DNA from: Ignavibacteria bacterium
GTDB taxonomy: Bacteria; Bacteroidota; Ignavibacteria; Ch128b
DNA length: 64,000 nt
Direction of reading: 5' to 3'
Assembly: GCA_013177855.1 (NCBI GenBank)
Contig: JABLYA010000001.1
Span: 2,188,983-2,252,982, forward strand
The position numbers and the translations under genes are program-made. The notes beneath the pieces are model-generated. The model searched no databases. It was not told the origin of the DNA and saw only the letters and a program-made list of their open reading frames with translations. Positions 1 through 64,000 of the stretch are shown here, one piece after another (position 1 is the stretch's first letter; each line of letters begins with the position of its first letter).

Positions 1-410
1 TTATTGAAATATTCTAATATAACCCAGCTACGCACTACTCCTTTAATCGATTGGCCAGGAATATATGGGAAACCATAGACCGGATGTAGATTTATTGAGG
101 TTTCGTAGACTGATTCTGAACCGAGGCCAAGAGTTAATCGCCAATCAATTATAAGTTTTTTTACATAATTTATAGTTGGAAATAATTTTTTCGCTGCCTC
201 AGAAATTTCTTTACAAAGATTGTTAAAATTTATTGAAGGAAAATTAAAATTTTCGACATCATTAAATATTATTTTCCCTTTATCTGTTTTAAAGAAGAGG
301 AATTTATCCCCATCAAATCTTGCGAATTTGTGAAATTTTAACGCAAAATTTGATACTTGATTTCGATTAATTTTTTCCAAAGTCTCTTTTGGAACTAAAG
401 AATCTGACAT
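1..410 (-). CDS. cmr6: Type III-B CRISPR RAMP protein Cmr6 (N-terminal part, cut by window edge)
   Basis: Translating back from the ATG at 410-408 gives at least 136 residues that start [15 protein letters not shown] and run off the window. The segment [13 protein letters not shown], followed by a [13 protein letters not shown] stretch, is the glycine-rich RAMP signature typical of Cmr6, one of the subunits that caps the Cmr effector backbone near the crRNA 3' side. The start lies one base after the cmr5 stop, so it is translated in the same operon. The C-terminal half is outside the window, so completeness cannot be judged. Confidence 0.9.
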
Positions 411-411
411 A

Positions 412-801
412 CTAATCTCCTTCTATTAATCCATCGGCAAAACGTTTTAACCAAGAAAGGAATGATAAAACTTCTGAAGTAATTTTTCTATATTCTACAG
501 AAGAGATTTGAGAAATCGCAAACACCAATTCATCAAATGATCTTACTTTATCTGAATTAATCATATTTCGATAATTTAACCAATTATAAATGTCTCTACC
601 AATTGAATTCCAGAATTTCCCTTCTTCTTTGCTCCTTTTTGAATACATAAATGCAAATGCAGCACCTAGTCCATTGGTCTTTATAAGCATTGGTAACTTC
701 TTAACATAACTTTTATATTCTTTTCCCAATACAGAAGCATTTCTAGCACAATTAAAAGCGAATTCTATTTTTATTTGATCTGTTGTTCTTAGAAATGACA
801 T
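412..801 (-). CDS. cmr5: Type III-B CRISPR small subunit Cmr5
   Basis: A 129-residue, mostly helical, lysine-rich protein that starts [19 protein letters not shown]. Its length and its position between cmr4 and cmr6 match the small subunit Cmr5, which lines the inner filament of the Cmr complex and contacts the target RNA. The motif [15 protein letters not shown] resembles the conserved Cmr5 core in which a glycine follows a helix (family knowledge). The gene starts one base after the cmr4 stop. No catalytic role is expected. The family is assigned from weak motifs and strong context. Confidence 0.88.
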
Positions 802-802
802 C

Positions 803-1840
803 TCATTTTCCTCCTTTATCGTTATTTTGGTTTATTTCATTAATTTTAATTATACCCTTACCAATTGTAGCGTTACCCCCTAGTTGCATTACTTCTGGAA
901 GGTTTTTCACAAAAAATTCCATTACAAGTTCTTCTTCTTTTTTCCCATTTTGGTTAAAAATACCTTTTTTCTTTTCCTCTTTTTGAAAAATGGGGGTACT
1001 GAAAACTAAAAAATACATTATTGTTTCTGGTGGAAGATATTCTTCGTTAAACAATGCACCCTGCGCTACCGTACCTGTTAGATTATCAATCTTAGTTCTA
1101 GTAATTATTTCAGTAAATTGATTTACAAAATCTCTAAAATCATCATCATTTAAAACTACTACACGTTCTTTTAATTCATTCATTTCTCTAAATTTTGATA
1201 ATATAGGATCAATATTTAAATTTTGTTGTTCGTTAAATCTGTATTCTTCTAAAACAACTGATGTATTGTTTATGGATATTTTGTTATTAGCGTAAGTAAT
1301 ACATTGCCCGATATCGACACTTGGAATATTTAATCTGAAATCTTTGTAACAAAGCTTCAGATCCTCAACGTATCTATTTAATACATATGGACAGGTTATC
1401 CAAGCGAAGATACCTTTTGCTGATCTTACTGGGAAAAATAAAATGCGAGCATCAGAAAAAGCAAGAGCTCCTGAAAATTCGGAATCCTCTTCAAATTCCT
1501 TTTTTATTAGTTCGTCAAGATTATCTTCATCATATCCAAATAGTAATTGAATTGAATAATCGAAACTCAATTTTAAACGTTTTTTATCATTGATATTCTC
1601 AAATCCAATTTTAGAAGAATCGTTCTTTGATATTATTTCTAAGAACTCAACTTTTTGTTGTTCTAGTTTATTTTCAAAAGCTTCTCTTATAGCTCCTTTA
1701 AGCGAAGAGCTCTCAACTTTTGGGAATGATGTATGTTTTTCCCTTTGAATGGGTAAATCCACCATTCCTAAATCATTACCACTTCCACAGTGGAGTGATG
1801 AAATTGTACGAAAATAAAATGGTTTTGCAATTCTAAACAT
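803..1840 (-). CDS. cmr4: Type III-B CRISPR backbone RAMP protein Cmr4
   Basis: A 345-residue RAMP protein. The N-terminus has SSLHCGSGNDLGMVDLPIQR and then a SSSLKGAIREAF stretch, the hallmark of Cmr4, whose repeated copies form the backbone and cut target RNA at 6-nt steps. Asp28 sits in the segment where the family's catalytic aspartate lies (inferred from alignment by eye). A glycine-rich loop GGNATIGKGII near the C-terminus completes the RAMP fold. It overlaps the upstream CARF gene by 8 bases, which points to translational coupling. Confidence 0.93.
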   Translation of the reverse strand: MFRIAKPFYFRTISSLHCGSGNDLGMVDLPIQREKHTSFPKVESSSLKGAIREAFENKLEQQKVEFLEIISKNDSSKIGFENINDKKRLKLSFDYSIQLLFGYDEDNLDELIKKEFEEDSEFSGALAFSDARILFFPVRSAKGIFAWITCPYVLNRYVEDLKLCYKDFRLNIPSVDIGQCITYANNKISINNTSVVLEEYRFNEQQNLNIDPILSKFREMNELKERVVVLNDDDFRDFVNQFTEIITRTKIDNLTGTVAQGALFNEEYLPPETIMYFLVFSTPIFQKEEKKKGIFNQNGKKEEELVMEFFVKNLPEVMQLGGNATIGKGIIKINEINQNNDKGGK

Positions 1841-2960
1841 TTTTCACCTCAATTTTAGTCTTTAAAGATTTCTGGATTATATCGTCTTTGGAGAAACTTC
1901 TTTTAATAAACTCTTTTGCTAATTCTTCGCTTTGAAAAGTTTTATAAATATATATTTTTCTATGACTCTCAAAGTAATAAATTCTATTAGGGTTATCTCC
2001 ATCGTCGTAAACAAAATGCTCACCTTTTTGTTCTGTTTTGTTTTTTCTAATAATATCATTATGAAATTTTGTCGCCAATATTCTTTTAACATTTGGTTGG
2101 TTTTCGATTTCCTCTAACACTTCACGGGGTGCATAAAAAGTAAAAAATTTAGATTGATAATGTCTCCAATAAATCAAACCTAGTGGGTCAAGACTTAACA
2201 AAGAAGTTCCATCGTTCTCTATTTCATAAAGCAAATCAGAGGGAAAATCATCAAATAGATTATTCTCCTTAATGTATTTATCTTTGGGTTTTTCCACGCT
2301 TTCAGAAAGTTCAAGGAAAACCTCATAGTATTTTTCAAACAAATTATAATCAATTGTAATGGGGGACTGGGGAATATTTATTAAAAATTCACTCTCCTCA
2401 AAAATATAATATAATGGTACCTTATTAATCTGACCCCAAATAGTCAAGTAAGGTATAACACCTTTGAACCCACCAGTTATATTAAGTATTTTATCGGCAT
2501 AAAACCCTCCACAGATTGCCTCTAATTTGTAAATTAATTGTGATAGGCCTTCATTAACAAATTTTTGATCGAAGGGTATAAGATTTTTTATATAATCAAT
2601 CTTTACCTCAACTACGAAGTTTGGATATTTTGTATTTCTGTCGGTTAATATTTCTGAATAAATTTCGGCAGCTAAATTTGATAATATTGAATCGGAACAT
2701 ATAAAAGTAATTATAATCTGCTCTTCTTTGAATTTCAGAAATAATTTTTCTAAGCTTTTTAATTCAGCTGAATCTCTTTTATTTTGTGCAAACGGTAATA
2801 CCAACTCTTTTATTTTTCTTTTCTCATCATAAAAATTCTTACCACTATTATTACTATAAGTTTCTTTCTCAAGTAAATCATAATAGGATTTAATATTGTT
2901 ATTAAACTTAAGATAATTTGTAAATAAACTTGTGCCTACTGTTGTAATTATATTTTTCAT
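1833..2960 (-). CDS. CARF-domain CRISPR ancillary effector (APE2256-type), possible RelE-like toxin tail
   Basis: A 375-residue protein. The N-terminus MKNIITTVGTSLFTNYL and the later NITGGFKGVIPYLTI (around residue 160) are the two signature elements of the APE2256-type CARF family, which senses cyclic oligoadenylate made by Cas10. After about residue 260 comes a separate domain with REVLEEIENQPNVKRILATK and, nearer the end, NRIYYFESHRKIYIYKTF. The latter resembles the C-terminal strands of RelE/HigB ribonucleases, so the protein may be a CARF-RelE effector like the described Cami1. A short R-x6-H (RILATKFH) could instead hint at a HEPN-like site. The gene overlaps cmr3 by 4 and cmr4 by 8 bases and is therefore embedded in the effector operon. 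The CARF call is firm; the nature of the effector domain is inference. Confidence 0.8.
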   Translation of the reverse strand: MKNIITTVGTSLFTNYLKFNNNIKSYYDLLEKETYSNNSGKNFYDEKRKIKELVLPFAQNKRDSAELKSLEKLFLKFKEEQIIITFICSDSILSNLAAEIYSEILTDRNTKYPNFVVEVKIDYIKNLIPFDQKFVNEGLSQLIYKLEAICGGFYADKILNITGGFKGVIPYLTIWGQINKVPLYYIFEESEFLINIPQSPITIDYNLFEKYYEVFLELSESVEKPKDKYIKENNLFDDFPSDLLYEIENDGTSLLSLDPLGLIYWRHYQSKFFTFYAPREVLEEIENQPNVKRILATKFHNDIIRKNKTEQKGEHFVYDDGDNPNRIYYFESHRKIYIYKTFQSEELAKEFIKRSFSKDDIIQKSLKTKIEVKNV

Positions 2961-4045
2961 TTTATTCTCCCTATTAGACAGATGCCATATCCTTCTTTTG
3001 AATTGAAATCTGAAATAGATTTACCGTTTAATAAATTATAAATTTCAGAAAATCTACATGATTTTGATTTTAATAAGTAAATAGAGCCACTAGGGACGGC
3101 TTTTCTCATTACTTTGGGCACTTTTTTTGCCATATCGAAACCGCCAATTAAAATTGGTTTACCAATTGAGGCAGATACTAATTCAATCTCAAGTTCTCTT
3201 AATAATGGATGATCATTAAAATCTGGTTTCCAACCATACTTAAAGAATGCTGGGGTTAATAAATAAAGTAAAAATTCCTTATCGGTTATACTATTAAGTT
3301 CATCCGTTGAAAAAAATTCATATTTATTTTCTATATTCGAATATTTGGCTGGTTTATTTTCGGCACCTAGTCTTAGTAAACCAAAATTAGAAAGTTTTAA
3401 ACCTTCAAATTCTACTATTAGAGAAAATGTATTCATTTGTTTACCAAATTCTTTTTTTTCCGAAAGTCTTTTTAATCCAAGTCGGTATAATTTGCCTTCA
3501 CTTGATGAACGTGTTAAATTCTCTCTACCAATACCAACTTTAGGTTCTGAAATTACAAAATCTGAGATTCTAGAATATGGAAAATTATTTCTTTCCCCAT
3601 TTAAGTAACGTTTCAGAGAACTTTGAAATATTATACCATCATCAATCGATTCAACCTCTTCATTAGTAATCATACATAGTAGTTTTAATATTCTTGAATT
3701 AGAATTTAAATTACTTAAAACATTATTATCTACAACCTGTAATCTTTGAGCAAATTTTTCTTTTTTGTTTTTTATTCGAACACAATCTTTGGGAATAGGG
3801 AAATAAAAGTCATTACCTAAAGAAAAATAAATTGATTTAATAATTAAATTTTTTGTAGGATCGTTTTCTGAATTTGCAAGTTTAAATTCAGCAGGGTGCT
3901 CGCTAAAATAAGCAGATCTTAAAGCTCCAAATATTACTGAGGGTGGAGGTGGAAAAATACCATCTGCCCAAGTTTCTTCTCCCATAGAAAATGGTTTCCC
4001 ATCTTTAAAAAATAATGTATCAATTGCTTCAATTTTAATTTTCAT
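2957..4045 (-). CDS. cmr3: Type III-B CRISPR protein Cmr3
   Basis: A 362-residue RAMP protein beginning MKIKIEAIDTLFFKDGKPF, followed by GEETWADGIFPPPPSVIFGA, which is the typical N-terminal signature of Cmr3. With Cmr2 this subunit forms the foot of the complex and holds the crRNA 5' handle. The C-terminal SDFNSKEGYGICLIGRIK includes the glycine-containing RAMP end. It overlaps cmr2 by 11 bases and the CARF gene by 4 bases, so it is part of a tightly coupled operon. Confidence 0.93.
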   Translation of the reverse strand: MKIKIEAIDTLFFKDGKPFSMGEETWADGIFPPPPSVIFGALRSAYFSEHPAEFKLANSENDPTKNLIIKSIYFSLGNDFYFPIPKDCVRIKNKKEKFAQRLQVVDNNVLSNLNSNSRILKLLCMITNEEVESIDDGIIFQSSLKRYLNGERNNFPYSRISDFVISEPKVGIGRENLTRSSSEGKLYRLGLKRLSEKKEFGKQMNTFSLIVEFEGLKLSNFGLLRLGAENKPAKYSNIENKYEFFSTDELNSITDKEFLLYLLTPAFFKYGWKPDFNDHPLLRELEIELVSASIGKPILIGGFDMAKKVPKVMRKAVPSGSIYLLKSKSCRFSEIYNLLNGKSISDFNSKEGYGICLIGRIK

Positions 4046-5831
4046 TTTTTACTCCATTAAGGTGTCTACTTATAAATTCAGCTATAAATAATGCTGATAT
4101 AAGATTTTCCAAATTCAGTTTTTCATATAAAGAAATTATACATCCCATAGTATTATGAATTTTTTCTAATTTTCTCTTTATAAATTGCTCTTTACTTTCA
4201 TTTATTTTTCTTTGAGGCTTGAATGAACGAATTAATAATCTTTCTAATTCTGTCTTTAGAATTTCTGATCGTAACGTAAGTCCATAAAATTCTTTTGATA
4301 GTTGATTAATAAATGAATTCGAGAATATTTCGTGGGATAAATCATAAGTGATATTTGCTAAAGTATCTATATTTTCTGTTCCATTCATTCCCCATTTTAG
4401 AATGGCTTTATTTATTTCTCCAGAATGTTTCATAACAGCAATAGCAAAAGCATTTTTGTCGTCGTCAATGTCTTTAGCCTCTTTTTCAAGTTTACGTGCC
4501 CAAGATAAAACTTCTGATAAAGGCCATTTATAATGTGCTATTATAATACCCGCCGAGAAAGTTAAATTTTTGTTTTCATTTTTAAATTCTGAAATACCAT
4601 TATTGATAATATCATCGAATTTAATTCTTAATTCCCTTAAAACATCAAAGAGATAATTTAAATTGATAAAAGCTAAAAAATCTTCACCACCCGCATATAC
4701 TACTTTACCTTTTTCTTCAGTGACAATATTTCGAGTTTCATATGCGAATTCGTTAAGTAATTGTGTCAATTTTTTATGAAAATCCAACAAATTAACATCT
4801 TCTCTTAAATTTGAACCCGAGAGCCACTTACCCATACTATCACCATCAAACATTACAACAGAATAATACGGAGTAATTTTGAGATTTTCTTCTTTGGCAA
4901 TTTTCTTTAATTGAGCTTGAATTGGTTTAGCCTCTTCTAAAAGTTTTACTTGTATATTTTGTTTTTTAAAGTAAGCTTTCTTTAGGTTTTCTTCATATAA
5001 TAATTGATAATCAAAGTAATCATCGAAAATATTTTTCATATAGTCTATTTGTTTTTTAGTTTTTTCATTACTGTCAAGATGCTTTAATGCAATATGTGCT
5101 GTTGAAGGAAACTCCTCAATTAAATAAAATCTTTTTGTAAAGCAAACCGCACAAAGTCCCTCGCTGGAATCAAAAGGATAATTTACTTCAATTATTGAAT
5201 TATTAAAATCTTCTATTGTGATTTTTTCTTGTGTACTTAAAAGTTTCCAATTGGGTTTTAATTGAAATTTTGATTTATTGCCCTTTTGGCAAAATATCAT
5301 ATTACGTTCACCACAGATAGAGCATTTCCTTCCTGTTTCTTCAACTTGTTCAAATTCTCTAACATTTTTGATTGCTCCAAGAAGTGATTCAATTTCTTTA
5401 TATCGTTTTTTATATTGTTCATCTGAAAAGGGTAATGCAACCCAATGTATTAATAAATGATTTTTTATCTGGTTATAAAAATTTGCGGGTAATTTTTCTT
5501 TATAGATTTTAGCTTCTTTGACAGCATTAATTGAAAATTCTTCAAATTTTTTTAATATTTGGTTCTTAAATTTATGCCCCAAATTTTTAACATCTTGGTC
5601 ATCATTCCCTTCTAAAATTGCAATGAACCTATTGGGATAAGATTTTTCTTTGTCATTAGTCTGCTTATCAAAAAAAGGGAAGATTATTTCCTTTGGATTG
5701 ATCTGACTTATTGCGAATTCAATCAAATCAGAGAGAATTCTACTGCTGTTATATAAATCTCTAGTTTTTCTCGCTTGAGCAATAAATGATTGAACCGGAC
5801 TGATTGTGAATAGGAATAAGTAATTATTCAT
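4035..5831 (-). CDS. cmr2: Type III-B CRISPR large subunit Cmr2 (Cas10), HD-less, GGED palm motif
   Basis: A 598-residue Cas10. It opens directly with the segment TISPVQSFIAQARKTRDLYN, which in HD-containing family members follows the N-terminal HD nuclease domain, so the HD domain is absent. A zinc ribbon is visible as CSICGER (about residue 170) paired with CAVCFTK (about 228). The first palm contains MFDGDSMGKWLSG. The second palm has YAGGEDFLAF near residue 381, where most active Cas10 proteins have GGDD. The CARF protein in the operon implies that cyclic oligoadenylate is still made; the acidic Glu-Asp pair makes that possible but does not prove it. The gene overlaps cmr1 by 4 bases. Confidence 0.94.
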   Translation of the reverse strand: MNNYLFLFTISPVQSFIAQARKTRDLYNSSRILSDLIEFAISQINPKEIIFPFFDKQTNDKEKSYPNRFIAILEGNDDQDVKNLGHKFKNQILKKFEEFSINAVKEAKIYKEKLPANFYNQIKNHLLIHWVALPFSDEQYKKRYKEIESLLGAIKNVREFEQVEETGRKCSICGERNMIFCQKGNKSKFQLKPNWKLLSTQEKITIEDFNNSIIEVNYPFDSSEGLCAVCFTKRFYLIEEFPSTAHIALKHLDSNEKTKKQIDYMKNIFDDYFDYQLLYEENLKKAYFKKQNIQVKLLEEAKPIQAQLKKIAKEENLKITPYYSVVMFDGDSMGKWLSGSNLREDVNLLDFHKKLTQLLNEFAYETRNIVTEEKGKVVYAGGEDFLAFINLNYLFDVLRELRIKFDDIINNGISEFKNENKNLTFSAGIIIAHYKWPLSEVLSWARKLEKEAKDIDDDKNAFAIAVMKHSGEINKAILKWGMNGTENIDTLANITYDLSHEIFSNSFINQLSKEFYGLTLRSEILKTELERLLIRSFKPQRKINESKEQFIKRKLEKIHNTMGCIISLYEKLNLENLISALFIAEFISRHLNGVKNEN

Positions 5832-6973
5832 ATTTTAACCTCAATGATATTAGGAAATTCACTAAGAAAGCTATGAATAATTTCATTTGACGGTACATTG
5901 ACCCAAATTGGTCTTTTATTATTATTTGAAGTATCTTTTATTATTATTTTATCCCCCTTAGGAAGTAGTTCACGTTCAAAAAATACAATCATTGGATAAT
6001 AATTAATTGTATTATTTTTTACAGCTAAGACTTTAAAAATTAATGGTGATGCACAACGTTCGCGTTCTTTTTTCATATGACCTTCAATCGTAACAGATTT
6101 GTTATTTAATGATCTATATCTATAATTTATTGGTAAACCAAAAGCTGCTTTTTCTATAGTATCAAAATTATTACCAGAAATTAAATAATTTTTTATGTTA
6201 GAATAATCAGGTTCTCTTCTTGACCTAAATTCTTTATATTGATTTCCCATAATTTGTAAACATTCTTCAGCGGAAGTTTCAGGATCAGAAATAAATACTT
6301 TAAAAGAAGATAAATTAGAATATGTATTATTTTTCAAATTATTTGAATTTTTTATAGTTATTTGACTTACAACTGTTTTTATGAATTCAACAAGCTCCAT
6401 ATTGTTTTCAATATCAATTAAGAGCTTTAAACTTGGAACTATTTTATTATCATCTAATATTTTTGTTATTATGAAATTTCCTCCACCTCGTCTTGATCTT
6501 GAGCCCAATGCTCCAAAGATTGATAAAATATAAAAAGAATTAGCAGCTTCTACTAGAACTTCTTTCTGATATGAACTTATTTCAATGGAGAAAAAAATCT
6601 TAGAGAAATAGGGACGTTGATTATCTTTTTGCATAAAAGTAGAGTATAATAAATAAGCCATTCCTTGGTATTCTTTTCGAATACTATTATTTTTTGAATC
6701 CCATATTTTATTTCTTAACGATGCTTCAAGTTTATAATTGTTCACTGAAACTTTTAAGTTAAATTTACTTCTTCCTTCATTTTCCCCGCTTCCACCAAAA
6801 ATTGCAGCCTCTCTATTCTTTAATTCATGCAATTGTAAATGTGCATTTGTTGCTCTCCACCAAAAACGCATAGCGCCTTTTATACTAGGAGGTCTTAATT
6901 CAGGTGTTTTTCCATCAACTCCTGCTAAAAACATAGGGGTAATGGTTTCACATTCAAAAGTAATTTTATACAT
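5828..6973 (-). CDS. cmr1: Type III-B CRISPR RAMP protein Cmr1
   Basis: A 381-residue RAMP protein that starts MYKITFECETITPMFLAG, with PELRPPSIKGAMRFWWRA close behind, the characteristic Cmr1 signature. FGGSGENEGRS and the arginine/glycine-rich GALGSRSRRGGGNF are further RAMP loops. Cmr1 caps the distal end of the effector near the crRNA 3' end. It is the first cmr gene of the operon, 76 bases downstream of the cas6 stop, and overlaps cmr2 by 4 bases. Confidence 0.93.
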   Translation of the reverse strand: MYKITFECETITPMFLAGVDGKTPELRPPSIKGAMRFWWRATNAHLQLHELKNREAAIFGGSGENEGRSKFNLKVSVNNYKLEASLRNKIWDSKNNSIRKEYQGMAYLLYSTFMQKDNQRPYFSKIFFSIEISSYQKEVLVEAANSFYILSIFGALGSRSRRGGGNFIITKILDDNKIVPSLKLLIDIENNMELVEFIKTVVSQITIKNSNNLKNNTYSNLSSFKVFISDPETSAEECLQIMGNQYKEFRSRREPDYSNIKNYLISGNNFDTIEKAAFGLPINYRYRSLNNKSVTIEGHMKKERERCASPLIFKVLAVKNNTINYYPMIVFFERELLPKGDKIIIKDTSNNNKRPIWVNVPSNEIIHSFLSEFPNIIEVKI

Positions 6974-7049
6974 AAATAGTACCTATTTTGGTTTTTCTCT
7001 TTATTTCAAACAGATATAATTATAAATTCTTTAATATTAATTTTATACA

Positions 7050-7925
7050 TTAATGTTTTTCTAATTGCTTGGTATTCTGAATATTAAAAATTTTTTCTTT
7101 TAATTGATCATATGTCTTTCCATTCACCTCCACAAAACCAAAGCCCATTGAATTTTTGCTTCCGAAACCACATTCGTAGCCGACTTTAATTAATTCTGGG
7201 TTTGTTCTGATCTTGAAATCACACATTATCCCTTTTATTTTACTTTCATTCTTAGAACCTTCAGCAATTGTTATAAGTTTTGATACAACTCCTTTTTTCT
7301 TTTCGATATATTCCTTATCAAATTCAAAGTAAAAATCATCAACTTTAATATCCTGTTTATAAATGAGTCTATATTTTCTTACCAGATTTTGTAATAGATT
7401 TTCTTCAATGCCTGGATCATTTATTCTTAGATAGTAAGGACTTAATCTTCCATTCCTTAATACAAGAGTTGAAAGAACCAGCGGAGAGAGCAGTCGGAAA
7501 TTCATTTCGTTAGTTATTTCTGGATCAGGGATTAATTCGACATGCTTAATCACAAATCGACTAACATACTGCTTGTGTACGATGTGAACTTTTTGCTTTT
7601 CAAAAGTTCCAATGACAAAATTTTTTATAAATGACTCGACAAGCGGTGAGGAGATATAAAGGTCTATAAATGGTGAAAGAAGTTCAAAATGATTGCCTTC
7701 CAATCGATTGTTGTTTAAGATTTGATACTTTCTAAGTTTAACAGCAAAAGTGAAAAGCTTGAAATTCTTATTTTCAATTTTGTAACCATTGTTGTGTAGA
7801 AATTCAGAGAATTCGGGTGAGCCAAATTTTAAGAGGAGATATATCGCAGCGGAAAATTGATAATTATAGTTGATTGGAATTACCGCTGGTTTCGATACAC
7901 ACTGCAATGTAAGTTTTAGTCTCAT
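7050..7925 (-). CDS. cas6: CRISPR pre-crRNA endoribonuclease Cas6
   Basis: A 291-residue protein starting MRLKLTLQCVSKPAVIPIN. The C-terminus holds the Cas6 glycine-rich loop, visible as GYECGFGSKNSMGFGFVEV. Cas6 cleaves CRISPR repeat RNA to leave an 8-nt 5' handle that Cmr3/Cmr2 bind. It is probably the first gene of the cas operon. Its upstream flank (7926-8180) carries one repeat-like sequence but no array, so the crRNAs must come from an array elsewhere in the genome if the system works. The catalytic histidine was not assigned. Confidence 0.9.
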   Translation of the reverse strand: MRLKLTLQCVSKPAVIPINYNYQFSAAIYLLLKFGSPEFSEFLHNNGYKIENKNFKLFTFAVKLRKYQILNNNRLEGNHFELLSPFIDLYISSPLVESFIKNFVIGTFEKQKVHIVHKQYVSRFVIKHVELIPDPEITNEMNFRLLSPLVLSTLVLRNGRLSPYYLRINDPGIEENLLQNLVRKYRLIYKQDIKVDDFYFEFDKEYIEKKKGVVSKLITIAEGSKNESKIKGIMCDFKIRTNPELIKVGYECGFGSKNSMGFGFVEVNGKTYDQLKEKIFNIQNTKQLEKH

Positions 7926-8035
7926 ATAATATATAGAGTTTATTAACTTTCATTTTTCCAAAATGCAGTTGGTGTATCGTGTCGTGATAATATTAATCGT
8001 TTAGCTAAGCATTAACATTTTTTCAAACAATTAAC

Positions 8036-8065
8036 ACTGTGCGAAACTTAAACAAGGATTGAAAG
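8036..8065 (+). repeat. Solitary CRISPR-repeat-like sequence upstream of cas6
   Basis: About 30 bases ending in AAACAAGGATTGAAAG. The last eight bases, ATTGAAAG, are identical to the crRNA 5' handle used by many type III systems, and the length fits a repeat. No second copy or spacer follows; the rest of the 255-base gap between cas6 and the helicase fragment shows no recognisable feature. It could be the relic of a lost array, an orphan repeat, or chance in AT-rich DNA. Confidence 0.35.
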
Positions 8066-8180
8066 ATTTACAAGCATTTTGATGTAGGAAATTACTTACT
8101 AAAAATATTTTATTCGAATAAAAGGGTGGAGAGAAAAATTATAATTCACGCAAATTGTTCGTGGAATATGTTTAGAGATT

Positions 8181-9102
8181 TTATTCTTCAATTTCAAAAT
8201 GCGATTTTATCTTTTCTAAAAATGGACTCATTGAATTGTTTTTCGTAATAAAGAATAGTCTTTTCTTTGCTCTTGTCATAGCAACGTAGAGGATTCTCGC
8301 ATCTTCATTTGAATTATTAGAATTTTGGTATCGAAAAACATCTCTGTTACATTCAGGAATAATCACATTTGTAAATTCTAAACCTTTAGCTCTATGAATT
8401 GTGGAGATCACTACTTTTTCATCGCCTATGACGAGATCAGGTTCTTTTAATGTCTCGTAAAGTGGAACATGTTTTCTTAAGTTTTTCTCTAGAGTATTTT
8501 CTTGACACTTTAAAGACAAATGTCTAAACAATTTTTTAAGATTAACTCCGTCTTCATCTTTAATATCATATTTGTAATTCGTTACCAGATAAATTAAAAA
8601 TTCAGAGATAATATCAACTATGTTTTTAGAAGTATTAAAATAGAATTTTACTTTTGACCATAATGGATAAAATCCATTAATAAAATTCCTTAAAATTTTT
8701 TGATTATCTGTAAAAATTTTTTCCTGAACTTGAATTTTATCCTTAAGGTAGATAGATAAATATTTAACTAATTCAAATGTAGCGATTACATCATCATAAG
8801 CATTGTGAGTATTTTGAGCTTTAAGATTGAACTCTTCGATTAATGATGCAAGACTATATGATTTAAGGGTTGGAAAAATTCTTCTTGTAATAGTTATTGT
8901 ATCAAAGGAAGCGGTAAATTTATTTTCATTAATAGCTATTCCATTTCTTCTACAATTTTCAATAAGCATTCTTAAATCAAAGGGAAGATTATGGGCTAAG
9001 ATAACAGCGTCGTTTATAAAATCTAAGAATTCTGCCAAAACCTTTTTAGGATCTTCACCATTTTGATTTAAATAATCATTTGTAATTCCATGAATTTTAC
9101 AC
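8181..9102 (-). CDS. UvrD-type helicase with nested DnaQ-like exonuclease, C-terminal part after a frameshift
   Basis: This frame continues the 9068-10621 gene after a one-base shift in the A5 run at 9103-9107. Just downstream of the shift the reading resumes as KIHGITNDYLNQNGEDPKKV, the middle of a DnaQ/DEDDh exonuclease, then LAHNLPFDLRML and HNAYDDVIATFELVKYL (exonuclease motifs II and III). The helicase core then returns with ISTIHRAKGLEFTNVIIPEC and ARILYVAMTRAKKRLFF (helicase motifs V and VI). The first in-frame ATG, at 9038, lies inside the exonuclease domain, so this half is unlikely to be an independent gene. Confidence 0.8.
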
Positions 9103-10621
9103 TTTTTGATAAATCTTTGTTTGTCTTTAAATAACGATTAAACTCTCTTTTCCTTTGACCTTTTTCTATTTCTATTGCCGCAATTTGAATAATGTCATCA
9201 ATTTCGGGATTTTTTCCTGTTGTTTCTGTATCGAATAAAATAATTTTATTGTTTTTAAGTATATCATTAAAAAGTTTTAATTCTAATTCAAAAAAATTTT
9301 CTTTTAGAAAATCTGTGGGATATAGTCCAGAGTTATAAAGTTTATTCACAAAATTTCTGGCTTCTTTAAAAGTGTTAATTTTTCCAAAATGTTTTAAAAT
9401 TCTTGCCCAGTTTAGTCTTGAATAATCATCAATCAAACAATTCAAAAAAGCCATCACATCTTTTATTACGGCAGTTCTAAATAAATCAAAATGTGAAACT
9501 TTGAAATGATCTATACTTTGCTGATTTAATAGCCTGCTAAAATTTTTTACACTATTGTTAGTTCTTACCAGAATTGCTGTTTGAGATCTTTCTTCCTTTA
9601 TTAAATCATTAATCAATTCACTGATTGTTTTATCCAGAAGAGATGGGTCAGCTACTTTAAATATTTTTAATGTTCCAGGTGGTTTTGACTGCGACTGAAA
9701 AGAAACTGGTTCCTGGTTCCATTGTGGGTTAAGATAATTCCTTGCAAAATCATTGTAAACTTTAAGCAGATAGGAAGGTGATCTAAAATTCAGACTTAAT
9801 GTGTGAATCTGAAAACTCTTTTTAATATCCTCAATGTTACTTAAATCGGCTCCCAGGAATGAAAAAATTGATTGCTCAGGATCCCCGAAGTAAACTAAGT
9901 GACAATCGGGTGCAGAAATTAATCTTATAATTTCAAAATGAAGAGCATTTAAATCCTGAATCTCGTCAACTTGAATCCATGAGTATTTCTGAAATTTGAT
10001 CCTGTTATCTTTGATCAGATGAAGGTAAGTCAAAGTTAAAAGATCGTCAAAATCAAGAAAGAGATTTTCCTCTTTTATTTTTTCATAATCCGAACAGATT
10101 TTTTTAATAAGTTGATCTCCAAACATGTAATAAAGTATATCTTTAGGCTTTAGAACTAAATTTTGTGGAAAGCCGAATTTTGTTTGTTTTAGATAAGAGT
10201 TTAATCGTATTAAATCATCTATGCGAGCATCAGGAGATATAGAATTTAGTCTTATATTATTTTCTTCTAAGATTTCTTTAATTAAAAGTGAGGAATCTTC
10301 TTCGTCAAGTAGAATTGTCGCATTTGGTATGAGTTTGTTTTTATTGAGAAAGTTAAGGCAAAATCTGTGAATATTTCCGATGAAAACTTTACAATCAGGG
10401 GAGTATCTTTCAACTCTTTCCTTCATTGCTTTTGCAGCACGATTTGTAAAAGTAAGACAAACCATCTCTTCGGGATTGATTCCATTTTCTATTGCAAAAA
10501 GAATTCTATGCGAAAGTAATTCTGTTTTCCCAGTCCCGGGAGGTGCCAGAACTAAGTGCTTCCCCTTTGCCAGATGAACAATGTTAATTTGTTCCTGTGA
10601 TAAATTAATTTGATTATCCAA
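9068..10621 (-). CDS. UvrD-type helicase with nested DnaQ-like exonuclease, N-terminal part before a frameshift
   Basis: A 517-residue open frame with superfamily 1A helicase motifs: APPGTGKTELLS (Walker A, residues 26-37), VCLTFTNRAAKAMKERV, WIQVDEIQDLNALH (Walker B, around 218), YFGDPEQSIFSFLGAD and LNFRSPSYLL. Near residue 463 a second enzyme starts, ILFDTETTGKNPEIDDIIQIA, the first motif of a DnaQ-like 3'-5' exonuclease, and the frame stops within that domain. The remaining exonuclease and helicase motifs follow in the -1 frame (8181-9102). If joined, one protein of roughly 810 residues results, with an exonuclease inserted between helicase motif IV and motifs V-VI. It lies next to the Cmr operon on the same strand. 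Confidence 0.85.
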   Translation of the reverse strand: MDNQINLSQEQINIVHLAKGKHLVLAPPGTGKTELLSHRILFAIENGINPEEMVCLTFTNRAAKAMKERVERYSPDCKVFIGNIHRFCLNFLNKNKLIPNATILLDEEDSSLLIKEILEENNIRLNSISPDARIDDLIRLNSYLKQTKFGFPQNLVLKPKDILYYMFGDQLIKKICSDYEKIKEENLFLDFDDLLTLTYLHLIKDNRIKFQKYSWIQVDEIQDLNALHFEIIRLISAPDCHLVYFGDPEQSIFSFLGADLSNIEDIKKSFQIHTLSLNFRSPSYLLKVYNDFARNYLNPQWNQEPVSFQSQSKPPGTLKIFKVADPSLLDKTISELINDLIKEERSQTAILVRTNNSVKNFSRLLNQQSIDHFKVSHFDLFRTAVIKDVMAFLNCLIDDYSRLNWARILKHFGKINTFKEARNFVNKLYNSGLYPTDFLKENFFELELKLFNDILKNNKIILFDTETTGKNPEIDDIIQIAAIEIEKGQRKREFNRYLKTNKDLSKSVKFMELQMII

Positions 10622-10767
10622 TGTAAAACCAAATAGTAATTTGTAACTTTTGAAATATAAATTTATTTGCCTTCAAATTCCCAATAATCTATCATTCTAA
10701 AATTAGAAAGTTTTGCTTGAAAATTTCTAAATCTTTTATAAGTTAGAACTAAAATTAAGGTTATGAA

Positions 10768-13764
10768 ATGAGAGTGAATAAAGATTTCAAGGTAAAAGCT
10801 CAATATGGAAGTCGATTTAGAGAATTTCAGAATTTGATGAAGATTAAGATACGGGATATTTTACTTGTCTCGAGTTTGTATGACTATTATTTGTTTGAAG
10901 AAGATGGAAGACTTTATGAACAAATTCGCGAGGAATACAGAGCTTTAAATTTAAGTCACGCACCTGAAATTACTCATGTAACCACTGCACACGAAGCTTT
11001 TGAATTTTTAAGTGATCAGAAGAAAAGATTTGATCTGGTTATCACAACATTACACATCGAAGATATGTCAGTAATTAAGTTTGTTCAAAATTTAAAATCA
11101 CAATGTCCAAACTTACCAGTTATTTTACTTGCTTATGATAATCGTGAACTAAAAGAGATATCGAAGACTTATGACCTTTCGATTTTTGAAAAAGTTTTTA
11201 TCTGGCAGGGGGATTATCGATTACTCATTGCAATTATAAAATATCTTGAAGACAAACTGAATGTTGAAAACGATACGAAAACGGTTGGAGTTCAATCAAT
11301 CATTCTTGTTGAAGATAATGTAAAGTTTTACTCGAGTTATCTGCCAATTATTTACACAGAAATTTTCACTCAATCACAACGATTAATTTCAGAAGGCTTA
11401 AATATTTCTCATAAATATCTAAGGATGCGGGCAAGACCAAAAATTTTGCTTTGCTCAACTTATGAAGAAGCATGGGATTATTTCACCAAATATCAAGAAT
11501 ATATTCTTGGAGTTATTTCCGATATTAATTTTAGAAGAAACGGGGAAAAGGATCCTGAAGCTGGTTTGAAGTTAGCAGCTGAAATTAAAAGGCAGCAATC
11601 CGATATTCCAATACTTCTTCAATCAAGCAATATTGAATTTGCCGAAAAGGCTCGTGCTGTTCAGGCGTTTTTTATTCAAAAAGGTTCACCGACTTTGTTA
11701 AAGCAGGTTCGAGATTTTATTAAAGATAATCTTGGTTTTGGTGATTTTATTTTTAGAACTCTAGATGGAAGAGAAGTTGCAAGAGCTCGTAACTTAATCG
11801 AGCTCGAGGAAGTTTTGAAAACAGTTCCAGAAGAAAGTATCATCTATCATGCATCGAGAAATCATTTCTCAAACTGGTTAAAAGCACGGACTGAATTCTG
11901 GTTAGCCCATAAATTAAGACCAAGAAGGGTCAGTGACTATCCAACCATTGAAGCACTACGACAGGATTTAATCAATTCTATTCGTGAATATCGTGAGATG
12001 AGATTGAGAGGAATAGTCAGTGAGTTTGATAAAAATACTTTTGATATTAATCACAGCTTTGCACGAATTGGTTCTGGTTCACTTGGCGGGAAAGCGAGAG
12101 GATTAGGGTTTCTTAATAGTTTAATTGTCAACTATGGAATTAGAGATCAGTTTGAAAAAGTTACGATTTATGTCCCTTCAGGAGTTGTACTTGCAACGGA
12201 TATTTTTGATCAATTTATTAATGATAATGAGCTCTTCAATTTTGCGCTTCAGTGTGAAGATGATAATTTGATAAAAGAGAGATTCTTCAATGCTCAATAT
12301 TTCCCTCAAGAAGTTGTCAATAAATTGAGAGACTTTCTTGAATTAGTTAAAACTCCGCTTGCAATTCGGTCTTCGAGTCTTTTAGAAGATTCACAATTTC
12401 AGCCTCTTGCAGGAGTTTATGCAACTGTAATGATACCAAATAATAATCCTGACATTGAAATTAGATTAAAAGAATTACTTGATGCAATTAAACTTGTCTA
12501 CGCTTCGATGTTTTTCCAGCACAGTAAAAATTATATGAAAGCAACAGCCTATCGACTTGAAGAAGAAAAAATGGCAGTGGTCATTCAAAGAGTAGTCGGG
12601 TGTGAGCGTAATGGAAGATTTTATCCAGATTTTTCGGGAGTTGCCAAATCTTATAATTTTTATCCTCTGCCGCCGCAAAAAACAACCGATGGGATTGCTC
12701 AGGTTGCTTTGGGTCTCGGCAAAATTGTTGTTGAGGGTGGAAACACAGTTAAATTCTGCCCAAAATATCCTAAACATTTAATTCAATTTTATTCAACGAA
12801 AGAAACTGTTCGAACTTCCCAGCAATATTTTTATGCAATCGATTTGAATGAAGAATTTCGTTCTGTAAAACACTCACCAGAAGAGTTTGTTAAATCATTT
12901 GATCTTTCAATTGCCGAAATTGATGGAACGCTTTACCTTCTTGGTTCGACTTATTCCCCAGAAAACGATGCAATCTACGATGGAATTTCCCGAAGCGGAA
13001 CCCGAATTGTTACTTTTGCACCAATACTTAAGCATTCAGTTTTTCCATTACCAGAAATTCTTGATTTACTTTTGGAAATCTGCTCATGGGCACTTGGTGC
13101 GCCAGTCGAAATTGAATTTGCATGTAATTTGAGCTCAAACAATTGTCCGAGAGAGTTTGCTTTGTTGCAGATGAGACCATTTATAGTAAGTCATGAAATG
13201 GAAGAAGTTGAATTTGAAATTAATGATACTGAAAATTTTGTTTGTTATTCACCTCAAGTTTTAGGCAATGGAATTTATAGAGACTTGAAAGATGTGGTTG
13301 TTGTAGATATAAATAAATATGATCGTGGTAAAAGTCGGGAAGTTGTTTCAGAAATTGAATACTTCAATAAAAAACTATTAAAAGAAAATCGTCATTATAT
13401 TTTGATTGGAGTGGGAAGATGGGGAAGTTTAGATCCCTGGCTTGGGATACCAGTCACCTGGGATCAAATTGGAATGGCTTCAATCATTGTTGAAGCAAGT
13501 TTTAAAGATTTGCACATAACTCCATCGCAGGGTTCACATTTCTTTCAAAATATTACTTCATTTAGAATCGGTTATTTCACAATTGATCCTTATCACAATA
13601 TAGGTTTTATTGATTGGGACTGGCTGCTTTCCATTCCACCAGCAGAGGAATTAAGTTTTTGCAGGCATTTAAGATTTGAAAATGAATTAATTGTCAAAAT
13701 TAATGGTCATAAGACAAGTGGAGTTATTTACAAACCAGATGCAGTAATTTCCAATCATAATTGA
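10768..13764 (+). CDS. Receiver-like/PEP-synthase ATP-grasp fusion protein
   Basis: A 998-residue protein. Residues of about 25-160 and 170-320 look like two response-regulator receiver domains (IRDILLVSSLYDYYLF..., QSIILVEDNVKFYSSYL with GVISDINFRR as the phospho-acceptor region). From about 430 the pyruvate-phosphate dikinase/PEP synthase ATP-binding domain follows: GSGSLGGKARGLGFL, YVPSGVVLATDIFDQF, LAIRSSSLLEDSQFQPLAGV. The phosphohistidine domain and the C-terminal PEP-binding barrel of true PEP synthases are not seen, so ordinary gluconeogenic activity is unlikely. It starts after a 146-base gap shared with the divergent helicase gene. Relatives are usually named PEP/pyruvate-binding domain proteins; the function is unknown. 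Confidence 0.75.
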   Translation: MRVNKDFKVKAQYGSRFREFQNLMKIKIRDILLVSSLYDYYLFEEDGRLYEQIREEYRALNLSHAPEITHVTTAHEAFEFLSDQKKRFDLVITTLHIEDMSVIKFVQNLKSQCPNLPVILLAYDNRELKEISKTYDLSIFEKVFIWQGDYRLLIAIIKYLEDKLNVENDTKTVGVQSIILVEDNVKFYSSYLPIIYTEIFTQSQRLISEGLNISHKYLRMRARPKILLCSTYEEAWDYFTKYQEYILGVISDINFRRNGEKDPEAGLKLAAEIKRQQSDIPILLQSSNIEFAEKARAVQAFFIQKGSPTLLKQVRDFIKDNLGFGDFIFRTLDGREVARARNLIELEEVLKTVPEESIIYHASRNHFSNWLKARTEFWLAHKLRPRRVSDYPTIEALRQDLINSIREYREMRLRGIVSEFDKNTFDINHSFARIGSGSLGGKARGLGFLNSLIVNYGIRDQFEKVTIYVPSGVVLATDIFDQFINDNELFNFALQCEDDNLIKERFFNAQYFPQEVVNKLRDFLELVKTPLAIRSSSLLEDSQFQPLAGVYATVMIPNNNPDIEIRLKELLDAIKLVYASMFFQHSKNYMKATAYRLEEEKMAVVIQRVVGCERNGRFYPDFSGVAKSYNFYPLPPQKTTDGIAQVALGLGKIVVEGGNTVKFCPKYPKHLIQFYSTKETVRTSQQYFYAIDLNEEFRSVKHSPEEFVKSFDLSIAEIDGTLYLLGSTYSPENDAIYDGISRSGTRIVTFAPILKHSVFPLPEILDLLLEICSWALGAPVEIEFACNLSSNNCPREFALLQMRPFIVSHEMEEVEFEINDTENFVCYSPQVLGNGIYRDLKDVVVVDINKYDRGKSREVVSEIEYFNKKLLKENRHYILIGVGRWGSLDPWLGIPVTWDQIGMASIIVEASFKDLHITPSQGSHFFQNITSFRIGYFTIDPYHNIGFIDWDWLLSIPPAEELSFCRHLRFENELIVKINGHKTSGVIYKPDAVISNHN

Positions 13765-13790
13765 TTACATTTCTCTATATTGAGTTTGTT

Positions 13791-15017
13791 ATGCAGTTTA
13801 TTCTTCTGATATTAAAACGATTTTTATCAATTCAAAGAAGATCAAAATTTATTTCCACAATTACTTTAATATCCATATTGGGTGTAATGATAGGAGTTAT
13901 AGTCTTGGATATTGCACTTTCTGTATTAAATGGTTTTGAGAGAGAAATTGAAAATAAATTAGTCGGATTTAATCTTCATATTGATTTAGGAACGATGGAA
14001 GGGCAACTTGTTAGCTTTAATGAAAGTGAAATTGCTGAGATAAAGAAAATTGTTGGAAATGATTTAGCGGGTATTTCACCTTATGCTGGTCAACTTGCTC
14101 TTGTTCGGAGTAGAAAATTCAAAGAAGGTGTATTTATTAAAGGAATTTTACCTGAGTATGATTACACTGATTTAAGAAATAATATTATTGAAGGTGAATA
14201 TCGAATTTCGAATGATAAAAATTATCCAACAATTCTTATTGGAAAAAAATTAGCCAGAAAGATTGGAGTTAAGCTTAATGATACAATCACTGCATTTTCA
14301 CTACATAGTTTTGTATTGCCAATTGATCCTGAACATATTAGTGTGAAAAAATTTGTTGTTTCTGGAATTTATGAATCGGGTATGTCTGAATATGATGATG
14401 TTAATACTTTTGTTCATCTTAATTCAGCTCAAGAATTATTCGGATTTGATGATAAAATATCAGGTTACGAAATAAAATTAAAGAATCCTCAACTTGCTGA
14501 TTATTACAGCTTTACACTTTCAGCCAAACTTGGTTATCCCTACCAGGCAAAATCTATCTATCAGACTTATAGAAACATTTTTAACTGGATTGAACTTCAG
14601 AAAAAACCAATTCCAGTTGTGCTTGCCTTTATTACAATAGTTGCAATCTTCAATATAATTTCAACTCTTCTAATCCATGTGATGGATAAAACAAATTCAA
14701 TTGGAATTTTGAAAACACTCGGTGCAACTTCAAAACAAATAAAGACTATATTTCTTTTAAATGGTGTATTTATTGGATTTATCGGAACTGCTGCTGGGAA
14801 TATCATTGCTTTAATCCTTCTTCATCTTCAATTAAACTTTAATATCATCAAAATTCCTGAAGGAATTTATTTTCTCGATAAAGTTCCAATATCAATTGAA
14901 GCTGAAAGTTTTTTGATAGTTTCGCTCTTGAGCATAATTATTTCGATTTTGTTTTCATTCCTTCCAGCAAGATTTGCGGCTAAAATTGATATCATTAAAT
15001 CAATTCGGTTTTCATAA
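13791..15017 (+). CDS. lolC: LolC/LolE-family ABC transporter permease (first copy)
   Basis: About 408 residues with an N-terminal membrane segment (FISTITLISILGVMIGVIVL), a large periplasmic domain, and three C-terminal segments of the FtsX type that end in FLPARFAAKIDIIKSIRFS. This is the layout of lipoprotein-releasing permeases. I chose the ATG at 13791 because an upstream in-frame TTG at 13761 would overlap the preceding gene and precede the natural N-terminus MQFILLILKRFLSIQRRSKF. It is followed 5 bases later by a second permease and then by the ATPase, forming a LolCDE-like exporter for outer-membrane lipoproteins. A MacB-like role cannot be excluded. Confidence 0.82.
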   Translation: MQFILLILKRFLSIQRRSKFISTITLISILGVMIGVIVLDIALSVLNGFEREIENKLVGFNLHIDLGTMEGQLVSFNESEIAEIKKIVGNDLAGISPYAGQLALVRSRKFKEGVFIKGILPEYDYTDLRNNIIEGEYRISNDKNYPTILIGKKLARKIGVKLNDTITAFSLHSFVLPIDPEHISVKKFVVSGIYESGMSEYDDVNTFVHLNSAQELFGFDDKISGYEIKLKNPQLADYYSFTLSAKLGYPYQAKSIYQTYRNIFNWIELQKKPIPVVLAFITIVAIFNIISTLLIHVMDKTNSIGILKTLGATSKQIKTIFLLNGVFIGFIGTAAGNIIALILLHLQLNFNIIKIPEGIYFLDKVPISIEAESFLIVSLLSIIISILFSFLPARFAAKIDIIKSIRFS

Positions 15018-15022
15018 GAGAA

Positions 15023-16252
15023 ATGAAATTAGAAAGATTTATTGCATTTAGATATTTGAAATCGAGACATAAAGTAAATTTTATCACAATAATTTCATTG
15101 CTTTCAATTCTTGGAATTACAGTTGGCGTTGCTGCATTAATAGTTGTCCTTTCAGTATTTAATGGATTTGCAAGTATTGTAACTGACATTCTGGTCAATT
15201 TTGATCCACATTTAAAAATTGAATCAAATGTTGCCGAAGGGTTTAATCCAGATAAAGCTCTTGAGAATTACTTAGAGCAAAACAAAAAAGTTGAATCATT
15301 TTCACCATTTGTTTATGGTAAGTCAGTCATTTATTCAAAAAGAGTAATTCGAATAATTAATCTTTATGGAATCAGTGAAGAAAAAAATCTTGAACTTTCG
15401 GGACTTAAAACTCATATCATATCAGGCAGTTACGATCTAAAAACAGAAAATTTACCAAAGGCATTGATAGGATTTAGTCTTGCAAATAGATTACAGGTTT
15501 CGATTGGTGATACTATTGTAATTGTCAGCCCTGAAGGATTGGAAGGATATCTTGCTGGAGTATCTGCTCCAATGAATCAAACTTTTGTAATAAGTGGAAT
15601 TTATAACTCGCACAATGTCGATATTGATGCTTATAATGTTTATGTATCACTGCCATTTGCTCAAAGATTGCTTGGTTATGGTCAAAAAATCTTGGGATAT
15701 GAAATTCGATTGAAAAATATTCACGAGACAAATTACCTTAAAAGAGAAATTGAAAAAAATTTTTCCGATATAACTTACTCTGTAAAAACCTGGTTTGATC
15801 TCCATAAAGATCTTTATTCAGTTATGCTGATTGAAAGATGGAGTGCTTATATCATTTTAAGTTTGATAATTGCTGTTGCAACATTTTCGATTTTTTCTTC
15901 TCTGATGATGACTGTTATAGAAAAAAGAAGGGATATTGGTGTCTTGAAAGCAATGGGACTTTCTGATAGAAGCCTTCTTAAAATTTTTCTTCTTGAAGGA
16001 ATCTTAATTGGTATAATTGGTTCGATTTTGGGAGTTATACTTGGACTTTTAATCTGTTTCCTTCAAATCAAATATAAACTCTATGCACTTGATCCAAATG
16101 TTTATATCATTGATGCATTGCCTGTAAAGATTCAAATTCTTGATATTGTGTTGATTGTTTTAATGGCAATTTTTCTTTCAACAATTGCTGGATATTTCCC
16201 CGCAAAAAGAGCAGCAAAACAAAATCCACTTGAAGCAATTAGATGGGAATAA
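15023..16252 (+). CDS. lolE: LolC/LolE-family ABC transporter permease (second copy)
   Basis: 409 residues with the same architecture as the preceding permease and clear sequence similarity to it: MKLERFIAFRYLKSRHKVNF, the membrane segment ISLLSILGITVGVAALIVVL, a periplasmic domain, and an FtsX domain ending YFPAKRAAKQNPLEAIRWE. The RRDIGVLKAMGLSDRSLLKIF loop is the conserved cytoplasmic element of FtsX permeases that contacts the ATPase. The stop is one base before the ATPase start, so the two proteins are probably coupled. Having two permeases in tandem suggests a heterodimeric LolC-LolE pair. Confidence 0.82.
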   Translation: MKLERFIAFRYLKSRHKVNFITIISLLSILGITVGVAALIVVLSVFNGFASIVTDILVNFDPHLKIESNVAEGFNPDKALENYLEQNKKVESFSPFVYGKSVIYSKRVIRIINLYGISEEKNLELSGLKTHIISGSYDLKTENLPKALIGFSLANRLQVSIGDTIVIVSPEGLEGYLAGVSAPMNQTFVISGIYNSHNVDIDAYNVYVSLPFAQRLLGYGQKILGYEIRLKNIHETNYLKREIEKNFSDITYSVKTWFDLHKDLYSVMLIERWSAYIILSLIIAVATFSIFSSLMMTVIEKRRDIGVLKAMGLSDRSLLKIFLLEGILIGIIGSILGVILGLLICFLQIKYKLYALDPNVYIIDALPVKIQILDIVLIVLMAIFLSTIAGYFPAKRAAKQNPLEAIRWE

Positions 16253-16253
16253 A

Positions 16254-16961
16254 ATGAATTTAAATTCTGATAATCAAAAAGTTTTAATTAATGCAATTGA
16301 AATTAAAAAATCTTATGTGATTGAGAACAAAAATAGGCTAGAAGTTTTAAAGGGAATTTCACTTGAAATTTATGAGAATGAGATTTTAGAAATTGTAGGT
16401 GCATCGGGTGCTGGGAAAAGTACACTACTTCACATTTTAGGAACAATTGATAAACCCGACGAAGGAAAAATTTATTTTTATGGACAGGATTTGCTTTTAA
16501 TGAAAGATGAAGAACTTTCACAGTTTCGAAATCAAAACATTGGTTTTGTTTTTCAATTTCATCATTTGCTTCCTGAATTTACTGCACTTGAAAATGTAAT
16601 TATTCCTATGATGATCAATAGAAAAAGTTTTGACGAAGCTAAACCTAGAGCAATTGAATTGCTTGAATATGTTGGACTTGGGGAACGATTAAATCACAAG
16701 CCTTCGGAATTATCTGGAGGTGAACTGCAAAGAGTTGCAATCGCAAGAGCTTTAGCTAATAATCCGAAAGTCATTTTTGCCGATGAACCTACAGGGAATC
16801 TTGATACTCAAAATAGTCAGAATATTATTCAATTAATTCAAAATCTTAACAGAGAATTAGGTCAAACTTTTGTGATTGTAACTCACAATCCAGAAATGGT
16901 TGGTATTGCTCATCGTGTAATGGAAATAAAAGATGGAATGTTGAGCAGGAAATTAATTTGA
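16254..16961 (+). CDS. lolD: Lipoprotein-releasing ABC transporter ATPase
   Basis: 235 residues from the ATG at 16254 (MNLNSDNQKVLINAIEIKKS); an upstream in-frame start at 16185 would lie inside lolE and is rejected. Walker A GASGAGKSTLLHILG, Q-loop FVFQFHHLLPEFTALEN, signature LSGGELQRVAIARAL and Walker B VIFADEPTGNLD are all intact, and the sequence is of the LolD/MacB type. It supplies ATP hydrolysis for the two permeases upstream. A strong stem-loop terminator follows at 17067. Confidence 0.88.
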   Translation: MNLNSDNQKVLINAIEIKKSYVIENKNRLEVLKGISLEIYENEILEIVGASGAGKSTLLHILGTIDKPDEGKIYFYGQDLLLMKDEELSQFRNQNIGFVFQFHHLLPEFTALENVIIPMMINRKSFDEAKPRAIELLEYVGLGERLNHKPSELSGGELQRVAIARALANNPKVIFADEPTGNLDTQNSQNIIQLIQNLNRELGQTFVIVTHNPEMVGIAHRVMEIKDGMLSRKLI

Positions 16962-17066
16962 GTTGTAAGGTCTAAAAGAGTTATTAGAATTTTAGAATAA
17001 TAATTCTTCCAAAAAAATCTGTGAGTAAATTTACGCTGGCTATTGGACTTAAATTTTGATTAAAAT

Positions 17067-17099
17067 GAAAAAGCGTTGCCATATGAGCAACGCTTTTTC
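17067..17099. terminator. Bidirectional intrinsic terminator between lolD and the MFS gene
   Basis: A perfect 13-bp inverted repeat, GAAAAAGCGTTGC with its complement, and a 7-base loop. The A and T tracts at the two ends allow it to end transcription from both converging genes. Confidence 0.8.
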
Positions 17100-17128
17100 T
17101 TATGGTTACTTCAATATTTGAATTTTGA

Positions 17129-18409
17129 TTAATATTTACTCTCTTTCACAACAAACTTGCTGTAAAGTAATAATCCAATGATTGTTGCGACACCAATCAA
17201 ACTGAATACAATCCATAATGTTTGTGGATCTTTTAGATTATCTACAAAATGAACATAAAGGTTTGCGCCAAGAACTCCACCAATAAGTGAACCTAAAACT
17301 CCATACAGAAATGCATAGCCGAGGTAAGTTGCTTTTTTATCTTCAGGTGCAATCAATCCAACATAACTGATGAATTTAGGATGAGCTGTCATCTCACCAA
17401 TTGAAAACATTATTATTCCAGTCATAAATACCCAGATATCTGTTGAAATTGCTAGAATTGCCATTCCAATTGTTCCAAGAGAAATTCCTGTTATCATAGT
17501 TGGGAGAGCTTTCTTGTTTTTTACGATGTTCGAAACAATCATCTGAAGTAAAATAATCGTTCCTGCATTTATAACTGTCACATGTTCAACATCAAATCTC
17601 CAGTTCAAATTAATTCCAAAAATTCCTAGGAAAGAATTCACTACATTATTTAAAGAAGTTGCATCAACATAATCTTTTACATACCAGAGTACTGAATCGA
17701 ACATTTGGAAATACAGTATCCAGAAACCAGAATAAATTACGATAAGGGATACAAATCGAAAATCTTTTAGAACTAAAATCATTTCTTTAAATACTTGGAT
17801 TAAAGATTTAGTGCTTGCTGGTCTGGGTGGCTCTTTGTAAAATAAAATTGTTGGAATAAGCATTCCCGCAGTAAACACAGCTGACGCAATCATAACTGTA
17901 TGCCAGCCGAAAGTTGCTTTTAAGTATGGGACAAGAATTAAAGGAAATAAAAAAGCTCCAAAGTTGATTGACCAGTAATAGATACCAAATGCAAGTGTAC
18001 TGTTCTTTTCATTTGTAATTCGAGCGATAGTCCCCGAGATCATAGGTTTGAATGCACCTGCACCGATTCCCATAATTATTAAACTCGCAAATACAAGAAC
18101 ATAGTCTTTAAATTGACTGGTTAGAAAATAACCAAGCCCTAAGAATGTAAATGCAAATATTAAAGTTTTCTTATAACCGAAACGATCGCCAATTGCGCCA
18201 GCAACGATTGGTAAAATATAGAGTAACGGTTGAATAGTGCTTTTAATAACTCCAACACTTTCTTTTGAAAAGAACAATTGATCAGTAAAGTAAACTGAAA
18301 GAATACTCATCATTCCGTAGTAAGATCCTCTCTCAAAAAATTCGAACATTATTACGAGCCAGAATTGTGAAGAAAATTGAGTAAAGAAGTTTTTAATTTT
18401 TAGAAACAT
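17129..18409 (-). CDS. MFS transporter, POT/peptide-transporter-like
   Basis: 426 residues with about 12 hydrophobic segments. FFERGSYYGMMSILSVYFTD near the start resembles the E-x-x-E-R-F-x-Y-Y-G motif of proton-coupled oligopeptide transporters, and AGAIGDRFGYKKTLIF is the MFS loop 2-3 motif. The ending FVVKESKY is cytoplasmic. It probably imports peptides or a similar nutrient by proton symport, but the substrate cannot be read from sequence. The gene stands alone, converging on the lolD terminator. Confidence 0.72.
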   Translation of the reverse strand: MFLKIKNFFTQFSSQFWLVIMFEFFERGSYYGMMSILSVYFTDQLFFSKESVGVIKSTIQPLLYILPIVAGAIGDRFGYKKTLIFAFTFLGLGYFLTSQFKDYVLVFASLIIMGIGAGAFKPMISGTIARITNEKNSTLAFGIYYWSINFGAFLFPLILVPYLKATFGWHTVMIASAVFTAGMLIPTILFYKEPPRPASTKSLIQVFKEMILVLKDFRFVSLIVIYSGFWILYFQMFDSVLWYVKDYVDATSLNNVVNSFLGIFGINLNWRFDVEHVTVINAGTIILLQMIVSNIVKNKKALPTMITGISLGTIGMAILAISTDIWVFMTGIIMFSIGEMTAHPKFISYVGLIAPEDKKATYLGYAFLYGVLGSLIGGVLGANLYVHFVDNLKDPQTLWIVFSLIGVATIIGLLLYSKFVVKESKY

Positions 18410-18459
18410 AAATCGCTCCGATTTTTTGAGTGATAATAATTTTCAAGATAATTAAAAAA

Positions 18460-19512
18460 TTAGAGTGCTTGAAAACTCGAAAAAGATCTTTTTAGACCTT
18501 TGGTCAGCAGAATAATTAAACTGATAACTAAAAATGGGATTGTGTTTAATAGGTGAGTTAAAACAGCATAAGCAAGACTAATTTTAACATCGAAGCCTAA
18601 AAACATAGTTAGAACGCTTTTACAAAATGCGTGATAAGAACCAGTAGAACCAGGAATTGGAATCATAATACCAAATGTGGTTATACTCATTATTATTAAT
18701 CCCGATGAAATATCCACAGGAATAATTTTGTGCATATTCAGAGCAAGGAGACCAAAATAAGATCCAACAGCATAAGTAAACCATAAAACTGGCGAAAGCA
18801 GAAATGTTAACCAATAATTCTTTCTTGTTTTTATACTATTGAAACCATCTATTACTTTTGAAGTGATTTCTGTTGCTCTGGAAAATCTATTCAATCCTAA
18901 TATGTCTAAAAATTTTTCAATCCATAAAACGATCTTTGATTGGAATTTCACAACAAGATAAAGTAAGATGAAGGCAACAACTAAAATTAACATTCCAAAA
19001 TAGAGAGCATTAAAAATCCACGGATATTCTTTGCTCAAACTTTCGCCGAATAACCAAACTGAAACTAAAAGTGAGACAAGAAGGAAAATTAAATCATAAA
19101 CTCGCTCAACTATTATTGTTCCGAGAGCAGAACTTCTTGATATTTTTTCAGATGAACCAAGATAAAGTGACCTTGCAATTTCACCAAGTCTCGGGAAAAC
19201 GACATTTACTCCATAACCAATGATAGTCGCCTCAAACAAATTTTTAAGTTTTACATCTTCTTTGAAGGATACAAGCATATATTTCCATCTAAGAGCTCTT
19301 AAAAAAGTGCCCAGAAAAATTATTAGAATAAAAACCGTCAGGTAAAAATAGTTTATGTTTGAAAGCTCATCTGCAACTTCACTAACTGAGACACCACGAA
19401 AAGTGTAAATTAAAAGTCCTATTCCAACTCCAAGAGATACGAAGTATAAAAGAATTTCTTTTAGATTTATTGATCTGAATTGAAATTTTTCCGATTTATC
19501 TGAGGTCAACAA
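18460..19512 (-). CDS. Flippase-like membrane protein (UPF0104/YbhN, LPG-synthase membrane-domain family)
   Basis: 350 residues with about 8 hydrophobic segments. GYGVNVVFPRLGEIARSLYLG and IPIPGSTGSYHAFCKSVL are the conserved motifs of the UPF0104/AglD2 family, which shares the membrane domain of lysylphosphatidylglycerol synthases and is thought to move lipid-linked substrates. The catalytic aminoacyl-transferase domain is absent. It overlaps lolA by 17 bases and is probably co-transcribed with it. Confidence 0.75.
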   Translation of the reverse strand: MLTSDKSEKFQFRSINLKEILLYFVSLGVGIGLLIYTFRGVSVSEVADELSNINYFYLTVFILIIFLGTFLRALRWKYMLVSFKEDVKLKNLFEATIIGYGVNVVFPRLGEIARSLYLGSSEKISRSSALGTIIVERVYDLIFLLVSLLVSVWLFGESLSKEYPWIFNALYFGMLILVVAFILLYLVVKFQSKIVLWIEKFLDILGLNRFSRATEITSKVIDGFNSIKTRKNYWLTFLLSPVLWFTYAVGSYFGLLALNMHKIIPVDISSGLIIMSITTFGIMIPIPGSTGSYHAFCKSVLTMFLGFDVKISLAYAVLTHLLNTIPFLVISLIILLTKGLKRSFSSFQAL

Positions 19513-20149
19513 CTTTTACTCCCGATGGAATTTTGAATTTTATTAAATCGTCTTTGAGCTTTTGATTAGAATTAAAACTTAAAATAGAAAAATAGTAGAT
19601 ATTGCCAGCCCAGTCTTCAACCTGAATTTTTTGTATGATTTTTTCCTGAGAAATCCAGAGATACATCAACTTGAACTCTGGATTTGATGAGGCAGGTAAC
19701 AAACGAAACTTAAAAACATTTTTATTGCCTAATTTTTCTTCTCCTAAAAATTCACTTTTAAAATTCTGTGGGAAGTTTGTTAACAGGTTCTCAGCAGAAA
19801 AGAAGTTTTCTTCAAACTTTGTAATTACAACTCGCTTTGCCTTCTTCGAATAATTATAGATTGTTTCACCATCGGATATAATTAATTGTCCATCGATTTC
19901 CAGTCGATATCTATTTTTGTTCAAGAAGTATAATTTACCTTTAGAAATTTGCCCACCTTTAATTACAGGAGATGAAATTTCTTTTGTGAATTCGATTACA
20001 AAATCTTCTAATTTTTTGTAATGCTGTTGAACATCCTTTAAAAATTTATCTGGATTAAACTTATCGTTTTGTGATGCTAAAACGATGTTAGTAATAATGA
20101 ATATAACAGTAATAAAAAATGTTTCTCTGAAAATTCTATTCAGTTTCAT
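19496..20149 (-). CDS. lolA: LolA-like outer-membrane lipoprotein carrier
   Basis: 217 residues from the ATG at 20149 (MKLNRIFRETFFITVIFIIT); an in-frame TTG at 20170 is less likely. The N-terminus is a signal peptide cleaved near ASQNDKF. The mature part, with FVIEFTKEISSPVIKGGQIS, GKLYFLNKNRYRLEI and LIISDGETIYNYSKKAKRV, is the concave beta-sheet fold of LolA, which ferries lipoproteins across the periplasm. It pairs functionally with the LolCDE-like exporter at 13.8-17 kb, although it is encoded elsewhere. Confidence 0.8.
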   Translation of the reverse strand: MKLNRIFRETFFITVIFIITNIVLASQNDKFNPDKFLKDVQQHYKKLEDFVIEFTKEISSPVIKGGQISKGKLYFLNKNRYRLEIDGQLIISDGETIYNYSKKAKRVVITKFEENFFSAENLLTNFPQNFKSEFLGEEKLGNKNVFKFRLLPASSNPEFKLMYLWISQEKIIQKIQVEDWAGNIYYFSILSFNSNQKLKDDLIKFKIPSGVKVVDLR

Positions 20150-20290
20150 TTCGCTCACTTTTAATTTCAAAAGGTATTTAATACAAATTTAGAAAAGATA
20201 ATTTGAATAAATTTCACGATGATTTTAAATACAACCTTATCAAATGTTTCCATAATTTTTTATTTAGGCTTAGAAACAAATGGGAAGATT

Positions 20291-20319
20291 ATAAAAAAGC
20301 CCTGCATTTAGTGCAGGGC
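20291..20319 (-). terminator. Intrinsic terminator downstream of ftsK
   Basis: An 8-bp GC-rich stem (GCCCTGCA with its complement) and a 5-base loop, followed on the minus strand by a run of six T. It lies 26 bases beyond the ftsK stop. Confidence 0.8.
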
Positions 20320-20344
20320 ATTAGGGAATAAATCCAAATAATAA

Positions 20345-22795
20345 TTAAAAATTATACGAGCTTGTACGAGGAATATCATAAGAATCGAATATTTCATCTA
20401 ATTGTTCTTGTGTTTCAACTAAAACTAATCTATTCTTGTTGCCATCTAAGGGTCCTACCACTCCAATAGTTTCAAGTTCATCCATTATTCGGGCTGCTCT
20501 TGCATAACCAAGTTTTAGTTTTCTTTGCAAAAATGTAACCGAAGCAATTTTATTTCTAAGTACTAAAATAGCTGCGTCATATATCAGTGGATCATAATCT
20601 CCTATTGCTTCACGGTTACCACGATTATTGTTAGTTACCGATGGAAGAAGGTAAGGACTTGAAAATCCTTCCTGTTTTTCTATGAAATCTAAAACTCGAT
20701 TAATTTCCTGTTCCGTGATGTATGAATTTTGAACGCGTATCATATTGTCGTTATTGTTGTAAATCATATCACCGCTGCCGAGAAGTTGTTCAGCTCCGGT
20801 TTGATCAAGAATTGTTAAAGAATCTGCCCTTGAAGAAACTTTGTAAGCAATTCTGGCTGGGAAATTTGCTTTAATATTTCCGCGAATTACATTTACAGAC
20901 GGTCTTTGCGTTGCAAAGATAAGATGAATTCCCGCAGCTCTTGACATCTGTGCAAGTCGTGCAATTGAATCTTCGATTTGTTTACCTGCAGTGATCATAA
21001 GATCAGCGAATTCATCAACAATTACGACTATATATGGAAGTGGATGGAATTCAACTCCATCTTTTTCTTTGATTTTCCCAGAAGCAAGTTTATCATTGAA
21101 CTCTTTAATATTTCTCACATCCAATTTGCTTAGCCAATCGTATCTCAAATCCATTTCGGCCTCTAATGATTTTAAGACTGTCACAGCATTTTCAGGATTT
21201 GTGATTATTTCTTCCTTAATGTCAGGACATACAGCCAGATAATGTTTTTTTAGTTTCTTATACATTGCAAGTTCGATTCTCTTTGGATCAATTAAAACAA
21301 ATTTGACTTTAGCTGGATGTAATTTGAAAAGAAAACTGTTAATGATTGTATTGATACCAACACTTTTACCTGAACCAGTTGCACCTGCAATTAACAGATG
21401 GGGCATTGATGTTAAATCTTCGATAAAGATATCACCATCGGCAGTTTTGCCCATTGCAAGAGGTAATGGATAATTTATTGTTTGATATTTTTCCGAACCA
21501 AAAATACTTGAAGCTCGAACAATTTCTGGACTGTCATTCGGTATTTCGACACCAATTGTACCTCGTCCGGGCATTGGGGCAATCAATCGAATTCCTTTTG
21601 CTTTTAATGCTAACGCAAGATCATCCTTCAACGCTGTTATCATATTTACTTTCACATTTGGAGAAGGTACAACTTCGTACAGAGTTACAACGGGACCAGG
21701 TGTGACTTTTATTTCTTGAATATCGACTTTAAAGATTTGAAGTTTCTTCTTAATCATTTCTGCTTTTTGGGTAAGCTCGCTTTGCCTTACGCCATGAACA
21801 GTAACCGGCGTCTCTAATAAATCAAGTGGGGGCAAATCAAATTGTAAACTTTCATCCCATGGTTGAATACCAGAGACTGGTTCTGATTTAATATCAGTTT
21901 CGGTTTTTTCATCCTCCGTTTCTTTTTTCTTTTCTGTTAATTTGGGTTGTTTTTGGTTATCAGCTTTAGCGGGACTTGCATCTGGAATTACAAGTTTATC
22001 TTTTACTATCTCGATTTTAGTCTCTTTCGGTTCTTCAGAATTTTCTGGGAGAGGAGTTTCTTTTTTCTTATTGACCTTAACAATCGTTTTTTCTTCGCCT
22101 TTAGTTTTTATCAGTGTGCTTTTGATTTTGAACCATATAAACTTGAAAAATTGACTAATACCTAAGATTATATTTCCAAGTAATTCTTTCAGGTCAATAT
22201 TCAATAAAATTGTAGAGAGGATTAGTATCATAATAAAAATTAAGATTAACCCTCCAGCTGAACCAATCAATCTAATTAATAAAGAACCAAGGAGTGCACC
22301 AACTGATCCATAAAGCTCTTTGTTTTGTGATACTATATCCAGATTGTTTGCTAGAATTCCGACCATTGATGAAAATAAAATCCCAATGGATGCAATGACG
22401 ATTGAATAAAAAAGTGATTGTCTAAAGTTATTTATACCGAATAAAATTAATATGCCCCAATAAAATAGAATGATTACAAATGCAAAAGAAAAATATCCAA
22501 ATAAATCATTTATGAAAAAATTAGCGAGTATTGCACCAATTAGTCCAATCCAATTTTTTATTTTTGACGCACTCTGAGATATATCAGAGTTTCTATCTAC
22601 AAGTGAAAAGAAATCTGCAGGTTTTAAATTTTGAATATAAGTATAATCACTTCGGCTATATGAAAAAATGCTGAATGAAATAATAATTGCCAAAGATAGA
22701 AGGCAAAGAGCCAAGATAGATTTCTTAATACCATAAGGTATTAAAAAGTCATCTGAGTTAATTGAGGTTTCGTTAATTTTTTTCCGTCTTCTCAT
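20345..22795 (-). CDS. ftsK: DNA translocase FtsK/SpoIIIE
   Basis: 816 residues. Several N-terminal hydrophobic segments anchor it in the membrane, followed by an acidic/lysine-rich linker (about residues 230-310). The motor domain has Walker A GATGSGKSVGINT (around residue 470), Walker B YIVVIVDEFADLM, and FATQRPSVNVIRGNIK. The C-terminal gamma winged helix (LKLGYARAARIMDELETIG) reads KOPS-like DNA signals. FtsK pumps DNA and helps resolve chromosome dimers at the division septum. It overlaps comB by 4 bases. Confidence 0.95.
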   Translation of the reverse strand: MRRRKKINETSINSDDFLIPYGIKKSILALCLLSLAIIISFSIFSYSRSDYTYIQNLKPADFFSLVDRNSDISQSASKIKNWIGLIGAILANFFINDLFGYFSFAFVIILFYWGILILFGINNFRQSLFYSIVIASIGILFSSMVGILANNLDIVSQNKELYGSVGALLGSLLIRLIGSAGGLILIFIMILILSTILLNIDLKELLGNIILGISQFFKFIWFKIKSTLIKTKGEEKTIVKVNKKKETPLPENSEEPKETKIEIVKDKLVIPDASPAKADNQKQPKLTEKKKETEDEKTETDIKSEPVSGIQPWDESLQFDLPPLDLLETPVTVHGVRQSELTQKAEMIKKKLQIFKVDIQEIKVTPGPVVTLYEVVPSPNVKVNMITALKDDLALALKAKGIRLIAPMPGRGTIGVEIPNDSPEIVRASSIFGSEKYQTINYPLPLAMGKTADGDIFIEDLTSMPHLLIAGATGSGKSVGINTIINSFLFKLHPAKVKFVLIDPKRIELAMYKKLKKHYLAVCPDIKEEIITNPENAVTVLKSLEAEMDLRYDWLSKLDVRNIKEFNDKLASGKIKEKDGVEFHPLPYIVVIVDEFADLMITAGKQIEDSIARLAQMSRAAGIHLIFATQRPSVNVIRGNIKANFPARIAYKVSSRADSLTILDQTGAEQLLGSGDMIYNNNDNMIRVQNSYITEQEINRVLDFIEKQEGFSSPYLLPSVTNNNRGNREAIGDYDPLIYDAAILVLRNKIASVTFLQRKLKLGYARAARIMDELETIGVVGPLDGNKNRLVLVETQEQLDEIFDSYDIPRTSSYNF

Positions 22796-23511
22796 AGCAA
22801 ACCTATAAAATTATTAGAGTAACTTGCATTAATGTTATACTTATCAATCTGAGAGATAAAATCGATATCAGCTTCAAAGCCATTTTGTATTAGTATCTGA
22901 CCGTGGTCAGTCTCTTTGAGAAATTTTCTCAAATCATTTTTATATTTTTCATAAATAACTAATGAAGTTAAACCTGCATCATTCACCTCCAAATTAGTTT
23001 GTAAATCGTTTAATTTTGATAAGAGTAATCCAGCAGCAATTGCATCAGATGCATCATAAAATCCATTGCGGCCTGAACAAATGATAAACCACTCATCTCC
23101 TAAATTGAGCATTTCTTGAACGACTGCTGAAAGATTCAAGGTAGAATAAATCAAGACATTTTGTGAATGTTTTAATAAGCTGAAAACTTTTGTTCCATTG
23201 GTTGTAGTTAAAATAATTTTTTTGTCTTTCACTTTTTCGTTGGTGAATTCTAAGGGAGAATTTCCGAGATCAAATCCTTCAATAATTTTTGTGTTTTTTT
23301 CTCCACAGAGTAAATAAGTAGATCGCTCAAAATTTTTTGCAATTTTAACTGCTTCTTCTACAGATGAAGTCGGGATGATATTTTTTGCACCATTTGCTAA
23401 TGCAGTTATAATTGTTGAAGTAGCTCTCAGTAAGTCAACAACAATTACATTTTTTTGGAAGAAATAATCTTCCATTTTTTCATTTATCAAAAAAATTACT
23501 TCTACTTTCAT
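22792..23511 (-). CDS. comB: 2-phosphosulfolactate phosphatase-family protein ComB
   Basis: 239 residues. VVDLLRATSTIITALANGA, CGEKNTKIIEGFDLGNSP, ILTTTNGTKVFSLL and FIICSGRNGFYDASDAIAAG are the conserved ComB motifs. ComB removes phosphate from 2-phosphosulfolactate in coenzyme M synthesis. Many bacteria without coenzyme M also have it, so its substrate here is uncertain. Start and stop overlap gcvT and ftsK by 4 bases each, giving a gcvT-comB-ftsK operon. Confidence 0.88.
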   Translation of the reverse strand: MKVEVIFLINEKMEDYFFQKNVIVVDLLRATSTIITALANGAKNIIPTSSVEEAVKIAKNFERSTYLLCGEKNTKIIEGFDLGNSPLEFTNEKVKDKKIILTTTNGTKVFSLLKHSQNVLIYSTLNLSAVVQEMLNLGDEWFIICSGRNGFYDASDAIAAGLLLSKLNDLQTNLEVNDAGLTSLVIYEKYKNDLRKFLKETDHGQILIQNGFEADIDFISQIDKYNINASYSNNFIGLL

Positions 23512-24593
23512 CTTTGAATAAAAGGAATAGTTGTTAGTTTAGCCTTTAATCTTTTACCTCTGATATCGATTTCAAAAATATCCTGTTCGGAAATTGAATT
23601 GACTTCAAAATATCCTAATCCAATCGGTTTATTTAGAGTGGGTGACTGAGACCCGCTGGTTACGAATCCAATTTGCTTATCATTAAAATAGATTGGATTT
23701 CCATGCCTTGGAATGCCTCGTTCGATAAGTTCAAAACCTTTCAATTGTCGTTTAATTCCTTCTTGTTTGATTTTAAGCAGTGCATCTTTCCCGATGAAAA
23801 ATTCTTTATCAAGTTTTGTAATCCAGCCAAGTCCCGCTTCAAGTGGATTGGTGGTTTCGTCGATATCATTTCCATAGAGGCAATATCCCATTTCAAGTCT
23901 TAGACTATCACGAGCACCAAGGCCGCAGCATTTGATGTCGAACTGTTTACCAGACTCTAATATCGCATTCCAGATTTTTACGGCAGTTTTTTCATCACCT
24001 TCGAAATAAATTTCGTAACCGAGTTCTCCAGTATAACCTGTACGTGAAATTATTGCTTTCGTGTCTAAAATTTTTCCTTCTTTGAAAGTATAATATTTTA
24101 ATTCAAGAATATCGAAGTCAATTAATGGTTTTAATGTTTCTGCAGATTTGGGTCCTTGCACAGCAATTAGAGTTATATCGTCGCTTGTATCCAGTAGTTC
24201 GACTTGCAGATTATTAACATTCTTTTTCATCCATTCGAAATCTTTATCCTTGTTGGATGCATTCACTACCAGCATAAATCCATCTTCTAATTTGTAAACA
24301 AGGAGATCGTCAACAATGCCGCCGTTCTCATAACACATCGCTGAATACTGAGCTTTGCCAGGTTTTAGTTTGGATGCATCGTTAGTTGTGATTTTTTGAA
24401 CGAAGTTAAGAGCATCATTACCTTTGATAAAAATTTCTCCCATATGAGACACATCGAATATTCCAACACTATTTCTTACAGCCATGTGTTCGTCAACAAT
24501 TGAGGTGTAATAGACTGGCATTTCAAAGCCGGCAAATTCGACGAGTTTTGCGTTTAATTTTTTGTGTATCGAATTTAACTTTGTATATTTCAT
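23508..24593 (-). CDS. gcvT: Glycine cleavage system aminomethyltransferase (T protein)
   Basis: 361 residues, the usual GcvT length. FAGFEMPVYYTSIVDEHMAVR, GIFDVSHMGEIFIKG, CYENGGIVDDLLVYKL, SRTGYTGELGYEIYF and LGARDSLRLEMGYCLYG are the conserved family motifs. The T protein transfers the methylene group from the lipoyl H protein to tetrahydrofolate. The other gcv genes are not in the window. The leader upstream folds into a strong long hairpin (24607-24688). Confidence 0.95.
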   Translation of the reverse strand: MKYTKLNSIHKKLNAKLVEFAGFEMPVYYTSIVDEHMAVRNSVGIFDVSHMGEIFIKGNDALNFVQKITTNDASKLKPGKAQYSAMCYENGGIVDDLLVYKLEDGFMLVVNASNKDKDFEWMKKNVNNLQVELLDTSDDITLIAVQGPKSAETLKPLIDFDILELKYYTFKEGKILDTKAIISRTGYTGELGYEIYFEGDEKTAVKIWNAILESGKQFDIKCCGLGARDSLRLEMGYCLYGNDIDETTNPLEAGLGWITKLDKEFFIGKDALLKIKQEGIKRQLKGFELIERGIPRHGNPIYFNDKQIGFVTSGSQSPTLNKPIGLGYFEVNSISEQDIFEIDIRGKRLKAKLTTIPFIQR

Positions 24594-24606
24594 TGAATTC
24601 CTTTCT

Positions 24607-24688
24607 GCTTAGAGCTGAAGGAGAAAGGCAAAAGTGCGGTAACCTTTCTCCTTCGTTTCGTCTTGACCACAGATTTTCAGCTCCAAGC
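24607..24688 (-). promoter_or_regulatory. Highly structured leader upstream of gcvT
   Basis: Two stacked helices can form in the 5' UTR. The inner hairpin pairs 24617-24628 with 24643-24654 (12 bp, perfect). The outer helix pairs 24607-24618 with 24677-24688 (12 positions, one G-U). A 22-base unpaired segment sits on one side. The element ends 13 bases before the gcvT start, so it could control ribosome access. It does not match the glycine riboswitch or other classes I could recall. Confidence 0.5.
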
Positions 24689-24840
24689 TTAAATTTTTAA
24701 AATTTTAATTGTTTGATTTTCAATGATTTACTGAGTTTATATTAAGTAAAATATTAAACAGGTGCAAGTGGAAGTTTTAATTTAATTTTGCGATTTTCTC
24801 ATTAAGTCTAGAAATGTATCAACTAAAATTGAGGTTCGTT

Positions 24841-25293
24841 ATGAAACAATACATTTTATTTGCAACTCTTGCTGGCGTTCTTTGGGGAATTGGTGGTTAT
24901 TTTGAAAAAGCTGGGCTGAGAGAAATGGGAATGCCTCCAATTGCGGGAATAACTATAAGAACCCTTGTAGCTCTTCTTATTCTTGGTTTGATTTCAATTC
25001 CTTCTTGGAGTTTGATCCAGAATCCATCAAACTATAAAGCATGGTTGATGATCATTATCGGTGGTGGAATTGTTGCTGGAAGTTTTGGTATGTGGAGTTT
25101 TTATACTGCACTTGCAAAAAGTGAAAATCTCGGTGTGACTTTAGCAATTGCATTTGCAATGTCTCCTGTTGCTGGAACTCTCTTAGGTTTAATTAAAGGA
25201 ACACAAGAGATAAACTGGAAGATTGCATTCGGAATTTTGTTCATTGTGATTGGGATTATTCTTGTTCAACTTTCACATAAGCCGCAAACTTGA
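24841..25293 (+). CDS. EamA-family half-size membrane transporter
   Basis: 150 residues from the ATG at 24841, which has a GAGG ribosome site 8 bases upstream; an in-frame ATG at 24814 lacks one. It has about five hydrophobic segments. ATLAGVLWGIGGYFEKAGLR at the start and LAIAFAMSPVAGTLLGLI are EamA drug/metabolite-transporter motifs. Full transporters have two EamA repeats; this has one, so it probably works as a dimer. The substrate is unknown. Confidence 0.78.
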   Translation: MKQYILFATLAGVLWGIGGYFEKAGLREMGMPPIAGITIRTLVALLILGLISIPSWSLIQNPSNYKAWLMIIIGGGIVAGSFGMWSFYTALAKSENLGVTLAIAFAMSPVAGTLLGLIKGTQEINWKIAFGILFIVIGIILVQLSHKPQT

Positions 25294-25385
25294 TTGATAA
25301 CCTGCTTTGTGCTTAATTAAAATGCTAATAATTTATTTTCAATTAAGTTTATCATTAATTATTTTAATCAAAAAGTAAGAGAGTT

Positions 25386-26789
25386 ATGGGAATCAGATTT
25401 TACAATACATTGACTAAAAAGATAGAAGAATTTATTCCTCTCGAACCGGGTAAAGTAAAAATTTATATGTGTGGACCGACTGTTTATGATTATTTCCATA
25501 TCGGGAACGCTCGGTCATTTGTGATGATTGACATTATTAGAAGATATTTTATCTATAAAGGTTATGAAGTTAAGTTTGTAATGAATTTAACCGACATCGA
25601 TGATAAAATTATAAATAAAGCCTTAAGTGAAGGTGTGACTGCGCAGGAAATTGCGTCTAAATATTCCCAAGCTTTTTTTGAGGATATAAAAAAATTAAAG
25701 ATTAAGCCTGCTGATGTATATCCAAAGGCTACTGAAAATATTCAATATATTATTGAACTAACACAAAAATTAATTGAAAAAGGTTTTGCTTACCAGATTG
25801 ATGGAGATGTTTATTACGATGTAACAAAATTCTCTGAGTATGGAAAACTTTCAGGAAAGAATCTTGATGAACTTATAAGCGGTGCCAGGGTTGATGTGAA
25901 CGAACAAAAGAAAAATCCAGCTGACTTTGCGTTATGGAAATCGGCAAAACCCGGTGAACCATACTGGGATAGTCCCTGGGGCAAAGGAAGACCAGGATGG
26001 CATATTGAATGTTCAGTTATGTCGATGCGTAACCTGGGAGAAACATTTGATATACATGCCGGTGGAAACGATTTAATTTTCCCACATCATGAAAATGAAA
26101 TTGCTCAGAGTGAAGCGGCAACCGGAAAACCTTTTGCTAGATATTGGATTCATTTCGGCTTTTTAAATATTGATAATCAAAAGATGTCGAAATCGCTTGG
26201 TAATTTCTTTACCGCCAGAGAAATTCTCGAAAAATATTCACCCGAAGCATTAAGATTGCTTTATTCACAGACAATTTATTCTGCACCTTTGAACTTTTCA
26301 CTCGATTTACTCTCGAATACAGAGAATGCGGTTAAAAGGTTAGAAAATTCACTCCACCTTGTTCGAACTGCTCAATTAGTTGAAAGTCAGGAAGATTTTG
26401 ATGTAACCCGATACTATCAAGCTTTTGAAGAAGCAATGGACGATAATTTTAATTCACCTGAAGCTGTTGCAGTAATTTTTGACTTTGTTAAGGAAGTTAA
26501 TTCTTTTATTGCGGAAAAAAATGGATTGTCTTTGTCGAATAAAGAGAAAATTTTATCTGTTTTCAAAAATCTTGCTCAGGATATTTTTGGAATAATTGAT
26601 CTCGAAAAAGGAGCAAAATTGGATAACAAATTAATTGATGATTTAATGAAAATAATTATTGATATAAGATCACAACTTCGAGCAGAAAAGCGTTTCGATT
26701 TATCCGATAAAATTCGTGATGAACTTAAAAAACTGGGAATTGAACTCGAAGACAAAAAAGGAATCACAACATACAAGTTCAATAAATAA
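25386..26789 (+). CDS. cysS: Cysteinyl-tRNA synthetase
   Basis: 467 residues, the normal length. YMCGPTVYDYFHIGNARSF carries the zinc-binding cysteine and the HIGH-type motif (HIGN, about residue 38). GWHIECSVMS, HAGGNDLIFPHHENEIAQSE and KMSKSLGN (about residue 267) complete the class I signature. It charges tRNA-Cys with cysteine. It stands alone 92 bases after the EamA gene, and the next gene starts 13 bases later, so the two may be co-transcribed. Confidence 0.97.
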   Translation: MGIRFYNTLTKKIEEFIPLEPGKVKIYMCGPTVYDYFHIGNARSFVMIDIIRRYFIYKGYEVKFVMNLTDIDDKIINKALSEGVTAQEIASKYSQAFFEDIKKLKIKPADVYPKATENIQYIIELTQKLIEKGFAYQIDGDVYYDVTKFSEYGKLSGKNLDELISGARVDVNEQKKNPADFALWKSAKPGEPYWDSPWGKGRPGWHIECSVMSMRNLGETFDIHAGGNDLIFPHHENEIAQSEAATGKPFARYWIHFGFLNIDNQKMSKSLGNFFTAREILEKYSPEALRLLYSQTIYSAPLNFSLDLLSNTENAVKRLENSLHLVRTAQLVESQEDFDVTRYYQAFEEAMDDNFNSPEAVAVIFDFVKEVNSFIAEKNGLSLSNKEKILSVFKNLAQDIFGIIDLEKGAKLDNKLIDDLMKIIIDIRSQLRAEKRFDLSDKIRDELKKLGIELEDKKGITTYKFNK

Positions 26790-26801
26790 GGGATTTAAGA
26801 A

Positions 26802-27800
26802 ATGAAAAATTTATCCCGCAGAAAATTTATTTTATCATCAACCATACTTGGTATCGGATTCAAATTTCTAAATCCAGAAAAATTATTTTCCAGAAATTAC
26901 TCCTCTCAAGGCGAGGGAACAAGGCCTGTGGTAATTTCAACTTGGGATCGAGATAGAAAACCAAATTTAAAGGCTTGGGAAATCCTTGAGAACGGTGGGA
27001 ATTCACTTGATGCTGTTGAACAGGGTGTAAGAGTTGCCGAAGACGATCCTGAAAATAACAGCGTTGGTTATGGTGGACTTCCTGATGAAAACGGAATTGT
27101 AACCTTAGATGCCTGTATAATGGATTGGCGTGGAAGAGCAGGTGCAGTTGCATATCTTCAAAATATTAAAAACCCAATTTCAGTAGCTCGACTTGTAATG
27201 GAAAAAACTAAACATGTGATGCTTGCTGGCGAAGGCGCTAAAAAATTTGCATTAGCGTATGGATTCAAAGAAGAAAATCTTCTTACCGAAAAATCTCGCG
27301 AAGCCTGGATTAAATGGAAAGAGAGTATGAGTAAAGATGATAATTGGACTGGCAATGAAACTCACGATACAATCACTATGCTTGCAATTGATAAATATGG
27401 AAACATTTCAGGTGCTTGCACAACAAGTGGTTTAAGATGGAAAATTCATGGCAGAGTTGGCGATTCACCAATTGTTGGTGCAGGTTTATATGTAGATAAT
27501 GAAGTAGGTGCTGCAGGTGCAACCGGAGTAGGTGAAACAATAATGAGAACTGTTGGTTCGTTTTTGGTTGTAGAAAAAATGAGAGAAGGAATGTCTCCTC
27601 AGGAAGCCTGTGAATATGTTGTTAGAAGATTAATTGAAAAAAATAAAAATATTATGAAAGAACCTTATCAAGCTGCCTTTATTGCTTTGAATAAGAAGGG
27701 TGAGATAGGTGCTTATTCTGTGATAAAAGGATTTGATTTTGTCGTATCTAAAAATGGTAAAACAGAAGGTTATAAATCTAAATTTGAACTTGATAATTGA
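26802..27800 (+). CDS. Tat-exported N4-(beta-N-acetylglucosaminyl)-L-asparaginase
   Basis: 332 residues of the N-terminal-nucleophile aspartylglucosaminidase family. The N-terminus MKNLSRRKFILSSTILGIGF is a twin-arginine signal (SRRKF) with a hydrophobic core. ETHDTITMLAIDKYGNISG contains the expected autocleavage site before the catalytic threonine of HDTI (about residue 189). TSGLRWKIHGRVGDSPIVGA and GAAGATGVGETIMRTVGS are substrate-pocket motifs. It probably removes N-linked sugars from asparagine in the periplasm or outside the cell. Confidence 0.9.
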   Translation: MKNLSRRKFILSSTILGIGFKFLNPEKLFSRNYSSQGEGTRPVVISTWDRDRKPNLKAWEILENGGNSLDAVEQGVRVAEDDPENNSVGYGGLPDENGIVTLDACIMDWRGRAGAVAYLQNIKNPISVARLVMEKTKHVMLAGEGAKKFALAYGFKEENLLTEKSREAWIKWKESMSKDDNWTGNETHDTITMLAIDKYGNISGACTTSGLRWKIHGRVGDSPIVGAGLYVDNEVGAAGATGVGETIMRTVGSFLVVEKMREGMSPQEACEYVVRRLIEKNKNIMKEPYQAAFIALNKKGEIGAYSVIKGFDFVVSKNGKTEGYKSKFELDN

Positions 27801-27862
27801 TAAAGAGAATTTATGAAATTTTTAATCAAATGGATTTTAAACTCTTTAGGAGATTTATTCTT

Positions 27863-28639
27863 ATGAAAATGAAATTCATAAAATTTTTCCTTTTACTCGT
27901 AATCGTTAATTCACAAATTTTACTTGCTCAAGGTAGTGCGGGAACGAAATCGGACATTGAACCACGGTATTTAGTTGATATGAATACAGCAGGCATTCTT
28001 CAAAAAGGAATGTTTGCAATTACAACAGAGCAATTACCAAATGGGGTTTTCATATTAAAAATGGATGTTGGAATTTTTAACCAATTTAATTTCGGGATTT
28101 CGTATGGTGCAGCAAATTTTGTTGGTAAAGGTGAGATGAAATTCTATAAATATCCTGGCGTAAACGTAAGATTTAGATTGTTCGATGAAGAACCTTCTTT
28201 TCCGGCAATTCTACTTGGTTTTGATTCTCAAGGCAAAGGAGAATTTATTGATTCAATCAGAAGATTTGAAGTTAAATCTCCTGGATTTTACTTAGTTGCA
28301 AGCAAGAATTTTAATTTTATGGGATTACTCAGTTTGCATGGAGGATTGAATTACAGTCTGGAAACTTCTGATCAGGATAAAAATTTGAATTTAATGGTTG
28401 GTGTTGAAAAAACTGTCGGTCAGCAAATTTCAATTGTAGCTGAATATGATTTTGGACTAAACGATGATGAAAATAAAGTCGGTCGTGGTCGCGGTTACTT
28501 AAATGCAGGAATTCGCTGGTCAATTGGAAAAGGTCTCACACTCGGGTTTGACTTCAGAAATCTTGCTAATAATCGAATTACTGATACTTTTGGAGGCGAT
28601 AGAGCTTTCAGACTTGAATTTGCTGCAATGATTTTTTAA
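27863..28639 (+). CDS. Predicted outer-membrane beta-barrel protein, unknown function
   Basis: 258 residues from the ATG at 27863, which has an AGGAG site upstream; an in-frame ATG at 27797 overlaps the previous gene and lacks a signal peptide start. The signal peptide MKMKFIKFFLLLVIVNSQI ends near LLAQGSAG. The rest has alternating polar and hydrophobic strands (FNFGISYGAANFVGKGEMKF, FDFRNLANNRITDTFGGDR) typical of small barrels. No family recognised. Confidence 0.65.
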   Translation: MKMKFIKFFLLLVIVNSQILLAQGSAGTKSDIEPRYLVDMNTAGILQKGMFAITTEQLPNGVFILKMDVGIFNQFNFGISYGAANFVGKGEMKFYKYPGVNVRFRLFDEEPSFPAILLGFDSQGKGEFIDSIRRFEVKSPGFYLVASKNFNFMGLLSLHGGLNYSLETSDQDKNLNLMVGVEKTVGQQISIVAEYDFGLNDDENKVGRGRGYLNAGIRWSIGKGLTLGFDFRNLANNRITDTFGGDRAFRLEFAAMIF

Positions 28640-28815
28640 TCGCTTTTTGATGTATAATTTCATAAACGAAGAATTTATTTTATTAGACAAAGTTATTGCC
28701 CTGTATTCTTTCTTAAATCTTAAAAATTTTTGGATTTTGAAGAATTTTGATCTTGGAACTTATTGGTATTAACCTTGATTAAATTAATTGATTAATAAAG
28801 TGTCTGGAGGTTGAT

Positions 28816-30201
28816 ATGAAAATTAAAAATTTATATTTCTGGGTTTTTATAATTATCGGGGCTTTCTTTCTAAGTGGCTGCTATACTCAACTTAAACTTG
28901 AAGACGATGACTATGCTTATAAAAAAGAAAGGAAACGAGTTATTATTGAAAAAAGAGTAGAAGAGCGTGATGGTGAGAGTGTTGAAACCACCGACACTAC
29001 CTATGAATCAACTGATGATTATGGATATGAAGAAGATGAAGACCACTATTATTATCCAAGGCATCGAAGATCTTATAAATTTTATCATCCAGGAATAACA
29101 ATTGTTGTTGGTGGTGCTGTTTATTATGATCCATGGTATTTTGATTATTTCTATTATCCTTACACAATTTGCCGAACTTATTATTTGCCATGGTGGTATG
29201 GTTACTATTCTTGCTATCGAGTCTGGTATGGATTTGCTTACTATGATCCGTTCTACAATCCATTTTATGCACCGCCATATTGGTGGTATGATCCTTATTG
29301 GTACGGAGGATATTATCCGCCCATAGTTCAATATAGAAAGAATGATTATACAAGATTAAGAGATCAAGATGGAGGGCGAAGTGGTTTAGTTCGAACTGGG
29401 AATTGGGGTAGAGATCTAAACATTCAAGTTGCATCTGAAAGAACTAAGATGCGTGATATTGAAGGAAGTTCAATAAGGACTAATACTGGAAGAGAAAGAG
29501 ATACACGAATAGATACTGATTTGAAAGTTCCAACAACTCGAGATAGAGGTGCAACAATAGATCGGGATACGAGAACAACTCCAAGAACTCAAGAAAAACC
29601 TAACACACGAAAAGAAAATGTGAGAGATCGTGATAACAACCGAAATTCTCCACCTTCAATTGATAGAAGTAAAACTCCAACTCGGACTCCAGATAGAACT
29701 CCCGATACTCGCCGAGAACGAATTGATGAGCGTCCAAAAAATTCTCCTGATCGAAACGAAACTCCATCATCAAGAAGATTTGATTCTTACATTCCAAACT
29801 TAGAACAGAAGGTTATTATTGAAAGAAATACTGATTATCGAAATAATGATTTACCATCAAAAAAGAATGATGATTCGAATTTGAGAAATTACAGGAATGA
29901 AAGAATTCGAATTGAGTATGAAATTCCCAGACGAGAATATACTCCAAGATTCGAGGAAAGACGAACAGAACAAACTCGTTCAAACGATTCAAATAGTGAT
30001 GAGAATGTAAGAAATTCTTCACGCATTAGAAATGAAGTTCCGAGTTATAATTTACCTCGAAGAACCGAAACACCACGATACGAACCGCCAAGATTTGATC
30101 CTCCAAGCAGAACTTATCCACCTTCGTTTACGCCATCACCTCAAACTCCACCACCATCCAGAACTCCATCAACATCTGGAGATAGGGGAAGAGACAGATG
30201 A
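28816..30201 (+). CDS. Lipoprotein with Tyr/Trp-rich core and Arg/Asp/Pro-rich disordered tail
   Basis: 461 residues. The lipobox FFLSGCYTQ puts the lipidated cysteine near residue 22. Residues of about 85-170 are extremely rich in Tyr, Trp and Pro (PYWWYDPYWYGGYYPP). From residue 175 on the protein is a low-complexity tail of Arg, Asp, Thr, Ser and Pro, likely disordered. It shares the element TRLRDQDGGR with the next gene's TRLRNLDGGR. An SD of GGAGG precedes the start. It overlaps the next gene by 4 bases. Function unknown. Confidence 0.7.
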   Translation: MKIKNLYFWVFIIIGAFFLSGCYTQLKLEDDDYAYKKERKRVIIEKRVEERDGESVETTDTTYESTDDYGYEEDEDHYYYPRHRRSYKFYHPGITIVVGGAVYYDPWYFDYFYYPYTICRTYYLPWWYGYYSCYRVWYGFAYYDPFYNPFYAPPYWWYDPYWYGGYYPPIVQYRKNDYTRLRDQDGGRSGLVRTGNWGRDLNIQVASERTKMRDIEGSSIRTNTGRERDTRIDTDLKVPTTRDRGATIDRDTRTTPRTQEKPNTRKENVRDRDNNRNSPPSIDRSKTPTRTPDRTPDTRRERIDERPKNSPDRNETPSSRRFDSYIPNLEQKVIIERNTDYRNNDLPSKKNDDSNLRNYRNERIRIEYEIPRREYTPRFEERRTEQTRSNDSNSDENVRNSSRIRNEVPSYNLPRRTETPRYEPPRFDPPSRTYPPSFTPSPQTPPPSRTPSTSGDRGRDR

Positions 30202-30719
30202 AGAAATTAACACTTTTCGGATTGATATTTTTAATTTCAATTGGACTATTTGGTTGTTATACAATTTTATCTCATCCAGTTGTAAAAAACGAGAATTCTT
30301 ATCATCAAGTTAAATTCTATAACGATTGTTCATCCTGTCATTCTAATTCTGACTTGGTAAATTATGGTTATTCATATCTTGAAAGATATCCTTCAAACAA
30401 CTTAGTTGAACCTTATCCGCTTTATGTAACGCCGTATTATGTTCAACCTTGGTGGATGGATATTCGAATTCCTGTTGTTGAATCGGAAATTTCCAGAAGA
30501 AATGATGAAACAAGATTACGAAATTTAGATGGCGGCAGGACATCAGCACCTTCGGAATTTTCAATTCCATCAAGAAATTCGGGATCAAACTCAGGTTCAG
30601 GCAGCAGTTCAAATGCAACGACAGGAAATTCTACAAATTCTTCTAATGAACGAAATACAAGAGATCGTGACTCAGACACTCCAAAATCCAGAAACAATTC
30701 AGGTGAGAGGAAAAAATGA
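30198..30719 (+). CDS. Lipoprotein with a single CxxCH motif
   Basis: 173 residues. The lipobox is LFGCYTI near residue 18. CSSCHSNSD (about residue 48) matches the haem c attachment motif CxxCH. Then comes a Tyr/Pro-rich part, the TRLRNLDGGR element shared with the gene upstream, and a Ser/Asn/Gly-rich tail. A single CxxCH in a short lipoprotein may bind one haem, but the axial ligand and fold are not evident, so it could be a metal site or chance. It overlaps both neighbours by 4 bases, so the three proteins are probably made together. Confidence 0.7.
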   Translation: MKKLTLFGLIFLISIGLFGCYTILSHPVVKNENSYHQVKFYNDCSSCHSNSDLVNYGYSYLERYPSNNLVEPYPLYVTPYYVQPWWMDIRIPVVESEISRRNDETRLRNLDGGRTSAPSEFSIPSRNSGSNSGSGSSSNATTGNSTNSSNERNTRDRDSDTPKSRNNSGERKK

Positions 30720-32128
30720 AATCTAAGATTTTAGTTTTTGTTCTGTTTATAACTTCAATTTTATCTGCACAAAATTTTAACGATGCACTAAGATTAAGTT
30801 TTCAACCTTATGGAATTGGTGCAAGAGCTCTTGGTATGGGTGGTGCTTTCATCGGCGTGAGCGATGATTATACCGCAACAGCTTACAATCCAGCAGGCTT
30901 ATTCCAGTTGAAGAGAATGGAATTTCATGGTGGAATTAACTATTTATCTTACGATAACAACACAACATTTTTTGGCAATCAATCGACTTTTAATACAAGT
31001 TCGGTGAAATTAACAGACCTCGGTTTTGTATTTCCATTTCCAGTTATCAGAGGCAGTCTTGTTTTTGCGTTTGGGTTTAATCGTTCAAATAATTTTAATG
31101 ACGCACTCGCATTCGAAGGATTTAACAATACAAATACCTCAATGATACAGGCTCTGCTCGGCAGAGGAGATGTATCTTATTTGCTTTATCTGACCGATTC
31201 GACAGGAGATTACACGCCAATTAATGGAAGGTTATATCAATCTGGATCAATTTTGAGCAGCGGCTCTGAAAATAATTGGGTCTTTAGCGGTGCAATTGAA
31301 GTTGCAAAGAATCTTTCTATTGGTGCAACAATTGGTATTGTAAGCGGTGAGTTCGAAAGAAATCGTGATTATTCAGAGGAAGATGTTAACAATATCTATC
31401 ACTCTGGAATTAGAACCGATCCTGTTGATCCAAGAACTGCAGATTTTGAATTGTTTAGATTACAAGAAACGTTGAAGTGGGAGTTAACTGGTTTTGCCGC
31501 AAAACTCGGTTTGATGTACCGAGTGAGTGATATGATGAGATTTGGAACAACAATAAAATTCCCAACCATTTACACAATCAAAGAACATTATCTTGTTGAT
31601 GGGTATTCGAGGTTTGGGACAGGATTTTCTGCTGATATTGATCCACCACTTGAAAGTAAAATTGAATATGATATCTGGTCACCATTTGAGTTTGGTGTCG
31701 GCTTTTCTGTTTCAAAGTTTGGTTTGACAATTAGTGGAGATATGAATTTAATTGATTATACTCAAATGGAATTCAAAGGTCTTTCTCCATCGAAAACCGC
31801 AAGAAATAATAGAGATATAAAACAATTGTTTAAGAGTGTGATGGATTATAATCTTGGTGCAGAATATAACATTCTTCAAAGTGGCTTGAGATTAAGAGCA
31901 GGTTATTTCGTCAAAAATTCACCATTCAAAGATGATCCATCCGATTTCAATCGAAAATATCTAACTTTGGGAATTGGCTACATTACTCCTGAAGGATTTT
32001 CGTTAGATCTTGCTTATGTGAGAGGAACCTGGAAAAATATTGGCGATAACTATGATAGCGGAGTCTCAAGAACCTATCAATCATTGAAAACAACTGACAT
32101 AGTTTTTACTACAAGTTTTAGATTTTAA
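30716..32128 (+). CDS. FadL/OmpP1-type outer-membrane beta-barrel porin
   Basis: 470 residues with a signal peptide (MKSKILVFVLFITSILSAQN). FQPYGIGARALGMGGAFIGV followed by DDYTATAYNPAGLFQLKR is the hatch-domain signature of the OmpP1/FadL/TodX family. Many amphipathic strands follow. FadL-type porins let hydrophobic molecules cross the outer membrane. PorV of type IX secretion is a distant relative, but the PorV hallmarks were not clear. The gene ends at a hairpin terminator. Confidence 0.8.
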   Translation: MKSKILVFVLFITSILSAQNFNDALRLSFQPYGIGARALGMGGAFIGVSDDYTATAYNPAGLFQLKRMEFHGGINYLSYDNNTTFFGNQSTFNTSSVKLTDLGFVFPFPVIRGSLVFAFGFNRSNNFNDALAFEGFNNTNTSMIQALLGRGDVSYLLYLTDSTGDYTPINGRLYQSGSILSSGSENNWVFSGAIEVAKNLSIGATIGIVSGEFERNRDYSEEDVNNIYHSGIRTDPVDPRTADFELFRLQETLKWELTGFAAKLGLMYRVSDMMRFGTTIKFPTIYTIKEHYLVDGYSRFGTGFSADIDPPLESKIEYDIWSPFEFGVGFSVSKFGLTISGDMNLIDYTQMEFKGLSPSKTARNNRDIKQLFKSVMDYNLGAEYNILQSGLRLRAGYFVKNSPFKDDPSDFNRKYLTLGIGYITPEGFSLDLAYVRGTWKNIGDNYDSGVSRTYQSLKTTDIVFTTSFRF

Positions 32129-32156
32129 TCGATTTGCGACCCTCCAGACAAATTAA

Positions 32157-32191
32157 AGTCAGTCTGCGATTGCATCAAAGACTGACTTTTT
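32157..32191 (+). terminator. Intrinsic terminator after the FadL-type gene
   Basis: A 9-bp stem AGTCAGTCT/AGACTGACT with a 13-base loop, followed by TTTTTATTT. It lies about 28 bases past the stop. Confidence 0.75.
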
Positions 32192-32252
32192 ATTTATTAA
32201 ATTTTCTATCAAAAAAACTTTTAATTAAAATTTTTTTACTAATTTGTTAATT

Positions 32253-33200
32253 ATGAAAGGAATAGTTTGCAGGATAGAAAGTAAGGACTATTATGTCCTT
32301 TACAATGACAAAGAAATAAGATGCTCGCTTCGAGGAAAATTAAAACTTGAAGCAGAATGGAAAAAAGAAAAACTTCTTTATACTGATTTGATTGTTGTTG
32401 GTGACTATGTAGATTTTGAACTCAATGAAGATGGAACAGGTGTAATTGAAAAAATTCCCGAACGACGAAATTATCTTTCAAGAAAAGCACCTTACATTAA
32501 AGGTGTCTCTGAAAAAGGGAAAAGATTTGAACAGATTATAGCTGCAAACATTGATTATACTTTTTGTGTTGTCTCAGTTGATAAACCCAAATTCAATAAT
32601 CGAGTTCTCGACAGAATGCTTGTAACTGCTGAAAGTTGTGAGACAACTCCAATTATTGTGATCAATAAATATGATTTACTGAAAAAAAAGAAAAGAGATT
32701 ATTGGTATGAATTGTACACTACTCTCGGTTATAAAGTGATTAGGACTTCTGTTATTACAGGTCAGGGTATTGATGAAATTAAAGAAGTAATTAATGGTAA
32801 AACTTCAGTATTTATCGGTCATTCGGGCGTTGGAAAGTCATCAATATTGAATCAGCTTGATCCCCGTATAAATCAAAAAGTCGGCGAAGTTTCGGAAGCA
32901 TGGAATAAGGGTCGACATACAACAGTCACTGCACAACTTTTCAAATTAAATGAAAATACTTTTGTTATAGATACACCAGGTGTTAGAGAAATTGAACCTT
33001 ACGGATTAACAAGGGAAGATATAACTCATTACTTTAAAGAAATTTCAATAGTCGCTCGAAATTGTAAATTTAATACCTGCACCCACACTCACGAACCAGA
33101 TTGTGCAGTGAAAAAAGCAGTTGAAGAAGAAATTATTCCTTACGAAAGATATGAAAGTTATCTAAGATTAGTTGAAACTCTTGATGAAGAAAAGTTTTGA
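32253..33200 (+). CDS. rsgA: Ribosome small-subunit-dependent GTPase RsgA
   Basis: 315 residues from the ATG at 32253; a TTG at 32244 is less likely. The circularly permuted GTPase order is clear: G4 VINKYD (about residue 137), then G1 GHSGVGKSS (about residue 188), then G3 DTPGVRE. The C-terminal zinc motif is CKFNTCTHTHEPDC. RsgA helps mature the 30S subunit by testing its decoding site. Confidence 0.95.
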   Translation: MKGIVCRIESKDYYVLYNDKEIRCSLRGKLKLEAEWKKEKLLYTDLIVVGDYVDFELNEDGTGVIEKIPERRNYLSRKAPYIKGVSEKGKRFEQIIAANIDYTFCVVSVDKPKFNNRVLDRMLVTAESCETTPIIVINKYDLLKKKKRDYWYELYTTLGYKVIRTSVITGQGIDEIKEVINGKTSVFIGHSGVGKSSILNQLDPRINQKVGEVSEAWNKGRHTTVTAQLFKLNENTFVIDTPGVREIEPYGLTREDITHYFKEISIVARNCKFNTCTHTHEPDCAVKKAVEEEIIPYERYESYLRLVETLDEEKF

Positions 33201-33215
33201 TTGAAAGCTGAAGTT

Positions 33216-34124
33216 TTATAAGGAACTCCTGGTTAAGATAAATTCAGCCATAGACTCAATTATTTGATATACAACTTTATCTGGCACACCATCAAAATGT
33301 TTTGACTGAAATCTCATATCGCATTGATCGTTCACATAATCAATCACAATAAATTTTTGTTCTTTAGTTAATGCAATTTCTGTTGAGAAGAAATCAAGAT
33401 TTGTGATTTCATTAATTTTTCTGACAATATTATCCATTTCACCAAGTTTATATTTTATAAAATCTTCTTCTGTAATTTCAGAATAGATGTGAGTAAGATC
33501 GTTCCACCAGCAATGGATTATTTTACCAAAAGCGTAAAAACTTCTGAACCAGAATCTTTTACCATCAATTTCAACTGGTTCAATTTTTTCCTGGAGAAGA
33601 TATTTATCATCTTCCAGATGCTGGCGGGCTTTCAAAACATCAGCAAGGGTTTCGGCTCCTTTTACAACTCCAGTTCCTCCACCTGTTGTGTTTGCTGGTT
33701 TAATGATGAAAGGTCTGCCAAGTTTTGCAAGTTGCTCAAGTGAAAGTTCAATATCTTTTTTCTCTTTATAAGGAGAAATGATTATAGTGTAAGGTGTATT
33801 AATCCCTTTTGTAATAAATTCGAGATGCATTGTAGCTTTATCAATCGCAAATTGAACATTCGAATATTGATTGATAATGTAAGTTTTATTTTCCTGCATC
33901 AATTTAGCGAGCGGTTCAAATTCTTCAGCCACATCAGATGCACGATCTAAATAAAATTTTGCATTTATTTCTTTGTTAGAAATTTTCTGAATAATCTCAT
34001 TGACATTTTCATAGATAATTTTAAGGGTGGTTAAATTTTTCTCTTCAAAAATTTTGATTATAGCTTCTACAAACTCTTCGTCATATTCCCAGGTATAAGC
34101 AATTGCAAGATCAAACTTTTCCAT
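33216..34124 (-). CDS. ATP-grasp domain protein, unknown substrate
   Basis: 302 residues. GRPFIIKPANTTGGGTGVVK is the ATP-grasp nucleotide-binding loop, EKIEPVEIDGKRFWFRSFYA the next strand, and FIVIDYVNDQCDMRFQSKH the metal-binding region. The N-terminal third resembles the pre-ATP-grasp fold. Such enzymes join a carboxylate to an amine or thiol using ATP; the substrate cannot be inferred. It is convergent with rsgA and divergent from the TPR gene, sharing a 124-base promoter region. Confidence 0.7.
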   Translation of the reverse strand: MEKFDLAIAYTWEYDEEFVEAIIKIFEEKNLTTLKIIYENVNEIIQKISNKEINAKFYLDRASDVAEEFEPLAKLMQENKTYIINQYSNVQFAIDKATMHLEFITKGINTPYTIIISPYKEKKDIELSLEQLAKLGRPFIIKPANTTGGGTGVVKGAETLADVLKARQHLEDDKYLLQEKIEPVEIDGKRFWFRSFYAFGKIIHCWWNDLTHIYSEITEEDFIKYKLGEMDNIVRKINEITNLDFFSTEIALTKEQKFIVIDYVNDQCDMRFQSKHFDGVPDKVVYQIIESMAEFILTRSSL

Positions 34125-34248
34125 TTTGTTTTAATTTTTTTGCAAGTTAAAAAATAAAACGAAATTGAATTTCCATAGAATTAATAAAATTTGAATTCGT
34201 AAATTTGAACAAGATAACCTCGAACAAATTAACGGTGAAAAATAATCG

Positions 34249-36054
34249 ATGAAGAAATTTATCCTTTTGATTTCGATCTTAGCAATTGGCTGCAGTGCTT
34301 CAAAAAAAATCGATAAACAAGAAGTTTCACAAAAAGAAAAATCAATTACCCAAAACATAGTAACCATCAAAAACCTTCAGGCTAAACAGCATTTTATTCA
34401 GGGCTTAACTTACGCTTTGCAGGAATTACCAGAAAAAGCTGTACTTGAGTTTCAAGAAGCTTTAATTTTTGAGGACAATCCGAATATCAACTTTGCACTT
34501 GCACTTCAATTATATAGATTAAATAAGCTTGATCTATCCTTAAAGTATCTTGATAAAATTTTGGCTTTGCCTGATTCTCAAATTCATCCTGACTTTTTGC
34601 TTGTTTCGGCTCAAATTTATTTAACCAAACAAGACTTACAAAAGGCGACTCAAATACTTGAACGAATGATAAAAATTGATTCATCCAATATCGATGCCTT
34701 ATATAACTTTGCTCAATTGATTGAATCGAAAGATAGAAATCGTGCAAAAAAAATCTATGAAAAAATTTTAGATCTCCAGCCGGAAAACAGAATTGTACTT
34801 GAAAATCTGCTTAGCATTTATTACGAAGAAAAAGATTTAGAAAAATCAGAAGAGCTTTTAAAGAAAATAATTTATAATGAGCCATCTGATGTTGAATTAC
34901 GAATGAGATTAATATCTCTCTATCGTGAGATGAATAAAGACAATGAAGCAAAAAAACTTCTGGAAGACACAGCAGAAAGATTTCCCGATGAACCACTTGC
35001 CCGGTTACAATTGATTGAAGTTTTAATTGACGAAAAAAAATATGATGACGCAATTAAAACGATAGATGAAACTTTAAGTCAGAGCGAAAATGATAAGGAA
35101 TTAAAAATTTCAATTTTTGACTTCGTCACTTTAAAGGCGATAAAAGATTCAGTTTTAAGAGATTATCTTAATGATTACTTCGACAAAAGAATTGCGAAGA
35201 AAGATTCAATTTCGAATGTTTATCAATATGTATTGAAGAGTATTAAGAGCAAGGATTATGGTCAAGAAAAAACTTTAGTTAATTTGAACGATGAAATAAA
35301 CAGAGATGTAATTAAAAAATTTGGTATTCAATTTTTCTATGATGGTTTAAGTGAGCAGTCAATTAATTTATTGAAAAGTGTTTATGATTATTATGAAGAC
35401 GAGTTTGATGTAAATGTTATCTTAGGACAGGCACATCTATCGATTGAAGACTATAATAGCGCAGTTCACTATTTACAAAAATCAGTTGATATTAATTCAC
35501 AAAATCCAGATTTACTGATCGCTTTAAGTTTTGCACTTGGAAAATTAAAGAAATATGATGAGGCAATTGCGTATTCAGAACAAGCGCTTTATCTTGATAA
35601 TAAAAATCATAATGCACTTGTGAATCTCGGATTACTTTTAGATGATGCTGGATATTTTGAGAAAAGTGATTCAATTTATGAAGAAGCATTAAAGTACTAT
35701 CCCGATGATCCAACTTTATTAAACAATTACGCTTACAGTCTTGCAAAACGTAAAGTTAATCTTGAAAAAGCATTGATAATGTCAAAAAAATCTCTTGAGA
35801 AGGACTCGCTTGTAGACTCCTATCTTGATACACTCGGCTGGATATACTTTCAAATGGGCGAAATTAAGGAAGCCGAAAAGTATATCAAACTTGCTATTGA
35901 TCAGGGTTCACCGAGTGCAGAAATACTTGAACATATGGGTGATGTTTATCTAAAGTTGAATCAAAAAGAAGAAGCAAAAGAATACTATCGAATGGCTTTA
36001 AAGATGAATCCTGATAATCAAATCCTGCAACAAAAGTTAAAAGATATTGAATGA
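34249..36054 (+). CDS. TPR-repeat lipoprotein
   Basis: 601 residues. Lipobox ILAIGCSASKK puts the lipid at about residue 15. The whole rest is tetratricopeptide repeats, e.g. LERMIKIDSSNIDALYNFAQ and EEALKYYPDDPTLLNNYAYS. It is probably an outer-membrane scaffolding lipoprotein. It opens a long operon and overlaps the DUF4292 gene by 4 bases. The TPR/DUF4292/EnvC order recurs in this bacterial group, from memory. Confidence 0.82.
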   Translation: MKKFILLISILAIGCSASKKIDKQEVSQKEKSITQNIVTIKNLQAKQHFIQGLTYALQELPEKAVLEFQEALIFEDNPNINFALALQLYRLNKLDLSLKYLDKILALPDSQIHPDFLLVSAQIYLTKQDLQKATQILERMIKIDSSNIDALYNFAQLIESKDRNRAKKIYEKILDLQPENRIVLENLLSIYYEEKDLEKSEELLKKIIYNEPSDVELRMRLISLYREMNKDNEAKKLLEDTAERFPDEPLARLQLIEVLIDEKKYDDAIKTIDETLSQSENDKELKISIFDFVTLKAIKDSVLRDYLNDYFDKRIAKKDSISNVYQYVLKSIKSKDYGQEKTLVNLNDEINRDVIKKFGIQFFYDGLSEQSINLLKSVYDYYEDEFDVNVILGQAHLSIEDYNSAVHYLQKSVDINSQNPDLLIALSFALGKLKKYDEAIAYSEQALYLDNKNHNALVNLGLLLDDAGYFEKSDSIYEEALKYYPDDPTLLNNYAYSLAKRKVNLEKALIMSKKSLEKDSLVDSYLDTLGWIYFQMGEIKEAEKYIKLAIDQGSPSAEILEHMGDVYLKLNQKEEAKEYYRMALKMNPDNQILQQKLKDIE

Positions 36055-36818
36055 AAGTTTTCAAAATACTTATCAATCTTATTGTATCGAGTTTGTTTTT
36101 TGTTTCGTGTACTGCTTCAAAAAAAGTTGGAAATAATGAAGTCACTTTTGAAGAAATTCTGGAGATAAATAAATCAAATTTCGAAAAGATAGTTTCATAC
36201 TCGGCAAGTGGGAAAATTGAATTGAAACTTAAAAGTCTTAGGACAGATCTTCAATTCTTAATTTCGACAATAAAACCTAATCAGGTGCTAATTGATTTGT
36301 ATGGATTTTTTGGAATTGATGTTGGGACTATTTATCTCAACAACGATTCAATTTTCATTTATAATGCTTTGAATGAACAAATGATACTTACAAGTTTTTC
36401 TTCTACAAAATTTAAAGAGTTAAATTCACTTGGATTGGATAAAAATTTCTTTTATGCTTTGATTTATGCCTTTATTGATCAAGAACAATTACCAGCAGAT
36501 TCATCTACATTAAATAATAAAGAGGATAAATTTGAGTTGATAAAGTTTTTTAAGGATAAAAGAGTAGAGTTTGTGTACGATAAATTTTCAAAGGGATTAA
36601 ATCAAATTAAAGTATTCGATGAACTTGGTGAACCAATGTTTGAAGTTAATTTTAGAAGTACCAAAGATTACGACAGCATTGTTTTTCCAACTAAAATTGA
36701 ATTCATCAACTTAAAGTCAAGTGAAAGTATATCTTTATCATTTAAAGAAATTAAATTTAATCAAGAAAGTGAAATTGATTTTCAGTTACCAGAAAATGTT
36801 GAGATTTTAAAATGGTGA
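36051..36818 (+). CDS. DUF4292-family lipoprotein
   Basis: 255 residues with a lipoprotein signal (LIVSSLFFVSCTASKK, lipidated cysteine near residue 20). The body, with YSASGKIELKLKSLRTDLQF and LIDLYGFFGIDVGTIYLNND, resembles the LolA/LolB-like fold of the DUF4292 family. It may bind lipoproteins or lipids at the outer membrane. It overlaps the TPR gene by 4 and the EnvC-like gene by 7 bases. Confidence 0.75.
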   Translation: MKVFKILINLIVSSLFFVSCTASKKVGNNEVTFEEILEINKSNFEKIVSYSASGKIELKLKSLRTDLQFLISTIKPNQVLIDLYGFFGIDVGTIYLNNDSIFIYNALNEQMILTSFSSTKFKELNSLGLDKNFFYALIYAFIDQEQLPADSSTLNNKEDKFELIKFFKDKRVEFVYDKFSKGLNQIKVFDELGEPMFEVNFRSTKDYDSIVFPTKIEFINLKSSESISLSFKEIKFNQESEIDFQLPENVEILKW

Positions 36819-38101
36819 ATATCCTTAGGATAATATTTTTCATTAGCTTTTTATTTTTATTTGCTTATTCACAAAAGTCATCCGAAATTCAGACTAAGCG
36901 TGAAGAATTAAATCGCATACGAAAAGAAATTGAGCAACTTGATAAAAAATTAAAGGAAACTATTTCAAAAGAAAAACAAAATCTAAATATAATTGATGAG
37001 TATGATAAACAGGTCAGGCTAATCCAAAACTTGATACAAAAATTATCTGAAGAAGAAAAAAGATTGAATGATGAAATTAAAATTCGTGAGAATGAGCTCT
37101 TAAATGCGGAGAAAGAGTTAAACGCACTTCGGAGTGAATATGAACTTAATATAGTCAATCTCTATAAATTTGGAAGAAAAAATCCTTTTGAGTTATTACT
37201 CACAAGTAAGTCAGTTAATCAAGCTCTTGTTCGTTATAAGTACCTTGAAAAGTTTACAGAAGATAGAAAAAGACGAATTGAGTTAATTAATAACAAATCC
37301 AAAGAAGTAGCTGAAGAGAGATCCAAGTTAATTACTGTCTTAAATGATAAAGAAAGATTGAGGAAAGAAAAATCTATCGAAGAAAATCAACTTCAAAATA
37401 AAATTAAGGAAAAAAGAAATCTCATTAGTGAATTAAGAAAAAACAAAGAAGTTTATTTGAAAGATCTGGAACGAAAAAAGCAATCAGCTCAAAAAATTGC
37501 TGCGTTAATTGATCAATTGATTGAACAAAAACGACGGGAAGAAATCGCCGCAAGAGAACGTGAACTCGAAAGAAAGAAAAAAAGGGAACAGGAATTAAAA
37601 GAAAAAAGATCATCAATTAAAGCTCCTGATTATACAAAAAAAGAAACGACAGTTGATACAAGAGAAGAAGATTCATTTTTCAATTTGCCGCAGTTTTCAT
37701 CATTCTCCAAGATGAAAGGTAATCTGCCCTGGCCAGTGAATGGCAGAATCGTAAATAAATTTGGTGAACAGCGAAATCCGTATTTAAATACAGTTACATT
37801 AAATTTTGGAATTGATATAGCAACGCCTTATGGTTCTCCAGTTCGTTCAATTGCCGATGGGAAAGTATCAATAATTCACTGGCTGCCTGGCTATGGAAAT
37901 ATTATCATTATATCTCATTCTGAAAACTACAGAACAATTTACGCATATTTATCAGAGGTTTTGGTAAACGAAGGGGATATTGTAAAGCGTGGTGATATAA
38001 TTGCAAAAAGTGGTGAAAGTTTGACTGGCGAAATGCTTCATTTAGAAATCTGGAAAGAAAGAGAAAAACAAAATCCCGAACATTGGCTGGCAAGAAGGTG
38101 A
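36812..38101 (+). CDS. EnvC-like murein hydrolase activator with degenerate M23 domain
   Basis: 429 residues. A signal peptide (LRIIFFISFLFLFAYSQ) is followed by a long coiled coil (about residues 22-270, rich in Lys/Glu), and a C-terminal LytM/M23 domain. In that domain the first zinc ligand of active enzymes (H in HxGxD) is replaced, NFGIDIATPYGSP, and the HxH end is MLHLEIW. EnvC proteins with such losses do not cut peptidoglycan but activate amidases at the division septum. The loss of two ligands supports that role here. It overlaps the next gene by GTGA. Confidence 0.85.
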   Translation: MVNILRIIFFISFLFLFAYSQKSSEIQTKREELNRIRKEIEQLDKKLKETISKEKQNLNIIDEYDKQVRLIQNLIQKLSEEEKRLNDEIKIRENELLNAEKELNALRSEYELNIVNLYKFGRKNPFELLLTSKSVNQALVRYKYLEKFTEDRKRRIELINNKSKEVAEERSKLITVLNDKERLRKEKSIEENQLQNKIKEKRNLISELRKNKEVYLKDLERKKQSAQKIAALIDQLIEQKRREEIAARERELERKKKREQELKEKRSSIKAPDYTKKETTVDTREEDSFFNLPQFSSFSKMKGNLPWPVNGRIVNKFGEQRNPYLNTVTLNFGIDIATPYGSPVRSIADGKVSIIHWLPGYGNIIIISHSENYRTIYAYLSEVLVNEGDIVKRGDIIAKSGESLTGEMLHLEIWKEREKQNPEHWLARR

Positions 38102-39348
38102 GGGAGATTTGTAAGATCATAAAAGATTATTGGGCTTCTGGTAAATACATTTTCATTTTCAATATAATTGAAAGATTAACTTTTTTTGCTTTTTATATTT
38201 CAATTGCAAGATATGTCGAACAGGGAATTTATGGATTTATTGTATCTGTATTTTCACTTACGAATATTATTGCAACTATATTTGATTTTGGTATACCATT
38301 TTATGTTCAAAGGGAAAGTGCAACTACTGAAAATACTAAGTTGGTTTTATCATATTCATTATTTATTAAAGTTATTTCAGTTATTGTTTTTTTACCCCTA
38401 CCTTTTATTTATTTTATTACTAATCTTAATTATTGGAGTATAATTTTACTTATTTCTTTGATCAATTTTTTCTTGCCAGTAAATCAAGTGTTAATTTCCT
38501 ATCTAAATGGTAAATATTTATTTAATGAAAATTATCAGTCGATATTGTTGGCTCGCATTCCTTATTTGCTGTTTTTAATTTTTGCAACACTTTTAAAAAT
38601 TGACTTTCATTTTTCATTAATCACAATTCTTCTTTCGTTATTAATTCAAAATAAATTATTAATTCAAAAATCTGGTTTTAGTTATGTCTATTTTATAAAG
38701 TATAAGATAGATTTTAATTCAATAAAAAATATAATTAAAAGATCACTGCCTTTTGGTTTGGGGGTTGTTTTTACTATGATTTATGATCGTATTGATGTTT
38801 TATTAATTCAGAAATTTTTATCAAATGAGGCAGTTGCTATTTATTCTGCAGCTTACTCTTTATATCGAAATTCTTCGATTTTATCGGGAATTATTCTAAT
38901 AAAGGCCTACACTGATAGTTCAAAATATTTTATTATTAAAAGAAAAATGGATCAGAAATTTTTATTAGATAACTTTAAAATACTTTTTTTATTATCGATT
39001 GTTTTGGTTTTGTGCTTTAATTTATTTAGCGAAATGTTAATTCGTATTTTTTTTACATCTAAATTTATTGAATCTGCTAAGATTTTGGGGGCTATTTCTT
39101 TTGCTCTTCCGTTTTTATTTTTAAATAACCTAACTGGAGTTACATTAAATTCTATGCACAAAGAAAAGATTACTATGTTCTCAACTTTTTTTGGTATGAT
39201 TGTTAATATAAGCTTGAATATCTATCTTATACCGAAAGTAGGGATAATTGGTGCAGTAGTTTCGACGATATTGACGGAAATGTCAATCTTAATTTTTCAA
39301 TTAATTTATTTATTAACCTTAAATAAAAGATATACTTTTAATGAATGA
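38098..39348 (+). CDS. Wzx-like polysaccharide flippase
   Basis: About 416 residues. I chose GTG at 38098, whose GTGA overlaps the EnvC stop; a TTG at 38083 is another option. About 12 hydrophobic segments and the motif TIFDFGIPFYVQRESATTE near residue 60 fit the polysaccharide-biosynthesis (MVF) flippase family, which moves lipid-linked oligosaccharides to the periplasmic face. It is the first gene of a glycan cluster that runs to 46155. Confidence 0.8.
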   Translation: MREICKIIKDYWASGKYIFIFNIIERLTFFAFYISIARYVEQGIYGFIVSVFSLTNIIATIFDFGIPFYVQRESATTENTKLVLSYSLFIKVISVIVFLPLPFIYFITNLNYWSIILLISLINFFLPVNQVLISYLNGKYLFNENYQSILLARIPYLLFLIFATLLKIDFHFSLITILLSLLIQNKLLIQKSGFSYVYFIKYKIDFNSIKNIIKRSLPFGLGVVFTMIYDRIDVLLIQKFLSNEAVAIYSAAYSLYRNSSILSGIILIKAYTDSSKYFIIKRKMDQKFLLDNFKILFLLSIVLVLCFNLFSEMLIRIFFTSKFIESAKILGAISFALPFLFLNNLTGVTLNSMHKEKITMFSTFFGMIVNISLNIYLIPKVGIIGAVVSTILTEMSILIFQLIYLLTLNKRYTFNE

Positions 39349-40444
39349 GAAAAAGCAAATTCTTTTAGTTGGTCGATTTAATCCTTCTGATACATTAACA
39401 GGTCCAGAAAAATATGGAAAGAGATTACTTGAATTTTTGAGCGAAAGAAATTATGATGTGGTCTTTTTAGATTTTTTCTTTAAAGACAAAAATGTGAACA
39501 TATGGAAAAGATTATTCGGGGAACAAATAGTTAACGAAAGGCCTTTGGTTATCAAGTATGGAATTTTTAGAATAATTCTGTTTTTCTTCAAAACTAAGCC
39601 TTCTATTGTTCATATAATAAATCTTGAAAGTTTTCAATTTGTCATATTTTTCTTGAAATATTTTATAAATTTTAGATTATTAACAACATTTCATGGATTA
39701 TTAAAAAAAGAAATAGAAGGTTCTTTTTATAAGCGTAAATTTAATGTAAAACTTAAAATCAAAATTTTAGAGTCACTGGCATTAAAATTAAGTGATAAAT
39801 TAATATTTGTCTCAAAGTTATTAGAAGAAAAATTTAAAGAAGAATATAAGATAGACATAACAAGATCTGTGATTATAAGTGGTGGCATTGATGAAGAATT
39901 TTTTCAACAAGCAAAAAATAAAAATTTTAATGAACCTTATAAATTTATTTTTTATGATCCAAATCCTGAATACGTTAATCGTGGTTTCGATCAAATTTTG
40001 AAATCTTTTGAAAAAATGAAAAGTTATGATTTTGAGCTTCATGTTATTGGTAAAGGATTTAAACACGATAAATCAAATACAAAATTTAGGGTGTTTTATT
40101 ATCAACCTTTTCAGAAAGCTAAATTATTAAAATTTCTAGAGGACAAACATTTTATTGTAAAGGGCAATGCTTTTGATTCATTTTCTATTTTTGTTGTTGA
40201 ATGCATGGCTTCCGGAATAATTCCAATTGTACATAGAGATATAGGTATGAGTTCAATAATTGAAAATGGTATAAATGGTTTTATATACAAATTAGATAAT
40301 AACGAAAGTTTAGAAATATTATTTAAGAATTTATTTCAAGGTGATTATGATTTAGAAAAAATTTCTAGTAATTGTATAAAATCAGTTGAGTCGTTAAGGT
40401 GGAGTAATATTCTGAAAAGTTATTTAAACATTTATGCAAAATAA
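39341..40444 (+). CDS. Glycosyltransferase, GT4-like
   Basis: 367 residues. KQILLVGRFNPSDTLTGPEK is the N-terminal Rossmann start, VIISGGIDEEFFQQA follows the linker, and VVECMASGIIPIVHRDIGM with IENGINGFIYKLDNNESL is the C-terminal GT-B donor-binding region (the usual E-x7-E pair). It probably adds a sugar in exopolysaccharide or lipopolysaccharide synthesis. It overlaps both neighbours. Confidence 0.78.
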   Translation: MNEKKQILLVGRFNPSDTLTGPEKYGKRLLEFLSERNYDVVFLDFFFKDKNVNIWKRLFGEQIVNERPLVIKYGIFRIILFFFKTKPSIVHIINLESFQFVIFFLKYFINFRLLTTFHGLLKKEIEGSFYKRKFNVKLKIKILESLALKLSDKLIFVSKLLEEKFKEEYKIDITRSVIISGGIDEEFFQQAKNKNFNEPYKFIFYDPNPEYVNRGFDQILKSFEKMKSYDFELHVIGKGFKHDKSNTKFRVFYYQPFQKAKLLKFLEDKHFIVKGNAFDSFSIFVVECMASGIIPIVHRDIGMSSIIENGINGFIYKLDNNESLEILFKNLFQGDYDLEKISSNCIKSVESLRWSNILKSYLNIYAK

Positions 40445-41588
40445 AAAAATCAAAATCTGTCATATTGCACACAAATTAACGGGTAAATCTGATGGGGTTT
40501 TCACACATTTAAAAATGCTTTTTGAATTGTTAGATAAAAATAAATTTGAGCAAATTTTAATGTACTCTGGTAATGAACCAATTATTGATGCATATGCCAG
40601 ATCTGTTGGTGTAAAAGTTTATAATATCTCCGAGCTTAATAAAAAGTTGCCAATAAAATTATTCTTTAAAATTTTTAGAATACTGAAAGAAGAAAATGTA
40701 GATATAATTCATACACATCTAGTTAAACCTTATATTTTCGCTGGATTAATTAATATAAAATTGAGGAAAAAATTAATCTTTAACTATCATGGTGTCTTTA
40801 TTTTTAGTGACTTTTACAATTTGCTTGAAAAACTTTTTCTGACTCTATTACACAAAATAATTTTAAGCCGAAGAGCGGTTAATTTATGGGTATTTCCTTC
40901 TAGGTTACTTAGGGATAAATTAATTAATAATTATGGATATAGAGGGAGCACCAGAGTCTATTATAATGGTTATCCAATGCACAAGTCCACTTCTGATTAT
41001 AATTTTTCAAAATTAGTAGATGAAATCAAGAAAATTCGATTTGGCTATTTTTTAGTTGGGATAATAGGACGTGTCGATACTCATAAGAGAATTGATATCG
41101 CTTTGAAAGTATTGAAAAATTTAGTTCAAAATAAACTTAATGTATTTTTTGCCATTATTGGTGATGGGGATAAAATTGAGGAAATGAAGGAAGAAACAAA
41201 AATTTTAAATATCTCTGAACGAGTAAAATTTTTTGGTTATGTACCAGATATAAAAAATTATTTTAATTATTTTGATTTAATATTAATCACATCAGAAGCA
41301 GAAGGACTTCCTTTCGTTATCTGGGAAGCGATGTATAATGGAGTACCAGTTGTTTCAAGCGATGTTGGTGGAATTAGAGAAATTCTCGAAGGTGAGAATT
41401 GTGGGATTGTTTATCCATTTAATGATCTCGAAAGATGTGTTGAGATTATTACAGATCTGTATTACAATCGTGAAAAACTTAAAATTCTCGGTGAAAATGG
41501 TCGCAAAGCAATACTTGAGAAATATAACGAGAAACAGTTTAAACAATTTTTTGAACAGTTATATATCGATTTAGCTGATGAAAAATAG
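40434..41588 (+). CDS. Glycosyltransferase family 4
   Basis: 384 residues. IKICHIAHKLTGKSDGVFTH is the acceptor-domain start, VGIIGRVDTHKRIDIALKVL the start of the C-terminal Rossmann domain, and LITSEAEGLPFVIWEAMYNG with VVSSDVGGIREILEG the donor-binding EX7E region of GT4. The acceptor and donor sugars are unknown. Overlaps of about 11 bases on each side show one transcript. Confidence 0.88.
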   Translation: MQNKKIKICHIAHKLTGKSDGVFTHLKMLFELLDKNKFEQILMYSGNEPIIDAYARSVGVKVYNISELNKKLPIKLFFKIFRILKEENVDIIHTHLVKPYIFAGLINIKLRKKLIFNYHGVFIFSDFYNLLEKLFLTLLHKIILSRRAVNLWVFPSRLLRDKLINNYGYRGSTRVYYNGYPMHKSTSDYNFSKLVDEIKKIRFGYFLVGIIGRVDTHKRIDIALKVLKNLVQNKLNVFFAIIGDGDKIEEMKEETKILNISERVKFFGYVPDIKNYFNYFDLILITSEAEGLPFVIWEAMYNGVPVVSSDVGGIREILEGENCGIVYPFNDLERCVEIITDLYYNREKLKILGENGRKAILEKYNEKQFKQFFEQLYIDLADEK

Positions 41589-42678
41589 AATAAATATTTT
41601 ACATATCTCACCAGATTTTAACTATGTATGTGGAGTGAGTAAGTATGTCTATTTAATATTGAAGGGTTTAAAGAAATTTGAGGAGAATGGTCAATTAAGA
41701 TTATTTTTTCTCACCAATGGAGGAGATGGGCTTGAGAGATTAAAAAGTGTCGGTATTGAACCAAAATTAATGTCTTTTAGAAAAGGTTTAAAAAATGTTT
41801 TTTATTTTTATAAAAATTTAAAGCAACTCGAGAAATTTTGTCGCAATAATGAAATAAATATAATTCACACACATCACAGATATCCAGAATTATTAGCTAA
41901 TACATTAAAAAGCAAACTTAATATCAAAACCATTACAACCGTTCACAGTCTAGTTGATGGATATGAAAGACTGAGCTTTAAATCTGATAAAATCATAGCT
42001 GTGAGCAAAGCAGTAGAAAAAAATTTAGTTGAAAAATTTGAGGTAAGTAAGGAAAAGATAATTCAAATATATAATCCCATAGATTTTGAAGAGTATGCTC
42101 TAAATGATAATGTAATACCAGACAAATCATTAATTGGATTACCACAAAACTCTAAAGTGTTTTTATTCGTTGGTAGATGGACTAAAGTAAAAGGTGTAGA
42201 TATTTTAATTAAAGCTTTTTCTGAACTTTTTAATATTCATAAAGAATTATATCTGATCTTAATTACTGATATCACTGAAAGAGAAAAGACTAGAATTCAA
42301 AGAATTTCAGAGAAGTTTCTATTTATTAAGCCAAGGCAGGATATTCATTACTTTTATAAAATTTGTGATGCTGTTATTCTTCCATCCCGTGTTGAATCTT
42401 TTCCATATGCAATGTTGGAAGCTGGTTTATATAAAAAAATATTCATAGGAGCAGACACAGGAGGAATTAAAGAATTTATAATTAATGGTTATAATGGATT
42501 TTTATTTGAGTGTTCAAACTATATTTCATTAAAAGGGACAATTAATGATGTATTAAAATTATCAGGAAAAAATAAAATTTTTATACAATCAAATCTGTAT
42601 CAAAGTATTTTGAATTTATATAATGTTTCAAATTATAGTGTTGAACTTTTGAAAATCTATGATGAGCTTAATCAATAA
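41578..42678 (+). CDS. Glycosyltransferase family 4
   Basis: 366 residues. RINILHISPDFNYVCGVSKY opens the GT-B fold, VFLFVGRWTKVKGVDILIKA begins the second domain, and ILPSRVESFPYAMLEAGLYK plus ADTGGIKEFIINGYNGFLF form the donor site. A third GT4 enzyme in the cluster suggests that the repeating unit contains several sugars. It overlaps the WecG-type gene by 20 bases. Confidence 0.85.
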   Translation: MKNRINILHISPDFNYVCGVSKYVYLILKGLKKFEENGQLRLFFLTNGGDGLERLKSVGIEPKLMSFRKGLKNVFYFYKNLKQLEKFCRNNEINIIHTHHRYPELLANTLKSKLNIKTITTVHSLVDGYERLSFKSDKIIAVSKAVEKNLVEKFEVSKEKIIQIYNPIDFEEYALNDNVIPDKSLIGLPQNSKVFLFVGRWTKVKGVDILIKAFSELFNIHKELYLILITDITEREKTRIQRISEKFLFIKPRQDIHYFYKICDAVILPSRVESFPYAMLEAGLYKKIFIGADTGGIKEFIINGYNGFLFECSNYISLKGTINDVLKLSGKNKIFIQSNLYQSILNLYNVSNYSVELLKIYDELNQ

Positions 42679-43363
42679 ATTAATCTTAGATAAAAATATT
42701 TTATTAAATACTTTTGTTTCAAAGCTGGATAAAAACGAAACTTTTCTATTAACATATTTTAATGCTCATTGTTTCAATTATTATTTTGAATCACAAAAGT
42801 ATAAAACTTTGCTGGACAATTTTTTTACGGTTTATACTGATGGAGTAGGGGTCTGGCTTTTAATGAAAAGATTAAATAAAAAATATAAACGCTTTAATGC
42901 AACTGATGTAAATAAAGATCTTATGAATATTTTAAAAGAAAAGAAAAGATCTTTTATTTTAATTGGTGGAAATTTTGATGAAAAGCTGATATATCAAAAA
43001 GCTCAAAAGTTGGGTTTGATAATCGAAAAATATATTAATGGTTATTTAGAGGAGGGAAAAATTGTGGAAAGCATTGATAAATGTGTTTCAAATATTTTCT
43101 TTATAGGAATGGGCGTTCCTCAACAAGAAAAGCTGGCTTATAAAATAGCAGAAAAGTATCCAAGTGTAAAAGTTATTTGTGTGGGGAATTTTTTTAATTA
43201 TTACTTTGGATTTCAAAAGAGGGCACCGAAGTTATTTCAAAATTTATATCTTGAATGGTTTTATCGTTTATTGTCTGAACCACGAAGATTAATAAAAAGA
43301 TATACAATTGGAAATTTTAAATTTATAATTAGAGCATTATCGATTAAAGATGAATCAAAATAG
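42659..43363 (+). CDS. WecG/TagA/CpsF-type glycosyltransferase
   Basis: 234 residues, the normal length for family GT26. YFNAHCFNYYFESQKYKTLL, FTVYTDGVGVWLLMKRLN, FIGMGVPQQEKLAYKIA and CVGNFFNYYFGFQKRAPKLF are family motifs. These enzymes add a sugar to an early lipid-linked intermediate. It overlaps the neighbouring genes by 14-20 bases. Confidence 0.88.
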   Translation: MMSLINKLILDKNILLNTFVSKLDKNETFLLTYFNAHCFNYYFESQKYKTLLDNFFTVYTDGVGVWLLMKRLNKKYKRFNATDVNKDLMNILKEKKRSFILIGGNFDEKLIYQKAQKLGLIIEKYINGYLEEGKIVESIDKCVSNIFFIGMGVPQQEKLAYKIAEKYPSVKVICVGNFFNYYFGFQKRAPKLFQNLYLEWFYRLLSEPRRLIKRYTIGNFKFIIRALSIKDESK

Positions 43364-44798
43364 AATAAAGTATAAATACACTCTTAATTTTATTTTGAAG
43401 TCGATTATTCTGGCGTTAATTATTTTTATCGTTTTGTACGAAGTGTTTTTGAAAGATTATGTTTTAAGATTTATTCAAGGAAACGATGACCTTCTTGACC
43501 AAAATTATTATTCTGATATATTTCTTTCAGGGACAATTAGTTTAATAATTATTTTATTTCTACTCACCATCGTTTTATTATTTAAATCAAAGATTAATGA
43601 ATTTTTAAATAATGTAAGTCTTAAAACTTTATTAGGGTTTTGTTTGATAATGCAAATTTTATTTCAATTAATAATATTGTTCACAATTCAAACAGTTCCT
43701 ATTTCTGATTCAATATTTTATATAGAGCATGCAAAGAGATTAGCAGAAACAGGTAAGTACCTTTCAAGCTCTAATAATTACACAGCATTTTGGCCCGTTG
43801 GTTTACCAGCACTCTTATCCATATTTTATTATTTTAATTTAGATGCAATCTTTTACACTAAATTAATTAATATTTTAATGTCCTTCTTTTTACTAATTAT
43901 TCTGTTCAAAATCTTTCAACTTTATTTAAAAGAAAAATCTCTTAAGTATTTTTTAATATCTTGGACATTTTTCCCTAATAACTTATTTGCATCACAGGTT
44001 ATCCTAACAGAACTTCCTTTCACTTTTCTTACCTGGTTAAGTATTTTTTTAGTCTTTAAAAGTAAAAGTTTCAAGAGCAACTTAAATATCTTTTTGGCTG
44101 GTTTAACTGCATCTCTTTCAACATTTTTTAGAGCTAATGGATTACTGGTTTTAATGATATTGGGTATAATATTAATATTTGAGAAAGGATTTCAATTAAA
44201 GAAAATTCTAATTCTTTTTCTTAGTTTTTTAATTCCAATATCCTTCTGGGTTTATAGAAATTATTTACATTTTGGTAGAATAGTTATTTCGTCGACAAAT
44301 GGTGGCTATATTTTTTTAATGGGGAATAATCCAGCTTCCAATGGTAAAGTAAATTTTAATTTTAGCTATGATTTCTCAAATCCAAATGAAGTTGATGAGA
44401 GTAACAAGGCATACTTAAAGGGTTTTGAGTTTATTAAAACTCATCCAAAAAAATTTTTGGAAATAGGTTTTAAAAAAATATTTTATTCCTATTGGCGTGG
44501 GGATTATAACATAACATGGGCATTAAAGAATACAAAAAACTATGTTCATCCAATCATAAGAAGTACAATTTTCTTTTTAACTAATTCGTACTTTTATATT
44601 GTTATCTTGTTGAGTTTATTTGTTTTAATTACGAAAGCTAAAATTATTTTAAAAAATAAATTTAATTATCCCTTATTTGCTTTGATGTTTTTTACACTTG
44701 CGTTAATATTTATTTATGTGGGATCAGAGAGATATATTGCACCTATCTTACCAATTCACTTTTATTTAGCAAGTTTAGTATTCGATTTCGATGACTAA
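43350..44798 (+). CDS. GT39/ArnT-like membrane glycosyltransferase
   Basis: 482 residues with about 11 hydrophobic segments. PISDSIFYIEHAKRLAETGK is the extracytoplasmic loop with the acidic residue that is typical of dolichyl-phosphate-mannose mannosyltransferases, and LTELPFTFLTWLSIFLVFKS is another conserved segment. It probably uses a polyprenyl-phosphate sugar donor in the periplasm. The family call rests on topology plus this loop. Confidence 0.7.
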   Translation: MNQNRIKYKYTLNFILKSIILALIIFIVLYEVFLKDYVLRFIQGNDDLLDQNYYSDIFLSGTISLIIILFLLTIVLLFKSKINEFLNNVSLKTLLGFCLIMQILFQLIILFTIQTVPISDSIFYIEHAKRLAETGKYLSSSNNYTAFWPVGLPALLSIFYYFNLDAIFYTKLINILMSFFLLIILFKIFQLYLKEKSLKYFLISWTFFPNNLFASQVILTELPFTFLTWLSIFLVFKSKSFKSNLNIFLAGLTASLSTFFRANGLLVLMILGIILIFEKGFQLKKILILFLSFLIPISFWVYRNYLHFGRIVISSTNGGYIFLMGNNPASNGKVNFNFSYDFSNPNEVDESNKAYLKGFEFIKTHPKKFLEIGFKKIFYSYWRGDYNITWALKNTKNYVHPIIRSTIFFLTNSYFYIVILLSLFVLITKAKIILKNKFNYPLFALMFFTLALIFIYVGSERYIAPILPIHFYLASLVFDFDD

Positions 44799-46155
44799 GA
44801 TATTACTTAATTATTTTGAAAAACCTCAAAGCATAATAATTTTTATTCTTTCGTTATTGTTTTTACTAATAGGCACTGTCCTAATAAATTTTGTCTTCCA
44901 AAATGAAATTAAAATTTATGATCCTCGATATCTTCAATTAGCAAATAATCTTTACTATAAAAATTCAATTACCATTGTTTGGGGTGTTACAGATAATCCA
45001 GATAAAATAATGATTAACCCTTACAACATACAGAAAGGAATTTATAATAATTGGTTCCCAATAGGTTATGCAATCTTTATTTATCTAATTATGAATTTAA
45101 ATGAAGATTATGCCTTAATTCTAACAATAGTTCAATTTTTAATCTTCTCATTTATTCCATTAATCTTTTACAATCTCTGTCTTCTTGTCTGGCGAAACGA
45201 TAGAAAGAAGTTTCTTTATTCATTTTTAGCGACAATTATTTTTATATTTAATCCATATTATATGGTGTCTCCATTTTGGAAAACTGATAGTTGGTTCAAC
45301 ATTCTATTTACAATTTCAGGTTTTTACTTATTTCTAAAATTGCTTCAAGATCCAACATTCATAAATTCTATATTTTTAATTTTAATTTTAGGCTTAACAT
45401 TCTTTTTTCGACCTATAATTACATTTAGTTTTTTAATATACTTCATAATTATGTGTTTAATAGATAGAGAGAGAAAAAATTTAAGAAAAATTCTTAGTCC
45501 AGTTATTCTTTCCTTGACAACTATCATTCTTTTGTGGGGAATTAGGAATTTCTTGTTATTTGGCGAATTTGATTTCACAAACTCAAGTTTAGGATATAAC
45601 CTGTGGTTAGGTAATAATGAATACACTAATGAGTATTTAAAAAAATATTGTGGTGATGGTGGAGCTATTGAAGATTATATAATCCCAAAGTTTGATAATA
45701 AATGGAAATTTTTAAGTAATTACTCGGAGTATGAAAAACAAGATTTCTTTAAAAATCAGGCAATTCACTTTATTATAAATAACCCATTTAAAACAATTGA
45801 AAATATGTTTTTAAAACTTTTGGGTTTTTATTCTCCTTTTAGAGTAAGAAATGGACATTGGAGCGATTCTAAAATTAAAAATTTAGCTTTTATGTTACAC
45901 CAGGTACCAATTATTTTACTTGCGACTATAACAATCTTTAGGTTAATATTCTTTAAATATCGAAAAGATTATTTAAAGTATTTGTTGATTTTTCTAATTT
46001 GTTTTACAGTACCTTATCTACTTTTTTTTAGTATGTACAGGTTTAGAGCTCCTATAGATTTTATCTTAATCATTTTTTTTGTAGAGGCTTTAATTTTGAT
46101 AAAAAATTTAATTAAACTAAATATTCGAAAACACAATTTGTTATCAGAACATTAA
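44791..46155 (+). CDS. GT39/ArnT-like membrane glycosyltransferase (second)
   Basis: 454 residues with about 10 hydrophobic segments. IYDPRYLQLANNLYYKNSIT occupies the same loop as in the upstream neighbour, followed by NNWFPIGYAIFIYLIMNLN. It seems to be a second polyprenyl-sugar-dependent enzyme, or possibly an O-antigen ligase-like protein. It ends the glycan operon; a 69-base gap precedes porU. Confidence 0.65.
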   Translation: MTKILLNYFEKPQSIIIFILSLLFLLIGTVLINFVFQNEIKIYDPRYLQLANNLYYKNSITIVWGVTDNPDKIMINPYNIQKGIYNNWFPIGYAIFIYLIMNLNEDYALILTIVQFLIFSFIPLIFYNLCLLVWRNDRKKFLYSFLATIIFIFNPYYMVSPFWKTDSWFNILFTISGFYLFLKLLQDPTFINSIFLILILGLTFFFRPIITFSFLIYFIIMCLIDRERKNLRKILSPVILSLTTIILLWGIRNFLLFGEFDFTNSSLGYNLWLGNNEYTNEYLKKYCGDGGAIEDYIIPKFDNKWKFLSNYSEYEKQDFFKNQAIHFIINNPFKTIENMFLKLLGFYSPFRVRNGHWSDSKIKNLAFMLHQVPIILLATITIFRLIFFKYRKDYLKYLLIFLICFTVPYLLFFSMYRFRAPIDFILIIFFVEALILIKNLIKLNIRKHNLLSEH

Positions 46156-46224
46156 AGAGATCAGTACTGACTTTAAATGACTATTTTGAATTTTTGAAAG
46201 CAATTAAATTATTCTGAGGTGGTT

Positions 46225-49200
46225 ATGTTTCTCAAATATTTTTATTTACTGATAATAATTTTTTGCCAGTTTGTTTTCGCTTTTGATAAAATAATAAAAC
46301 GCAGTGATAATGGTTTTGAAGTTAATCTACAATTTCAGATATCTGAATTTAAGAAAGCTAAAATTGGTGTTTATGATAAATTTGATTTTTTTCTTGCAGA
46401 AGATGAAAGCAAGGCGGGACTGCCAAAACTTCCTTCTAAGGTAGTTTTTATTGCAATTCCTCCGCAATCAAAAGTTAATATTCAATTAGTGGATAAAAAA
46501 TATACTGAATTTGAAAATGTTCTTGTTGAATTAAATAAAAAACCTATCTTAAAAGATACATTAGTCGTATACGAAGATTTTTCTATTCAAGAGGCTAACT
46601 ATTTAAGAAATTATGAATACTATCCACAGGATGAATTTGAAGTAATCGATTACATCTGGATAAGGGATTATTACTGTGCTGTTGTTCAAATAAACACTCA
46701 CCGATATTCTTTTAATGAGAAACGATTAAAAATTTTAGATGAATGTAAATTAAATGTAAATTATTCAGAACAAAGTCCTTCCTTTATTAAAAGTAATAGC
46801 CAACCAGGATTTTTCGATGATATTTTGAAAGATATAATTGTAAACTTTGAAGAAGCAAAAGATTTTCGTTCGATAAATCCAACTTTGACAAAACAGGATA
46901 CAACTGATTATTGGATTGATTATTCAAAAGATTACATAAAGCTTGCTATACCTGAAGACAATATTTATAGAATTACTTATAATGACCTGGTTAGTTTTGG
47001 TGTTAATCCATCCTTAATCAATCCAAGAACTTTCAAATTATTTAGAATGGGTAAAGAGATACCGATTTTTGTAAAAGGAGAAGATGATCTTCATTTTAAT
47101 CAAGATGATTATATAGAGTTCTGGGCAGAAAAGAATTATTCATATCAGGATTATAGAAGAATTGTGAATTGGCGTGAAGACTATATTAACTTTATGAATA
47201 GATATAGTGATACTTCGATAGTATGGTTAACCTGGGATGGAAATTATGGAAAGAGAGTTTCATTTGATGAAATTCCATCTATTCAAGCTCAGGATACTTT
47301 ATATTCTCATATTGTAAAGCAGCATTTTGAGAAGGATGTTCGTCTATGGTATTATGATGCTCTTGAACCAAGAGTTCAAATTCCAGATTGGCAGGAAAAT
47401 AAAGTCTTTACCTGGCAGGTAATTGGTAATGGTGGATCGATTGCATTTAATTTTCAGGCGAGAGATTTTTTATCAAATACACCAGTCAAAGTCATTACCA
47501 GATTAATTAGTTATGCGTCAAGTGGAAATGTGAATGCTCACAAACATGGATTAAGTTTAAATAGTACAACCCCAAAGGACACCATTACTTATAATTTTAG
47601 GCAGACAGTTAATCTGGTTGGTAATTACAATTCAAACCAATTGGTTACTGGAAATAATATCATTAGAGTTTTTGGTATTCCAACTCAAGCGAGTTTTCAT
47701 CAATCTTTAATAGACTGGGTTGATGTAGAGTACTATAGGAGAAACATTGTTTTTAACGATACATTATTGATATTAATTCCAGATACAGTTCAGAAAGATT
47801 TGAGAGTAATAAAGATTGAGGGTGTGACTTTCCCTGATTCAGAATTTGTGATTTATAAAGTCAGTTCTGATTACAAAAAAATTGTTAATTCCTTAACCAC
47901 AGGTTCTAACTACGGAACAATTTTTTTGATAGATAGTGTCGGTGGCGGAGATAAATATTATCTAACAAGAATTAATCGTATTTCGAAACCAATTTTCAAA
48001 GAGAAGAAACAATTTGTCAATCTTCGAAATCCAAATCGGGGTGCTGATTATATTTTATTGACTACTAAAATTTTATCACAATCGAGTGAACAGTACAAAA
48101 ATTTCATAAATCAGACTTATAATTTAAGAACGGAGCTTGTATTTGTTGAAGATATTTTTGATGAATTTTCATATGGTCAGGTGGAGGCAGAAGCAATAAA
48201 AAGATTTTTGATATCGGCTTATTCTAGATGGCAAGCACCTAAACCATCATATCTTACAATAATTGGTGATGCCAATTATGATTACAAGGATGTGGTTTCA
48301 CCGGCACCAACACCAAGAAAGAAAAATATGGTTACTTCTTATGGAAATCCCGTTAGTGATGTATGGTATGTGATGTGGGATTCAGTTAACGTTTATATTC
48401 CACAAATGTTTGTAGGTAGAATACCGGCAATAAATGATAACCAGGTTTTAGCATATCTTTCTAAGCATCAAAAGTATATCACCAGACGATATGATGAATT
48501 CAATAAAACATTTTTGTTTTTCAGTGGTGGAGATGGAAACAATCCATCTCAAATTGAGCAAATAAAACAAACGAATGATTTTCTATACCAGAATTATGCT
48601 ATATCCAGTCCACTGTTTGGTAAAGCCACACACTTTTATAAAACAGTTAATCCACCAACCAATTTTGGACCTTACACACCAGAGCAAGTTCAGAAAGCCA
48701 TTGATGAAGGTGGACTATATATTTCTTACATTGGACATAGTGGAACAAGAACCTGGGATAATAGCATATCAGAAGTTGAACATTTACAAAATAAATACAC
48801 AGATAGATTTCCATTAGTTACTGATTTTGGATGTTCCACTGGTAAGTTTGCTGAGCCCGAAGTAGATGCTTTCGGAGAATTATTTGTTTCCCAATCTCCT
48901 AATGGACAGGCTTTAATTTATCTTGGAAATTCAAGTTGGGGTTATCTGTCAACATCACTAAGATTTCCAAAATACTTTTATGAACAATTAACCTTTGATT
49001 CATTGAAAGGAATAGGAAGAGCTCATTTAATATCTAAAATAAGGCAATTAAATGAAACTGGGATTAGTGATGTTAATAAAGTCTTTACTTATTGTAATCT
49101 TTTATTTGGTGATCCAATAATTGGGTTAAGATTACCTGATAAGCCAAATCTTTATATTGATAATTCAAAAATTAAACTATTAACTCAAAATCCAAATGAT

Positions 49201-51624
49201 CAAACGGATTCATTGGAATTTTTAATTCAGTCTTCAAATTTTGGGTTATTTCAAGCTGATACAATTATATTAAAAATTCAAGATTACCATCTGGATTCAC
49301 TTATTTATGAAAAAAACTTATCAATCCTGACTCCTAAACTTGTTGATTCGATCATAATAAAACTACCAGTTCAAACTATCGGGGAACACAAGCTAAAAGT
49401 AATTCTGGATGCAACTAATGTATTAAATGAAATTTATGAAGATGACAATGAAGCAGAATTAAACTTTCTGATTAACTCAACATCGATTTCAGCGATTGAG
49501 AATGATAAGTTCTATAACTCAGGAAGGGATACACTTTATTTATTAAATCCACTAATCAAAAGAACTAATTTGCCAGAAAGATTATTAGTGCAAATTTCTG
49601 ATAATCCTGATTTTTCAAACTATAGAGAAATTACTCAACCATTTGATACATTAATCACAAAAGTTTATTTGCATAATTTACTCCCGAATAAAAGATATTA
49701 TTATAGAGTAAAGATTGACAATCCATCCGAAGCATTTTCCGAAACTTATTCTTTTAAGCAGTTTAAACCTGGTTCAAATTTTTTAATGATAGAGCCAAAT
49801 ACATCGCTGTATAATATTGAAGATTCAAATGTAGAATTTGATTCGGCTCAGAGTTCGTGGAAATTATCTAACCAGGAGATGAGATTGAAAATACAATCTG
49901 CGGGTACATATGATGGCTCATTCGGTTCTATTGTTTATAATTCATACGAGCAACTTCCTAATACATATTATTGGGGGATAGTTGCAGCGTTTATAGATTC
50001 AATTACTCTAAGACCTTATGGTATCAGATATTTTAATGTGCCTGATCCAGGCGTGATGGACTCACTTGCGAATTTTGTCAACTCTCTTCAACCCGGGACT
50101 TGGGTGGCAATGGCAATTTCAGCTGATGCTCAGCAAAACATTCTTGGTGGAAGAGGTAGTCGTTCCAGAAATGCAATTAAAACTCTTGGAAGTTTGTATA
50201 TCGATAGTGTACAGTATAGAGAAAATTGGTGTATTCTTGGTAAAAAGGGTGCTCCAATAGGTTCAGTTCCAGAATCTTATAAAAAACATTTTCAGGGTGT
50301 TGCAACAATTGAATTATCTAAACTTGTAACTTATGATTCGGGCTATGTAGTTTTTCCGCCAATTCGAAATTCAAAGAAATGGGATTATGTAAAACTTGAA
50401 ATGGAATTACCAGAAAATACATTAATTACTAGCACTCCACTTGGAATTAAAAACACAGGCGTTGTAGATACATTTTTTAATCTTCAGACGACAGGTGATT
50501 CAATAAACTTGAACGGTGTAAATGCAGATGAATATCCTTCAATCAAAATCCTTTCGAAATTTAATGCTAATTCTTTAAAAGAAAGCCCATCGATTAAGTC
50601 CCTTTCTGCATATTTTGAAGAATTACCAGAACTGGCAGTAAATTATCAAGTCGTATCAGTTGATAAGGATACAATAATTCAGGGTGAACAAATTAATTTT
50701 AAAGCTAAAATCTTTAATGCTGGAAAATCTACAGCGGATAGTTTTAAAATATTACTTGAACTGGTAAAACCTGACAATAACTTTTATGTTTTAATTGATA
50801 CAATGATCTCATCATTAAGTCCCTACACTTATATTCCATTAAACTATAAATACATTAACAAAATTTATGACGGCTACGGTGAATTTGCATTTAGACTGAA
50901 AATTGATGAAGGAAATAAAATTAGAGAATACTATAAGACAAATAATATTTTTCTCCAAAACTTTTATGTGAAGAAGGATACAACAACTTCTGTTTCTGCC
51001 GCACAAGTTCTGCTAACAATTAATGGTAAAGAAATCAAAGACTGGGAATATGTTGAACCCGAAAGTAAAATTGAATTGAAAATAAATTATCCTGTTTGGT
51101 TCCCTGCACTTGATACATCAGCTGTTCAGATGTATTTAAATGGCAGTAGAATTTATAGCGAGAATTTAATTTTTGATTATGATACAATTGACCGAAAAAT
51201 TTATGTCCAATACCAAACTAAACTCGAAAAAGGCGAACATAATCTTAGAGTATATTTAAAAGATGCTTTTGGTCGTATTTCTGCTCAACCTGTTATTGAA
51301 AAATATTTTAGAGTAACTTCAAATCTTGAGTTGCAAAGAGTTTATAATTATCCAAATCCATTCTCAAACGGAACTCACTTTACTTTCATCTTAACTCAAG
51401 TCCCTGATGAAGTGCAAATTAAAATTTATACAATTGCTGGGAGGTTAATTAAGGAAATTAAGTTATCACAGGCAGAATTATCAACTAATTTTAATAAAGT
51501 TTTCTGGGATGGAAGAGATGCCGATGGCGATTTAGTGGGTAATGGTGTTTATCTCTATAAAATAATTGCTAAAAAAGGAGACCAAGTTCAAACTACAATT
51601 CAAAAATTGGCGGTTGTGAGATGA
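46225..51624 (+). CDS. porU: PorU-like C25 gingipain-family sortase of the type IX secretion system
   Basis: 1799 residues from the ATG at 46225, with a GAGG site upstream; a GTG two codons earlier is less likely. A signal peptide (MFLKYFYLLIIIFCQFVFA) is followed by the PorU-type N-terminal region (IPEDNIYRITYNDLVSFGVN). The C25 peptidase domain has its catalytic His in YISYIGHSGTRTW (about 838) and Cys in VTDFGCSTG (about 870). The C-terminus (YNYPNPFSNGTHF ... WDGRDADGDLVGNGVYLYKI) is a type A sorting domain. PorU removes sorting domains from secreted proteins and attaches them to the surface. At 1.8 kb of residues it is longer than the Porphyromonas enzyme and may be the long form, or a secreted gingipain-like protease. 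Confidence 0.82.
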   Translation: MFLKYFYLLIIIFCQFVFAFDKIIKRSDNGFEVNLQFQISEFKKAKIGVYDKFDFFLAEDESKAGLPKLPSKVVFIAIPPQSKVNIQLVDKKYTEFENVLVELNKKPILKDTLVVYEDFSIQEANYLRNYEYYPQDEFEVIDYIWIRDYYCAVVQINTHRYSFNEKRLKILDECKLNVNYSEQSPSFIKSNSQPGFFDDILKDIIVNFEEAKDFRSINPTLTKQDTTDYWIDYSKDYIKLAIPEDNIYRITYNDLVSFGVNPSLINPRTFKLFRMGKEIPIFVKGEDDLHFNQDDYIEFWAEKNYSYQDYRRIVNWREDYINFMNRYSDTSIVWLTWDGNYGKRVSFDEIPSIQAQDTLYSHIVKQHFEKDVRLWYYDALEPRVQIPDWQENKVFTWQVIGNGGSIAFNFQARDFLSNTPVKVITRLISYASSGNVNAHKHGLSLNSTTPKDTITYNFRQTVNLVGNYNSNQLVTGNNIIRVFGIPTQASFHQSLIDWVDVEYYRRNIVFNDTLLILIPDTVQKDLRVIKIEGVTFPDSEFVIYKVSSDYKKIVNSLTTGSNYGTIFLIDSVGGGDKYYLTRINRISKPIFKEKKQFVNLRNPNRGADYILLTTKILSQSSEQYKNFINQTYNLRTELVFVEDIFDEFSYGQVEAEAIKRFLISAYSRWQAPKPSYLTIIGDANYDYKDVVSPAPTPRKKNMVTSYGNPVSDVWYVMWDSVNVYIPQMFVGRIPAINDNQVLAYLSKHQKYITRRYDEFNKTFLFFSGGDGNNPSQIEQIKQTNDFLYQNYAISSPLFGKATHFYKTVNPPTNFGPYTPEQVQKAIDEGGLYISYIGHSGTRTWDNSISEVEHLQNKYTDRFPLVTDFGCSTGKFAEPEVDAFGELFVSQSPNGQALIYLGNSSWGYLSTSLRFPKYFYEQLTFDSLKGIGRAHLISKIRQLNETGISDVNKVFTYCNLLFGDPIIGLRLPDKPNLYIDNSKIKLLTQNPNDQTDSLEFLIQSSNFGLFQADTIILKIQDYHLDSLIYEKNLSILTPKLVDSIIIKLPVQTIGEHKLKVILDATNVLNEIYEDDNEAELNFLINSTSISAIENDKFYNSGRDTLYLLNPLIKRTNLPERLLVQISDNPDFSNYREITQPFDTLITKVYLHNLLPNKRYYYRVKIDNPSEAFSETYSFKQFKPGSNFLMIEPNTSLYNIEDSNVEFDSAQSSWKLSNQEMRLKIQSAGTYDGSFGSIVYNSYEQLPNTYYWGIVAAFIDSITLRPYGIRYFNVPDPGVMDSLANFVNSLQPGTWVAMAISADAQQNILGGRGSRSRNAIKTLGSLYIDSVQYRENWCILGKKGAPIGSVPESYKKHFQGVATIELSKLVTYDSGYVVFPPIRNSKKWDYVKLEMELPENTLITSTPLGIKNTGVVDTFFNLQTTGDSINLNGVNADEYPSIKILSKFNANSLKESPSIKSLSAYFEELPELAVNYQVVSVDKDTIIQGEQINFKAKIFNAGKSTADSFKILLELVKPDNNFYVLIDTMISSLSPYTYIPLNYKYINKIYDGYGEFAFRLKIDEGNKIREYYKTNNIFLQNFYVKKDTTTSVSAAQVLLTINGKEIKDWEYVEPESKIELKINYPVWFPALDTSAVQMYLNGSRIYSENLIFDYDTIDRKIYVQYQTKLEKGEHNLRVYLKDAFGRISAQPVIEKYFRVTSNLELQRVYNYPNPFSNGTHFTFILTQVPDEVQIKIYTIAGRLIKEIKLSQAELSTNFNKVFWDGRDADGDLVGNGVYLYKIIAKKGDQVQTTIQKLAVVR

Positions 51625-52289
51625 AAAATTTTTTAATCAATGTTTTTTTGCTCATAATAATTTTAGCTACATCAATTTTTGGTCAAAAATTTAATGATCA
51701 AGATATTTTACCAATCGAGCTGCTTTACTTCGAAGGCTTTGCTTTATCGAACGGGATTTTATTAAGATGGGGCACTGCCACTGAGGTCAATAACTTTGGT
51801 TTTGAGGTTCAGAGAGCTGATACTTCAAAATTTTTTGAGTATGTTGATTTTGTTCCAGGCAGCGGCAATTCAAATTCGCCCAAACATTATTTTCTTGTTG
51901 ACTCGACTTTACCAGGTATGGGTTTATATTTTTACAGATTAAAACAAATTGATACCGATGGCTCTTATCATTTTTCAGATACTATTCAGGTCTATTATAA
52001 TCCTTTAAGTGTTGAAAATGTAAATTCAAATTCACCGAGTATTTTTTTTGTTAAAAACGATTACGCATCGAAAGATCTTGAAATTGAAATTGATGATAAA
52101 ATACTTCATTCCAGTATTGAAATTGAAATTTATTCTATCTTAGGACAGCGGATTTATAAAAGTACATTTGAACCTTTCACTAACAAAATAAAGATTAGCT
52201 ATTCAAATTTTTCCAGTGGTGTTTATATCCTTGCAATTAAATCGCCACAAAAAGATTTCTTGATTTCTAAATTTATTGTTGCACATTAA
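51621..52289 (+). CDS. Small secreted protein with type IX sorting domain
   Basis: 222 residues with a signal peptide (FLINVFLLIIILATSIFGQ). LPIELLYFEGFALSNGILLR, WGTATEVNNFGFEVQRA and YRLKQIDTDGSYHFSDTI form a short Fn3-like domain seen in many type IX secreted proteins. The C-terminus (SSIEIEIYSILGQRIYKS, FSSGVYILAIKS) is a sorting domain. It overlaps porU by 4 bases, so it could be a partner or a substrate. The function of the mature part is unknown. Confidence 0.75.
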   Translation: MKNFLINVFLLIIILATSIFGQKFNDQDILPIELLYFEGFALSNGILLRWGTATEVNNFGFEVQRADTSKFFEYVDFVPGSGNSNSPKHYFLVDSTLPGMGLYFYRLKQIDTDGSYHFSDTIQVYYNPLSVENVNSNSPSIFFVKNDYASKDLEIEIDDKILHSSIEIEIYSILGQRIYKSTFEPFTNKIKISYSNFSSGVYILAIKSPQKDFLISKFIVAH

Positions 52290-52340
52290 TTTAATTTCAT
52301 TAAGCATTTTTTTAGTTTAGAAAAAAAATAAGGAGTAAAT

Positions 52341-53693
52341 ATGCGAAATATTTTTACTTTGGTTTTCTTTTTACTACTCCCTTTTTATTTATTTTCTCAA
52401 TCCCTTCGTGATTTGAAGGATCCAAATCAATTTGCTGGTGGATTAGGATTAACCTGGGTTAATGGAGAGCCTTATTATCTTTTTAATGTTTCACCAGACC
52501 TGTCGTTTGGTAAATTTGGTGTGGGATTAGATGTTAATCTCCGTATCGACCGAAATGGAAATTTAAGGAAAGAAGATTTTAACACTACATCAGATATTTT
52601 AAGTTTAATTAAGTATGTAAGATATGGACATAAGCGAGATCCATTTTACATAAGAGTTGGTGGATTAGATCGTGCAATTTTAGGTCAGGGGAATATTGTT
52701 TATTACTATAATAATCGTGCTTCTTATGATAATAGAAAAATAGGCGTTGAGCTTGATATTGATTTCGGAAAATTTGGTTTTGAATCTGTTTATGGTGATT
52801 TAAGTGGTAAAGGTTTGTTTGGAATCCGTACTTATACGAGGCCTTTACAATTCACTGATTTGAGAAATGTACCAATAATTGGAAAGCTCGAAATTGGTGG
52901 AACCTATGCGACCGATTTAAATAATTATGCAGGCGTTACAAATGCAATGATTGATCCAACAACAAAGAACTTAAAGATTTTAAGTGATGAGGGGAATATC
53001 TCAATTGTTGGTTTAGACGCTTTGTTACCAATATTCAAATCCAAAATTTTAAATATTGATTTATACTCGAACTTCACAAAGATTTTAAAGTTTGGTTCTG
53101 GTGCAACAATTGGAGCTGGTTTTTCTTTCAATGGACTTGGACTTGTAAATGTTGATTTAAAATTTGAAAGATGGTTCAATGGTGATGAATTTATACCAAG
53201 ATATTTTAATCAATTATATGAAGTTAATAGGTTAAGGGTTGATTCAGTGAATGGTTTTCTGGGAAGCCGTGCAAGTGAATTGAAAAACGCTCGGTCTTTA
53301 GGTAATTCCTATTTTGGTGAGTTATTGATTGATGTTTTAAACTTTGTTCAGTTATATGGTTCATATTCGAGATATGATAAAATTTCTAATTCAGGAATTT
53401 TAAGACTTGAAACCGATTTATCACCAAAAAACGCAAGCTTTGTGTTTAGAGCATATTATGATAAGGTAGGGATTCAAGATGAAAAAGATATCTTTACACT
53501 TGATGAAAGATCAATCTTGACTGCTGAACTCGGATACAAACCACTCTCATATTTACTTGTATCATTTTTATATCAATGGACATTTGCACCAGAATATGAT
53601 CAATCTGATAAAGTAATTGGCTACAAAACTCAAAAAAGAATTGAACCGAGAGTTTCATTGATTTTCCCACTTGGATTTGGCGGGAAAAAGTAA
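52341..53693 (+). CDS. Predicted outer-membrane beta-barrel protein, unknown function
   Basis: 450 residues with a signal peptide (FTLVFFLLLPFYLFSQ) and an AGGAG ribosome site. Sequence such as NVSPDLSFGKFGVGLDVNLR, YYNNRASYDNRKIGVELDI and YLLVSFLYQWTFAPEYDQSD shows alternating amphipathic strands of a large barrel. No family name recognised. Its place after porU and the sorting-domain protein suggests a link to type IX secretion or surface attachment, which is inference only. Confidence 0.65.
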   Translation: MRNIFTLVFFLLLPFYLFSQSLRDLKDPNQFAGGLGLTWVNGEPYYLFNVSPDLSFGKFGVGLDVNLRIDRNGNLRKEDFNTTSDILSLIKYVRYGHKRDPFYIRVGGLDRAILGQGNIVYYYNNRASYDNRKIGVELDIDFGKFGFESVYGDLSGKGLFGIRTYTRPLQFTDLRNVPIIGKLEIGGTYATDLNNYAGVTNAMIDPTTKNLKILSDEGNISIVGLDALLPIFKSKILNIDLYSNFTKILKFGSGATIGAGFSFNGLGLVNVDLKFERWFNGDEFIPRYFNQLYEVNRLRVDSVNGFLGSRASELKNARSLGNSYFGELLIDVLNFVQLYGSYSRYDKISNSGILRLETDLSPKNASFVFRAYYDKVGIQDEKDIFTLDERSILTAELGYKPLSYLLVSFLYQWTFAPEYDQSDKVIGYKTQKRIEPRVSLIFPLGFGGKK

Positions 53694-53748
53694 TTTTAAG
53701 TTATTGTTGTTGATTTAGATTTGATGTAAATAAATTAAAAAATTGATC

Positions 53749-53783
53749 ATCACCCTGAGATTCATCCTCAGGGTGATTTTTTA
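53749..53783 (+). terminator. Intrinsic terminator after the porU cluster
   Basis: An 11-bp perfect stem (ATCACCCTGAG with its complement) with a 7-base loop, followed by TTTTTTATTTT. The 140 bases from here to the HAD stop show nothing else. Confidence 0.85.
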
Positions 53784-53923
53784 TTTTAATTTCAAAGCAA
53801 AATTATATAGATATTAAGATTAAGAAGTTTCGAAGATTTGGGATTAAGTGATAGAGTTAATTTCCCAGATTAAAAACTTTATTAGTGGCTTTAATATTAA
53901 AAACTAATAATCAATTAGATGTT

Positions 53924-54577
53924 TTATATTCTTTCAATCAACCAATTCTTGAAGTCATTCACTGTTTCAAAGTAGAGTGGATTAAGTTTTATAACTTCTT
54001 CTCTTGCATATGAGTCCCAAACGACTGATGCGATATCAATTCCAGCTTCTTTTGCTGCAATTATATCAGCTAGAGAGTCACCAACCATTAAAACTTCATT
54101 CTTATTTAGATTATAAGTTTCTAAAAACTTAAAAATTCCTTCTGGAGAAGGTTTATGATTAATCACATCATCTCCTGTAACAATCAAATCAAAGAAATCT
54201 TTAATTCCTAAAATTTCTAATGTAATCTCTGTTGTCTTTCTTCCTTTACCAGTAAAAATTGAAATGAGAATTTTTCTTTTCTTAAGTTCTTCAAGGATAT
54301 CAACAATACCAGGATAAAGATCAGCCATTCTTGGATGATTTTCCCTATAAAATCTATAATATTCATCATAAACTTCTTTGAACTTATCACCATTAAACTT
54401 TTCCCTTAATATAACATCTTCAGTAGGACCAAACATTGATATAATTTCTTCATCAGAGTAAGTTCTACCTTCATATTTTTGAGCGATATGATTAAAGGTA
54501 GCGAAAATCAATTCATTCGTTGATGTGAGTGTTCCGTCTATGTCAAAAATTATTCCTTTGTATTTTTTCGTTTCCAT
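53924..54577 (-). CDS. HAD-family phosphatase, phosphoglycolate-phosphatase-like
   Basis: 217 residues. GIIFDIDGTLTSTNELI holds the nucleophile Asp of HAD motif I, ISIFTGKGRKTTEITLE motif II, and VLMVGDSLADIIAAKEAGI motif IV, with a Lys of motif III between (INHKPSPEGIF). The helical cap fits the Gph/beta-phosphoglucomutase subfamily. Its substrate cannot be assigned. The start lies 1 base after the stop of the upstream metallophosphoesterase gene. Confidence 0.85.
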   Translation of the reverse strand: METKKYKGIIFDIDGTLTSTNELIFATFNHIAQKYEGRTYSDEEIISMFGPTEDVILREKFNGDKFKEVYDEYYRFYRENHPRMADLYPGIVDILEELKKRKILISIFTGKGRKTTEITLEILGIKDFFDLIVTGDDVINHKPSPEGIFKFLETYNLNKNEVLMVGDSLADIIAAKEAGIDIASVVWDSYAREEVIKLNPLYFETVNDFKNWLIERI

Positions 54578-54578
54578 A

Positions 54579-56396
54579 TTAATTCACATTAATGATAAAA
54601 ATTTTTCCATCCATATTAGATACAATAACCTGTGAATTGGTTATCGGAATTACTTCATTTAATCTTACTTTTTCTAAAAAGAATGATTTCAATAATTTAC
54701 CTGATTCTTTTTCAAGAACATATAAAAATCCATTTTTTGCGGGAACAAAAACCCTTTCACCTTTGGTCGAGATATTTATTGGATTTGTATCCAGTCCATA
54801 ACCAAGAGCAGATTTCCATTTTAATTTGGGTAGAGTATCGTTAATGGACAAAGCATAAACTGTATCAATTAGTCCTTTGATAAATAGAAAATTTTTTGTT
54901 TCATCGATCCCTATGGATTCCCAGCTGTTGTAATCGTTTGTTCTGAATAAAGTTGTACCGCTATTAAAATCAATTACAGAAATGAATTTATCAGGTGTTG
55001 AAATATAAACTCGTTGTTTGGTATCAATTACCGGGCTGCAAGCAGCAGGTGAGTAATAAAAATTTTTATTCTCTGTCCATTTCCAGAATATTGCATTTGT
55101 ATCATCTGGATTGTTTTTCACAGCATAAAGATAATTATCCCAATTACCAATTATAATTTTGTTTTTATATGATAGTGGAACTGCTTCAAAATTTTTATCT
55201 GCAATTTTTTGCCGTGTGACTTTAAAATTTTTAAGATTGAGATAATTAACAAATCCATCGTTTGTAAAGACAATCAGTAAATTATTATTTAAAACGGGTG
55301 ATGAAATAATTGTTGAATTAAGCGAGATACTGGAAGTTAATTTGCCATTGTTCTTTTTCAAAATATAAACATCACCATTGGTTGCACAGAAAATTACCCT
55401 GTCTTTCCAGATAATTGGTTTAGCATAAAAAGAAGTATTAAAAAATTTTTGCCAGTTAACTTTTCCTTTTAAACTAATTGAATAGACATTACCTGAGAGA
55501 TCGGCAAAAAAGAGCGACCCTTTTTCGTAAACACCAGTTTTTACTAGTGTAGATTTTGAATTAAAAATCAATTTTAGATTTTTTGATTTAAAATCTAATT
55601 GAATTGTTTCTTTAGAATTTAAATTTGAGTTATCCACAGAAAGTGAGCTTTTAAGCCAGAATTTATTTTCAGAAAATTCAATTGTTTGGATCGAAACGCT
55701 GTCATTTTCTAAATATACTATATTATAACCTGGCGATTTACCTCGACTTAATGAAGAACGACCCATTGCACCTTTTATACCATTAAAATTGTAACTACGA
55801 TTAGTATGTCCGTGACCAACTATTACAAATGCATTCTTAAATCTTTTAAGAGTTTCAATTACTTCATCTGAATTATCTACTTCACTATCAAGTTGATGAT
55901 GAACGGTAAGAATTACTTTTGTGTTAATATCCAGTTGATTTAATCTGTTTCTTAACCAGTCAAGGACTTCGGGTGAGATATGTCCGCCGCCTCCTCGAAA
56001 TGGAATTCCACTATTAATTCCGATAAAGCAATAGTCATTCAAGTAGAAAATAAATTTATCGTTGCCGAATTCATTGATAAACTTTGTGCATCCTGATTCG
56101 CTCCATTTAGTATCGTGATTGCCGGGAATAACGAAGTATGGTCTTTTAAGTTCAGAGAGAATTTTTTTCGCCTGAACGATTTCTGAGTTCAAACCTTTTT
56201 CGGTCAAATCGCCGGAGACAATTGTAAATAAAACTTCTTTGTTATTAATATCATCTACAATTTTGATCAAATCCTTATCCGCACCTGGTGAACCAATGTG
56301 AGTGTCAGTAATCCAGGCAAATTTGATTTGACCGAATAATATCTGGGAATAGAAGATTATAATGATAGGCAAAAGATTAAAAACTTTTCTTCTCAT
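54579..56396 (-). CDS. Secreted metallophosphoesterase with C-terminal PQQ-like beta-propeller
   Basis: 605 residues. A signal peptide (LLPIIIIFYSQILFGQ) is followed by a calcineurin-type phosphoesterase domain with all metal motifs: FAWITDTHIGSPG, TIVSGDLTEKG, VIPGNHDTKWS, TVHHQLDSEV and IVGHGHTNRS. From about residue 280 repeats of the PQQ type follow, for example VYSISLKGKVNWQKF and VYILKKNNGKLTSSISLN. It is probably an envelope phosphodiesterase or phosphatase with a substrate-binding propeller. It shares a 236-base divergent upstream region with mod. Confidence 0.82.
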   Translation of the reverse strand: MRRKVFNLLPIIIIFYSQILFGQIKFAWITDTHIGSPGADKDLIKIVDDINNKEVLFTIVSGDLTEKGLNSEIVQAKKILSELKRPYFVIPGNHDTKWSESGCTKFINEFGNDKFIFYLNDYCFIGINSGIPFRGGGGHISPEVLDWLRNRLNQLDINTKVILTVHHQLDSEVDNSDEVIETLKRFKNAFVIVGHGHTNRSYNFNGIKGAMGRSSLSRGKSPGYNIVYLENDSVSIQTIEFSENKFWLKSSLSVDNSNLNSKETIQLDFKSKNLKLIFNSKSTLVKTGVYEKGSLFFADLSGNVYSISLKGKVNWQKFFNTSFYAKPIIWKDRVIFCATNGDVYILKKNNGKLTSSISLNSTIISSPVLNNNLLIVFTNDGFVNYLNLKNFKVTRQKIADKNFEAVPLSYKNKIIIGNWDNYLYAVKNNPDDTNAIFWKWTENKNFYYSPAACSPVIDTKQRVYISTPDKFISVIDFNSGTTLFRTNDYNSWESIGIDETKNFLFIKGLIDTVYALSINDTLPKLKWKSALGYGLDTNPINISTKGERVFVPAKNGFLYVLEKESGKLLKSFFLEKVRLNEVIPITNSQVIVSNMDGKIFIINVN

Positions 56397-56632
56397 TTTT
56401 TCTCAGGATTTTTAATGCAAATTAATCAGGATGGAGATTAGAAAAAATTAATGTAATGAATGAATAATAATTTAGATTTTTGGAAAATAAATTGAATGGG
56501 TAAATACCGAAGATTAAATAAAAAAAATTTATTAAAATTGCTTAGGTCTTTGTATAGTTAGATTATCAGATAATACTTGTTAATCGAATTTGTATAAATT
56601 GAACTAAAAATATTTCAATTGGGAGTTTTGCT

Positions 56633-59632
56633 ATGACAAAAGAGGAAAAATTTTATAATGCATTAAGAGATATTTTTATAGGTGCGAAAATTGAGGGAAC
56701 TGGTGGTTTTATCAACTTGATGAAAATAAAATCAAAGTATTATAGTAAAATTGAAGAATTATTAAAAGCTGATATAGAAAGGGCATTAGAAAAATATCCT
56801 TCATTCCGAGACGAACTTTTTGACAAATTATACACTTTTTTCAATCGTTATTTTACAGAAAGCGGTTCTATATATTTTAATTCCACTCCATTCCATAATA
56901 ATGTTTATGAAAGAGTTTATACGAATGATAAAGATGTGGTCCTTTTCTGGAAGACGCAAATGCTTTACTATGTTAAGACTGATAGAATATTTAGAAGTAT
57001 GCCTGTAGAATTTGATAACCTTAAGTTTTTCTTTGATGCATCTACTATTGAAAACAAAAAAGCTAATGAAAAAAGAAATTTAATCTATGAATTAAAAGAA
57101 ATAAGGGAAGATAATACAATTGTATTTAATGTTTTTTATTCTGAAAGAGGGAGAGTAACAAAGATTGATGAAATATTAAAAGTACTGAAGAAAAAGAACA
57201 TAAATATTGATGAAGAGAGATTAGAAAAATCATTTAGGATTTTTGAAAAGCAAAGCGAGGTTGATTTCTTTATCAACAAAAACGCCAAATCATTTTTACA
57301 GGAGCAGTTTAAACTATGGAGTTATCAATACTTCTGGGAAGGAACACCCCGTCAAACTTCGTTTGCCACCCCTCTACAAGAGGGGAATAGTTGGAGTGCG
57401 GATAGAGTAAATGAATTACAGATATTAAAAGACATTGCTTTTAAAATCATTGAATTTATCTCTCAGTTTGAGGATGAACTTGTAAAGATCTGGAATAAGC
57501 CGAAGTTTGTTAAAAACTCTAATTATGTGATTACGCTGGATAGGATTGATGCTCTCCAATTCCCCTCTTATAGAGGGGATAAAGGGGTGTTAAAATGGTA
57601 CGAAATTCCATACAACCCCAACCTTAAAGAAAAAGCACGTGAACTCAGAAAAGCCGGCAACTTAGCAGAAGTTTTGTTCTGGAAGAGAGTTAGAAACAGA
57701 CAGTTTCTAAATCTTGATTTTGACCGACAGAAAATTGTAGGAAATTATATTGTTGATTTCTATATAAAAGAAATTGGTGTTGTTATAGAGATTGATGGCT
57801 CTTCTCATAATGATAAAGAAGAATATGATAAAGCACGCGATGAGTATTTAAAGAGTTTAGGTTTGAAGGTTATTCATATTAAAGATGAGGATGTGAAAAA
57901 TAATCTGGATGGTGTGATGGAGTATTTGAGGGAGGTGTTAACACCCCTAACCCCTCTACAAGAGGGGAACGGAACACCCCTGGCCCCTCTACAAGAGGGG
58001 AAGGGAACACCCCTGGCCCCTCTAAGAGAGGGGAATTTGGTGGAGAGGATATTGAAGCATCCAAATATTGATCTGCAAATTCAAGAATGGCGGGAATTGG
58101 GAATTGTTGATGAAAACTTTACAGTGGATGATGTTTTTGAGACGGATTTAACTGGCAAACACATAGCGGAAAAATATAAACACTTACCGATAGACACAAA
58201 GTATTTCAAAGATTTAGAACTTGAGATTTTGAGTTTATTTGATGACCTTGATAACTCTTTAGACGGCTGGCTTATAAAGAGCGAGAACTATCAAGCATTA
58301 AACACAATCCTTCCAAAATTCAAAGAAAAAGTACAGACGATTTATATTGATCCACCGTTTAATCTTGATTCTTCTGACCAGTTCCTGTATCGGACAAATT
58401 ACAAAGATGCTAACTGGGCAACATTGCTTGAAAACCGATTGCGAATTGCAAAAGATTGGCTGAATGAAAAAGGAAGTATTTTTGTAAGGTGTGATTATAA
58501 TGGAAACTGGATTGTGAGATGTTTGATGGATGAGATTTTTGGGAAGGAAAATTTTAGGAATGAATTAGTGATAAATAAGTCAAATAAACAAGGAGCAATT
58601 GATAAAAGATTTAATCCTGCTACAGAAACACTTTTTCTCTATTCAAAAATTACTGAATCATTAATCAACCCTCAATTTAGAAAAAGAGGAAAACAGGCTG
58701 GATGGCTTGAAATGCATTCTCCAAAAGAAAATAAAGATTCTCACATCATTATTTTTAATGGCCGGCAATTTGTAGCACCTAAGGGAAGGCATTGGTCTTT
58801 TGCACAAGAAACAGTTGATAAACTTGCATCAGAAAATAGAATAAGGATAGTTAAAAAACAATATATTGATGTTTATGGAAACAATCACGACGAAATTCTT
58901 GAATACTTAATGAGTGAAAATGAAACTATAGAATCTAATTGGACAGATATACCTGGATATTCAACAACAACAGGTTTTCAGACCGAAAATTCTGAAAAGT
59001 TATTAGAAAGAGTTATAAATGCTGCTTCACAAAATTGCGATTTAGTTATGGATTTCTTTCTCGGCTCTGGCACAACAACAGCCGTATCCCATAAACTTGG
59101 CAGAAAATGGATTGGTGTTGAGATGGGAGAACATTTTTACACGGTGGTTTTGCCAAGAATGAAGAAGGTTTTGTTTTATGATAAATCTGGCATCTCTAAA
59201 GAAGTAAAAGAATATAAAGGCGGCGGATTTTTCAAGTATTACGAGCTTGAACAATACGAAGAAACTCTTGCCAATACTGTTTACGAAAATCATGATATGC
59301 TTATTATCAAAAATAAAAATCCTTATGAGCAATATGTCTTTTTGAAAGATGAAAAGATGCTTAGGGCATTGGAGATTGATTATGAGAATAAGAAAGTGAA
59401 AGTGGATTTATCGAAACTTTATGAAAATATAGATATTGCTGAGACTTTGTCTAATCTTACGGGTAAGTGGATAAAGAGGATAACACCCCTAACCCCTCTA
59501 CGAGAGGGGAATGACACACCCCTAACCCCTCTAAGAGAGGGGAATTTCGAGGTGGAGTTTGAGGACGGAACGAAAATCAATACCAAAGATTTGGATTATA
59601 AATTAATAAAACCTTTAATTTGGTGGGAGTAA
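56633..59632 (+). CDS. mod: Type III restriction-modification DNA methyltransferase (Mod) with nested DUF559 endonuclease
   Basis: 999 residues, long for the family because of insertions. The adenine methyltransferase motifs are intact: IYIDPPFNLDSSDQFLY (DPPF, 573-576) and DFFLGSGTTTAVSHKLGRKW (about 807), in beta-class order. An N-terminal region of unknown fold covers residues 1-300. Between VITLDRID and LVERILKHPN, where relatives read continuously as far as I recall, lie a complete DUF559 domain (about 321-435) and three 11-residue repeats (TPLTPLQEGNG-like). Two more repeats sit near the C-terminus (about 950-970). Mod makes the protective methylation for Res at 61689. It overlaps the next gene by one base (TAATG). 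Confidence 0.9.
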   Translation: MTKEEKFYNALRDIFIGAKIEGTGGFINLMKIKSKYYSKIEELLKADIERALEKYPSFRDELFDKLYTFFNRYFTESGSIYFNSTPFHNNVYERVYTNDKDVVLFWKTQMLYYVKTDRIFRSMPVEFDNLKFFFDASTIENKKANEKRNLIYELKEIREDNTIVFNVFYSERGRVTKIDEILKVLKKKNINIDEERLEKSFRIFEKQSEVDFFINKNAKSFLQEQFKLWSYQYFWEGTPRQTSFATPLQEGNSWSADRVNELQILKDIAFKIIEFISQFEDELVKIWNKPKFVKNSNYVITLDRIDALQFPSYRGDKGVLKWYEIPYNPNLKEKARELRKAGNLAEVLFWKRVRNRQFLNLDFDRQKIVGNYIVDFYIKEIGVVIEIDGSSHNDKEEYDKARDEYLKSLGLKVIHIKDEDVKNNLDGVMEYLREVLTPLTPLQEGNGTPLAPLQEGKGTPLAPLREGNLVERILKHPNIDLQIQEWRELGIVDENFTVDDVFETDLTGKHIAEKYKHLPIDTKYFKDLELEILSLFDDLDNSLDGWLIKSENYQALNTILPKFKEKVQTIYIDPPFNLDSSDQFLYRTNYKDANWATLLENRLRIAKDWLNEKGSIFVRCDYNGNWIVRCLMDEIFGKENFRNELVINKSNKQGAIDKRFNPATETLFLYSKITESLINPQFRKRGKQAGWLEMHSPKENKDSHIIIFNGRQFVAPKGRHWSFAQETVDKLASENRIRIVKKQYIDVYGNNHDEILEYLMSENETIESNWTDIPGYSTTTGFQTENSEKLLERVINAASQNCDLVMDFFLGSGTTTAVSHKLGRKWIGVEMGEHFYTVVLPRMKKVLFYDKSGISKEVKEYKGGGFFKYYELEQYEETLANTVYENHDMLIIKNKNPYEQYVFLKDEKMLRALEIDYENKKVKVDLSKLYENIDIAETLSNLTGKWIKRITPLTPLREGNDTPLTPLREGNFEVEFEDGTKINTKDLDYKLIKPLIWWE
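57343..57387 (+). repeat. Long-form in-frame palindromic repeat in mod
   Basis: A 45-base copy, encoding TPRQTSFATPLQEGN. It has the common head AACACCCC and the palindromic tail CCCCTCTACAAGAGGGG, but a divergent middle. Its length is a multiple of three. Confidence 0.7.
57560..57969 (+). mobile_element. Cassette encoding a DUF559 endonuclease domain, bounded by inverted repeats, in frame within mod
   Basis: The 410-base segment starts with TTCCCCTCTTATAGAGGGG (57560-57578 of a 34-base repeat) and ends with the reverse complement of almost the same sequence (57938-57969). Only a few differences and a 2-base gap separate the two ends. Between them lies a complete Vsr-like DUF559 domain: NPNLKEKARELRKAG, GNYIVDFYIKE and VVIEIDGSSH (the presumed catalytic Asp/Glu/Asp), up to GVMEYLRE. 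No stop codon interrupts it, so the domain is part of Mod. The element looks like a small mobile cassette, intein-like in placement but without protein-splicing motifs. Mobility is inference. Confidence 0.65.
57940..58038 (+). repeat. Three tandem 33-nt in-frame repeats in mod
   Basis: Three contiguous units start at 57940, 57973 and 58006, each of 33 bases and each with the palindrome CCCCTCTACAAGAGGGG or its variant. They encode TPLTPLQEGNG, TPLAPLQEGKG and TPLAPLREGNL. The first unit doubles as the right inverted repeat of the DUF559 cassette. Confidence 0.85.
59482..59547 (+). repeat. Two tandem 33-nt in-frame repeats near the end of mod
   Basis: Two contiguous units (59482-59514, 59515-59547) encode TPLTPLREGND and TPLTPLREGNF, inserted about 27 residues before the Mod C-terminus. 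They belong to the same family as the units at 57940 and 61504. Confidence 0.85.
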
Positions 59633-60978
59633 TGAAACATACCGAAACTCAAACCATTGAATTCAAACCATCTTGGCGGGATGAGTATTTGAAATCGATT
59701 TGTGCCTTTGCTAATACTGATGGTGGTAAATTGATCATCGGAGTTGATGATAATGGCAAGCCAGTTGGAATAAAAGATTCTAAAAAACTTCTTGAGGACC
59801 TGCCTAATAAATTTAAAGACATTCTTGGTATTATTCCAAACATAAAAGTTGAAAAGAAAAAAAATAAGGATGTTGTTATAGTGGAAGTTCAACATTCTTA
59901 TGCGCCAATTTCTTATCACGGAAGGTTTTATATCAGAAGTGGCAGTACAATTCAGGAACTAAAAGGCAAAGACCTTACAAGATTTTTGATTTCTAAATCA
60001 GGAAAGAATTGGGAAGAATATGTTGAAGAAAGAGCTACTATTGAAGATATAAATACTGAAACTATTGAGAAATTCAAGAATATTGCAGTAAAAAGAATTC
60101 CATTTGTAAAAGATGAAAAAGACCCTATAAAAGTTCTTGAAAAGTTAAACCTGCTTGATGATGGAAAACTAACGAGAGCAGCGATTCTCCTTTTCGGGAA
60201 AAATCCAAAAAAATTCTGGACAAGTGCATATATAAAGGTTGGTAAGTTTTTAAATGATACAGACATTGTAAGTTCTGACGATATTGAGGGGAATCTTTTT
60301 GAACAGGTTGAAAAGACAATAGAATTACTGCGCACAAAATATCTCATCTCAGAAATACGATTCGAAGGAATTTATAGAAAAGAAGAGTTAGAATATCCTG
60401 AAGAAGCATTAAGAGAAGCGATAATCAATGCAGTAATTCACAGAGATTATATTGGTCCTCATACTCAATTAAAAATTTATCCAGATAAAATAATCATCTG
60501 GAATGTTGGAACGCTTCCAAAAGAAATCAGGATTGGAGAACTTAAGAAAAATCATTCGTCATATCCAAGAAACGAATTGCTTGCAGATGTATTTTTCAAA
60601 GCCGGTTTGATAGAGGCATGGGGAAGGGGAACAATAAAAATTATTGATGAGTGCAAAAAATCGGGACTACCAGAACCTGATTTTAAAGAGGAATTTGGTG
60701 GATTTGCGGTATATTTTTATAAAGACATTTATACAGAAGAAAATTTAAGAAAGATGGGATTAAATGAGAGGCAGATAAAAGCAGTATTGTATGTAAAAGA
60801 AAAAGGGAAAATTACGAACAGAGAATACCAAGAAATCAATAAAGTATCAAAACCCACAGCGACAAGAGATTTTGAAGAGTTAATAGCAAAGGAAATTTTT
60901 GAGCCAAGAGGAAAAGGCAAAAGGGATATTCATTACATTTTAGTTAAGCCAAAAATGAGCCAAAAAGTTGATAGGTGA
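59632..60978 (+). CDS. AlbA_2/Schlafen-type ATP-binding protein of the type III R-M locus
   Basis: 448 residues from the ATG at 59632, which overlaps the mod stop (TAATG). The N-terminal AlbA_2 (Schlafen-like) domain shows TQTIEFKPSWRDEYLKSICA, FANTDGGKLIIGVDDNGKP and GRFYIRSGSTIQEL. The next part has EALREAIINAVIHRDYIG and LIEAWGRGTIKIIDECKKSG, a GHKL-type ATPase signature. A winged helix follows (NREYQEINKVSKPTATRDFE). Such genes often sit between mod and res, as far as I recall, and their role there is unknown. The end, KPKMSQKVDR, lies within a 21-base direct repeat (60947, 60978). Confidence 0.82.
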   Translation: MKHTETQTIEFKPSWRDEYLKSICAFANTDGGKLIIGVDDNGKPVGIKDSKKLLEDLPNKFKDILGIIPNIKVEKKKNKDVVIVEVQHSYAPISYHGRFYIRSGSTIQELKGKDLTRFLISKSGKNWEEYVEERATIEDINTETIEKFKNIAVKRIPFVKDEKDPIKVLEKLNLLDDGKLTRAAILLFGKNPKKFWTSAYIKVGKFLNDTDIVSSDDIEGNLFEQVEKTIELLRTKYLISEIRFEGIYRKEELEYPEEALREAIINAVIHRDYIGPHTQLKIYPDKIIIWNVGTLPKEIRIGELKKNHSSYPRNELLADVFFKAGLIEAWGRGTIKIIDECKKSGLPEPDFKEEFGGFAVYFYKDIYTEENLRKMGLNERQIKAVLYVKEKGKITNREYQEINKVSKPTATRDFEELIAKEIFEPRGKGKRDIHYILVKPKMSQKVDR

Positions 60979-60998
60979 GCCAAAAATGAGCCAAAAAG
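60947..60998 (+). repeat. 21-base direct repeat at the end of the AlbA_2 gene
   Basis: Two identical 21-base copies (60947-60967, 60978-60998), each with GAGCCAAAAA, are offset by 31 bases, which is not a multiple of three. The gene's stop lies at the start of the second copy. A related 11-base pair (ATGAGGCAAAA at 61206 and 61217) occurs downstream. Confidence 0.7.
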
Positions 60999-61291
60999 CA
61001 AAACAAATTCCGTTTTATCTCCAACGTATTGTAACAATAAATAGGTATATTTTTAAAGTTGAAGGTAAAGGTAGGAACAGTCGCTATGTTATCAGATGAT
61101 TTGGTAATTATTTGGCAAAACGAAAAGTAAGACGCCAAAACCGACAGAAAGATGCCACAAAGACGTCACATAATAACGACATGAAAAAAGGAAAAAGGTA
61201 GTCAAATGAGGCAAAAATGAGGCAAAAATGCAAATGACTCAAACGGTTCATAGAAGATTCCCCAAACAATGACAAAAAAGGTTAATAATAT
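60979..61291 (+). pseudogene. Decayed 3' relic of an AlbA_2-like gene
   Basis: This 313-base gap has no intact gene. One short frame (60986-61099, 37 codons) starts MSQKAKQIPFYL and ends FKVEGKGRNSRYVIR, which looks like the last strand of a winged helix of the kind that ends the upstream gene. Another frame gives a lysine/arginine-rich tail (KRKVRRQNRQKDATKT). I read this as the leftover of a duplicated C-terminus, but nothing proves expression. Confidence 0.4.
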
Positions 61292-61687
61292 ATGCGACTT
61301 TATTTTCAAAACATCATAATCGATATTCACTTTGAAATCTTGCCCTCCGGGCGGCATGGGTTTGCTTTTAATTGGTTTTCAAATCATAAGAATCTTCTTG
61401 ATTTTCCAAAGCAGGCACTTAAAAACATATTCAAAGATTTGCAGCTTTACTTCAAAGAAAACACCTCGTCTTTTGGGGACATCACTCTACAAGAGGGGAA
61501 AGGAACACCCCTAACCCCTCTACGAGAGGGGAATGACACACCCCTGGCCCCTCTACAAGAGGGGAACAGAACACCCCTAACCCCTCTACGAGAGGGGAAT
61601 TATGTGGTGGAGTTTGAAGATGGGACAAAAATCAATATAAAAGATTTGGATTATAAGTTAATAAAACCTTTAATTTGGTGGGAATGA
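61292..61687 (+). pseudogene. Chimera of a res N-terminus and a mod C-terminus joined by repeats
   Basis: 131 codons. Residues 1-56 (MRLYFQNIIIDIHFEILPSG...) resemble the N-terminus of Res at 61689 (MVRLYLQNIVESIHWDNLPA...), with shared LY-Q-NI, IH, LP and FS positions. From 61460 the sequence is made of one long-form and three 33-nt repeats. The last 82 bases (61606-61687) match the last 82 of mod (59551-59632) with about nine differences, down to DLDYKLIKPLIWWE. The whole stays in one open frame. It is most likely a product of recombination through the repeats; whether a protein is made is unknown. Confidence 0.8.
61460..61602 (+). repeat. Repeat array in the chimeric fragment
   Basis: A long-form copy (61460-61500) is followed by three contiguous 33-nt units at 61504, 61537 and 61570. 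They encode TPLTPLREGND, TPLAPLQEGNR and TPLTPLREGNY. Confidence 0.85.
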
Positions 61688-61688
61688 T

Positions 61689-64000
61689 ATGGTTAGATTG
61701 TATTTACAAAATATTGTAGAAAGTATTCACTGGGATAATTTACCCGCAGAATGGATTAACTTTGACCTTGCAAGTTTTTCAAAAGACAAAACTTTGTTTG
61801 ATTATCAACAAAACGCATTAAGGAACGGAATAAAAGCTCTATATAAATTTTTTATTGATTCAGAAGCTAATAAAGAAAAATTTTATGAGCTTTATAAGAT
61901 CAATGGCTTCCAAGAAAATCTTGACCTTGATTTGAAAAACGGTAAACATCAAAAAATTTTTGATGAATTTATTAATGACTATAAGATTGAAGATAATAAG
62001 ATTGAATTTTATCATTTTATAAATCGAATGAGTTTCTGGATGGCTACTGGCAGTGGCAAAACTTTAGTCATTGTAAAGCTCCTTGAGATTTTAGGAAATT
62101 TAATAAGCTCAAATCAGATCCCAGCAAAAGATATTTTGTTTCTTACCTATCGTGAAGATTTAATTGAACAGTTTAAAAGACATATTGAAGAATTTAACTA
62201 TTCTAACAATAGTGTATTTATAAATTTATATGATTTGAAAAATTATGATTTGATAAAAAGAGAAAATAGATTAAGATATGGAAATGAATTGACTGTATTT
62301 TATTACCGAAGCGATTTAATTTCAGATGAACATAAGGATAAGATTATAGATTTTAGAAATTATGATAACTTTGGTAATTGGTATCTATTGCTCGATGAAG
62401 CTCACAAGGGAGAAAAAGAGGATAGTAAAAGGCAGCAGTATTATTCAATCCTTTCAAGAAATGGATTTTTATTTAACTTCTCTGCAACTTTTACTGACCA
62501 GATTGATTTTGCAACTTGTGTCTTTAACTTTAATCTAGAAAAGTTTATAACCAACGGATATGGAAAACAAATTTTTATTTCAAAAAGCGATATTTCAAAT
62601 ATCAGCAACAAAGATGACTTCTCTGATGAAGAAAAAAAGATTATAGTTCTAAAGATTTTGCTTTTATATGCTTTTATTGCAAGTCAAAAAAAATATATTG
62701 GTGATAAATTTTATCATAAACCGCTCATTATCACATTAGTAAATTCTGTTAATACTGAAGATTCTGATTTATATCTTTTCTTTAAAGAAATTGAAAGAAT
62801 CGCTGTTGGGGAAGGTGATAATGAGATTTTAGAGGAAGCAAAATTAAAATTACTAATTGAAACAAATGGTACCTGTGAATTTACGAATGAAGTTATATCA
62901 TTCGATAAAGATATTATTAATAGTCTTACTTATGATGATATTTTGAAGTATGTCTTTAATGCAGAAACATATGGCAGAATAGAAGTTTTAAAAATACCCA
63001 GCAATAAACAGGAAATTGTTTTTAAACTCACATCAAGCGATAAACCTTTTGGACTTATAAAAATAGGTGATATCTCTGAGTGGTTAAAAAATAAACTCAC
63101 AGGCTATGAAATAATTGAAACATTCGACAACGAAAGTGTATTTACAAAACTCAATAAGGATGATTCTGATATTACTATTTTAATGGGCTCTCGCTCTTTT
63201 TATGAAGGATGGGATAGTAACAGGCCTAATATTATTCTCTATATTAATATTGGTAAAGGCAGTGATTCAAGAAAATTTGTTTTACAATCTATTGGCCGAG
63301 GTGTAAGAATAGAACCCATACCAAACCGTCGAAAAAGAATTCAATTCTTATATAATAACAATGAAATAAACAAAGAAGAATTTGATCAAATTAAGAATTA
63401 TGTACAGGCTCTTGAGACATTGTTTGTATTTGGAACTAAAGCTAAAAATCTTGCAGAAGTTATCGAGACACTTAAAGAAGAAAAGCAGGAAGAATTACTT
63501 GGTGATTTATTCGAAATAAATCCAGATATAATTGATAAACTACTGCTAATTCCCGTTTACAAAGAATCTGAAAAAATCATTGCCGAAGAAAGAGAAACTA
63601 TTAAGTTCTTAATTCATTCCGCAGATTATCAAAAAGTAAAAGAATATTTTAATTATTTGGGCGATAAAATTGTATTGATCAAATATCAGTGTAATGTATC
63701 CGTACTTAATGTTTTGAAAAGAGGCTTTAATGGATACGCTGATAATTACTTTAAATTAGATTCTCAAATTAGTCCAATCAAAAATCCAGATTTGTTGCTG
63801 CGCACCATAATTAGACACTTCGAAAATAAAGTAAAAGAGTTCAATACATTCAAACCATTACAAAATGAAATTATTCATTTCAAAAGTATAAGAATATCAA
63901 AAGATAAATTGGATGCTCTTAGGGAAAAGATTGAAATAGTAAAAAGGGTAAAAGACCGAGATGGATTAGTAGCTGCACTTAGAGAAAGATTTCAACGTGG
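61689..64000 (+). CDS. res: Type III restriction endonuclease subunit Res (N-terminal 770 residues; cut by window edge)
   Basis: It begins at the ATG at 61689, one base after the stop of the chimeric fragment, and is open to the window end. FWMATGSGKTLVIVKLLEIL is Walker A (about residue 120). WYLLLDEAHKGEKED is the DEAH box, NFSATFTDQIDF motif III, and MGSRSFYEGWDSNRPN with LQSIGRGVRIEP motifs V-VI. It is the ATP-driven translocase that together with Mod cuts unmethylated DNA. The nuclease domain expected at the C-terminus is beyond the window. Confidence 0.92.
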   Translation, partial: MVRLYLQNIVESIHWDNLPAEWINFDLASFSKDKTLFDYQQNALRNGIKALYKFFIDSEANKEKFYELYKINGFQENLDLDLKNGKHQKIFDEFINDYKIEDNKIEFYHFINRMSFWMATGSGKTLVIVKLLEILGNLISSNQIPAKDILFLTYREDLIEQFKRHIEEFNYSNNSVFINLYDLKNYDLIKRENRLRYGNELTVFYYRSDLISDEHKDKIIDFRNYDNFGNWYLLLDEAHKGEKEDSKRQQYYSILSRNGFLFNFSATFTDQIDFATCVFNFNLEKFITNGYGKQIFISKSDISNISNKDDFSDEEKKIIVLKILLLYAFIASQKKYIGDKFYHKPLIITLVNSVNTEDSDLYLFFKEIERIAVGEGDNEILEEAKLKLLIETNGTCEFTNEVISFDKDIINSLTYDDILKYVFNAETYGRIEVLKIPSNKQEIVFKLTSSDKPFGLIKIGDISEWLKNKLTGYEIIETFDNESVFTKLNKDDSDITILMGSRSFYEGWDSNRPNIILYINIGKGSDSRKFVLQSIGRGVRIEPIPNRRKRIQFLYNNNEINKEEFDQIKNYVQALETLFVFGTKAKNLAEVIETLKEEKQEELLGDLFEINPDIIDKLLLIPVYKESEKIIAEERETIKFLIHSADYQKVKEYFNYLGDKIVLIKYQCNVSVLNVLKRGFNGYADNYFKLDSQISPIKNPDLLLRTIIRHFENKVKEFNTFKPLQNEIIHFKSIRISKDKLDALREKIEIVKRVKDRDGLVAALRERFQR

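Follow-up and report, generated by a model that had tools for sequence, protein, structure and literature searches.

PcrA, Rep and UvrD share a set of helicase motifs and a 1A-1B-2A-2B subdomain plan and, as SF1A helicases, travel 3'-5' on single strands. An SF1A-like motor is joined to a nuclease in one chain in AddA and RecB, where the nuclease is C-terminal and of the RecB type. The 2B subdomain of SF1A helicases is described, in the sections available from two reports, as autoinhibitory and as swiveling (PMC13238157, PMC6158625). Further, a DEDD 3'-5' exonuclease and a helicase are combined in one chain in the ExoDinG proteins, such as DinG of Bacillus subtilis (PMC11981726, PMC12525004, both available as excerpts), and according to the second of these excerpts exonuclease-bearing DinG acts on forked DNA, which it degrades starting at the 3' end, and the ATPase of B. 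subtilis DinG did not stimulate degradation (PMC12525004). GajB of Gabija has a UvrD-like fold and complexes with GajA, and the four subdomains named for it in the available portion of its description include no exonuclease (PMC10681800).

The gene described here belongs to an Ignavibacteria bacterium and lies within a 64,000-nucleotide stretch of its genome, referred to throughout as the window. Present as one copy in the genome, it spans positions 8181-10621 of the reverse strand as two long overlapping reading frames, P0001 and P0002 (Table 1). The homology to relatives swaps frame at a run of five A residues, from ...YLKTNKDLS in the first frame to ...KIHGITND in the other, and the spacing across the join gives a gapless match to the intact relatives L171 (LKTQKDLTDSRKVHNI) and L173 (LKTDKSLEQTVKIHGI). 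A preliminary description of this stretch had reported a nested helicase gene broken by a single base in the A5 run, with the -1 frame resuming at KIHGITND, an observation that is confirmed by this switch in homology. The A5 break is the only frame change listed within the gene, and the 310 codons downstream stay open. The locus very probably encodes a patchily inherited, single-copy, single-chain helicase-nuclease with an exonuclease placed in 2B, interrupted by an unprogrammed one-base break.

Table 1. Features of the helicase-exonuclease locus in window coordinates; motif names are those that we take to apply.
Feature	Position	Strand	Details
P0001, upstream fragment	9068..10621	-	517 aa; TTG start at 10621, stop 9070-9068; helicase motifs I-IV, start of 2B, Exo I (FDTETTG); UvrD-helicase E 1e-47
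P0002, downstream fragment	8181..9113	-	310 aa; -1 frame, open from 9113, stop 8183-8181; Exo II/III, remaining 2B, helicase motifs V and VI; RNase_T E 3.5e-16, UvrD_C E 4.4e-22
A5 run, coding strand	9103..9107	-	homologous frame changes by one base here
UvrD/REP helicase N-terminal domain (1A/1B)	9809..10603	-	Pfam; P0001 residues 7-271
UvrD_C region (2A with 2B)	8241..9802	-	Pfam; interrupted by exonuclease and frame break; nesting as in intact relatives
DEDDh exonuclease, first part	9104..9238	-	RNase_T profile 2-51 of 164; P0001 residues 462-506
DEDDh exonuclease, second part	8769..9098	-	RNase_T profile 55-163; P0002 residues 6-115
Gap between helicase gene and cas6	7926..8180	.	255 bases; both flanking genes (-)

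Domain matches on both fragments are far beyond chance. Besides the UvrD-helicase domain (PF00580), P0001 matches RNase_T (E 4.7e-7) and the first part of UvrD_C (PF13361), which matches on both fragments, while P0002 holds the rest of UvrD_C, the remaining RNase_T match and UvrD_C_2. The SF1A helicase motifs are legible in the translations (APPGTGKT, DEIQD, TIHRAKGLEF and VAMTRAK), as are the exonuclease residues (DTET in P0001, HNLPFD and HNAYDD in P0002). The gene has the UvrD N- and C-terminal domains and motifs I-VI of UvrD-like SF1A helicases, as first proposed, and the Exo I DxE, Exo II D and Exo III HxxxxD of DEDDh exonucleases are found across the two fragments. The frame break thus falls inside the exonuclease, and the exonuclease is placed between helicase motif IV and motifs V/VI, under the motif names used here; the nested DnaQ-like exonuclease of the preliminary description was recovered as an RNase_T match within UvrD_C, with the same arrangement in the intact relatives.

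The position of the insert was compared with solved structures through L171, the closest relative found, which is an 823-aa single frame with 44% identity over the downstream part and has PcrA (1pjr) and Rep (1uaa) as its best solved sequence matches. Residues 8-405 and 684-817 of L171 align with PcrA 12-417 and 511-644, respectively, with the exonuclease in between, and residues 12-405 and 731-813 align with Rep 7-408 and 551-632. Because of these gaps around the exonuclease, the insert appears to fall in the 2B stretch, using boundaries that we take to be those of the PcrA and Rep 2B subdomains. A DEDDh exonuclease of ~160 residues nested at 2B, under these presumed boundaries, sets the gene apart from PcrA, Rep and UvrD. 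An AlphaFold2 model of an intact relative from Segatella, L067 (pLDDT 86.2, pTM 0.84), has UvrD structures as its top Foldseek rows and superimposes on Deinococcus radiodurans UvrD with Z 37.5 and an rmsd of 4.2 over 602 of 642 residues. AddA (Z 29.7) and RecB (Z 25.1) are also in the fold list of the model, lower than UvrD; their nuclease, as a C-terminal RecB-type domain, differs from the nested DEDDh domain of this gene.

The collected loci were scored with a profile constructed from six intact relatives, and 25 of them were chosen as family members by score. Among the best 80 of 352 candidates in the search of genome contigs, 14 are family members and many of the others match the helicase end only. 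Matches were present in 1156 plasmid records, eight of which cover at least 80%, and four of these eight were taken; none of the 29 phage records with a match has a single place covering 80% of the query, and the search of viral contigs with P0002 gave zero relatives confirmed by tblastn. The 25 relatives are therefore a sample and not a census, and do not include the full-length matches G399:C143 and G177:C10. The tree was used for its nearest rows only, since its row L075, whose branch is very long, represents an incorrect ORF; the window protein branches from an open fork together with L171-L174 and P0003, an intact relative from Chryseobacterium.

The nested fusion is genuine: all 25 relatives examined are open across the break site, and 17 are complete single genes with the continuous reading frame that the window gene lacks. 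The remaining eight comprise four cut by contig ends (L070, L072, L172 and L174), three distant relatives (L077, L099 and L100) and one broken elsewhere. RNase_T is enclosed by one UvrD_C match in eight of the nine relatives searched with Pfam, and in the ninth, L077, UvrD_C occurs in two stretches with the best one after RNase_T. The proposal of one fused gene instead of two is upheld by the relatives, and an arrangement of two separate genes, in which a helicase and an exonuclease-helicase fragment act as subunits, is extremely improbable: two long frames do exist and a TTG start is available at 9038, but the second frame would begin past Exo I, leaving no active exonuclease, and both parts are joined in the 25 relatives examined. 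The literature and family searches returned no paper or curated family describing the nested helicase-exonuclease architecture.

Two of these groups have features of their own. The distant relatives, from Planctomycetota, Gemmatimonadetes and Poribacteria records, have open frames of 998-1074 aa that align poorly at the break site, and the exonuclease is further along the chain (Pfam, L077 and L100); this longer form perhaps represents a second insertion event. The copy on a Bacteroides fragilis plasmid (L064:6239-8996; plasmid CP103159) is annotated as two overlapping genes and is broken upstream of the exonuclease, unlike the break site in the window.

Three causes had been offered for the break, namely a sequencing error, a recent mutation and -1 slippage on the A run. 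Slippage would yield a truncated and a full-length product through programmed -1 frameshifting, and some features are in its favor, including the homologous frame reached by a -1 shift, the possible re-pairing of a single P-site tRNA-Lys with the A5 run, a T-TTA-AAG heptamer located inside the frame overlap, 22 bases before the junction TCA codon, and A5/A6 runs in the aligned stretch of five of the 25 relatives (L062, L063, L065, L070 and L171). The junction codons TCA AAA AGT, however, do not form a tandem slippery heptamer, and eleven canonical-type heptamers occur in the first frame of this AT-rich gene. Slippage at T-TTA-AAG would alter residues in which the protein agrees with its relatives, and the downstream RNA folds are nothing unusual against shuffles (z 0.36, 128 of 200 as good; z -0.30, 71 of 200). 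The break is absent from all 25 relatives, in the five with A5/A6 runs these lie elsewhere in the aligned stretch and leave the frame uninterrupted, and L100, with an aligned stretch of 146 residues, is the only relative with in-frame canonical-type heptamers there. The junction heptamer, stimulatory structure and conservation that characterize programmed -1 frameshifting were not found, and programmed slippage is very unlikely because there is no signal in the relatives, no junction heptamer and no unusual fold. The sequencing error and the recent mutation both remain of the three causes.

Under a consensus error, the gene would be unbroken in the genome and the A run miscounted in the assembly. 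This is plausible, though it falls short of probable. The site is a homopolymer, the catalytic motifs are present, neither half is clearly decayed and the contig of 2.65 Mb makes a long-read assembly likely. Identity between the window protein and L171 is 52.2% before the break and 43.2% after it, and for the intact pair L171/L173 it is 46.0% before the junction site and 37.1% after. Across four pairs with the window protein the drop after the junction is 9.0, 5.0, 9.8 and 7.6 points, and across five intact pairs it is 6.5, 8.9, 2.9, 7.2 and 2.9 points, with pairs that include L172 based on 185-187 columns before the junction. The downstream half appears to be without clear decay, which suggests that the break is either recent or not real, and the drops over all pairs would also be compatible with a slight relaxation after the break.

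Frame breaks were scanned for in 464 kb, composed of the window and 20 further stretches of the genome. The scan returned 172 adjacent same-strand frame changes, of which 17 have no nearby ATG and, under a strict rule with no nearby start, three: this break, L159:12160 and L158:7815. The break count is a lower bound, as 54 of 60 simulated deletions were called as frame changes and 36 of 60 were flagged by the no-ATG rule, the strict rule being uncalibrated. Against a consensus error, few further breaks occur in this sample, the one other candidate inspected, in L159, is not in a homopolymer, and longer runs in the helicase gene are without a break (six A6, one A7, two T6 and one T7). Of the two readings of the break, consensus error and recent mutation, we lean slightly towards the latter, because of the low rate of frame breaks. 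The site L159:12160 is the second likely frame break in the genome, and the end of the protein there resembles, by reading, a secretion-sorting domain.

The gene was also compared with annotated families and described systems. The best NCBIfam score of P0001 against the PcrA/Rep/UvrD models is 152.8 bits relative to a cut-off of 911.2, and among the NCBIfam models listed at 1e-30 the cut-off was reached by none of the six intact relatives. The combination of exonuclease and helicase in one chain resembles DinG, but DinG has an SF2 motor with an N-terminal exonuclease, and the gene described here has an SF1A motor with a nested exonuclease. PADLOC GajB models match both fragments, and GajB itself differs in the absence of an exonuclease among its named subdomains and in its complex with GajA; PADLOC detected no GajA in either set of ten proteins scanned, from window positions 412-13764 and from L146, the stretch directly before the window, and instead of the neighboring GajA that marks Gabija, the gene is flanked by cas6-cmr genes and a 998-aa protein without a PADLOC match. 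The best PADLOC match of P0001 (1.8e-64) and of the three intact relatives scanned is RTasHel (DRT), for which no paper was found, and no reverse transcriptase was detected among the same two sets of ten proteins. RTasHel was rejected as a family label, as the model is unspecific: at 1e-45 it matches 393 of the 395 genomes in the phylum, it also matches 11 of 14 control genomes, and it gives 400.8 bits to an ordinary helicase from the genome described here.

The gene is adjacent to a type III-B CRISPR locus. The cas6 gene (7050-7925) follows on the same strand 255 bases on, with cmr1, cmr2, cmr3, a CARF-RelE gene, cmr4 and cmr5 beyond it. A dedicated role as a type III-B CRISPR accessory, for example in prespacer trimming or target DNA degradation, would be in keeping with this shared strand and short distance, and with the GC content of the helicase gene (29.0%), near that of the cas genes (28.5%) and below that of the next gene (34.2%); the window from 10768 to 64000 has a GC content of 31.0% and a 19-stretch sample 32.7%. 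The proposal of DnaQ-like domains as prespacer trimmers in other systems, in the excerpt available of that work, also counts in its favor (PMC9048733). Further, the gene at 10768-13764 (+) is 81 and 83% identical in two same-genus genomes, where the genes following it are conserved too and where genes read as a pst-phoU operon occupy the place of the helicase; in this genome the phoU-like gene is found at a distance of 1.3 Mb. The helicase and the CRISPR block thus lie at a synteny break, situated between the helicase and position 10768.

Despite this, a dedicated CRISPR role is improbable, since no cas gene was found near the relatives. Cas1 was on the contig of the gene in none of the six Cas1-bearing relative genomes (seven tested), a count in which contigs are as short as 3.5 kb and Cas1-less loci are missed, and a tblastn search at 1e-4 with the window cas proteins gave no match in the 350 kb around the 25 relatives, with a sensitivity that could miss distant cas proteins. 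Annotated housekeeping genes surround the Prevotella nigrescens copy, and the copies L173, L174, L063 and L079 have, by reading, housekeeping-like neighbors. Among six neighbor proteins at four loci, PADLOC returned two defense matches, a type III restriction enzyme and a TmtA-like protein, both beside the copy on a Chryseobacterium plasmid. At E 1e-20, five of 391 genomes of the class match, including this one, and there is no match in two other genomes of the genus or three of the family. The suggestion that the association with CRISPR could be chance or a defense link stands as to the adjacency to the cas6-cmr genes, but, within the limited sensitivity of these searches, it does not recur near the relatives. 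The CRISPR link looks local and is better explained by chance or by a common accessory island than by a function dedicated to CRISPR, and the gene can be read as accessory, moving in some lineages with islands of different kinds.

Within the gap between the helicase gene and cas6 there is no terminator-like site and one promoter-like site at the cas6 end, and promoter-like sites in the region are no more numerous than in shuffles. A 16-base repeat-like word in the gap (8050-8065) was rejected as a CRISPR repeat, as it differs from the L146 repeat and occurs at chance level (24 shuffles hold at least one). On the other side of the helicase gene, the 998-aa protein encoded at 10768-13764 (+) has response-regulator-like and PEP-synthase-like parts and is present in six of the six family genomes searched, including this one.

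The CRISPR locus has several further components. A CARF7-RelE effector gene (1833-2960, -) lies within the cmr operon between cmr3 and cmr4. Directly before the window, L146:11076-19562 holds an accessory block of the type III-B locus that includes a CARF-PDDEXK nuclease, Csx20, a weak PemK/MazF-like protein, a protein weakly similar to Lon_C, a radical-SAM protein with weak similarity to viperin, a thymidylate-kinase-like protein, and two proteins of 341 and 485 aa without a Pfam or PADLOC match. This composition is reminiscent of the Lon protease-MazF-sigma factor signaling modules of type III systems, together with a viperin-like pair. A CRISPR array is located at L146:6335-7188 (repeat GTCTCAATTCCACTATGGTTCGATTACAAC) and is adjoined by direct repeats spaced ~110 bases apart at L146:5650-6294.

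For the intact enzyme, we infer the activities, polarity and coupling, as we do the cause of the break. The PcrA/Rep-like SF1A motor would move 3'-5', unwinding duplex DNA or displacing proteins. Trimming of 3' ends would fall to the DEDDh exonuclease, which would ride on 2B, normally the controlling element of the motor during unwinding. The likeliest function may be unwinding combined with 3'-end trimming in repair, replication or defense, by a logic comparable to that of exonuclease-bearing DinG. As the DinG ATPase did not stimulate degradation, a coupling of motor and nuclease should not be assumed. It is a tentative proposal, judged somewhat less likely than not, that the intact members constitute an undescribed family of single-chain helicase-nucleases in which the DEDDh exonuclease is carried by the autoinhibitory 2B subdomain of a Rep/PcrA-type motor, so that unwinding and 3'-end trimming are coupled through the swivel of 2B.

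For this organism, the consequence depends on the nature of the break. If the break is real, both halves should be inactive as annotated, since P0001 has neither helicase motifs V/VI nor exonuclease motifs II/III and P0002 has neither Exo I nor the ATP-binding domain. A consensus error would instead mean an intact enzyme. There is nothing unusual in the frame break as such, and it serves as a warning that a single broken gene next to a CRISPR operon tells little of frameshifting or of CRISPR function. Helicase-exonuclease fusions are already known, and the point of interest for the family is the placement of a DEDDh nuclease in the regulatory 2B of an SF1A motor, which would offer a direct test of how 2B movement gates the action of the motor.
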